30,749 nt of DNA, from positions 1-30,749 of IMG/VR virus record IMGVR_UViG_3300025000_000321; one strand, 5' to 3'. A program made the position numbers and the translations under genes. Source of the DNA: a virus. The notes below the pieces were generated by a model that was given only the letters and a program-made list of their open reading frames with translations, was not told the DNA's origin and did not search any database. Below are positions 1 to 30,749 of this stretch, in pieces; the first letter of the stretch is position 1; each line of letters begins with the position of its first letter.

Positions 1-2
1 CA

Positions 3-320
3 AAACAAGCCGTGAATGTTGACGGACTTAAAGGGGTATTAATAAGAAGTTATGCTGCAGGAGTACATTTCGGTTATTTGAAAGACGAAAAATTTACTTC
101 TTCGGGTAAGGTTGTAACTTTATTAAACACCCGGCGAGTTTTTTATTGGGAAGGTGCGGCTTCGTTATCTCAAATGGCTCTTGAGGGCGTTTCAAAACCA
201 AAGACTTGTAAATTTTCTGTGCAACTTGATAGCAATGAAATAGTAAATGTGATTGAAACAATCCCTCTTACAGAAAAAGCATTATTAAATTTATATGGAG
301 TTGCCGTATGGAAAGTGTAA
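3..320 (+). CDS. DUF6948-type phage protein (5' end probably cut by window edge)
   Basis: The reading frame is open to the left edge, so the N-terminus may lie outside; a GTG at 12 is the first internal start candidate. The protein has the pattern I associate with the DUF6948 family of small phage proteins: an opening strand VLIRSYAAGVHFG, a central stretch N-T-R-R-V-F-Y-W-E-G-A-A-S-L-S-Q-M-A-L-E-G-V, and a closing I-I/T-P-L-T-E segment ending in V-W-K-V. About 100 residues is the usual length. The biochemical role is unknown; members occur in many phage accessory regions. The stop codon overlaps the start of a repeat-encoded reading frame at 308. Family assignment is from memory of the motif pattern. 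Confidence 0.6.
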   Translation, partial: KQAVNVDGLKGVLIRSYAAGVHFGYLKDEKFTSSGKVVTLLNTRRVFYWEGAASLSQMALEGVSKPKTCKFSVQLDSNEIVNVIETIPLTEKALLNLYGVAVWKV

Positions 321-493
321 AAAGTTCCGGTGACGGTTCCGGTGACGGTTCCGGTTCCGGTTACGGTTACGGTTCCGGTTACGGTTCCGGTTCCGGTGAC
401 GGTTCCGGTGACGGTTACGGTGACGGTTACGGTTCCGGTTCCGGTGACGGTTCCGGTGACGGTTCCGGTTCCGGTTACGGTCACGGTGACTAA
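308..493 (+). CDS. Possible Gly-X dipeptide repeat protein encoded by hexamer repeat
   Basis: An ATG at 308 overlaps the stop of the preceding gene and opens a 61-codon frame: MESVKSS followed by 27 Gly-X dipeptides where X is Ser, Asp, Tyr or once His, then a TAA immediately after the last repeat. The stop sits exactly at the end of the repeat, which slightly favours a real frame. However, the hexamer leaves other frames stop-free too (an alternating Val/Pro/Thr frame on the same strand and a Thr-Val/Gly frame on the other), so openness alone is weak evidence. There is no clear Shine-Dalgarno sequence. If translated it would be a flexible, hydrophilic, unstructured peptide. Function unknown. 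Confidence 0.3.
   Translation: MESVKSSGDGSGDGSGSGYGYGSGYGSGSGDGSGDGYGDGYGSGSGDGSGDGSGSGYGHGD
329..490 (+). repeat. 27-unit hexanucleotide tandem repeat, GGT followed by TCC, GAC, TAC or CAC
   Basis: Twenty-seven uninterrupted 6-bp units all begin GGT; the second triplet is TCC, GAC or TAC, with one CAC near the end. In amino-acid letters the order of X is DSDSSYYSYSSDSDYDYS then SDSDSSYHD. The block is markedly more GC-rich than its surroundings, ends exactly at a TAA, and is followed within a few bases by a run of T. GG recurs every six bases on this strand, so two-tier G-quadruplex formation is conceivable. It may be a variable-number repeat. Confidence 0.95.
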
Positions 494-549
494 GAAATCT
501 TTTTTTTTTTGATAAACAATTAAATCCGAGATTGAAGATAAAATGATAT

Positions 550-579
550 TTGACAAAGAGAAGATTTTTTGTATCTTTA
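550..579 (+). promoter_or_regulatory. Promoter TTGACA-16-TATCTTTA
   Basis: TTGACA at 550-555 is followed after 16 bases by TATCTTTA at 572-579. Read the Bacteroidota way it is TTTG (549-552), 19 bases, then a TAnnTTT(A) box. The same -10 octamer recurs at 6596-6603. It would drive the structured leader and the RNA-ligase/homing-endonuclease region. Confidence 0.6.
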
Positions 580-583
580 CGAT

Positions 584-713
584 GTGAATTTTGAAGATTG
601 TTCTAATTCACAAAATTTTGATAGCGTTGAGCAAAGCAACGGAAGAATTTGAGGTTAATCTCTCAAATTAATACCCTTATTTCACTGACTTTGCCAGATG
701 ATTTAAGGGTATT
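584..713 (+). promoter_or_regulatory. Structured 5' leader of four consecutive hairpins
   Basis: Directly after the promoter come four perfect inverted repeats in a row: GTGAATT (584-590) with AATTCAC (605-611); CGTTG (625-629) with CAACG (637-641); AATTTGAG (646-653) with CTCAAATT (662-669); and AATACCCTTA (670-679) with TAAGGGTATT (704-713). A good ribosome site, AGAGGTGA, and an ATG follow at 723-734. This looks like an untranslated leader that stabilises or regulates the message. It now leads only into a truncated RNA-ligase start. No known riboswitch was recognised. Confidence 0.5.
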
Positions 714-731
714 TGCGTTTTAAGAGGTGAT

Positions 732-794
732 ATGTTTAAGAAATATCAACATATTGATTTGATATTAAATAAAATTTCTTTATATTACATCTAA
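732..794 (+). pseudogene. Truncated RNA-ligase start (orphan N-terminus)
   Basis: A 20-codon frame with an excellent ribosome site (AGAGGTGA at 723-730) begins M-F-K-K-Y-Q-H-I-D and then runs into unrelated residues and a TAA. The first nine residues match the start of the full RNA ligase at 1654 (M-G-F-R-R-Y-Q-H-I-E), with about one third of the bases different. It therefore looks like the original start of the resident ligase gene, cut off when the GIY-YIG gene arrived with its own diverged copy of the ligase start. The promoter and leader upstream still belong to this stub. The match is short, so chance similarity or an unrelated leader peptide cannot be excluded. Confidence 0.5.
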
Positions 795-851
795 ATTTAG
801 AAGACGTTCGCCATATCGAATGGGAAAGTTCAAGTTAATTTACTTGGATAG

Positions 852-894
852 AAAACCTTTATTTTACAATATATGGATTGTAAAATGAGGTTTT
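852..894 (+). terminator. Strong 17-bp hairpin, terminator or translation block
   Basis: AAAACCT (852-858) pairs with AGGTTTT (888-894) and ATTTTACAAT (861-870) with ATTGTAAAAT (877-886), separated only by a TT/G internal loop. The terminal loop is 871-876, and TTT at 893-895 then CTGTTT follow. It lies between the orphan ligase start and the homing endonuclease. An ATG at 873 lies in the loop, which makes that ATG an unlikely start. Confidence 0.6.
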
Positions 895-914
895 TCTGTT
901 TATATAGAGAGAAA

Positions 915-1664
915 GTGCAGGGCATATATAAAATTACAAATATTCTTGATAACAAAATATATATTGGTAGTTCTATTAATATAAGCAATAGAATTAAACA
1001 ACATTTTTATATGCTTGAATCAAATAAACATAAATGTTCACATTTGCAAAATGCTTTTAATTTATATGGTAGAGAGGTATTCAAACACGAAACATTAGAA
1101 GAAATCAGAAACAACGATCAACTATTAACCAGAGAACAATATTTTTTGGATTTATTCAAATCATATAATAGAACTATTGGATATAATGTTTGTCTAAGTG
1201 CTTCACATTCAAGGCTTGGCATTTCTCATACCGCATTAACTAAAGAAAAAATAAGCAAAATATTCAAAGACAAAAAACTAAGTCCAGAACATAGAGATAA
1301 AGTTATAAAAAATCTGCAAACAGGCAAAGAAATGTCTTCGGAATGTAGAACGAGACTGGGCAATGAAAGAAGAAAATTGAAAGCTATAGATATAGAAAAA
1401 ATCATTGTTTTATATCAACAAGGATTAACGCAGAAAGAAATTGCTATAATTTATAATTGCTCAAAAATGTTAATAAACAGAACTTTCCTTAGATTATATA
1501 AAGAGAATAGAATTAAAAAACGTTCTGTTGAAACGAAAGAACACGTTCTTTGGGAAATTAATAATTCTGCTTTGCTTCAATCGCAAATCGCAACCAAATT
1601 AAATATTTCCCGATCTTTGGTTACACATATAAAAAACAATTTAGGAGACCAATATGGGCTTTAG
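915..1664 (+). CDS. GIY-YIG homing endonuclease with NUMOD3-like DNA-binding region
   Basis: The protein opens with the GIY-YIG nuclease signature (G-I-Y-K-I-T-N ... K-I-Y-I-G-S-S), followed by an Arg in SNRIKQH and a Glu in TREQYFLD as expected active-site residues. A NUMOD3-like segment (LGISHTALTKEKISKIFKDK, then LSPEHRDK) and two helix-turn-helix-like stretches (LTQKEIAIIYNCS; LLQSQIATKLNISRSLV) make up the DNA-binding half. I chose GTG 915: GAGAGAAA precedes it and it puts GIY at the usual distance from the N-terminus. An upstream in-frame ATG at 873 sits inside a 17-bp hairpin. The 3' end overlaps the RNA ligase start by 11 bases. Such free-standing enzymes spread themselves into neighbouring genes of related phages, here evidently the ligase gene. 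Confidence 0.9.
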   Translation: MQGIYKITNILDNKIYIGSSINISNRIKQHFYMLESNKHKCSHLQNAFNLYGREVFKHETLEEIRNNDQLLTREQYFLDLFKSYNRTIGYNVCLSASHSRLGISHTALTKEKISKIFKDKKLSPEHRDKVIKNLQTGKEMSSECRTRLGNERRKLKAIDIEKIIVLYQQGLTQKEIAIIYNCSKMLINRTFLRLYKENRIKKRSVETKEHVLWEINNSALLQSQIATKLNISRSLVTHIKNNLGDQYGL

Positions 1665-2553
1665 ACGCTATCAACACATCGAAAGATATGGCAATGCAGA
1701 AGTTGAAGGGATTGAATTTGGGAACTGTTATATCTTCCCTAAGATAGACGGTACAAATTCTCAACTTTGGTTTGAAGACGGACTTATTCTAGGCGGGTCA
1801 AGAAATAGGACTTTAAGTTTAGAAGACGATAATCAAGGATTTTGTGAATGGGTCGCTCGTCAAGATAATTTTGCATACTTCTTTTCTGAAAATCCGTATC
1901 TTAGACTTTATTTGGAGTTTTTAGTCCCGCATACTCTAAAAACCTATCGAGAAGATGCTTGGCGAAAAGCATATGTTTTTGACGTGTCCGTTCTTAACGG
2001 GGAAGACGAAGAATTTCTTTCCTACGAAGTTTATAAGCCAATATTAGAAAAACATAACATTGAATTTATCCCGCCGATTTGTTCTATTAAAAATCCGACT
2101 TATGAAGACTTAATACAAAAACTTGATTCTAATACCTATCTTATAAAAGACGGCGAAGGATTTGGCGAGGGCATAGTTATAAAAAATTATGATTATCACA
2201 ATAAATTTGGTAGACAAATTTGGGCTAAGATTGTAAGAAGTGAGTTCAAAGAAAAGCACGTTAAGACTATGGGATACCCAGAAATGGACGGCTCAAAAAT
2301 GATTGAAGTTGAATTTGTAGAGAATTATTGCGGGGCGACATTAATAGACAAAACTTACGCAAAGATTGTAAACGAAACCGGTGGATGGAGTTCCAAATAT
2401 ATTCCAAGACTTTTACAGACAGTTTATTATGATTTGGTTAATGAGGAAACTTGGAATTTTATTAAAAAGAATAAATTACCAACAATTAATTTTAAGACAT
2501 TAAACTACTTGACTATAAATAGAATTAAAGAATTGAAACCGGAATTATTTTAA
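1654..2553 (+). CDS. RNA ligase, Rnl2-like nucleotidyltransferase
   Basis: The 299-residue protein carries the ordered motifs of ATP-dependent nucleotidyltransferase ligases: motif I K-I-D-G-T-N with the adenylated lysine at residue 30; S-R-N-R-T at 49-53; motif III L-Y-L-E-F at about 85-89; A-Y-V-F-D-V at 106-111; motif IV E-G-I-V-I-K-N at 172-178; and motif V W-A-K-I-V with lysine 192. A C-terminal domain of about 100 residues follows. The enzyme would seal nicked RNA, probably to repair tRNA or other RNA cut by host defences, though no partner kinase is visible here. AGGAG at 1643-1647 supports this ATG. The start overlaps the homing endonuclease, so translation is probably coupled to it. 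Confidence 0.9.
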   Translation: MGFRRYQHIERYGNAEVEGIEFGNCYIFPKIDGTNSQLWFEDGLILGGSRNRTLSLEDDNQGFCEWVARQDNFAYFFSENPYLRLYLEFLVPHTLKTYREDAWRKAYVFDVSVLNGEDEEFLSYEVYKPILEKHNIEFIPPICSIKNPTYEDLIQKLDSNTYLIKDGEGFGEGIVIKNYDYHNKFGRQIWAKIVRSEFKEKHVKTMGYPEMDGSKMIEVEFVENYCGATLIDKTYAKIVNETGGWSSKYIPRLLQTVYYDLVNEETWNFIKKNKLPTINFKTLNYLTINRIKELKPELF

Positions 2554-2569
2554 GAACAATTATTTCAAA

Positions 2570-2816
2570 AACCAAAACCGTAGCATAAAGAGTTTATCTT
2601 TGGTTCTCAAACATAATGCAAACACTATCACAGTATCAATAAAAGTAGTCAGAGCACGTTACCAACCGTGTCGAACAAGGAAATTTGAGAGCCCTTGCTT
2701 CTACTGTGAAAAACGGGCTATCTAAAGTCTTTTTTAAGAGTTCTGCTTTAGTATAGTTTAGTGAATAGTCAGAGTGTACTTGACACCTGCGCTTTAGAGA
2801 AGAAGAGTTCTCAAAG
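2570..2816 (+). ncRNA. Candidate structured non-coding RNA in a 400-nt gene-free gap
   Basis: No credible gene lies between 2554 and 2955. The stretch holds successive inverted repeats: AACCAAA (2570-2576)/TTTGGTT (2599-2605) with an inner ATAAA/TTTAT; CACAGTA (2629-2635)/TACTGTG (2702-2708) enclosing CACG (2655-2658)/CGTG (2667-2670) and CAAGG (2676-2680)/CCTTG (2693-2697); CTAAAG (2722-2727)/CTTTAG (2746-2751); and CTTT-GAGAA (2792-2801)/TTCTC-AAAG (2808-2816). AGCCC/GGGCT around 2690-2719 is a competing pairing that would break two of these. TAGTCAGAG (2646, 2766) and GTTCTCAAA (2603, 2807) each occur twice. It is not a canonical tRNA. Strand and promoter are uncertain. Confidence 0.35.
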
Positions 2817-2900
2817 AAAGATATTGGTGTGCCCAGGAAGAAGATGTGGAGCGATTTAATTTAACAAAGGGAAAATGTTAGCGGAAATAAAATCATTTAC

Positions 2901-2929
2901 TTGACTATTAATATTATTATAATTAATAT
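2901..2929 (+). promoter_or_regulatory. Promoter TTGACT-17-TAATAT
   Basis: TTGACT at 2901-2906 and TAATAT at 2924-2929 are 17 bases apart in a very AT-rich stretch. The start of the small zinc-ribbon gene follows 27 bases later, which would give a short leader with AAAGGA as ribosome site. It would head the cluster running to about 6555. Confidence 0.4.
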
Positions 2930-2955
2930 GCAGTGAAATTAAAAAGGATAGTGTA

Positions 2956-3096
2956 ATGAAAGAATCAGACAAGGAAAACCCATGTCGGCACAAATGCGTA
3001 AAGTGTGGCTACGAATGGGACAGCAGGAAGGAACACCCTAAGGCATGCCCATATTGTAAGTCATACAAATGGGGAACAAAAGAGAACAAGAAATGA
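2956..3096 (+). CDS. Small zinc-ribbon protein (46 aa)
   Basis: The ATG at 2956 follows AAAAAGGATA and starts a 46-residue protein with a four-cysteine ribbon: C-R-H-K-C-V-K-C-G-Y-E-W then C-P-Y-C. The two CxxC pairs, KCVKC and CPYC, are about 18 residues apart, as in rubredoxin-like or ribbon zinc fingers. The Y-E-W after the first knuckle resembles bacterial FmdB/zinc-ribbon domains. It probably binds one zinc ion and may contact nucleic acid or a protein partner; no enzyme activity is indicated. It is probably the first gene after the promoter at 2901-2929. A nine-codon frame (MSKKKPKGK, 3093-3122) overlaps its stop and may only carry the next ribosome site. Confidence 0.65.
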   Translation: MKESDKENPCRHKCVKCGYEWDSRKEHPKACPYCKSYKWGTKENKK

Positions 3097-3123
3097 GCAA
3101 GAAAAAACCAAAAGGAAAATAAA

Positions 3124-3402
3124 ATGACGCTCGATGAAAGTCGTGTTTATAGTAAGGGCTATAATGCTGGGAAGAAAATTAAAGCAGAGGAAATCAATAG
3201 GATCATAGAAAATGCTCGGACAACATTTAAGGCGAAAACCAGAGATGAGATATATACTCAGTTTTTTTGTTCTGTGTTGAATGGATTATTGGCTGGAGAT
3301 GCGACATGGGAAACTGGGGCCGAACCAGTTAAAAACATAAGGACTTATGTCCAATTAGCTAAAGAGTTTGTAGAGGAAATAATGAAACAATTAAAAAGAT
3401 AA
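3124..3402 (+). CDS. Hypothetical phage protein (92 aa)
   Basis: The start is well supported by AAAAGGAAAATAAA just before the ATG. The protein begins MTLDESRVYSKGYNAGKKIK, a pattern common in small phage proteins where a G-Y-N-A-G-K turn separates two helices. It is mostly helical and charged, with a single cysteine and a Lys-rich end. There is no signal peptide or membrane segment. Cotranscription with the zinc-ribbon gene upstream is likely. No function can be assigned. Confidence 0.65.
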   Translation: MTLDESRVYSKGYNAGKKIKAEEINRIIENARTTFKAKTRDEIYTQFFCSVLNGLLAGDATWETGAEPVKNIRTYVQLAKEFVEEIMKQLKR

Positions 3403-3452
3403 ACAATGACGGATAGGATACGACAAAGAAAAAAACAATATACGATTATAAT

Positions 3453-3560
3453 TTGAAGTGTTTAGAGTGCAAGTGTTTTTGTAAACAATCAAAGAATGTA
3501 GATATAAAGTTCTGCCCATATTTTAAACCAGTGGAAAAAAAGAAAGAAACAACAATCTAA
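3453..3560 (+). pseudogene. Degenerate zinc-ribbon paralogue lacking ATG and one cysteine
   Basis: An open frame from 3417 to the TAA at 3558-3560 has no ATG or GTG; the only start candidate is TTG 3453 without a ribosome site. It reads K-C-L-E-C-K-C-F-C ... F-C-P-Y-F-K, the same layout as the intact ribbon at 2956 (K-C-V-K-C ... C-P-Y-C-K), but the last cysteine has become Phe, a TGT to TTT type change. Two very short ATG frames overlap it and make no sense as proteins. I read it as a decayed duplicate; a short functional Cys-rich peptide is the alternative. Confidence 0.35.
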
Positions 3561-3582
3561 TAGTATTATATAAGGAAGTAAA

Positions 3583-3894
3583 ATGACAAAGAAAGATATC
3601 ACAAGCGAATTTAATAAACTCAAGCCTTTTGGTTTTGAAGTAATCACATATAATGACAGCAGACCCTTAAGAAAGCAGCAGTCAAATTTTGTAGATCATC
3701 TTATCTTTAATGGGAAGTACATAGTGTTCGTGGAAGTGAAAATTGGCAGAGATAAATTATCTATATCTCAAGAAAGAACAGCAATTAAACTTTTGCAATG
3801 CTCTGAGCATAATAAATATGTTTTTTATAAAACAGTATTTACATTAGCAGAAGCGAGGGGCATAATAAAAAATTTATTAGCAGAGACGTTATGA
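3583..3894 (+). CDS. PD-(D/E)XK nuclease-like protein (VRR-NUC/Holliday-resolvase type)
   Basis: The 103-residue protein has a minimal PD-(D/E)XK core: Asp38 in F-V-D-H-L-I-F-N-G, then a beta strand Y-I-V-F-V-E-V-K with Glu51 and Lys53, and S-Q-E-R-T (Gln63) in the next helix. This pattern matches small VRR-NUC or resolvase-like nucleases in phages, which cleave branched or structured DNA with a metal ion. The start follows ATAAGGAAGTAAA. The stop overlaps the next gene by ATGA, suggesting paired translation with the His-rich protein. Fold assignment rests on motif spacing only. Confidence 0.55.
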   Translation: MTKKDITSEFNKLKPFGFEVITYNDSRPLRKQQSNFVDHLIFNGKYIVFVEVKIGRDKLSISQERTAIKLLQCSEHNKYVFYKTVFTLAEARGIIKNLLAETL

Positions 3895-4241
3895 TTTCAA
3901 AATACACACGATATAACAAAGAACTCTATGAATTTAAGTCTAAGGACTATTTGAAGTGGGCAAAAAATAAATATCCTCATTTGGATTTACATCATATACT
4001 TTCCAAGAAAGTGGACTTACTTATCTATCCAGTAAGGCACAGTTATCATCTGCAGGCAGTCCACCAGCACAAAGCACACTTTTTTGAGAAGTGGTTAATC
4101 GAATCAGTAAATATATTCTTGGTTTATGTAAACGAAAAATTCTTCGATAAGTTCGACCAACAGTTAAAACTATCAGACTATGAACCTGCAACTTTAAAGG
4201 CATTGTTTGAAAGAGTTCAACAATTAGAGGTAGATAAATGA
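3891..4241 (+). CDS. His-rich protein, possibly HNH/His-Me-finger-like
   Basis: Residues 33-63 are strikingly His-rich: L-H-H-I-L-S-K-K at 33-40, P-V-R-H-S-Y-H at 47-53, then V-H-Q-H-K-A-H. An H-H-I ... D-L ... P ... H pattern recalls HNH-type nuclease cores, where the first His activates water and the others bind metal, but the second half is not convincing. A helical, acidic C-terminal part follows. Its start overlaps the nuclease-like gene and its stop overlaps the next ORF (ATGA both times), so the three are probably translated together. A non-catalytic metal-binding protein is the alternative. Confidence 0.45.
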   Translation: MISKYTRYNKELYEFKSKDYLKWAKNKYPHLDLHHILSKKVDLLIYPVRHSYHLQAVHQHKAHFFEKWLIESVNIFLVYVNEKFFDKFDQQLKLSDYEPATLKALFERVQQLEVDK

Positions 4242-4378
4242 AAATTAATGAAATGCCATATTATCTTTTGGGTGGTTTTGGGGTGGGTCTTATCTGGGGC
4301 AGTTCAAATTTAGGGACAGCCATTGGCGTATTAATGTTTTTAATTGCTATTGAATATGAGAGAAAGAGGACTAATTGA
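4238..4378 (+). CDS. Small membrane protein (46 aa)
   Basis: The ATG overlaps the preceding stop (ATGA). The product has two hydrophobic stretches, residues 8-20 (YYLLGGFGVGLIW) and 27-39 (TAIGVLMFLIAIE), separated by a GSSNLG turn, and ends in basic ERKRTN. It is therefore either a short hairpin in the inner membrane or a single segment. The tail charge predicts the C-terminus in the cytoplasm. It sits next to another tiny membrane protein and near a lipoprotein, so a lysis or exclusion role is imaginable but not shown. Confidence 0.5.
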   Translation: MKINEMPYYLLGGFGVGLIWGSSNLGTAIGVLMFLIAIEYERKRTN

Positions 4379-4482
4379 AAAAGATAATCATAGCCATTGC
4401 TCTAGCTTATTTAGTAGTACGGTATTATAAAATGCTGAATGAGTTGGACAGCTTATTTGACGAAAGGAAAATTTATGAATAA
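4375..4482 (+). CDS. Very small single-span membrane protein (35 aa, TTG start)
   Basis: A TTG at 4375 overlaps the stop of the gene before it and opens L-K-K-I-I-I-A-I-A-L-A-Y-L-V-V-R-Y-Y-K, a typical N-terminal membrane anchor, followed by a short charged tail LNELDSLFDERKIYE. Stop-start overlap on both sides (the next ATG at 4475 lies inside it) supports translation. The T-T-G start and small size make it uncertain. Function unknown. Confidence 0.4.
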   Translation: MKKIIIAIALAYLVVRYYKMLNELDSLFDERKIYE

Positions 4483-4852
4483 GACAGAAAAGTTCAGACC
4501 GAGCAATGGAACAGATGGCGAAATATTCATGTGCGATTTTTGTTATCACTGTATAAACGAGAAATGGATACACGATCAAAAAGAGGGTGATAAAAAATGC
4601 GAGATATTAAGTAAAATGATTTTACTTGATACCGATAATAAGAATTATCCTGAAGAATTGACTTACGATACGGAAGATTACCCGATTTGTACGGCTTATA
4701 AACATTGGGATTGGGATAACGATGGAGGTGCTGACGATCCGCAAAATCCAAAAGCACCAATTCCGGTTGATCCGCAACAATTGATCTTATTTTCTTTTAA
4801 TGAAAAGATAGATGAGTTAATTAAAGAATCAGAAATTTACAGAGAGGTATAA
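4475..4852 (+). CDS. Cys-rich phage protein of unknown function
   Basis: I place the start at ATG 4475 because AAAGGAAAA lies just upstream; an earlier in-frame ATG at 4439 has no ribosome site and would lie inside the preceding small gene. The protein begins M-N-K-T-E-K-F-R-P-S-N-G-T and has a C-D-F-C-Y-H-C knuckle at 20-26, a further K-C-E-I-L at about 42 and C-T-A-Y-K-H-W-D-W later, consistent with a metal site. An acidic, Pro-rich segment (DNDGGADDPQNPKAP) precedes the end. I recall this layout from other phage hypothetical proteins. No activity known. Confidence 0.6.
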   Translation: MNKTEKFRPSNGTDGEIFMCDFCYHCINEKWIHDQKEGDKKCEILSKMILLDTDNKNYPEELTYDTEDYPICTAYKHWDWDNDGGADDPQNPKAPIPVDPQQLILFSFNEKIDELIKESEIYREV

Positions 4853-4853
4853 A

Positions 4854-5117
4854 ATGAAAACTGTATTAGTAATATTATTTCTGTTTATTCTATGGGGATG
4901 TGGGAATGAAAAATCAAGCTACAAAGAATTAAATCCGAGTGTCCCCGATAACGTGCAGATGCTTGCTCTGTCCGCCTATGAATGTGGATATGATCAAGCT
5001 GTTTTAGATTACACAAGAGCAATTAACAGCAGAAAGAACTTTCTCGATTATTATAAATTAAAAGCACAACAACAGAGCAATAAATATGCGAAAGAAATAT
5101 TTGGGAGTTCAAAATGA
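4854..5117 (+). CDS. Putative phage lipoprotein
   Basis: The N-terminus MKTVLVILFLFILWGCGNEK is a lipoprotein signal: one basic residue, a hydrophobic run, and a lipobox L-W-G-C with lipidated Cys16 (Trp at -2 is unusual). The mature part is about 70 residues, hydrophilic and helical, ending in a Lys/Gln-rich stretch. It would be tethered to a membrane facing the periplasm. It overlaps the next gene by ATGA; the two downstream genes also encode exported proteins. A superinfection-exclusion or lysis (spanin-like) role is possible, but no spanin partner motif is clear. Confidence 0.6.
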   Translation: MKTVLVILFLFILWGCGNEKSSYKELNPSVPDNVQMLALSAYECGYDQAVLDYTRAINSRKNFLDYYKLKAQQQSNKYAKEIFGSSK

Positions 5118-5494
5118 AAATTAAATTATTAGCAATCATATTTCTCTTGGTGCAAGTTAGTTTTGCGCAAACACTAAATTTTACTTCTAATAACCAACTG
5201 AGAAGGAGCGATATAACAGTGTCTTCTAAAGAGATTGTCTTTGCTTTTATTGCTGATTCATCTCAACTTTTTATGGACGGGAAGTTGTTGCCGTTAATCA
5301 ATAGTGGACAAGAAGAATCTTGGGATTCTAAAACTGGTGAGAATAGAGAGTGTTGTTATAGACTTAGGAATGATGAACTGGAATGTGTTTGGGACATAGT
5401 GGTTGACTGTAAGACTAAAACACATATTAAAGAAATAAGAAAAATTGGGTATTATGGCAATGGATATATTTATTATAGGAGAGTAGGCAAATGA
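5114..5494 (+). CDS. Exported protein with signal peptide (126 aa)
   Basis: Residues 1-19, MKIKLLAIIFLLVQVSFAQ, form a classical signal peptide with predicted cleavage after S-F-A, leaving a mature protein starting Q-T-L-N-F; this A-Q junction is typical of Bacteroidota and relatives. The mature domain is beta-rich with E-C-C-Y-R-L and V-D-C-K cysteines that could form disulphides in the periplasm, and ends in a Tyr-rich strand (GYYGNGYIYYRR). Overlaps by ATGA on both sides link it to the lipoprotein and to a second secreted protein. I do not recognise a family. Confidence 0.6.
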   Translation: MKIKLLAIIFLLVQVSFAQTLNFTSNNQLRRSDITVSSKEIVFAFIADSSQLFMDGKLLPLINSGQEESWDSKTGENRECCYRLRNDELECVWDIVVDCKTKTHIKEIRKIGYYGNGYIYYRRVGK

Positions 5495-5886
5495 AAACAC
5501 TAATATTTTTATTCTTATTTGTAAGTATTGGTCATGCACAAACGACAACACCGTTAAGTCCTATTGATTCGACAAGAAAAGTTCTTAAAGAAAAATATGG
5601 TTATGATTTAGTCCTACCTATTGTACAACAGCCAAAAACTTGGCAACAAGAACTTATTTCTCTCTGGAAAGAATATAAGAGCGAGTGCTACAAAGACTCA
5701 ACGGTCAATAATGTTTGGTTGTCCTATGATTCATTGGCGACGGTAAAATATTATGAACAACATCCAGACATCCCCAAAGAAAATAGATGGGGGTCAATTA
5801 TGAAAGAAGAAAAGATTTATTCTCACAAACAACCAACCTTTGAGGGATTTATGGAATGGTTTGGAAAAAGATTAGGAGATAAATAA
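5491..5886 (+). CDS. Exported protein with signal peptide (131 aa)
   Basis: A second Sec signal, MKTLIFLFLFVSIGHAQ, with cleavage expected after G-H-A, precedes a 114-residue mature part that is Lys/Glu-rich, contains W-Q-Q-E-L-I-S-L-W-K-E-Y-K and ends G-F-M-E-W-F-G-K-R. No membrane segment follows, so it is probably a soluble periplasmic or secreted protein. It is the third exported product in a row and overlaps the gene before it by four bases, suggesting a joint role at the cell envelope. Family unknown. Confidence 0.6.
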   Translation: MKTLIFLFLFVSIGHAQTTTPLSPIDSTRKVLKEKYGYDLVLPIVQQPKTWQQELISLWKEYKSECYKDSTVNNVWLSYDSLATVKYYEQHPDIPKENRWGSIMKEEKIYSHKQPTFEGFMEWFGKRLGDK

Positions 5887-5887
5887 T

Positions 5888-6079
5888 ATGGCAGACATTA
5901 AAGAGTTCATAGAAGCATACAAGAAAGGAATTGGAAAAGGGATAGAGGTTTGTGATAAAGAGTTGGCTCATTTAAATAAATGGAATTATAAAAAAGATGA
6001 ACCAGCAAAAACATCAGTGCTGTTTATCAAACAACAGTTACAGCAACTAATTAAGGAGCAAACAATAGAATTAAAATAA
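5888..6079 (+). CDS. Hypothetical small protein (63 aa)
   Basis: The ATG lies two bases after the preceding stop; the upstream GGAGATAAATA inside that gene can serve as ribosome site. The sequence (MADIKEFIEAYKKGIGKGIE then a helical C-terminus KQQLQQLIKEQTIEL) is charged and helical, probably a short coiled coil or two-helix protein. No signal peptide. Unknown function. Confidence 0.55.
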   Translation: MADIKEFIEAYKKGIGKGIEVCDKELAHLNKWNYKKDEPAKTSVLFIKQQLQQLIKEQTIELK

Positions 6080-6092
6080 AGGAATTTGAGAA

Positions 6093-6437
6093 ATGTCTAT
6101 AAATGATTATCCGACCGACCAAGAATTAGAAGAAATAAGAAACCATGATTGCATAAAAGACTTAAAAGGATTTCTTGAACTATTAGAATCCGTTTGGAAT
6201 GATGATTATGGGACTTTTGAATTAAAGGGCAAGACGTTAAAATTAATTACTGGCGGGTGGAGTGGAAACGAGGATACACTTTGTGCTATACCGAAAATAT
6301 TTGATATGGCTTATTGGTATCAATCTAAGAGGGGCGGATTACATATTTATAAAATAACTCACTTTGACAAAGGAGACAAATATGCGAGCAAAAAGATTAA
6401 CGCTAAATCCACTATCTCCATATCCGGTAAGGTGTAA
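6093..6437 (+). CDS. Phage hypothetical protein with T/I-G-G-W-S-G-N-E motif
   Basis: The start M-S-I-N-D-Y-P-T-D-Q-E-L follows AAAGGAATTTGAGAA. A helix with L-L-E-L-L-E-S-V-W is followed by a beta region containing L-I-T-G-G-W-S-G-N-E-D and later F-D-M-A-Y-W-Y-Q-S-K-R-G-G-L-H-I-Y. I know this combination from a widespread family of small phage proteins without known function. The last 19 codons overlap the next gene in another frame. No export signal. Confidence 0.6.
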   Translation: MSINDYPTDQELEEIRNHDCIKDLKGFLELLESVWNDDYGTFELKGKTLKLITGGWSGNEDTLCAIPKIFDMAYWYQSKRGGLHIYKITHFDKGDKYASKKINAKSTISISGKV

Positions 6438-6555
6438 ATATTATGGTTACTATCCAAAAAATTTGATCAGTCTTTTCGTTCTCAACAGAGAACCGACAAA
6501 AGAAGATAATGCTTGCCAAAGGGTCAAGTCGAGAAAGTTCAGAGCTCAATCATAA
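6382..6555 (+). CDS. Small basic hypothetical protein (57 aa)
   Basis: ATG 6382 is preceded by AGGAG (6371-6375), which is why I prefer it to the earlier in-frame ATG at 6364. The protein is basic (MRAKRLTLNPLSPYPVRC ... KSRKFRAQS) with two cysteines. It overlaps the previous gene by 56 bases, which is long for coupled phage genes and lowers confidence, although the ribosome site is good. Unknown function. Confidence 0.45.
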   Translation: MRAKRLTLNPLSPYPVRCKYYGYYPKNLISLFVLNREPTKEDNACQRVKSRKFRAQS

Positions 6556-6572
6556 AAAGTATATATACAAAC

Positions 6573-6603
6573 TTGACAAATGACACTAATAATGTTATCT
6601 TTA
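6573..6603 (+). promoter_or_regulatory. Promoter TTGACA-17-TATCTTTA
   Basis: TTGACA at 6573-6578 and TATCTTTA at 6596-6603 are 17 bases apart. The -10 octamer is identical to that at 572-579. It lies upstream of the short gene at 6632 and of the structured stretch that ends in a terminator at 7143, so it could produce a transcript of about 530 nt. Confidence 0.65.
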
Positions 6604-6631
6604 GAGAGAGAGTAGTAGCCTTTTTGCTTTT

Positions 6632-6826
6632 ATGAATACCAACGCCGAAATGGAAGTAAAAACAAAGGATAAATCCCCGAATTTGTATAAAGATACGTTT
6701 AGTGAACACGAATACTTACTTGACAATTTCTGTGGGAACGGATTCTCGATCATTCCCCTGCCAGAAAAACCACGAAAGAAACGAAAAATTAATACAATTA
6801 AAAATTTAGTAACAAAAAATTTATAA
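6632..6826 (+). CDS. Small basic protein ahead of structured RNA (64 aa)
   Basis: The frame begins MNTNAEMEVKTKDKSPNLYK and ends in a strongly basic tail P-R-K-K-R-K-I-N-T-I-K-N-L-V-T-K-N-L that could bind nucleic acid. There is no Shine-Dalgarno sequence; the ATG follows a T-rich CCTTTTTGCTTTT, about 28 bases from the -10 box. Being the only frame on the predicted transcript, it may be a leader gene with a long structured 3' region, or the RNA may be the real product. No family recognised. Confidence 0.45.
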   Translation: MNTNAEMEVKTKDKSPNLYKDTFSEHEYLLDNFCGNGFSIIPLPEKPRKKRKINTIKNLVTKNL

Positions 6827-6828
6827 TA

Positions 6829-7090
6829 GTATAGACTAAAAATCTATACCACTTGAAATAATGAAAAGCTATCATCGGATAGCAAGTTGCTTGGATAGTT
6901 CTTACAATGTATCTATGCACTACTGCACAAAGTAAGAGTTATAATTGCCGTCTCAAATTATATGGGGTATAAATTTCAAAAATCTATATTCCTAAAAATT
7001 CATAGCCATTTGGTAAAGTTACCTCAAGCGAGTTCATTGCTCGGAATGGCTCAAAAATTAATACTCTCTTAGCGGGATTTACAAGCCCGC
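6829..7090 (+). ncRNA. Candidate structured non-coding RNA before a terminator
   Basis: The gene-free stretch 6827-7218 folds on paper into successive elements: GTATAGA (6829-6835)/TCTATAC (6843-6849); GCTATC (6868-6873)/GATAGC (6878-6883); an 11-bp stem 6895-6905/6932-6942 with two G-U pairs enclosing TGCA/TGCA (6916-6927); AGCCATT (7004-7010)/AATGGCT (7045-7051) closing two inner hairpins, GGTA/TACC (7012-7023) and CGAG/CTCG (7029-7043); and GCGGG (7072-7076)/CCCGC (7086-7090). A perfect terminator follows at 7116. I know no RNA family matching it. It could be a separate RNA or the 3' region of the 6632 message. Confidence 0.4.
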
Positions 7091-7115
7091 ATTTCTCCTA
7101 AAAATTATGTTGTCT

Positions 7116-7143
7116 GAATGTGCATTTAAGTGCACATTCTTTT
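7116..7143 (+). terminator. Rho-independent terminator
   Basis: GAATGTGCA (7116-7124) and TGCACATTC (7131-7139) form a perfect 9-bp stem with a TTTAAG loop, followed by TTTT. It ends rightward transcription from the promoter at 6573. The leftward genes end at 7219; read from that side there is no T run directly after the stem. Confidence 0.8.
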
Positions 7144-7218
7144 GTAAATCTTGATGTTTTTATTATTTAACACATCAAAGTGCAATATGATGCACATTGA
7201 TGCAAGATATAGGTGTTA

Positions 7219-7350
7219 TTAAAAGAATCTTGTTAATTCTGCGGGTAATTGTAAAAGTTCTATAAACTCCCAGTCTTCTGGTGTCTTAAAGCCATTTCTC
7301 ATTCCAGGATGTTTTCTATCAAGTTCTTTCAATAGTTCTGTCGTTATCAT
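7219..7350 (-). CDS. Hypothetical small protein (43 aa), last gene of the leftward cluster
   Basis: Reading leftward, ATG at 7350-7348 is preceded by AAAGAAGAAAA and opens a 43-codon frame beginning MITTELLKELDRKHPG and ending in L-P-A-E-L-T-R-F-F. It contains N-G-F-K-T-P-E-D-W-E-F-I. Gap to the gene upstream is 21 bases. Sensible amino-acid composition and a ribosome site support it; function unknown. Confidence 0.5.
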   Translation of the reverse strand: MITTELLKELDRKHPGMRNGFKTPEDWEFIELLQLPAELTRFF

Positions 7351-7371
7351 TTTTCTTCTTCTTTATATTAG

Positions 7372-7572
7372 TTATGCAAAATGCAATTCTGTTTTATCAG
7401 TGTACTTCTTGTCAAGATACTTTTTGCTATTTTCAATCTGTCTTTCAATTCTGTTAATCTCTTTCTCTATCTTGGTTTTTTGTGAAGCATAGCATAGCTG
7501 ATAATATGCTTTCTTAAGTCTCGCAAGCTTAGAAAATAGGTATGTCATTTGTTCGGATTCGATTTGTGTCAT
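7372..7572 (-). CDS. Hypothetical coiled-coil protein (66 aa)
   Basis: The leftward frame starts at 7572, after AAAGGGAGAAATGAA, and its ATG overlaps the stop of the gene upstream (ATGA). The product is almost entirely helical and charged: L-A-R-L-K-K-A-Y-Y, then K-T-K-I-E-K-E-I-N-R-I-E-R-Q-I-E-N-S-K-K, a likely coiled coil. No export signal. Similar small helical proteins are common in early or middle phage regions; role unknown. Confidence 0.6.
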   Translation of the reverse strand: MTQIESEQMTYLFSKLARLKKAYYQLCYASQKTKIEKEINRIERQIENSKKYLDKKYTDKTELHFA

Positions 7573-7739
7573 TTCATTTCTCCCTTTAATGCGTCTGCAA
7601 TTATCTTTTTCATATCTTTTATTAATTTTTTGTTCCAGTTGTTTTTCAGCCGGAACTCTTTGAACGCATCTAAGTTATCAAAAAGATAATTCAAACTGAA
7701 TAAGGCAGTTCTCATTTTCTCTTCTTTCGTCTTTCTCAT
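7569..7739 (-). CDS. Hypothetical small basic protein (56 aa)
   Basis: Reading leftward, the ATG at 7739-7737 follows CGGAGAAATGAG. An earlier ATG at 7744 is nearer the GGAG but opens only ATG-AGA-TGA, so a two-codon mini-frame precedes the gene. The protein starts MRKTKEEKMRTALFSLNYLF and continues with Lys-rich helices (FRLKNNWNKKLIKDMKKI). Its stop overlaps the start of the next gene by ATGA, indicating coupled translation. Function unknown. Confidence 0.55.
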   Translation of the reverse strand: MRKTKEEKMRTALFSLNYLFDNLDAFKEFRLKNNWNKKLIKDMKKIIADALKGEMK

Positions 7740-7759
7740 CTCATTTCTCCGTTATTTAG

Positions 7760-7840
7760 TTAAAAAATTAACAATACATTAGCAATCAATAAAACTACCA
7801 CAGCCCCCCAAACGAGATATAGTTTTGTATTATCGGTCAT
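7760..7840 (-). CDS. Micro membrane protein (26 aa)
   Basis: A 26-codon frame begins MTDNTKLYLVWGAVVVLLIA and ends NVLLIF: a short polar head and one hydrophobic span of about 18 residues. Its ATG overlaps the TGA of the gene upstream (ATGA), and its TAA lies in the TTTTAACTAA motif that precedes the next gene. Such micro-proteins are often real in phages (holin-like or host-membrane effectors), but its size leaves doubt. Confidence 0.45.
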   Translation of the reverse strand: MTDNTKLYLVWGAVVVLLIANVLLIF

Positions 7841-8055
7841 ACCGCTATTTTAAAAAGAGGTTTATACATAGCTTGAATTTCTTCCGTTGCTTTTTTGATC
7901 TCAAGTCTGATCCTTCTTAAAACGGCAAGGATATAATCATCTTCAGATGGTGTTAGTGCTTCGTCTTGCCAAATGTTATCAAGACTGTCTTTGAGTTCTT
8001 GAAGTCTCTCAAGTTCTCTTTCTTTTTGTTTAAGCTCATAAAATTGATCTTTCAT
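7837..8055 (-). CDS. Hypothetical coiled-coil protein (72 aa)
   Basis: The start at 8055 has a strong ribosome site, CCGGAGAAAGGAAA. The first 30 residues, MKDQFYELKQKERELERLQE and onward, form a heptad-like charged helix; a second helix (YILAVLRRIRLEIKKATEEI) follows, and the tail is A-M-Y-K-P-L-F-K-I-A-V. Probably a two-helix coiled-coil protein acting in the cytoplasm. ATGA overlap with the micro membrane protein suggests joint expression. No family recognised. Confidence 0.65.
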   Translation of the reverse strand: MKDQFYELKQKERELERLQELKDSLDNIWQDEALTPSEDDYILAVLRRIRLEIKKATEEIQAMYKPLFKIAV

Positions 8056-8092
8056 TTTCCTTTCTCCGGTTAGTTAAAAAATCATATAGTCC
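8056..8092 (-). repeat. Recurrent leader motif ACTATAT(A/G)ATTTTT..TTAA(C/T)TAA before leftward genes
   Basis: The leader of the gene starting at 8055 reads ACTATATGATTTTTTAACTA then ACCGGAGAAAGG. The leader of the gene starting at 8312 (8313-8352) has ACTATATAATTTTTCTTAAT then TAA and AGAGG. The 3' half, TAACTAA followed by a purine-rich ribosome site, recurs before the genes starting at 7739 (about 7752-7765), 8862 (about 8875-8890) and 7350, and rightward at 11890-11903. Often its TAA is the stop of the gene upstream. It may be a shared translation or promoter element. Confidence 0.5.
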
Positions 8093-8100
8093 TCAAAAAA

Positions 8101-8312
8101 TTATATTTTGTTGCCCAACAAAAAGGTTAAAGCCTTGATTTTGTCGTTTCTTTCTTTGTCGGGGCAAATCTTGTTCTCGTTATTCTTGTTGAACCTTAGA
8201 CTTCTCAGGGTTGTTCGTTGCCATTTTTTTTTCTTGGTTTGAACATAGCAAGCCAAAATTCAAAATTTGCCATATTGTCAACCTCGATTATAGGTCTTTT
8301 AAATTTAATCAT
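8101..8312 (-). CDS. Hypothetical protein, apparently read through a -1 frameshift at an A9 run
   Basis: Reading leftward, ATG 8312 follows AGAGGTAAAGAA and opens MIKFKRPIIEVDNMANFEFW and on through M-F-K-P-R-K-K, but the frame ends at a TGA at 8205-8207 after 35 codons. A run of nine A (T9 at 8224-8232 on the plus strand) lies just before. Slipping back one base there continues as K-W-Q-R-T-T-L-R-S-L-R-F-N-K-N and ends at 8101, giving about 70 residues with much more protein-like content. Either programmed -1 frameshifting or an indel error in a homopolymer explains this; a 35-residue product is the third option. Function unknown. Confidence 0.5.
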
Positions 8313-8458
8313 TTCTTTACCTCTATTTTAATTAAGAAAAATTATATAGTTACTATGCTTAAAAAGTCTATAGCTAAGTAAAAAATCATAATCCCCTAAA
8401 TTCTTTATCTCTGTTATGTAGAGCATATCAAGAACCACATTTTAGTGATACAAAAAAC

Positions 8459-8593
8459 ATAGGGCAGTCGGACACTTTATTCTATGGACTCGGACTCAGC
8501 GTCTTGGAGAAGGCATTTTGTGCCGCACTCAAGCCCTATTTATTAGTTCCCTTGTTGGTAATGAGCCAAACCACGTCTAAACGTGCAAGGGAA
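8459..8593 (-). ncRNA. Two-domain foldable element with a compact three-way junction
   Basis: Between leftward genes, ATAGGGC (8459-8465) pairs with GCCCTAT (8533-8539), enclosing GGCA/TGCC (8512-8524). Seven bases on, TTCCCTTG (8547-8554) pairs with CAAGGGAA (8586-8593) and encloses TTGG (8555-8558)/CCAA (8566-8569) and CACGT (8572-8576)/ACGTG (8581-8585), with only AC between the inner stems and no bases between the outer and inner stems. GTCGGAC and CTCGGAC recur in the first domain. Strand is undetermined: I list minus because the surrounding genes run that way. It could be a small RNA, an untranslated control region, or a DNA site. Confidence 0.4.
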
Positions 8594-8598
8594 AGAGA

Positions 8599-8862
8599 TT
8601 AATTTCTACCGTGTATTTCCAGACTTTCCAAAGAATAAAAATTATATCCGTTTAGCTTATAAGATGGATATAATCCAGGATAGTCAATTTCTATTGATGG
8701 ATAAACTTCTTTTATTAGCGTTTCGGCTTTATCATAAGCGGCTTGGCTTTCTTTCTCTTTTTGTGCTAACGTTTCGGAATTGCCCGAATTATTGCCATCT
8801 TCCCAAAGCTTCGCCCCCTTGTTAATAAGTCTTTTTGCTTTGTTTAGTTTCTCGTTTTGCAT
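8599..8862 (-). CDS. Hypothetical protein (87 aa)
   Basis: The leftward start at 8862 follows AAGAGAGGAACACA. The protein begins MQNEKLNKAKRLINKGAKLW, then a polar linker with N-S-G-N-S-E, a second helix (AYDKAETLIKEVYPSIE) and a Tyr-rich end (DYPGLYPSYKLNGYNFYS). There is no signal peptide or cysteine. It is followed downstream by the structured element at 8459-8593. Overlapping rightward frames at the same place are unconvincing. Function unknown. Confidence 0.6.
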   Translation of the reverse strand: MQNEKLNKAKRLINKGAKLWEDGNNSGNSETLAQKEKESQAAYDKAETLIKEVYPSIEIDYPGLYPSYKLNGYNFYSLESLEIHGRN

Positions 8863-8884
8863 TGTGTTCCTCTCTTTTATTTAG

Positions 8885-9055
8885 TTAAACAAAAAACAAA
8901 TTAACAGGGATATATTCTTTCACAGTTAGAATATATTCATCAAAACATTCAAATACAACAAAATTAACCATACTAAGAGCCTCATGCTCGTCTTGTGCCT
9001 CTACAACCTGCACAAACTTAGTATCATTTGATACTATAGTTACTTCATATTTCAT
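8885..9055 (-). CDS. Hypothetical small protein (56 aa), first gene of the leftward cluster
   Basis: ATG 9055 opens MKYEVTIVSNDTKFVQVVEA then Q-D-E-H-E-A-L-S-M-V and ends P-V-N-L-F-F-V. A beta strand, then an amphipathic helix after an A-x-D-E-x-E-A turn, then strands is a pattern seen in short phage proteins. The ribosome site (AAGAGC) is weak. It lies 17 bases after the -10 box of a likely leftward promoter, so it is the cluster's first gene. Its TAA lies in the TTTAACTAA motif. Confidence 0.55.
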   Translation of the reverse strand: MKYEVTIVSNDTKFVQVVEAQDEHEALSMVNFVVFECFDEYILTVKEYIPVNLFFV

Positions 9056-9071
9056 TATAAGCTCTTATTTT

Positions 9072-9100
9072 TATCTATATCTATTCATAAGACGTGCCAA
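9072..9100 (-). promoter_or_regulatory. Leftward promoter TTGGCA-15-TATAGATA
   Basis: On the minus strand TTGGCA (9100-9095) is followed after 15 bases by TATAGATA (9079-9072), or after 17 by TAGATA. It lies just ahead of the first leftward gene and resembles the rightward promoters in form, though the spacing is less ideal. Confidence 0.4.
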
Positions 9101-9353
9101 GCGAAAAGCTAAGAAATTAATCTAAAATCAAAGGGCGAAAATAAGCAACTAAGCAAAATATTCGTACTAAACAGTGGAATCACCACAAGTCAATAAAACA
9201 AAACAAGTTGAGACTACGTAAATAATTCATAGTAAACGAAAGAAATTCGCACTAAAAACACAATAAAATCAGGTAATTTGAGACGGTAGAAATAAACAAA
9301 TTGGGTCTAAGCGATATTTGGAAGAAATAAACACTAAATTTTAAGACTAGTGA
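9101..9353. other. A-rich divergent intergenic region with short direct repeats
   Basis: No gene is visible. The plus strand is A-rich. Related words recur: ATTCGTACTAAAC (9160s), ATTCGCACTAAAAAC (9245), and a shorter form AAACACTAAA (9330s); also TTGAGACTACGTAAATAA (9209) and TTGAGACGGTAGAAATAA (9278). They could be regulator or replication-protein sites between the two divergent transcription units, but the copies are imperfect and irregularly spaced. No convincing rightward promoter was found. Confidence 0.35.
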
Positions 9354-9962
9354 ATGAAGACAGACTTTGAAAAGAAACAAAAGAAATTCCAAGCATATAG
9401 ACAGAAATATGATAGGCAACAACTCAGGACTATCAAGCTGATAGCTGAAGCAGTAAAGCTAATAATCAGTAATAATAATAAAAGATTTGATAATAAAGAC
9501 ATAAAAGATTTAAGTTTAAAGGTTTATTCGGATTATAACAAATTTAACCATATAAGGATACGAAATACTTTGATGCGTACAGATGTGCAGGAAACAATTA
9601 ATAATGAGCTTTTAAAGATATATATTGAGGCTGGATTATCAAAAGATGAGATAAGACCACTGCTAGAAAATGTTAAAAGTTGGATATTAGAGAAGAAAGA
9701 CATTGCAAATGGGCTGAAATTAATAGATAAACTTGAGACAGTCAACAATCTGGCACAAAAGAACAGCTTTACAGCCCGCACAACGGAGACTATTGATTAC
9801 TCAAGGTTAGGTAAAGACGGACAACCGGCTCAAAAAGTTACTAAAACCTTAGAAATATCTAAAAACACCAGTGATATAATGCCCGAAAATGAAGAGAAAA
9901 CACGGGAAAACACCCAAGCAGACATTGAAAATGAGCCAAAAAGAGAGAATATAAATGAGTAA
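9354..9962 (+). CDS. Hypothetical protein, possible small terminase subunit
   Basis: This 202-residue protein opens the rightward block leading to the large terminase. The N-terminal half is helical and basic; the middle has L-S-K-D-E-I-R-P-L-L-E-N and D-I-A-N-G-L-K-L-I-D-K-L-E, which recalls the oligomerisation region of small terminases; then F-T-A-R-T-T-E-T-I-D-Y-S-R-L-G and an acidic disordered tail rich in Glu and Asn. Position and architecture suggest DNA recognition for packaging. However, there is no clear helix-turn-helix and about 2 kb separates it from the large subunit, so a regulatory protein is also possible. The stop overlaps the next gene by eight bases. Confidence 0.4.
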   Translation: MKTDFEKKQKKFQAYRQKYDRQQLRTIKLIAEAVKLIISNNNKRFDNKDIKDLSLKVYSDYNKFNHIRIRNTLMRTDVQETINNELLKIYIEAGLSKDEIRPLLENVKSWILEKKDIANGLKLIDKLETVNNLAQKNSFTARTTETIDYSRLGKDGQPAQKVTKTLEISKNTSDIMPENEEKTRENTQADIENEPKRENINE

Positions 9963-10155
9963 GTCTAAGAAATCGGGTGAGATCGTGTCTCACAAGTCAA
10001 ATTTGGAAGGAATAAACCTCGATTTTGAGCCGTTAATAAAGGAAAACACGGGAAAACAGATTTTGTTTTACGCAAGCAAAGACAAATCCTATGAAGTTGT
10101 TTTTAATAATAGAAAGATAGAAACCATTTTAGATATATCCGCGCCCATAGGGTAG
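9955..10155 (+). CDS. Hypothetical protein (66 aa)
   Basis: The frame starts inside the end of the preceding gene, where AAAGAGAG precedes the ATG. The product begins with basic M-S-K-S-K-K-S-G-E-I-V, then N-L-D-F-E-P-L-I-K-E-N, and ends in strands (ILFYASKDKSYEVVF) and I-S-A-P-I-G. Cytoplasmic. The overlap suggests shared control with the 9354 gene. No family recognised. The following 144 bases (10156-10299) hold no gene and no convincing promoter. Confidence 0.55.
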   Translation: MSKSKKSGEIVSHKSNLEGINLDFEPLIKENTGKQILFYASKDKSYEVVFNNRKIETILDISAPIG

Positions 10156-10299
10156 GGGAGGGGTTTTGACCATAAATGGCACACTATAAAATAAATATAA
10201 TCAGTCAACGCTTAGTGTCTCATAACAATTCAAGTTTACATAATGGGTATTTTGCGTATTAAAATGTTATCAAAATAAATCAAAAATAAAGAGTTGTTT

Positions 10300-10572
10300 G
10301 TGATTGACAGCATGACAGAAGGTAGGGACAATATTGATAAGAGCGAGGATTTTGATTTGACCGTTCAACCCAAAAATAAGGATGGATTTTCAACGGAAAG
10401 TGACCCCCATAGACCCGAAAGTGATGGGGTGGGCATTGATATGGGAGACCTCCGTAAATTGTACCACCAAAAACACAAGATGACTTCAGACAAGACGTTT
10501 CTAGAGTTTATGGAAGAGGTTTCAGCGATTGTCGAAGAGCGCATATCCTCAAATCAAAAAACAGATTCCTAA
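10300..10572 (+). CDS. Hypothetical acidic protein (about 90 aa)
   Basis: Start choice is uncertain: TTG 10294, GTG 10300 and ATG 10312 are in frame. AAAGAG at 10288-10293 fits the GTG best. The protein has an acidic, probably disordered first half (SEDFDLTVQPKNKDGFSTES, D-P-H-R-P-E-S-D-G-V) and a helical second half (L-R-K-L-Y-H-Q-K-H-K, then FLEFMEEVSAIVEERI). It lies between the possible small terminase and a membrane protein in the pre-terminase block. Function unknown. Confidence 0.5.
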   Translation: MIDSMTEGRDNIDKSEDFDLTVQPKNKDGFSTESDPHRPESDGVGIDMGDLRKLYHQKHKMTSDKTFLEFMEEVSAIVEERISSNQKTDS

Positions 10573-10591
10573 AAATTTTGGTAAAAAAAAT

Positions 10592-11017
10592 ATGACAGCG
10601 CCCTTAGACATTATGATTTATCTGGCGTTCTTTTTTGCGGGTCGTTTTGTGTATGACAACTATATTAGGCTCAAGAAAATTGATTACTCGAAAATAGGCA
10701 AAGAGATAGGATCTCTTGAAAACGATAACGGGACAACCGTAACTACTATGCAATTTAATATTAGTCCCATTGGAATTACCGAAATCGAAAACATTTACTT
10801 TAACGATATGGACAGCGTTGAGAGAATCCCATTTAGCACAAACGGAATACTGATTCAGTATAAAGAGAGAGCAGACCACGAAGGGAATCCCTATTATGAA
10901 AAGATTGTGATAGTTTTATGTAAAGACATCAAGAAGAGAGAATTTCTTAGAGAAGAGGTGTCAAAGTATTCAACTAACCAACCGAAGGAGGAAGGGAAAT
11001 GTTCAACAAAAAGTTAA
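10592..11017 (+). CDS. Hypothetical single-span membrane-anchored protein
   Basis: I use ATG 10592; an upstream TTG at 10529 would overlap the previous gene and has no ribosome site. The N-terminus M-T-A-P-L-D-I-M-I-Y-L-A-F-F-F-A-G-R-F-V-Y contains one hydrophobic span of about 17 residues; the remaining 120 residues are charged with alternating strands (TTVTTMQFNISPIGITEIEN; KIVIVLCKDIKKREFLREEV). It therefore looks membrane-anchored with a soluble domain, probably cytoplasmic given the basic residues after the span. It ends with the strong AAGGAGG ribosome site of the next gene. No family recognised. Confidence 0.5.
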   Translation: MTAPLDIMIYLAFFFAGRFVYDNYIRLKKIDYSKIGKEIGSLENDNGTTVTTMQFNISPIGITEIENIYFNDMDSVERIPFSTNGILIQYKERADHEGNPYYEKIVIVLCKDIKKREFLREEVSKYSTNQPKEEGKCSTKS

Positions 11018-11154
11018 AAGAAGAAGTAAATCATTCAAAATCTTTATTAATTGGCTCTGAAATTATATACGAAGCTGACCAAACATGTCCCCGCATATGT
11101 GTTGCTACTGTAAGGGACAACACCCTGCCTAAACACGAAAAGGTCAAGAATTGA
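10999..11154 (+). CDS. Hypothetical small protein (51 aa)
   Basis: A very strong ribosome site, AAGGAGGAAGGGAA, precedes ATG 10999, which lies inside the end of the previous gene. The 51-residue product starts M-F-N-K-K-L-K-E-E-V-N-H-S-K-S and has two cysteines in Q-T-C-P-R-I-C-V-A-T-V, a possible metal or disulphide pair. The quality of the ribosome site makes this a convincing gene. Function unknown. Confidence 0.6.
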   Translation: MFNKKLKEEVNHSKSLLIGSEIIYEADQTCPRICVATVRDNTLPKHEKVKN

Positions 11155-11161
11155 TTAGAAG

Positions 11162-11377
11162 ATGACAATACTTTTAGAGACGGAGTTTCAGATAGGAGAT
11201 ATAGTAAAGAGCAGATTAGATGCTGAATTTACCTACATTGTAAATAACTTCACGATAACGGCGATTGACGAGAGTGGGACTGCGTTATGTTATCTGATAG
11301 ACTGTGCTGATCCAGAGGGAGTAATAAGGGTATTCAAACCATACGAAGTAGAGATAGTAGAGAAGATAAGGATATGA
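11162..11377 (+). CDS. Hypothetical small beta-rich protein (SH3-like)
   Basis: The 71-residue product reads as a small beta barrel: F-Q-I-G-D-I-V-K-S-R near the start (a common opening of SH3-like phage proteins that read binding sites or wrap RNA), F-T-Y-I-V-N-N-F, A-L-C-Y-L-I-D-C-A-D, and F-K-P-Y-E-V-E-I-V-E at the end. Similar proteins occur beside terminase and in early regions of many phages, with no firm role. ATGA overlap with the next gene indicates coupled translation. Confidence 0.55.
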   Translation: MTILLETEFQIGDIVKSRLDAEFTYIVNNFTITAIDESGTALCYLIDCADPEGVIRVFKPYEVEIVEKIRI

Positions 11378-11544
11378 AGTTAATGACCCTATACCAACGC
11401 TTTAGAAAGGCGTGGACTGACATGAAAGACAAAGGAGTTGGTATAGACGAGGAGTTTGTAGTAATTTCTCGCAAGATGTGGGACGATAGTCAAAGGAGAT
11501 ATACTAATTTTTTAGAGACAATAAAAGCAGTGAGACCGAATTAA
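11374..11544 (+). CDS. Hypothetical helical protein (56 aa)
   Basis: ATG 11374 overlaps the previous stop. The product starts M-K-L-M-T-L-Y-Q-R-F-R-K-A-W-T-D-M-K and continues with basic/aromatic helices (ISRKMWDDSQRRYTNFLETI). It would be a compact helical, mildly basic protein. Its TAA shares bases with the ATG of the zinc-ribbon gene (TAATG), so three genes in a row are translationally linked. Unknown function. Confidence 0.55.
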   Translation: MKLMTLYQRFRKAWTDMKDKGVGIDEEFVVISRKMWDDSQRRYTNFLETIKAVRPN

Positions 11545-11690
11545 TGCCGATATACGAGTATAAATGTGATTGCGGTCATAAAGAGGAGATATTATCAACT
11601 CCTACTAAATACACAAAAGAGATACCTTGTGTAAAGTGTGGTAAGAAGATGAAAATTAAGATTAGCAGAACAAGTTTTACATTCAAATAG
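11544..11690 (+). CDS. FmdB-type zinc-ribbon protein (48 aa)
   Basis: The N-terminus M-P-I-Y-E-Y-K-C-D-C-G-H is the hallmark of FmdB-family zinc ribbons, which bind one zinc through two Cys pairs; here C-D-C (residues 8 and 10) and C-V-K-C (29 and 32). Spacing of the first pair is CxC rather than the usual CxxC. The rest is basic. In phages these ribbons often flank terminase genes and may assist DNA binding. A second FmdB-like gene follows the large terminase at 13543. Confidence 0.7.
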   Translation: MPIYEYKCDCGHKEEILSTPTKYTKEIPCVKCGKKMKIKISRTSFTFK

Positions 11691-11698
11691 GAGAGTTT

Positions 11699-11887
11699 TT
11701 GGAATTACTGAAAGGTTATCCAGACAAAATAATTTTCAAAACCCCGCTTGACAATACTATTACGGTAAGTTGCGGAAAAGAATATGTTAGAGTAAAGTAT
11801 ATTTATCAAGACGATCTTGGAGTTACAGACATTAAGGACTACAAGATAATTGAGGGGAAGAACAAAACATTAACGATGATAAAATAA
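11699..11887 (+). CDS. Hypothetical small beta protein (about 62 aa, TTG start)
   Basis: AGGAGAG (11689-11695) precedes TTG 11699, the only suitable start. The product contains L-L-K-G-Y-P-D-K-I-I-F-K-T-P-L-D-N-T-I-T-V and V-R-V-K-Y-I-Y-Q-D, alternating strands of a small beta domain. It is the last gene before the terminator at 11919-11956, so it closes the pre-terminase operon. The TTTAACTAAAATAA motif follows its stop. Function unknown. Confidence 0.5.
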   Translation: MELLKGYPDKIIFKTPLDNTITVSCGKEYVRVKYIYQDDLGVTDIKDYKIIEGKNKTLTMIK

Positions 11888-11918
11888 AATTTAACTAAAA
11901 TAAGCAACCGACTTTAGG

Positions 11919-11956
11919 AAGCGACATTGAAACGAAAGTTTTGGTGTCGCTTTTTT
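11919..11956 (+). terminator. Rho-independent terminator upstream of the large terminase
   Basis: AAGCGACATTGAAAC (11919-11933), a GAAA tetraloop, and GTTTTGGTGTCGCTT (11938-11952) form a continuous 15-bp stem with three G-U pairs, followed by TTTT (a six-T run from 11951). It separates the pre-terminase genes from the packaging module. A TTG at 11927, in frame with the terminase, lies within the stem and is not a likely start. Confidence 0.85.
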
Positions 11957-11998
11957 ATTATATGGAAGATTTTCTGCAAGAAATTTTACAAGAGAAGA

Positions 11999-13546
11999 AT
12001 GGACGAGAGTAGGTTAGAAATACCAGAAAAGTGTGCGAAGGATTTAATTTACTTCGGGAAACAGATTGTCCCAAAGAAATTTTATTTACCCACACCAAAG
12101 TTCCATGAAGAAATTGCGGAACTTTTAATGGACAGGTCTAAAGGACAAGTTTGCATCCAAGCCCCTAGAGGATTTGCTAAATCAACATTTGCTATACTTT
12201 TTTGTATGCACCATGCGTTATTTGACAGTGGTGATAAATTAATAATCATTCAGTCGAAAACCCAAGCGGAGGCAATAAACCGTTTAACTACAATTAAAAA
12301 TATTCTGGAATATGGTTCGGTTTATAAAAGACTGTTTGGTTATTCAGGTGAACAAATCGCCGCAACTTGGACAGAAAAGAAAATCAAAACTACTATTGGA
12401 AAATTTACTGTTACTATAAAAGCCATTGGCACGGGTATGCCCGCAAGAGGCGGACTTGAAAGTGGATTCGCAGAGAATGAAATTGGTGATATAGACATTG
12501 ACGATACCCGTATTACGCTTTATTTTCTTGAAGACCCCGATGATGAAGACAATACACTTACCGACATTCAGATGGATAAGAATTGGAGTAAGTTCTTAGG
12601 CAATATTCAAGGAATGGATAAACGATTAAACCGAGTTCTTGCAATAGGCACACCAATTAAAAGAGGGTGTATTGTAGATAGAATTGCGACCAATCCTATC
12701 GGGTGGGAATCAAGAGTTTATCAAGCCGAGTGGGAAGAAGACGGCAAGAGAAAATATTTATGGGAAGATATGCGAGATGGACAATGGCTTATAAATAAAA
12801 GAGAAGAATTAAAAGCATCTGGAATGATAAGTAAATATTATTCTGAATATCTCTGTCAATTAAAGAAGGGGGAAGATGTATTCTTTAAGCCCTATCATAC
12901 ATATAAAGGATTTTTAACATGGGAAAACAAGTCGGCGTTTTTAAATATTACAACTATAAATGAAATAGATTTACCACAAACTGAAGTTGTACCAGTAAAC
13001 ACCTTTTTAGGGATAGATCCAGCATCGAGTACAGAAAGGAATGCCTGTCACTCGGTTACGTTTTCGATTGCATATAGTAACAAGGGAGATATTTATTGCC
13101 TGCCCTATTTTAGGCAAAGAGTTCCTCCAATGGCACACGCCGAACAGATAATAGAGTCCGTTAGACAATTCAAATATACTTATGGAAGTGTTGAAACGGT
13201 GAACTATCAGTTGTTTTTAAGAAATTATTTGAGACAAAGATTAGATGAAGAAAACTTATATGTAATGGGACTTGAAAGAAAGTGGAATCCTCACGCAGAG
13301 AAAGACAGTAGACTTGAAACTATGCAACCCCTTTTTGCAACGGGGCACGTTTATTTGATGGAAGACCAAAGAGAATTAATAGACGAGATAGAAATGTTCC
13401 CCGATGGGACAAAAGATTTACTTGACGGAATGTATTATGCTACAAGAAAACTATACGCACCAGATTATGAAGAACAAAAATCTATAAGTTTTTTAGACAG
13501 AGATTTTTGGGGAAGCAAAATGAAAACATCGTGGATGGCAAATTGA
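11999..13546 (+). CDS. terL: Terminase large subunit (packaging ATPase and nuclease)
   Basis: Start ATG 11999 follows AAGAGAAGA. An in-frame TTG at 11927 would place the N-terminus inside a terminator. Residues (from this start): Walker A-type loop A-P-R-G-F-A-K-S-T at 55-63; G-T-G-M-P-A-R-G at about 144-151; Walker B-like I-T-L-Y-F-L-E-D-P-D at 172-181 with the catalytic acid; coupling motif G-T-P at 217-219; RNase-H-like nuclease acids Asp340 (L-G-I-D-P-A-S-S) and the D-G-T-K-D-L-L-D cluster at 469-476. The enzyme pumps DNA into the head through the portal using ATP and cuts the concatemer. About 515 residues is normal. Stop overlaps the next gene's TTG. Confidence 0.95.
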   Translation: MDESRLEIPEKCAKDLIYFGKQIVPKKFYLPTPKFHEEIAELLMDRSKGQVCIQAPRGFAKSTFAILFCMHHALFDSGDKLIIIQSKTQAEAINRLTTIKNILEYGSVYKRLFGYSGEQIAATWTEKKIKTTIGKFTVTIKAIGTGMPARGGLESGFAENEIGDIDIDDTRITLYFLEDPDDEDNTLTDIQMDKNWSKFLGNIQGMDKRLNRVLAIGTPIKRGCIVDRIATNPIGWESRVYQAEWEEDGKRKYLWEDMRDGQWLINKREELKASGMISKYYSEYLCQLKKGEDVFFKPYHTYKGFLTWENKSAFLNITTINEIDLPQTEVVPVNTFLGIDPASSTERNACHSVTFSIAYSNKGDIYCLPYFRQRVPPMAHAEQIIESVRQFKYTYGSVETVNYQLFLRNYLRQRLDEENLYVMGLERKWNPHAEKDSRLETMQPLFATGHVYLMEDQRELIDEIEMFPDGTKDLLDGMYYATRKLYAPDYEEQKSISFLDRDFWGSKMKTSWMAN

Positions 13547-13779
13547 TAACCTATCAATATAGATGTCCTAATTGTGGGGATTTTGAGGTTCAGAGAAGCA
13601 TTAAAGATGAACCATTAAGGTTCTGCGAGAGATGTAATGAAGCGGTAAGACAAGTTTATAGTCCCGAACCCCTAAAGGATGTTTGGATCACAGATTCGGC
13701 ATACGTCCAGAATGCCAGTATTCATCGTTACCTCCAAAGAGGCGGGACGAGTGGATTTAATTCAAAATTGAGAAGCTAA
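13543..13779 (+). CDS. FmdB-type zinc-ribbon protein between terminase and portal
   Basis: The frame is open from TTG 13507, but TTG 13543 overlaps the terminase stop (TTGA) and starts the protein right at I-T-Y-Q-Y-R-C-P-N-C-G, the FmdB opening. C-P-N-C (7 and 10) pairs with C-E-R-C (about 29 and 32) to bind zinc; then V-R-Q-V-Y-S-P-E-P and a tail I-H-R-Y-L-Q-R-G-G-T-S-G-F-N. A zinc ribbon here is common in podovirus-like packaging modules; its role is not established, perhaps helping DNA or portal contacts. No ribosome site beyond coupling. Confidence 0.75.
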   Translation: MITYQYRCPNCGDFEVQRSIKDEPLRFCERCNEAVRQVYSPEPLKDVWITDSAYVQNASIHRYLQRGGTSGFNSKLRS

Positions 13780-15969
13780 ATGGAAGAAAAAGAAATCAGT
13801 CCAGAAGAACAACAGTTGAAAGATAAAGAAGCCGAAGACGAAAAAGAACTTAAAATTTCGGTAGATACTTATAGAGATTTTAGGAGTTCTTCAAGAGGGA
13901 CTTGGGCTTCAAGATGTGCTTCAGACAGAGCGTATAAATTCAACGCAATGTGGTCTGATGAAGATGATGCTAAGAACGAGGAAAGGGGACAGAGTTCTCC
14001 TACCCCCAATGAATTAATCCCTACAATAGGATTAGTCGTATCTCAACTTACTGAAAATTCTCCGAGATTCTACGCAGTAGGAAGGGAAAGAAGCGACACT
14101 AAGACCGCCGCCGCCGTAGCCGATTTAATGAGTTATATATGGTATATATCTCACGGAGACGACCATAACGTCCAGATAGCCACCGACTTTGAAGATATTG
14201 GAATGGGATGCTGGATAACTTACATAGACCCATTCGCAGACAACGGTAACGGTGAAATTAAAATTATGGCGGAAGACCCGTTAGACGTTTATTTAAGTCC
14301 CGCTTCAAGATGTCCTTTTGGAACTGATTCAATCACTAAAGAAATTGTAAAACACTTTGAAGAAGACACCGTTAAAGTTTTATATCCTCAACTTGATCTA
14401 GAAAGTATTTCTCCAGTTGAAGATTCAGATGTTCCTACTCACGACAGACACACTGACGAGACTATCGGGCAACAACAAAGCGGAACCGCCAAGAAACGCT
14501 ACCGAGTGATTGATAGATATACTAAAATCAAATCTAAAAGATTCCACGTTTTAGACCCTCAAAGCGGGTTTGAAAAAATAATGACCGAAGAAGAATACAT
14601 TAAGTTCGCAGAAGAACCAGCAATTATAATGGTTCAATTACAAAAAGAACAAATTTTCATAAAAGAAAATGAAGTAGAATTTTATTTTAACATTATTAAG
14701 ACTTACGGTAACGCCTATCACTTAATGATGAACCAAGAAACCGGTCAACCAGAAATGATGGCTGGTGTTGAAATGCCACATCCTTTAACAGTTCCTAATT
14801 CAACGAGAAAACTTGAAGTAGTTACTAAAGGAGACTTGTTAAGACGAGGACTTTTGAAATATAATAGTCCGTTTGTAGATAGAGTTAAGAGAGTTTTCTC
14901 CGTAGGCAATAAGGTCGTGGCTAATTATGTGATGGAGATTGAAAACGACCCGATAGTCTGCGTAATGCTTTATCATTCAAGAAATCCTTACCCGATGGGA
15001 GATATTTCTATTGTAAAAACTATGCAAGATATGTTATGTAAGATTGACAATTTAATCCTTACCTATAATCAGAACATTACTAATGTAAAATTATTCGTTC
15101 AAAAGGGTGGTGGATTAAAGAAAGACCTTGAAAAAACTGGTGCAGTAGCGGGTCAGCAAGTCTATGAAATGGATATGGACGTAGATAAAGTCCCGTTTGT
15201 AATTCAGCTTACTCAAATGAGTTCCTCTTTCTATCAGCAGAGAGAAAATTTAATTAGACAAATCCAAAGAGTTATCGGGGCTTATTCATTCCAAGACGGG
15301 GATGCTTCGCAAGCACCTCAAACGGCTAAAGGAACATTCCAAGTAGATGAAATGATGCAACGTAGGACTTCTTCTAAAAGAAGGGTTTTGGAAAGCGGGT
15401 TGAATAAATTAGGCAGAGTAATTTCAGAAATGATCCCATTAGTCTATGATAAAGAAAAGATTTTTAGAATAGTAAAACCAAATCACGGCGGCAAGGAAAA
15501 AGAAGTTTCGATTAATCAACCAGTAATGCAAGACGGAGCACTCTTAGAAATATTAAATGATACCAGTGCAACGAAATTTGATATTCAAGTAGTCTCTGGC
15601 TCAATGAATCCAGTAAATAGAATTGAAAGACGAGAACAAAGATTAAGAGAATATGAAACCGGACTGCTAAAGAACCCAAAATGGTACCTGAGGGATTTAG
15701 ATGTTGATGATGTTGACGAGATTATTGAAGGCGAAGATATGTTAAGACAAGCCGAAGGAATGATACAGCAACTACAGCAACAGATAAAAGAATTGAGCGG
15801 ACAACTACAAAGCGTAAACAGAGAAAACATTAATGTTAAAAAGCAAGCAGAAGTAAAGGGATTCACCGCAGATTTAAGCAAGATAACTTCAAAATTAGAA
15901 GCTAACACACAACTTGCTTCAATGAGAATGCAGGATGCCATAAAGGATAACAAAAAAGCCACTGATTAG
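13780..15969 (+). CDS. Portal protein
   Basis: The ATG follows the zinc-ribbon stop directly. At 729 residues it has the size of short-tailed-phage portals. Features: a charged N-terminus, D-T-Y-R-D-F-R-S-S-S-R-G-T-W, a helix-rich core with N-E-L-I-P-T-I-G-L-V-V-S-Q-L-T-E-N-S-P-R, F-E-D-I-G-M-G-C-W-I-T-Y-I-D-P and D-P-L-D-V-Y-L-S-P wing strands, and a clip/barrel end where residues 650-700 are a Gln-rich coiled coil (MIQQLQQQIKELSGQLQSVN). Twelve copies would form the DNA channel at one vertex, docking the terminase outside and the adaptor after packaging. Assignment rests on position, size and these portal-like stretches. Confidence 0.85.
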   Translation: MEEKEISPEEQQLKDKEAEDEKELKISVDTYRDFRSSSRGTWASRCASDRAYKFNAMWSDEDDAKNEERGQSSPTPNELIPTIGLVVSQLTENSPRFYAVGRERSDTKTAAAVADLMSYIWYISHGDDHNVQIATDFEDIGMGCWITYIDPFADNGNGEIKIMAEDPLDVYLSPASRCPFGTDSITKEIVKHFEEDTVKVLYPQLDLESISPVEDSDVPTHDRHTDETIGQQQSGTAKKRYRVIDRYTKIKSKRFHVLDPQSGFEKIMTEEEYIKFAEEPAIIMVQLQKEQIFIKENEVEFYFNIIKTYGNAYHLMMNQETGQPEMMAGVEMPHPLTVPNSTRKLEVVTKGDLLRRGLLKYNSPFVDRVKRVFSVGNKVVANYVMEIENDPIVCVMLYHSRNPYPMGDISIVKTMQDMLCKIDNLILTYNQNITNVKLFVQKGGGLKKDLEKTGAVAGQQVYEMDMDVDKVPFVIQLTQMSSSFYQQRENLIRQIQRVIGAYSFQDGDASQAPQTAKGTFQVDEMMQRRTSSKRRVLESGLNKLGRVISEMIPLVYDKEKIFRIVKPNHGGKEKEVSINQPVMQDGALLEILNDTSATKFDIQVVSGSMNPVNRIERREQRLREYETGLLKNPKWYLRDLDVDDVDEIIEGEDMLRQAEGMIQQLQQQIKELSGQLQSVNRENINVKKQAEVKGFTADLSKITSKLEANTQLASMRMQDAIKDNKKATD

Positions 15970-15983
15970 ACGAAAGTAAAAAA

Positions 15984-16020
15984 TTGACAAATGAACATTT
16001 TTCGATTTACGAAAAGTTCA
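15984..16020 (+). promoter_or_regulatory. Hairpin overlapping a possible promoter before the scaffold gene
   Basis: TTGACA at 15984-15989 is followed after 17 bases by TTACGA, a weak -10 site. Superimposed is an inverted repeat: TGAAC (15992-15996) and TTTTCG (15999-16004) pair with CGAAAA (16010-16015) and GTTCA (16016-16020), with an AT bulge and an ATTTA loop. It could be an operator, or a processing or attenuation hairpin setting capsid-gene levels relative to portal. No T run follows, so it is not a standard terminator. Confidence 0.35.
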
Positions 16021-16068
16021 TAAAATAAAAACGGGCAAGCTATAAGCACCCACAAATAAGGAGTAGTT

Positions 16069-16995
16069 ATGCAAGACCCGAACACTCAAGAAGAGCCAGT
16101 TCAATTAGATTTCTCAACAGTCATTCCTAATATGCCAAAGTTGGAGAATCAAGAAACAACAAGCCCAGAAATAACTGGACAAACAACACCGACTGAACAA
16201 TCACAAACAGAAAAGCCGGTAAACGAATTTGTGAATGTAGATGGAGAAATGGTCGAAGTCAATCTTGATGAAGTAATAGGGACTAACCCGAAAGACGGAA
16301 GCCCAATTTACCTAAGAGACACCGACAACCCGAAATCTTACAAATATTTTCAATCGGTAAGAACTAAAGAGAAAACCCGTTATGAAACACGGCTTAAAGA
16401 GTTGGAAGAAAAGTTAAATACTACAAGGCAACCAGAGGTCGAGCCCGAAGTAAAACTTGAACCGCCTAAAAGACCAGAGTTTCCTAAACGACCGAAGGAT
16501 TATGACCCCACAGAAGCGGTAACGAATCCAGACAGCCCATCCTACCAATATGAAAGAATGAAGGAAGAGTACTATGCCCAAAGAGACATATACGACAAGT
16601 ACAAAGAAGATGAGATGTTCTCATTCAAGGGACAAATTGAAGCTAAGGAACAAGCACAATTAAAGTCTCAACAAGAACTTGCTTATCAAGCGCAGATGTT
16701 AGGTCAAATTCAACAAATCGGCGGAGTAGATGCACAAAGAGCTAAACAGATATTTGATAATTATTCAGCACCAAAAGACAATGAAAGTTTTTTGAAAGAG
16801 TTGATAGAATTTGATAACTGGAAGCTCGGTCAGAAAACTCCCCAGACACAACAGAAGATAGACCAATTTAACAAAAACGGTCAACGGCAAGCCCAATACG
16901 TCCCGCCTCCAGGCGTGATAGGGTCGCAATCCGCACCGGATAATCCGACACTCGGAGATGAATTAACTAAAGTAACAAAACAATATCGAATTTAA
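16069..16995 (+). CDS. Scaffolding protein (candidate)
   Basis: It lies between portal and major capsid protein, the normal place for scaffold, and follows AAGGAG. The 308-residue composition fits: disordered Thr/Gln/Glu/Pro-rich N-terminus, a Pro-rich segment (PEVEPEVKLEPPKRPEFPKR), then a long charged Gln-rich helix (QAQLKSQQELAYQAQMLGQI) and a basic C-terminus (V-T-K-Q-Y-R-I) of the kind that contacts the capsid shell. Scaffold helps assembly and leaves or is degraded. There is no protease gene in view. Direct sequence similarity was not judged. Confidence 0.7.
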   Translation: MQDPNTQEEPVQLDFSTVIPNMPKLENQETTSPEITGQTTPTEQSQTEKPVNEFVNVDGEMVEVNLDEVIGTNPKDGSPIYLRDTDNPKSYKYFQSVRTKEKTRYETRLKELEEKLNTTRQPEVEPEVKLEPPKRPEFPKRPKDYDPTEAVTNPDSPSYQYERMKEEYYAQRDIYDKYKEDEMFSFKGQIEAKEQAQLKSQQELAYQAQMLGQIQQIGGVDAQRAKQIFDNYSAPKDNESFLKELIEFDNWKLGQKTPQTQQKIDQFNKNGQRQAQYVPPPGVIGSQSAPDNPTLGDELTKVTKQYRI

Positions 16996-17010
16996 TTTTA
17001 GGAAAATAAA

Positions 17011-18348
17011 ATGGCTACAGCATCAGTAAAAAATCTCGCTACTGGCGGGATGTCTGCCGTAATGGGCGGAGATCGTAGGCAGTATTACGTATCTCCCGAC
17101 CAGTTCGCAGAATTATTCAAAGATGAAACACCTTATTTATGGCTTTCATTAAGGAATAAAGAGACGGGCTTAAAAGATCCCGTGTTCAAAATGTTCCAGT
17201 ATGAAAACACATACATGAGACGTTATTTTTATAACAACGGTTCAACCGTTACAATCGCAGCAGCTTCGGCTGGCGCAGCAACAGAATCAAGTGCCGTTAC
17301 TATTGACAACGTAACTGGATATGGTTCTACATCAACAATAGATAGTTCGTTTGTTCATAAAGTCTTTGAAGTTTATGACTCTACTCTTACAACCTTGAAG
17401 GGTGTTGTTCTATTAACAGACGATGCTTCTACAACTACGGCAGCATTTAAGAACTTAACTACAACTGCTATTGCTACAGTAGATAATGATGTCTTTGTTG
17501 AAATTACAAATGCACAAGAAGACGGTAGTGAAGCACCAGACGCTATTGCAAGTGAACTCGCAGTAGTATGGGGTCAATGTCAACAGTTCAAAACTGCAAT
17601 CCAATTAGAAGGTGAAATTCTCTATGCTTCCTTGAGAGGGGAAAACAACGAATTTATGAGATTAGTTGCAGAATATACAAAAGCTCATAAGTTGAATATT
17701 GAAGGAGCTTTCTTAAAAGGATCAAATCCAGTTGGATTAAATCTCAATGCTGGGGATACCTTTACTTATCACGATGCCTTAACTGGCGATACTGGTAAAG
17801 TTGTTCGTTCAACAATGGGTATTATAACAGCAATCAACAAATACGGCTCTTCAAGTGGTGATTTCCAAAATATATGGACATTCAATTCATCATCTACTAA
17901 GTATGATGATTTCGTAGACGCTTCGGAAAAATGGTTCCAATATTATCCTCCTGGTGGTGAACTTTATACGATAGCAGGACCGACCGCTTATTCATACTGG
18001 TCAAAAATGACTTATGCAAGAGGCAAAGGACTTGCTGATAATTGGACTGTCCAATTTGCACCTCAAGGACGTGATTCTTTCGGATTGAATGTACGCAGAC
18101 TCGAAACACCTAACGGTGATTTGAAAATAACAAAATCAGAAGCATTAAAATATGAATACAAAGAGAAGATGGTAATAGTTGATGATCGTTATATCAAATT
18201 TATGGAGAAACGTCCATTTGAATATAAAGCGGACATTAAAAAAGACAATGCTTATGATGGGAGAAAAGATCAACTATTCACCGATGCGGGCAACGGAATT
18301 ATCCATATTAAAACACATCAATTAATAACAATTAACACAGGAGCATAA
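17011..18348 (+). CDS. Major capsid protein
   Basis: A 445-residue protein after TTTAGGAAAATAAA, directly downstream of the scaffold. An N-terminal arm (MATASVKNLATGGMSAVMGG) precedes an E-loop-like region, a Ser/Thr-rich inserted beta domain (about 75-170), then E-L-A-V-V-W-G-Q-C-Q-Q-F-K-T-A-I-Q-L-E-G and a spine-like helix region R-L-V-A-E-Y-T-K-A-H-K-L-N-I-E-G-A-F-L-K-G-S, resembling HK97-fold capsid proteins of the DUF5309 kind. The C-terminal part has I-A-G-P-T-A-Y-S-Y-W. It would form the icosahedral shell. Family subtype is less sure than the role. Confidence 0.85.
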   Translation: MATASVKNLATGGMSAVMGGDRRQYYVSPDQFAELFKDETPYLWLSLRNKETGLKDPVFKMFQYENTYMRRYFYNNGSTVTIAAASAGAATESSAVTIDNVTGYGSTSTIDSSFVHKVFEVYDSTLTTLKGVVLLTDDASTTTAAFKNLTTTAIATVDNDVFVEITNAQEDGSEAPDAIASELAVVWGQCQQFKTAIQLEGEILYASLRGENNEFMRLVAEYTKAHKLNIEGAFLKGSNPVGLNLNAGDTFTYHDALTGDTGKVVRSTMGIITAINKYGSSSGDFQNIWTFNSSSTKYDDFVDASEKWFQYYPPGGELYTIAGPTAYSYWSKMTYARGKGLADNWTVQFAPQGRDSFGLNVRRLETPNGDLKITKSEALKYEYKEKMVIVDDRYIKFMEKRPFEYKADIKKDNAYDGRKDQLFTDAGNGIIHIKTHQLITINTGA

Positions 18349-18349
18349 C

Positions 18350-18829
18350 ATGGCTGCATCAACATTAACAATCGGTGCTTGGTCTGAAGATACCGTAAAT
18401 GGACGCTATGTTGCAACCTGTACAGTGACCGCAACAACTTCAGATTTAGATATCTATACTAACAAAACACCAAAGGGATTAGACCCCACAAAACCATGGA
18501 CATTATTTGTGAATACTGCGAGTGCAACTCTTGATGCAACATCAGCGGCGATACCAGTTGATTTATATATTGGGTTCTCGGACAGTTTTGCAATCACAGA
18601 GAATAATGCCCCAGTAGTTGCAAATGGTGTATTATACAAAGAAGACATATATGACGATTGCCGGACTGCAATAGGAGCTATTTATATGAATCCTAATCTC
18701 GCAGTGGCAGAAGATGTGGCTGGCGTAGGAGCTAAATGTTTAGTTCCAATTGCACCTTATTATGCTTTTAATCTTGATTGTGCATCAGCTCTAAGTGCTG
18801 GCGATTGCTCATTTAAGATAGTGCAATAA
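18350..18829 (+). CDS. Capsid-associated protein, possible decoration protein
   Basis: Its ATG lies one base after the capsid stop. The 159-residue product is beta-rich, Ala/Thr/Ser-rich and acidic: MAASTLTIGAWSEDTVNGRY, T-P-K-G-L-D-P-T-K-P-W-T-L-F-V, and I-A-P-Y-Y-A-F-N-L-D-C-A-S. This composition and immediate position after the major capsid gene suggest a head decoration or minor capsid protein. No motif proves it. Hairpins at 18847-18871 and 18884-18909 follow the stop. Confidence 0.5.
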   Translation: MAASTLTIGAWSEDTVNGRYVATCTVTATTSDLDIYTNKTPKGLDPTKPWTLFVNTASATLDATSAAIPVDLYIGFSDSFAITENNAPVVANGVLYKEDIYDDCRTAIGAIYMNPNLAVAEDVAGVGAKCLVPIAPYYAFNLDCASALSAGDCSFKIVQ

Positions 18830-18883
18830 AAAATAATAATCTATTAGTCCCACTAAATACTTAAAAGGGACGAGAGGTTTAAG

Positions 18884-18912
18884 GATGGAGTAGGTGAGAC
18901 TGCTCCATCTTT
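18884..18912 (+). terminator. Hairpin after the capsid genes (partial terminator or processing site)
   Basis: GATGGAGTAG (18884-18893) pairs with CTGCTCCATC (18900-18909), ten pairs with one G-U, six-base loop, followed by TTTCT. Just before it GTCCC (18847-18851) pairs with GGGAC (18867-18871). The weak T run suggests leaky termination or a stability element that keeps capsid message high and tail message lower. Confidence 0.55.
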
Positions 18913-18934
18913 CTAAAGTTTTAACGAGGAAATT

Positions 18935-21133
18935 ATGGGAACATTCCAAGCCAAAGTCCAGACCTATTTGGGTTCTGGCTATAGTGAGACTACCGCTTTG
19001 TCAGATAATTTGACTGCTGGTGCAAAACAAGTCTTAGATTTTATCCCAGAAGATAAATTAGAAAAAGTCTCTGTTGATTTAACGGATACTGGTAGCGGGG
19101 TAACTGCGACTAATTTAAGAATATTAAATCCGCATAAATCTAATATATCAGCTATCCCAATTTCTAAAGGACTGAAAACACAAGCAACGGATTCTACTTC
19201 GATTCACTATGCTACTTCTACAAGTCCGATGTGGTATATAGATGCTGGCAAAGCGTACGTTATCCCGTCAGGCGGGACAATCAATGCAGTTGCTTATCCC
19301 TCAGTAGTTTATACTGATTCTACCATAGGCGGCGGGGTTTTAGCCGCAAGTATCGCAGTAGCGGGAACTGGTTACGCAGTTAATGATGTATTGACTTTGA
19401 CCACTACCGGAACTGGTGCTACTGTAAAAATCTTAACAGTTGCTGCCGGAGTCCCTACGAGCGTAGCAATAATCACTCAAGGAACTGGATATACAGTTTC
19501 AACTTCTGCCACTACAGTTTCGCCTTCGGGCGGGACGAGTTGCACTATTTCAATTACAGCAATTACAAATTTTCCAGGTGAATATGAACAATCGGTAGTT
19601 TTATATGCGGTGATTCAAGGGTGTATGGATTTACTAAATGATTCAAGAGTTGCTTTAGCTGCGCTTGCTTATGTAACTCCATCTACTGTGCCGAGCGCAC
19701 CAGCAGATTTGACTTTAAGTTCGGTAGCACCAACAGCACCCGCAGATTCAAGTTATTCTTATACGGATGCAACTTTAGGTACTTATACTTCGACCACTAT
19801 TGGAAGTCTGGGAACGCCCCCTACCTATACACCGCCATCAGTAACGATTGATGGCACTGTATGGGCTACAGCTTATCCGAACTATGCAACAGCAATCGGG
19901 ACGGCTTTAAGTGCAATTTCTACACAAGCTGGGAATGGAGTAACCGCACAGGCGAATGTTGCGGCTTTATTAACTTCTACTGTAACTGCGATTGGATTAG
20001 GTAATGCAGAGGTTGATCTAGCTAAGGTTGAAGCAGCTAAAATGTCGGCGGAAGTAGTTCTTGCAGACGCAGAAACTCTAGAGGCAGCTACATTAATTGA
20101 TGCCGCAATAGATACAGCAACAGCAGCCATTACAACAGCCAATGGAAGAATTAACACAGCAGTGGCTTTAGCTAATGTAGAATTTGATAAACTTGCTACA
20201 ATTATAAGTGAAGGCAATACTGAATTTGATAAAGTTGCTGCATTATTAGCAACAGCTTCAACTACAATTACCACAAGCGAAGATTTAGAAAAAGGTCAAG
20301 CTCAAGTTCAACAAGCACTAGCTATCACATCTAATGGTGAAACCTACCTTAAAGAATCTCAAACGAGGATTGCTAACGGTAACGCTTATTTAGAAGAAGC
20401 AAGAACAAGTCTTCAAGAAGCACAGGGATATGTAGCCGAAGTAGGGGCAAGAGTTCAACAAGTTCAGGGACAATTAAGTGTATCTGGACTTTATTTAGAA
20501 GCAGTAAAGGGTTATGGAGGTGCGGTTCAAAGTTATCTGGGAACTGCTAATGGATATTTTACAGAAGCGCAAAAAGACTTAGAGCTTGCACAAAGTTACT
20601 CGCAATCAGCCCAAACTTATATAGGACTTGCACAAGCATATTCTGTAGAAGTCCAAGCACGTTTAGCAAATGTTCCAGCGAAGGTTTCTGAATTTACGGC
20701 AATGATGAATAGCGCAACAATTACTTTTCAGAAAGAAAATGTTTTATATCAATCTACAATCCAAAGCGCAATAAGACAAGCAGAGTTAGATCAAGAAAGA
20801 TTAATGTTAACTGCAAATAAAACCACTGATCTTTCACTTCAGAATAAAGCACAAACATTAAATGCTGCGATAAGTCTTTACAAAGATAAATTACAAAGAT
20901 TTGACGGACAGATAAGTTTATATAACGCAAGTGTAAATGCAGAAGTGCAGACATATACTCCGAAGTTGGGCAAATATTCCGGCCAGTTACAATTATATGC
21001 TTCCCAAATTCAAGATGCCACAGTGAAGTATAATTTAGATCAACAAAAATATACAGCAGAAATAAATCACTTTCAATTAATCTTGAATAGTGCAAAGAAA
21101 GAATTTGAAGATTCCCTAAGAGGCAGAACGTGA
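18935..21133 (+). CDS. Large virion-associated protein with inserted GTGY module and long coiled coil
   Basis: Starts after GAGGAAA. Residues 1-130 form a beta domain (V-L-D-F-I-P-E-D-K-L) that reads Y-P-S-V-V-Y-T-D-S-T-I and then, after an insertion, N-F-P-G-E-Y-E-Q-S-V-V-L-Y-A-V-I-Q-G, the expected helix of a head-tail virion protein. The insertion (about 133-211) has two GTGY repeats, A-G-T-G-Y-A-V-N-D-V-L-T-L and Q-G-T-G-Y-T-V, a beta-module I associate with phage tail and fibre proteins. Residues 330-720 are Ala/Gln/Glu-rich helices with repeated N-G-x-x-Y-L-x-E-A patterns. Position between capsid and adaptor suggests a neck or tail-base component. The exact role is unknown. Confidence 0.6.
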   Translation: MGTFQAKVQTYLGSGYSETTALSDNLTAGAKQVLDFIPEDKLEKVSVDLTDTGSGVTATNLRILNPHKSNISAIPISKGLKTQATDSTSIHYATSTSPMWYIDAGKAYVIPSGGTINAVAYPSVVYTDSTIGGGVLAASIAVAGTGYAVNDVLTLTTTGTGATVKILTVAAGVPTSVAIITQGTGYTVSTSATTVSPSGGTSCTISITAITNFPGEYEQSVVLYAVIQGCMDLLNDSRVALAALAYVTPSTVPSAPADLTLSSVAPTAPADSSYSYTDATLGTYTSTTIGSLGTPPTYTPPSVTIDGTVWATAYPNYATAIGTALSAISTQAGNGVTAQANVAALLTSTVTAIGLGNAEVDLAKVEAAKMSAEVVLADAETLEAATLIDAAIDTATAAITTANGRINTAVALANVEFDKLATIISEGNTEFDKVAALLATASTTITTSEDLEKGQAQVQQALAITSNGETYLKESQTRIANGNAYLEEARTSLQEAQGYVAEVGARVQQVQGQLSVSGLYLEAVKGYGGAVQSYLGTANGYFTEAQKDLELAQSYSQSAQTYIGLAQAYSVEVQARLANVPAKVSEFTAMMNSATITFQKENVLYQSTIQSAIRQAELDQERLMLTANKTTDLSLQNKAQTLNAAISLYKDKLQRFDGQISLYNASVNAEVQTYTPKLGKYSGQLQLYASQIQDATVKYNLDQQKYTAEINHFQLILNSAKKEFEDSLRGRT

Positions 21134-22074
21134 CCGTAAAGAACATGGTAGAAAATATAAGACAAGTATTCCCTCAAATAGGTGAAACTCAAGTCTTAAA
21201 AGAAATTGATAAAGCACAAAAAGAATTTGCTACAGAGACGGAGATTTTATCAGCACACGGAGAACTTTCAGCACCATCTACAAATATTTCGTGGAGTTTA
21301 CCTTCGAGTTGTGCAAGTGTATATAGCATAGAAGCATTTGATTCTGATGAACTTCCGGTTGATTTGAGTGATGAGAGTATAACTTATACGATAGATCAAG
21401 GTGTTCTAACTTTTATAGACACAGACGAAACTGTAATCACGGGACTTCCGACAACAATAGATAGTATCTATATAAATTATTATGAATACCCTACTTTAAT
21501 TGACGGGGTATCAGATTCTTTAGATATACCGGAGAAATTCCATCCAGCGATTGAACATAAAGTTTTAGAGACATTATATTCAAGATTCCCAACTTTGACA
21601 ATTCAATCTCAACAAGGTGTAAGTCAATCAGTAGATTGGGACGCAGTCAAGTATCATAACGGAGAATATAACAGATTAAGAGTTGAAGCAAAAAAATATA
21701 AAAATATAAACCAAGACCAGATTCCTAAAACTTACAGTTATGATTTTCTCGGAAATCCAAGCATGATTAGTAGAACAAAACCAGGTTCAGGCGGAACTAT
21801 TATAGCTCCACTGAGTTCTGTTTATTCTAAATATGTAAGAGTAGTTGCGACTTCGCCATCTACGACTTCGGTGGGAATACCTTACGGATTCGGGACAATA
21901 TCAACGAGCATTGTGGCTGGGGTGGTTTATGTTACATCAAGTGCAGAATTTACTCCTACGATGTTCATAAATACAAATCAAGGAATTAATTATTCATACA
22001 TATCAACAAGTTCAATAGAATTTTATCCCCCAGCAAGTTGGGGAACTTTAGTAATAGAAATTTATGAGAGTTAA
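21130..22074 (+). CDS. Head-tail adaptor (tail tubular A/gp4-like)
   Basis: GTG 21130 overlaps the previous TGA. The first 180 residues fit portal-bound adaptors of podoviruses: helical start (V-E-N-I-R-Q-V-F-P-Q-I-G-E-T-Q-V-L-K-E-I-D-K-A-Q), a beta region with S-W-S-L-P-S-S-C-A-S-V-Y-S-I-E-A, then L-D-I-P-E-K-F-H-P-A-I-E-H-K-V-L-E-T-L-Y-S-R, the typical inner helix. A C-terminal extension of about 90 residues is beta-rich and may be a surface or fibre-binding domain. Twelve copies would ring the portal and seal the DNA. The order adaptor-small protein-nozzle supports this. Confidence 0.7.
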   Translation: MTVKNMVENIRQVFPQIGETQVLKEIDKAQKEFATETEILSAHGELSAPSTNISWSLPSSCASVYSIEAFDSDELPVDLSDESITYTIDQGVLTFIDTDETVITGLPTTIDSIYINYYEYPTLIDGVSDSLDIPEKFHPAIEHKVLETLYSRFPTLTIQSQQGVSQSVDWDAVKYHNGEYNRLRVEAKKYKNINQDQIPKTYSYDFLGNPSMISRTKPGSGGTIIAPLSSVYSKYVRVVATSPSTTSVGIPYGFGTISTSIVAGVVYVTSSAEFTPTMFINTNQGINYSYISTSSIEFYPPASWGTLVIEIYES

Positions 22075-22467
22075 ATGGACGAGTGGACCACAAAAGATGA
22101 ATTAAGGTTTCAGAACTGGTATAAACAAGTTTCAACCATTTTGAAGATAGACTCTAATCCAAATCCAGATTTACACCAATACGATTATAGAAGATATTAT
22201 TTAGATAACGCAAAGGGCAACGAAAAAGAAAGCATAATAAATTTCATAAAATTAATAGCGAATAAACCAGACGCACACGGATTCCCAGACGCATATAAAT
22301 TACCGGGACATCCCACGTTTTCAAATGAAAGCGTATATCAAGACTCTACGAAAGGAATTATTGGGGGTTCTTGGCAAGACGATTCAACGTTTGTGCCGAG
22401 TAAATTCAATTTATCAAAATATAATGAAGATTTTTATAAAAACTTTAAGTATAGAGAGTCTAAATGA
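22075..22467 (+). CDS. Small phage structural protein (conserved HPTFSNES motif)
   Basis: The 130-residue protein follows the adaptor stop directly and overlaps the nozzle start by ATGA. It has D-L-H-Q-Y-D-Y-R-R-Y-Y near residue 36, then H-G-F-P-D-A-Y-K-L-P-G-H-P-T-F-S-N-E-S-V-Y, G-G-S-W and D-D-S-T-F-V-P-S. I recall this peptide signature from a widespread family of small proteins next to tail genes of phages, usually annotated structural or hypothetical. It may be a tail accessory protein or may be injected. A shorter internal ATG frame in another frame is an overlap artefact. Confidence 0.6.
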   Translation: MDEWTTKDELRFQNWYKQVSTILKIDSNPNPDLHQYDYRRYYLDNAKGNEKESIINFIKLIANKPDAHGFPDAYKLPGHPTFSNESVYQDSTKGIIGGSWQDDSTFVPSKFNLSKYNEDFYKNFKYRESK

Positions 22468-24392
22468 GAGACCGACTTCCAATAACGGATTTTGGCGGTA
22501 TTATTAATCGTGCAGACGCAGAAGATATTCCAGATAACGCTGCGAGTGATTCTAATAATATTGATGGAGACGCACCAGAGGGATACCTACAGGCGATTCC
22601 TACTGCCTTGACTAAATCTAATTCTAATAATCTTGCACAATCGAGTAGATTATTTTCTTGGATAAAAACCAAAAATTCTAAATGGCATTTAGTTCACGTT
22701 GATTCTGCGAATATAAATGTAATGGTAGATTTTTATGCTACTACTCCGACTGCGGGAATCACTCCATTAGCTTGTGTAGCAACTTCGATGGTAGAACATA
22801 ATGAAGAAGTTCACGTTGCAGTAGGAACTGCGACCATAGGAACACCGACAGCACCTAATTGGACTGGATATTGTGATTATGGGCAATTCGGTGGAGCAAC
22901 TTTAGAGTGGAAATCTTTAAGTGCCGTTTTGACAAGACCAGTATCAACGTCGAATTACTTAGTTGGTTTAGCTGGACACACAGTAACGCCTCCGGCAGTA
23001 ACGCCCTTCTTGGCTGATAAAATTTATCACTACAACGTTTCTTTTGTTTATGACGGTGTTCAAGAAAGTCCGATGGGAGCGGGTTATCAAAGTTTTTCTA
23101 TATCTACTTATGGGGCCAATCCAGATTATGTTACTGTTACTATTACGTTATATGCAGTAGCAAGTCTTAATCCAAGAGTAACGGGAGTAAAATTATATCG
23201 TAGAGAAGCTGATCCGAGTACGGGACTTCCTACAACCCTATATAGACTTCAACAAGAATTTAACACCACTACATCAGTGGCTTATGTTGACAGACTTGGA
23301 GCTAATCAATCGTGGACTGGCACAACAGACAAGGTAATCACCTATGTAGATAATAATACAGATGTACTTTCAAGTTATGAAGAACAAACTGGAATAGCAG
23401 AGACTTTAATTTCTTCAGATGTTTATTATACCTTAAACACAGATTTGAATGGATTTCACTTTGTAGCTGGATGTTTGAAGACTGGACTTCCAGATGCTTC
23501 GATGATGATGTTTCGTTCAAAGCAGTATAGATATGATATGTTTAATTGGACTAACGACCACTTCAAACTTCCGACAGTTCCAACTGCGATGAAAGCATTT
23601 AACGGTAAGATTTGGGTTTTTGATGAAAATAATACCTATAGAATAAATCCCGATGGGATATATAATGAAGATACTACAAGCGGAATTGGGTGTCTTTCAC
23701 AACGAAGTATTATAACAACAGATTACGGAATGTTTTGGTGTGATGATAAGAATGCTTATTGGCACGATGGTGAGAAGATTATCCCCATTGGTAATGCAAT
23801 AAAAACAGATTTCGGTGCAACTGCCCAATGGTCTGGATTCGCTTGTAATTATGCAAGAGGTTCACAATTTTTAACTACTTGTGTGGTCTTTCACGCACCT
23901 AAGAATTATGTCTTATTTATTGTACCAGATCACACTGGGGCAGTTAGCAACGTTTGGGCTTTTCACGTTCAAAGACAAAGATGGGACAAATGGCTTTCAT
24001 TTACTCAATGCGGAGTAACGACTTCTGGGTTTGGTGCTTTCAGTGGTAGAGGTGGTGAAGTTTATGTCTCTACTGGTGTGCCCTCTGGCGGGAGTGGATT
24101 ATTGGTCGAGGCGTTAAACGGTGCGACCTGGCGAAGTTTTTATTGGACTTCAAAAGTTTTTGATTTTGGTCAACCCGCAAGATTAAAAAGAATCAAAGCA
24201 ATTAACACGGAGTTGACTTCGACTACATCAGCGCCGGCGGTTACTTGCTCATTTGATAGAAGCGGAAGTTTTGCTTCTTTCAGTGCGATAACACAATGTA
24301 AATTATTACAATTAAAAATTACAGAAGCAACTGGATATGGTAATAAAGTTTATTCAACAGAAATATTATTTAGAAGACTATCAGAATTATGA
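22464..24392 (+). CDS. Tail nozzle/stabilisation protein (tail tubular B/gp10-like)
   Basis: A 642-residue beta-rich protein starting M-R-D-R-L-P-I-T-D-F-G-G-I-I-N-R-A-D-A-E-D-I-P-D-N-A-A, where the F-G-G-I-I-N ... I-P-D-N-A-A opening is shared by nozzle or tail-stabilising proteins (gp12 of T7-like, gp10 of P22-like phages). The body has repeated strand units (VTGVKLYRREADPSTGLPTT) and propeller-like blades including S-V-Y-S/E-Y-S-D-stretches such as M-F-W-C-D-D-K-N-A-Y-W-H-D-G. It would form the distal tube under the adaptor. Start and stop overlap neighbours by four bases. Confidence 0.7.
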   Translation: MRDRLPITDFGGIINRADAEDIPDNAASDSNNIDGDAPEGYLQAIPTALTKSNSNNLAQSSRLFSWIKTKNSKWHLVHVDSANINVMVDFYATTPTAGITPLACVATSMVEHNEEVHVAVGTATIGTPTAPNWTGYCDYGQFGGATLEWKSLSAVLTRPVSTSNYLVGLAGHTVTPPAVTPFLADKIYHYNVSFVYDGVQESPMGAGYQSFSISTYGANPDYVTVTITLYAVASLNPRVTGVKLYRREADPSTGLPTTLYRLQQEFNTTTSVAYVDRLGANQSWTGTTDKVITYVDNNTDVLSSYEEQTGIAETLISSDVYYTLNTDLNGFHFVAGCLKTGLPDASMMMFRSKQYRYDMFNWTNDHFKLPTVPTAMKAFNGKIWVFDENNTYRINPDGIYNEDTTSGIGCLSQRSIITTDYGMFWCDDKNAYWHDGEKIIPIGNAIKTDFGATAQWSGFACNYARGSQFLTTCVVFHAPKNYVLFIVPDHTGAVSNVWAFHVQRQRWDKWLSFTQCGVTTSGFGAFSGRGGEVYVSTGVPSGGSGLLVEALNGATWRSFYWTSKVFDFGQPARLKRIKAINTELTSTTSAPAVTCSFDRSGSFASFSAITQCKLLQLKITEATGYGNKVYSTEILFRRLSEL

Positions 24393-26431
24393 GCAGTACA
24401 AAGACATATAGAGCAAACGACCCGACTGTATTTGAGAAAATTACAAGGGACTTTAACGAACTTTATAATTCAGTTAATTCTCCGCAAGTTTCAGTAGGAC
24501 GTGGTACAGAAGGCAAGAGCGGAGATTTGCGTTTGACTTTTGATGACGGCGGATATTCTTATCTTGAAGGCAAAGGTAACGAGGGATGGCTTACTTCATT
24601 TACTGGAGTAATGGTAGACAAACCCGCACGAGGGCGACCTTACCCACACTTTCCAGTTTTAACGGTAGATAATTTATTTGCTAAAATCTTCACTGTTAAT
24701 CAGACTATGAGCAGTAACGGTAATATGATAATGAGTGATTACGGCATAGTAGAAAGTTTTACTAAAAGCACAATTACATTCAAAGACCAAACAAACTTAA
24801 ACCTTTGCGGATTTCAGCAGTATGATACTTGTGAAGTGCGAAGCATAAAAGCAGACAAAAGTTTAGATATTAAAAAAATAAACTTTACAGTAGATTCAGT
24901 AAGCGGAAGAACGATTACCGTAACTTATAGCGGATCAGATTTAGTTTCAGCAGGAGATATAGTTGTAAGAATTGGCAACACGACTACCGCCTCAAGACAG
25001 AACGCAATTTACTTTTCTACAAGTGATACTAATAGTCCTTACATAGATTTACATAGCGGGACAACTGGATATACTTTGGCTACACCAAAAGTAAGAGTAG
25101 GCAAACTTGACGGAGTTGGTGCTTTAACTGGTATGGGACTTTATGCGATTGATAATATTCATTTAAGTAAAATTACTGCTGGGGTAGGAATACATTTAAC
25201 TACTGGAACAACCACAACCATTACAAGTGGGTTTGCAGTATTTGACCCCACAGAAGGAAGGATGCACTTAGGAAATACAACTAATTATGTAAGATGGAAT
25301 TATGATGAAACTGCGCCATTCAAAGATAAGTTAGTTATTACTGGAGATGTAGTCTTAGGCAACAACAATGCTATTATGTTAGGCAAAACTGCTTACAGCG
25401 ATACCACTAATGCTGGTTTTTGGTTAGGTGATTCAGATGCTACGGCAACAGTTAATCCATATTTTTATTTAGGTTCTGCTTCTGATGCAAAATATTTGAA
25501 AGTAGATACAACTGCGGGGACATTTGAGACTTTGGGATTTACCATTACTGGTGGGACGATACAGACGGCTACGAGTGGACAGAGAGTTGTTATTAATTCT
25601 ACTGGTTCAAGTAATGATATTAAAATTTACGATGCATCGGCTTTAGCGGGGACAATATCCGCCACAAGTGGAATTGTGGATATTGACGGACATGTTTCTG
25701 TTTTTGGGAACACTATCCGTTCCTATGTAGCTGGCGGAGACGTTCTTTCAAGCGGAACACTCAACAGATGTGCAATCAATTTTGAAGACATGCATCAGGG
25801 ATATGATTCTGACCCTAATTATTATTTTGCAAAACTTGGCGGAACGGCAATAGATAGTAAAGTGGGGTTGTATCTTGGTTCAAGTGCAACTGCTACTCCG
25901 ACTTATGATGTTAATTTATATCGTAGTGCAGCAAACGTATTGACCACAGATGACACCTTTGATGCTTTAGCATTACAAGTTGGTACAAGTAAATTTCTTG
26001 TTAATACTACTGGTCAACTCACAAAGGTAAACGACATTACTTATGCTTTCCCAAGTGTAGCACCAACATTAAATCAAGTTTTAACTTGCACAAATGCAAC
26101 GGGCGGAACTTTAGGGTGGTCAACACCAACAACTGGGACTGTAACTGGAACTGGGACGACAAACGAACTTGCTTATTGGACTTCTTCAAGCGCATTGGGA
26201 ACACTGGCAGTTGCTACTTATCCTTCTTTAACGGAAATATCCTACATAAAAGGATTATCGAGCGCAGTACAAACACAGATAAACGGGAAAGCAACAGCAA
26301 GCGTGGGCGCAGATATACCAAGTGGTCTTTATGTTGCGGCTTCAAGTGGTGGTGCGGTTACGACCCAGTTGGGTCAGGTTGCTATAACCATTAACGGAAC
26401 AGAGTGTATTTTGTATGGGTATTTACCTTAA
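24389..26431 (+). CDS. Tail fibre/receptor-binding protein
   Basis: The 680-residue product starts M-S-S-T-K-T-Y-R-A-N-D-P-T-V-F-E-K-I-T-R-D-F-N-E-L-Y, a virion-attachment type N-terminus, followed by long beta-repeat stretches rich in Thr, Gly, Ser and Asn (for example TTGTTTTITSGFAVFDPTEG) and an end with S-Y-I-K-G-L-S-S-A-V-Q-T-Q-I-N-G-K-A, a trimer-type coiled segment widely found in phage fibres. It probably recognises the host surface. No peptidase or chaperone motif is seen. Overlapping frames in the 3' part are artefacts. Confidence 0.7.
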   Translation: MSSTKTYRANDPTVFEKITRDFNELYNSVNSPQVSVGRGTEGKSGDLRLTFDDGGYSYLEGKGNEGWLTSFTGVMVDKPARGRPYPHFPVLTVDNLFAKIFTVNQTMSSNGNMIMSDYGIVESFTKSTITFKDQTNLNLCGFQQYDTCEVRSIKADKSLDIKKINFTVDSVSGRTITVTYSGSDLVSAGDIVVRIGNTTTASRQNAIYFSTSDTNSPYIDLHSGTTGYTLATPKVRVGKLDGVGALTGMGLYAIDNIHLSKITAGVGIHLTTGTTTTITSGFAVFDPTEGRMHLGNTTNYVRWNYDETAPFKDKLVITGDVVLGNNNAIMLGKTAYSDTTNAGFWLGDSDATATVNPYFYLGSASDAKYLKVDTTAGTFETLGFTITGGTIQTATSGQRVVINSTGSSNDIKIYDASALAGTISATSGIVDIDGHVSVFGNTIRSYVAGGDVLSSGTLNRCAINFEDMHQGYDSDPNYYFAKLGGTAIDSKVGLYLGSSATATPTYDVNLYRSAANVLTTDDTFDALALQVGTSKFLVNTTGQLTKVNDITYAFPSVAPTLNQVLTCTNATGGTLGWSTPTTGTVTGTGTTNELAYWTSSSALGTLAVATYPSLTEISYIKGLSSAVQTQINGKATASVGADIPSGLYVAASSGGAVTTQLGQVAITINGTECILYGYLP

Positions 26432-26448
26432 AATTAAAAGGAACATAA

Positions 26449-26490
26449 ATGAAAATCTCAAATGAACAAAGATTACAATTAAAGGATTAA
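26449..26490 (+). pseudogene. Truncated copy of the start of the gene at 27082
   Basis: AAAAGGAACATAA precedes ATG 26449, which opens M-K-I-S-N-E-Q-R-L-Q-L-K-D and stops. The intact gene at 27082 begins M-K-L-S-N-K-Q-R-L-Q-L-E-N, matching at 9 of the 13 positions with 12 of its first 42 bases differing. It therefore looks like the original start of that gene, now cut off by the 26492 gene. A short expressed leader peptide is an alternative. Confidence 0.5.
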
Positions 26491-26491
26491 C

Positions 26492-27085
26492 ATGACTGGA
26501 ATATGTTTACCAAACGAAAGTTTATACACAGATCAAAGAGTTCAGAATTATATCTTGGATAACTTTGAAGGAATTTCTTTTGCTGGTAAGCAACAAGGAT
26601 ATGAATTTTACTCACTGAATAAAGATAAATTAAAAAGAAGTTTAAGTCTTAACGGTTCGGTGATGGATAAGAATTTAAGAGTGTATTTGGATGAGCCGAT
26701 TTCAAACCCGAACAATGATAATAAAGATTTAGATGCAATTATTAAAAAATTCCCAAGCGCAATTATTGGTGAGTTAGAAAAAGATATTATGCTTGATCTT
26801 AAAAAGAAATATCCGAGTGCTTCACTAATTTACACAGCTTATAGAGAATGGTGGTTTAAGATTTTCGGTCAACGAATTTATAAATGGTGGAAAGACCAAT
26901 CGGGAGCTTGGAGTTGGATGTTCGCTAACGTAAAAACAGAAATCCTTTGGGTACACTTAACATTGAACAGCAACATAAAAGAACTATCAGAGATTGCTAA
27001 ACGCTACAATAAAGAAGTTTGGCTTTACATTCCAGACAACATAACAGCAGAAGAATTTCTAAAAAAGGTAAAGGGCATAAAATGA
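26492..27085 (+). CDS. Unrecognised protein inserted between a truncated and an intact gene start
   Basis: The 197-residue frame follows AAAGGATTAAC. It begins M-T-G-I-C-L-P-N-E-S-L-Y-T-D-Q-R-V-Q-N-Y and has a Trp-rich middle (YREWWFKIFGQRIYKWWKDQ, S-G-A-W-S-W-M-F) and an end I-L-W-V-H-L-T-L-N ... E-V-W-L-Y-I-P-D-N-I-T-A-E-E-F, whose alternating strands and helices resemble one half of an alpha/beta barrel, perhaps phosphodiesterase-like. No GIY-YIG, HNH or LAGLIDADG signature is visible. Stop overlaps the 27082 gene by ATGA. The flanking duplicated start makes it a candidate newcomer. Function unknown. Confidence 0.5.
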   Translation: MTGICLPNESLYTDQRVQNYILDNFEGISFAGKQQGYEFYSLNKDKLKRSLSLNGSVMDKNLRVYLDEPISNPNNDNKDLDAIIKKFPSAIIGELEKDIMLDLKKKYPSASLIYTAYREWWFKIFGQRIYKWWKDQSGAWSWMFANVKTEILWVHLTLNSNIKELSEIAKRYNKEVWLYIPDNITAEEFLKKVKGIK

Positions 27086-27309
27086 AGTTATCTAATAAAC
27101 AAAGATTGCAACTAGAGAATAACGGACTAAAACAAAGACTTATCCAGATTGAAATGGCTAAACTAAAAGAAGAATTTGATAAACTTCAAAGAGAACGCCG
27201 AGAGATATTCGAGCAAGTTTCTAAAGAAAATAATTTAGATGTTAATAAAATAAAAATTGACATCCAAACTGGTGAAGTACGTTTAATAGAAGATAAAAAA
27301 GAGGCATAA
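27082..27309 (+). CDS. Coiled-coil protein (75 aa)
   Basis: Start ATG 27082 (after AAAGGG) rather than an earlier in-frame ATG at 27019 inside the previous gene. The product MKLSNKQRLQLENNGLKQRL continues as a heptad-like helix (IEMAKLKEEFDKLQRERREI) and ends with I-D-I-Q-T-G-E-V-R-L-I. It may be an assembly chaperone or minor virion protein among the internal proteins. The first 13 codons are mirrored by the truncated copy at 26449. Cytoplasmic. Confidence 0.6.
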   Translation: MKLSNKQRLQLENNGLKQRLIQIEMAKLKEEFDKLQRERREIFEQVSKENNLDVNKIKIDIQTGEVRLIEDKKEA

Positions 27310-27310
27310 T

Positions 27311-28036
27311 ATGGCAACAAATTTAGGTCAACCAAATTTGTCGGGAGGCGGAACAAATTTAGGTAATCCAGGTTCAACCAAGCCTAAAATTTGGGGGAAA
27401 ATAAAAGATTGGGTTTACGGAAAGGGACGAGGTGGGGATGAGTTTTCTCCTTACGCACAAAACGGATGGTTCCCTGTGTGGAAGACAGAGGGCGATCTTA
27501 CCCAAGAAATCGCCGGCAATATCTCTGACAAAGAAAAAGAATTATCAGACCCTAATTCTAAATACTATACTGATTACTTTAAGAAACTAAAAGGAACTCT
27601 CTCGGCACAAAGTTCTTTGAACTCACTCTTAGGATTAAATAGGGCTATGGGGTTAAGTATGACTGGGAGTGCAACGATAGCCAACGAACAGAGAAGTGCT
27701 TTAGAGGGGAAAATCACTGATTACGCTGGTCAATCTACACAGAGTTTATTCCAGAATAATCTCGGTGCTTCAAACAGTCTTTTGGGAATGGGATTACAAA
27801 ATTCTCAATTCCAACAAGGACTTCAATTCCAGAAACAACAGTATGAAGATTCTCAAAAGTTTGACTGGGGATCATTATTAAAGATAGGCGGGCAGATTGC
27901 TGGATATGCCTTAGCCCCCGCAACTGGAGGGACTTCATTAATGGCTAATACTGCACTTCAAGGTGGGATGAGTTTTCTGAACAAACCAAATCCTCAATTT
28001 AATCAAGGCGGATTTAATAATTGGGGTTATAGATAA
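27311..28036 (+). CDS. Internal virion (ejection) protein candidate
   Basis: The 241-residue protein starts M-A-T-N-L-G-Q-P-N-L-S-G-G-G with Gly/Asn-rich repeats, then W-G-K-I-K-D-W-V-Y-G-K-G, a helical amphipathic core (S-L-N-S-L-L-G-L-N-R-A-M-G-L-S-M-T-G-S-A) rich in Gln and Asn, and a hydrophobic segment L-L-K-I-G-G-Q-I-A-G-Y-A-L-A-P-A-T-G-G near the end. Small ejection proteins with a membrane-active tail look like this, and the position after fibre genes fits. One base separates it from the previous gene. Confidence 0.55.
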   Translation: MATNLGQPNLSGGGTNLGNPGSTKPKIWGKIKDWVYGKGRGGDEFSPYAQNGWFPVWKTEGDLTQEIAGNISDKEKELSDPNSKYYTDYFKKLKGTLSAQSSLNSLLGLNRAMGLSMTGSATIANEQRSALEGKITDYAGQSTQSLFQNNLGASNSLLGMGLQNSQFQQGLQFQKQQYEDSQKFDWGSLLKIGGQIAGYALAPATGGTSLMANTALQGGMSFLNKPNPQFNQGGFNNWGYR

Positions 28037-28045
28037 GAGGTTAAA

Positions 28046-28927
28046 ATGCCAAATGATTTAGGCAATAAAATGAATCCCTTCTTAGCGGGACTGACTGGTT
28101 TAGGCGAGGGATTATTTCAAGGATTTCTCTTAAAGAGAAAACAGCAAGAAGAAGAACGCCGGTTTAATGTAAGAATGGGTATGGAAGAACGACAGAATAG
28201 TTTGCTGAATGATTTTAGACTACAACAAGCTAAGTGGGCACAAGAAGAACGTAATAGAAACAACCAACAACAAGATTATAATACTTATCTAAACGCTGGC
28301 AGTAATTACAGAATCCAAGACCAGAAAGATTTTGTTGATGGAATAGACCAAAGCGGGAATGCTATACCAAGAGATGCGATAGCTGGCGACCCGAAGAATT
28401 CTTATCTTAAAGGGAAGATTTTAATACCGAGGACAGAAGAACAGTTAATGACCGAAAACCAGAGACAATCTAAAGCGTTAGAAACGAGAAGACTTGACCT
28501 CACAGAAAGAGAAATTAAATTAAAAGAGTTGGGTGGTGGTAAGAGTGAATTAACTCCTTATCAGCAAGAAATGCAAGATCGGTATAACCAAAAGAAAGAA
28601 GACAACCGTTCAGAAAAGCAACAAATGTATAATGATATAATGTCGGCGGAATGGGATGGGACTAAGAATGCGTATATTATAACAGAGAAGGACGGGACGG
28701 AACTACAATTTGGGAGTGATAAAGCGTTAGAAAAATATGTGAGAACTCAAGTTGTAAAATCTAAAATTCCAGGTAAAATTAATCTCTGGACAAGAGAACA
28801 AAAGCAAGCGAAAGAGAAAATAGATATTAAAATAAAATACAAAGCTGCGTTCCAGGCATTAAAGAACAAGGGATATTCAGAACAAGAAGCACTTGACCTA
28901 ATTAAGAAAAATGAAGGCATTAAATAA
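28046..28927 (+). CDS. Internal virion protein candidate (293 aa)
   Basis: Begins M-P-N-D-L-G-N-K-M-N-P-F-L-A-G-L-T-G-L-G-E-G-L-F-Q-G-F-L-L-K-R-K, an amphipathic, Gly-rich membrane-active-type start shared in style with the previous gene, then a very long charged Gln/Glu/Arg helix (KQQEEERRFNVRMGMEERQN) and D-L-T-E-R-E-I-K-L-K-E-L. The end is Lys-rich (IDIKIKYKAAFQALKNKGYS). Probably packed in the head and ejected with DNA. The stop shares a base with the next start (TAATG). Confidence 0.55.
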   Translation: MPNDLGNKMNPFLAGLTGLGEGLFQGFLLKRKQQEEERRFNVRMGMEERQNSLLNDFRLQQAKWAQEERNRNNQQQDYNTYLNAGSNYRIQDQKDFVDGIDQSGNAIPRDAIAGDPKNSYLKGKILIPRTEEQLMTENQRQSKALETRRLDLTEREIKLKELGGGKSELTPYQQEMQDRYNQKKEDNRSEKQQMYNDIMSAEWDGTKNAYIITEKDGTELQFGSDKALEKYVRTQVVKSKIPGKINLWTREQKQAKEKIDIKIKYKAAFQALKNKGYSEQEALDLIKKNEGIK

Positions 28928-30749
28928 TGCAAGACGGTGCTATAAAATGGTATGACGCAATACCAACAAAGACTAAGTGGTATGACAACATTCCGATAAA
29001 GGGAAAGTCAAAAAATGTTCTTGACCAAGAGAACTATGCCAACCCACAAGAATCGCAACCAAGCATAAAAGCACTTGGCGGGACTAAAGAAGAACCGTTA
29101 CAGATGCCAGAACAAATAATTACCGAAAAGAAAAGCAATATTCCTTTGGCGGATATTCCCTTAACCGAAAAAGAAAGAGAAATCGGCAAAAATATTCTGC
29201 AACCAGAGAGCTTATCTAAAGTCAACCCATCAGCACAAGCGTTTTATGATGCGAAGGCAATCGTCAATCAGACTGATGCTTTAATAAAGGGGATGGATGA
29301 CGTATTAAGCGGTAAGGTCAACATAGGGTTTAATGCTCCATTGGCAATAAGCAGAGGAATAGAAGAAGGTATTGAAAGCGGAATCCAAAAATACGGCGAG
29401 GCAGTAAAATCTTTTTCAGAGGGTAATTATGTAACTGGTGGATTAGAGGCGTTAAACGCTACAGCAGCAACTGTATTTTCGGCAATAGCCACAGGCAACC
29501 CAGTTCTACAAGCATATTTTGCTGGTATGCAAATCGCATCTAACTTTGCTCCAAGCGAAGTGCAAGCAATCGGAAGTCCGATTACTTCTTTAATGAAACC
29601 GACATCTAAATTAGGACAAGCAGTCACCGAAACGGCGGACACAATATTTAATCTTTTAGTTTTGGGGTATGGTACAAAATTGGGGAAAGCGGTTATTAAA
29701 AGATATGGCGGAATTGAAAATGTTCCAAAGCCAGTTATAGAACACGCACAAGAATTAGCGAAACAGAAACCACAAGAGCCAGCAAAACCAATAGAACAAC
29801 CTATTGAGAAGCCAGTAGAGACCGTCAAACCAGAACAAGTGCGTGAAACGCCTATTGTAGAGAGCAAAACAGACCTTCCATTAAAGACAGATACACCAGT
29901 AGAAACTAAGGTAGAGGCAACAGACAAAGGACAGTTAGAATTAGGGAAGTCTTTTGATGATATTCTTGATGCAACAGCAAAAATAGTAGGAGAGAAAGAA
30001 CTTTTACGGAAGCAGAAAGAAGTAGTTGAAAGCGATAGACTCAGTTCATCTATTCCAGGCGGGAATTTAATCAGTAAAATATTAACGAAAAAAGAACCAC
30101 AAAAAATTGTTTCTTCGGGCAACACAAAATTTGACAATCAGTTTATCCCAAGAGAAGACGGCGGACTTAGTTCAAGCACAAAACGAGCAACGGAGTTTTT
30201 AAGAACAGTAAAAGATGCGTTCACTTATTTGTCTAAAGTAAAGAATGACCCGAATATAAGTCCAGAAATGTTTAACGAAATCAAATTAGAAGTATCAATA
30301 TTAAAAGACGACATTTCACAAAAGCTAAAGTCAAAAGTTGATAAAGTTAGTTATGCAATCTTTGGTGATATGCCAAACATCGAAATTGACCAACTTAATT
30401 TAGGAAAGTATGCGGGAGCAAAAAGACTTGAAGCGATATACAACAATCCAGAAATGTCGGCTCAACAAGGGAAATTAGGATATACAAAAGAAAACATCGG
30501 GCAAGTAGTCAAAAATTTAGACAAGAATTTATCTCCGCAAGTTAAAGAATCTTATGACAGGATGAGAAACATATTAGATAAATACGGTGAAGAATTGGTT
30601 TCAGAAGGATTGATAGAAAAGGCACAAGATAATTATTTCCCATTTAGAGTATTAGATTTTATTGACCAGTTCGCATTAGGTAGGGGACGGTTAGGGAAAA
30701 TCGAACCAGGCTCATCTAAGAAGTTTGGCGGGACAGAAAAACCTTACGA
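28927..30749 (+). CDS. Large internal virion protein, 3' end beyond the window
   Basis: The frame starts at ATG 28927 and stays open for about 607 codons to the right edge. The N-terminus has a tandem repeat, K-W-Y-D-A-I-P-T-K-T then K-W-Y-D-N-I-P-I-K-G, a motif of large podovirus ejection proteins. Then come amphipathic helices (S-G-I-Q-K-Y-G-E-A-V-K-S-F, A-Y-F-A-G-M-Q), a Pro/Glu/Lys-rich linker (about residues 275-335) and helices with Q-D-N-Y-F-P-F-R-V-L-D-F near the edge, which recalls domains of large polyvalent injected proteins. It may carry an enzyme further on. No stop is seen; the opposite-strand frame at 29427-30137 is a shadow. Confidence 0.65.
   Translation, partial: MQDGAIKWYDAIPTKTKWYDNIPIKGKSKNVLDQENYANPQESQPSIKALGGTKEEPLQMPEQIITEKKSNIPLADIPLTEKEREIGKNILQPESLSKVNPSAQAFYDAKAIVNQTDALIKGMDDVLSGKVNIGFNAPLAISRGIEEGIESGIQKYGEAVKSFSEGNYVTGGLEALNATAATVFSAIATGNPVLQAYFAGMQIASNFAPSEVQAIGSPITSLMKPTSKLGQAVTETADTIFNLLVLGYGTKLGKAVIKRYGGIENVPKPVIEHAQELAKQKPQEPAKPIEQPIEKPVETVKPEQVRETPIVESKTDLPLKTDTPVETKVEATDKGQLELGKSFDDILDATAKIVGEKELLRKQKEVVESDRLSSSIPGGNLISKILTKKEPQKIVSSGNTKFDNQFIPREDGGLSSSTKRATEFLRTVKDAFTYLSKVKNDPNISPEMFNEIKLEVSILKDDISQKLKSKVDKVSYAIFGDMPNIEIDQLNLGKYAGAKRLEAIYNNPEMSAQQGKLGYTKENIGQVVKNLDKNLSPQVKESYDRMRNILDKYGEELVSEGLIEKAQDNYFPFRVLDFIDQFALGRGRLGKIEPGSSKKFGGTEKPY

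Follow-up and report, generated by a model that had tools for sequence, protein, structure and literature searches.

An RNA ligase gene of a virus appears to have been invaded at about codon 8-9 by a free-standing GIY-YIG homing endonuclease, which brought with it a diverged and probably uncuttable copy of the target's end; we give this reading a probability of about 85%. The window, meaning the whole stretch of DNA that was analysed, is a 30.7 kb virus record whose genes include those for a terminase, a P22-type portal and an SU10-type capsid, and in which no tRNA genes were found. The locus of interest runs from an orphan ligase start through a spacer and a GIY-YIG endonuclease to a restarted, intact RNA ligase. 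The initial annotation had already proposed homing in which a divergent version of the 5' end of the target came along, with a record of the insertion point left in the sequence. Both parts of that proposal are well supported, mostly by relatives of the locus, in one of which the orphan is native and the tip of the restarted gene is diverged. The features of the window that are referred to below are as follows.

550 to 577, plus strand: possible promoter, TTGACA-16-TATCTT (weak hit of a consensus scan)
670 to 713, plus strand: leader hairpin, AATACCCTTATTTCA / TGATTTAAGGGTATT (inverted repeat I24; leader fold z -2.6)
722 to 731, plus strand: ribosome-binding site of the orphan, AAGAGGTGAT (from the sequence)
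732 to 758, plus strand: orphan ligase start, codons MFKKYQHID (profile score, relatives and DNA motif)
759 to 914, plus strand: non-coding spacer from orphan to endonuclease, without a ribozyme match
850 to 897, plus strand: strong AT-rich hairpin, its arms of 21 bases 86% complementary, with a T-rich stretch after it (inverted repeat I4)
915 to 1664, plus strand: GIY-YIG homing endonuclease gene with a GTG start (PF01541, phrog_7168 and likeness to the L021 locus)
1643 to 1647, plus strand: AGGAG ribosome-binding site of the restarted ligase, within the endonuclease gene (from the sequence)
1654 to 1664, plus strand: 11-base overlap between the end of the endonuclease and the start of the ligase (from the sequence)
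1654 to 2553, plus strand: restarted complete RNA ligase with a KIDG nucleotidyltransferase motif (PF09414, phrog_548 and alignment)

The frame opened by ATG 732 reads MFKKYQHIDLILNKISLYYI and then stops (732-794, stop codon 792-794), its homology to the ligase ending at about 757/758, while the ligase starts again behind the endonuclease, at ATG 1654, as MGFRRYQHIERYGN and is intact to 2553; the order of a cut-off start and a later restart is thus confirmed as it had been described. The ribosome site before the orphan, previously called good, also appeared so to us when judged by eye. A promoter and a structured leader had been proposed upstream as well, and only the leader held up: it has a moderate degree of structure (z = -2.6, equalled by 3 of 200 shuffles), whereas the consensus scan found 14 sigma-70-like sites against 13.1 expected, and the site at 550-577 is not above chance. 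This site also resembles the Bacteroidota-type promoter TTTG...TAnnTTTG. We do not claim that positions 759-872 of the spacer are a further ligase remnant, as the one 15-base match (792-806 with ligase positions 1814-1828, 14/15 identical) is borderline, with 16 of 300 shuffles as good.

A profile was built from 70 distinct ligase N-termini, with relatives taken from viral contigs and from bacterial and archaeal assemblies. When the DNA 5' of ligases was scanned with it, the orphan of the window scored 26.1 bits and that of a second virus contig, L021, scored 24.6 bits, against a reverse-strand control maximum of 14.9 bits over approximately 214,000 positions. A degenerate DNA pattern encoding F-[KR]-K-Y-Q-H-I-E/D, searched in all of IMG/VR, gave 15 matches, 14 of which either fall on contigs collected before on account of their ligase or were recognised as ligase starts on direct reading; the single remaining match was assigned to neither group. 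Resemblance of the orphan to ligase starts is therefore beyond chance at the level of the family. Within the window, 24 bases of the orphan can be aligned with the restart and 8 of them are different, in line with the one third estimated before. Their likeness on DNA alone lacks significance, as 91 of 300 shuffles reach it, and the case therefore rests on the protein motif.

It had been suggested that uninterrupted ligases with an orphan-like start be sought among relatives, and three of them were found (L082, L192 and L241), each with 22 of 23 bases identical to the orphan. Two observations that would have spoken against homing were also looked for: an orphan 5' of a ligase with no endonuclease gene between them, of which we found no case, and a conserved leader peptide, of which there is no sign, as nothing is conserved in the orphan after YQHI(E/D). 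The structured leader and the good ribosome site would suit an orphan that is an independent regulatory leader peptide, and a chance match might be considered too. However, this lack of conservation, the score far above the control, and the recurrence of this relation, with differently ending orphans, in L021 and in another virus (L003) make either of these explanations very improbable.

The gene that follows the orphan encodes 249 residues, matches PF01541 (4e-13) and phrog_7168 (5.7e-30), carries the GIY and YIG motifs and has a helix-turn-helix in its C-terminal part. GIY, YIG, Arg26, Glu74 and Asn91 are common to the endonucleases of the window and of L021, and the catalytic role of these residues in GIY-YIG enzymes is established for I-TevI. 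Its most likely start is GTG 915, where MQGIYKIT aligns with MIGIYKII of L021; the same alignment disfavours ATG 873 as the start. Searching by protein patterns revealed no close relatives of the window endonuclease, alignment gave 80 more distant ones, and a search with the DNA-binding half returned only L021 plus weak partial matches. The region of the hairpin at 850-897 folds with z -5.6, and the hairpin is possibly a terminator or a translation control of the endonuclease. It may limit endonuclease expression in the way of the hairpins or terminators found at the 5' end of some free-standing T4 endonuclease genes, as described in PMC2988022.

A GIY-YIG gene between two parts of another gene is also the classic layout of a group I intron with an encoded endonuclease, and the orphan would then be a 5' exon spliced to the 3' exon after YQHI. 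However, an Rfam search of window positions 1-6000 gave no match up to E=2 (no intron, no HEARO and no ribozyme), hence no ribozyme core was detected; the endonuclease frame ends within the ligase start, and the ligase behind it needs no further part to be complete. The L021 orphan passes directly into the endonuclease, and apart from the endonuclease gene itself fewer than 40 bases separate the two ligase parts, a junction so short that it leaves no room for a ribozyme. We thus hold an intron to be next to impossible and class the endonuclease as free-standing by the lack of an Rfam intron match, its overlap with the ligase start and the lack of room at the L021 junction.

The restarted ligase matches PF09414 (1.7e-13) and phrog_548 (7.5e-37) and possesses the KxDG motif. 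The endonuclease stop codon TAG (1662-1664) is made from ligase codons 3-4 (TTTAGA), and in L021 the overlap is also 11 bases long. An AGGAG of its own stands six bases ahead of the restart, and the coupling of its translation to that of the endonuclease, on which the ligase had been suggested to depend, is permitted, but not proved, by the overlap. No relative of the window ligase above about 60% identity was seen among the matches listed. The approximately 400 bases 3' of the ligase (2554-2955) contain no open reading frame of at least 60 residues, no tRNA and no Rfam match.

L021, a 55.8 kb virus contig, repeats the arrangement with an orphan MAKKVFIKYQHIER, an endonuclease and a restarted ligase MEFKKYMHIERFG. 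The two endonucleases are 50% identical (E 4.5e-54) and are sisters in a tree of 39 endonucleases (support 91/95). In the ligase tree, the window and L021 lineages fall into different clades, L021 being represented there by its near-twins L167 and L174; sister endonucleases beside ligases of separate clades point to separate acquisitions. Relatives without the endonuclease have ligases 93% (L174), 92% (L013) and 88% (L175) identical to that of L021, and the ligase of L013 begins MAKKEFRKYQHIERFG. Ligases of the L021 type are similar to Cellulophaga phage ligases. Because the L021 orphan with its upstream DNA aligns to L013 109-175 (67 bases, 79%, E 5e-11), and the L021 ligase body aligns to L013 at 86% on the DNA level, both orphan and body are native. 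Compared with L174, the L021 orphan differs at 3 of 29 bases and the restart at 9 of 29, the latter counted on the sequences. Over the restart's first 45 columns L021 differs from the relatives by 16-19 (start-codon gaps counted), against 3-5 among the relatives themselves. With the gapped start codon left out, 12 of 42 bases of the restart tip differ from L174, versus 13.4% elsewhere in the gene (binomial P 0.007). Judged from these alignments, only the ligase's first 40 or so bases beside the endonuclease are unusually diverged in L021, on a patch test that is modest and a tip that is short. The L021 restart is also without the native MAKK extension and has a Gln-to-Met change (YMH) that is natural in other ligase subfamilies, and so looks to be of foreign origin.

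Fungal mitochondria offer a precedent in the hybrid genes formed by mobile endonuclease ORFs (mORFs), known for atp6 of Allomyces macrogynus and for atp6, atp9, cox2 and nad3 of Glomus sp. (PMC3630166). In these, a foreign diverged copy of a gene end arrives with the endonuclease ORF, and the native end is orphaned and is closer to element-free relatives (PMC3630166). The same signature, a native orphan and a diverged copy on the endonuclease side, is found in L021; the relatives of the window are all at about 60% identity or less. The loci resemble the fungal hybrids in having the target's terminus on both sides of the endonuclease gene and differ from them in that the fungal cases concern the C-terminus in mitochondria, whereas the window concerns the 5' end of a phage gene, with the endonuclease stop codon inside the restarted gene. 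The layout of the window is thus a mirrored, 5' phage counterpart of the known fungal hybrid logic.

Two other histories must be weighed against this background. On one hand, the whole ligase, or most of it, might have been imported from another phage together with its upstream endonuclease, replacing the resident gene and leaving the old start behind. The lack of a close relative of the window ligase and the difference of orphan and restart at a third of bases agree with this, and the present arrangement would also result from a donor ligase that had an endonuclease adjacent to it on the 5' side; however, the L021 body is native (92-93% to uninterrupted relatives) and only its tip is unusually diverged, so that we consider such an import unlikely. 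On the other hand, the 5' end might have been locally duplicated in tandem at the insertion, the downstream copy being recoded under selection without any foreign DNA. This would make a donor unnecessary, and most differences between the window copies do keep the amino acid or its class. The L021 restart, however, without MAKK and with the YMH of other subfamilies, looks foreign, and the fungal parallels were attributed to transfer (PMC3630166); we regard tandem duplication as rather improbable.

Under invasion by the endonuclease with a diverged gene end, the orphan at 732-758 would be the 5' end that the recipient gene had at first, severed when the insertion took place. In a phage without the gene, the endonuclease would cut the YQHIE(R) region of the ligase start, and the break would be repaired, with co-conversion, from an endonuclease-bearing donor that carried the endonuclease directly 5' of its own ligase start. 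On the right side, repair might proceed via ligase homology and bring in the short diverged tip, whose new spelling probably resists cutting, while on the left side joining with little or no homology might strand the native start. As the endonuclease ends inside the second ligase start, the ligase would be restored at once from ATG 1654 and read from its own ribosome site, perhaps aided by coupling through the overlap. Among the points that count against this reading are the lack of close ligase relatives by which native and imported parts could be told apart in the window, and the spacer of approximately 155 bases with its hairpin between the window orphan and the endonuclease; the L021 spacer is very short and without a hairpin. 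Once the end was duplicated, relaxed or accelerated evolution could also have added to the divergence of the restart.

An unrelated nuclease occupies the same codons of this ligase family in a 117 kb virus (L003/L014), where L014:1443-2995 runs from an orphan MQYKSYQHVERWGNEN through a HEARO RNA and an IscB nuclease to a restarted ligase MQYKSYQHIERLGNEN with a GTG start. The HEARO RNA (RF02033, E 3.8e-17) begins at L014 1489, exactly at the end of the orphan, and the nuclease matches RRXRR (1.7e-58) and IscB of the PDB (1.5e-44). Of 48 bases compared between orphan and restart, 12 differ, and the duplicated stretch covers 22 residues, including the ribosome-site region, with a score of 80. 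IscB systems have their guide immediately 5' of the HEARO RNA, and the orphan is therefore the expected guide, so that the locus looks like RNA-guided homing with rescue. Apart from the orphan and restart in the same codons, it differs from the window in its nuclease and in a target set by the guide's position; positions 1-6000 of the window gave no HEARO match. L251 and L252, two IscB relatives from other phages, have the HEARO RNA but not the duplicated flank.

As a separate observation, a contig of a bacterial MAG (L249, approximately 3270-4014) carries an apparent HNH intein, CLSGDTT...VHN|C, in the same ligase family, between GEWL and CPHTL. The RNA ligase gene is repeatedly targeted.

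We also screened 79 loci with relatives of the window endonuclease for a peptide just 5' of the gene that recurs just 3' of it. The null, from 232 cross-locus pairs, had a maximum score of 37 and a next score of 35. Nine distinct loci scored at least 36, including the window (36) and L021 (37), and since the null extends to about these two values, the argument for both loci depends on the profile test at the level of the family. Two mirror forms were seen among the survey loci. The 5' form comprises the window, L021, L089-L091 and, by eye, L093 (MSWIYKGKV, MWVYQNKVF); in L089-L091, at about 3914-4720, an orphan MSHFAVLV and a restart MSHFCVLVIGD are found around a phage protein without known function. 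In the 3' form, a complete gene stands 5' of the endonuclease, and the stranded native C-terminus follows directly after the endonuclease stop codon. It was found with ThyA in L126 and L140 (in L126, complete HPAIKMPLSN and stranded HPHIKAPISN), with ThyX in L158 and with gyrase B in L144, so that the version known from fungal mORFs occurs in phages as well. Sister endonucleases of that of L158 also follow ThyX in L125 and L139. A duplication in L095 (dnaX), seen as one 9-residue match, is tentative. L129, with a score of 138, was rejected as an end duplication, being a whole-gene duplication of a tail protein.

Free-standing endonucleases that interrupt a coding gene which still works are represented by the T4 mobA/gene 60 bypass cassette and by Aeh1 mobE in nrdA. 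There, a split protein or ribosome bypass maintains function, whereas in the window a complete restarted gene does so. According to PMC2988022, the free-standing seg (GIY-YIG) and mob (HNH) genes of T4 spread when they cut a conserved gene next to them and its flanks are co-converted. They are intergenic, lying between conserved genes, in contrast to the window endonuclease, which lies in the ligase start; both are intron-less. Phage endonucleases near or within essential genes are described in PMC2988022 and PMC10448857. Our search covered open-licence literature, and no phage endonuclease with both a stranded gene end and a recoded restart appears in the available text of these two articles.

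We lean slightly towards a broader view, in which many free-standing homing endonucleases of phages, including RNA-guided IscB, would be home-and-rescue cassettes, each placed at the extreme end of a conserved gene: a recoded gene end would restore and protect the target in a single step, and the stranded native end would mark the cut site. Such a layout would allow a homing gene without an intron to insert into coding sequence while the useful phage gene that it enters stays functional, as a natural counterpart to engineered home-and-rescue gene drives. The stranded native end would make recognition sites readable from sequence alone, those of RNA-guided IscB included, and as the layout can be searched for systematically, targets of uncharacterised endonucleases might be predicted.

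Elsewhere in the window, positions 308-493 hold a low-complexity open reading frame with GSGDGSGYG repeats, built of tandem GGTTCCGGTGAC-like units.
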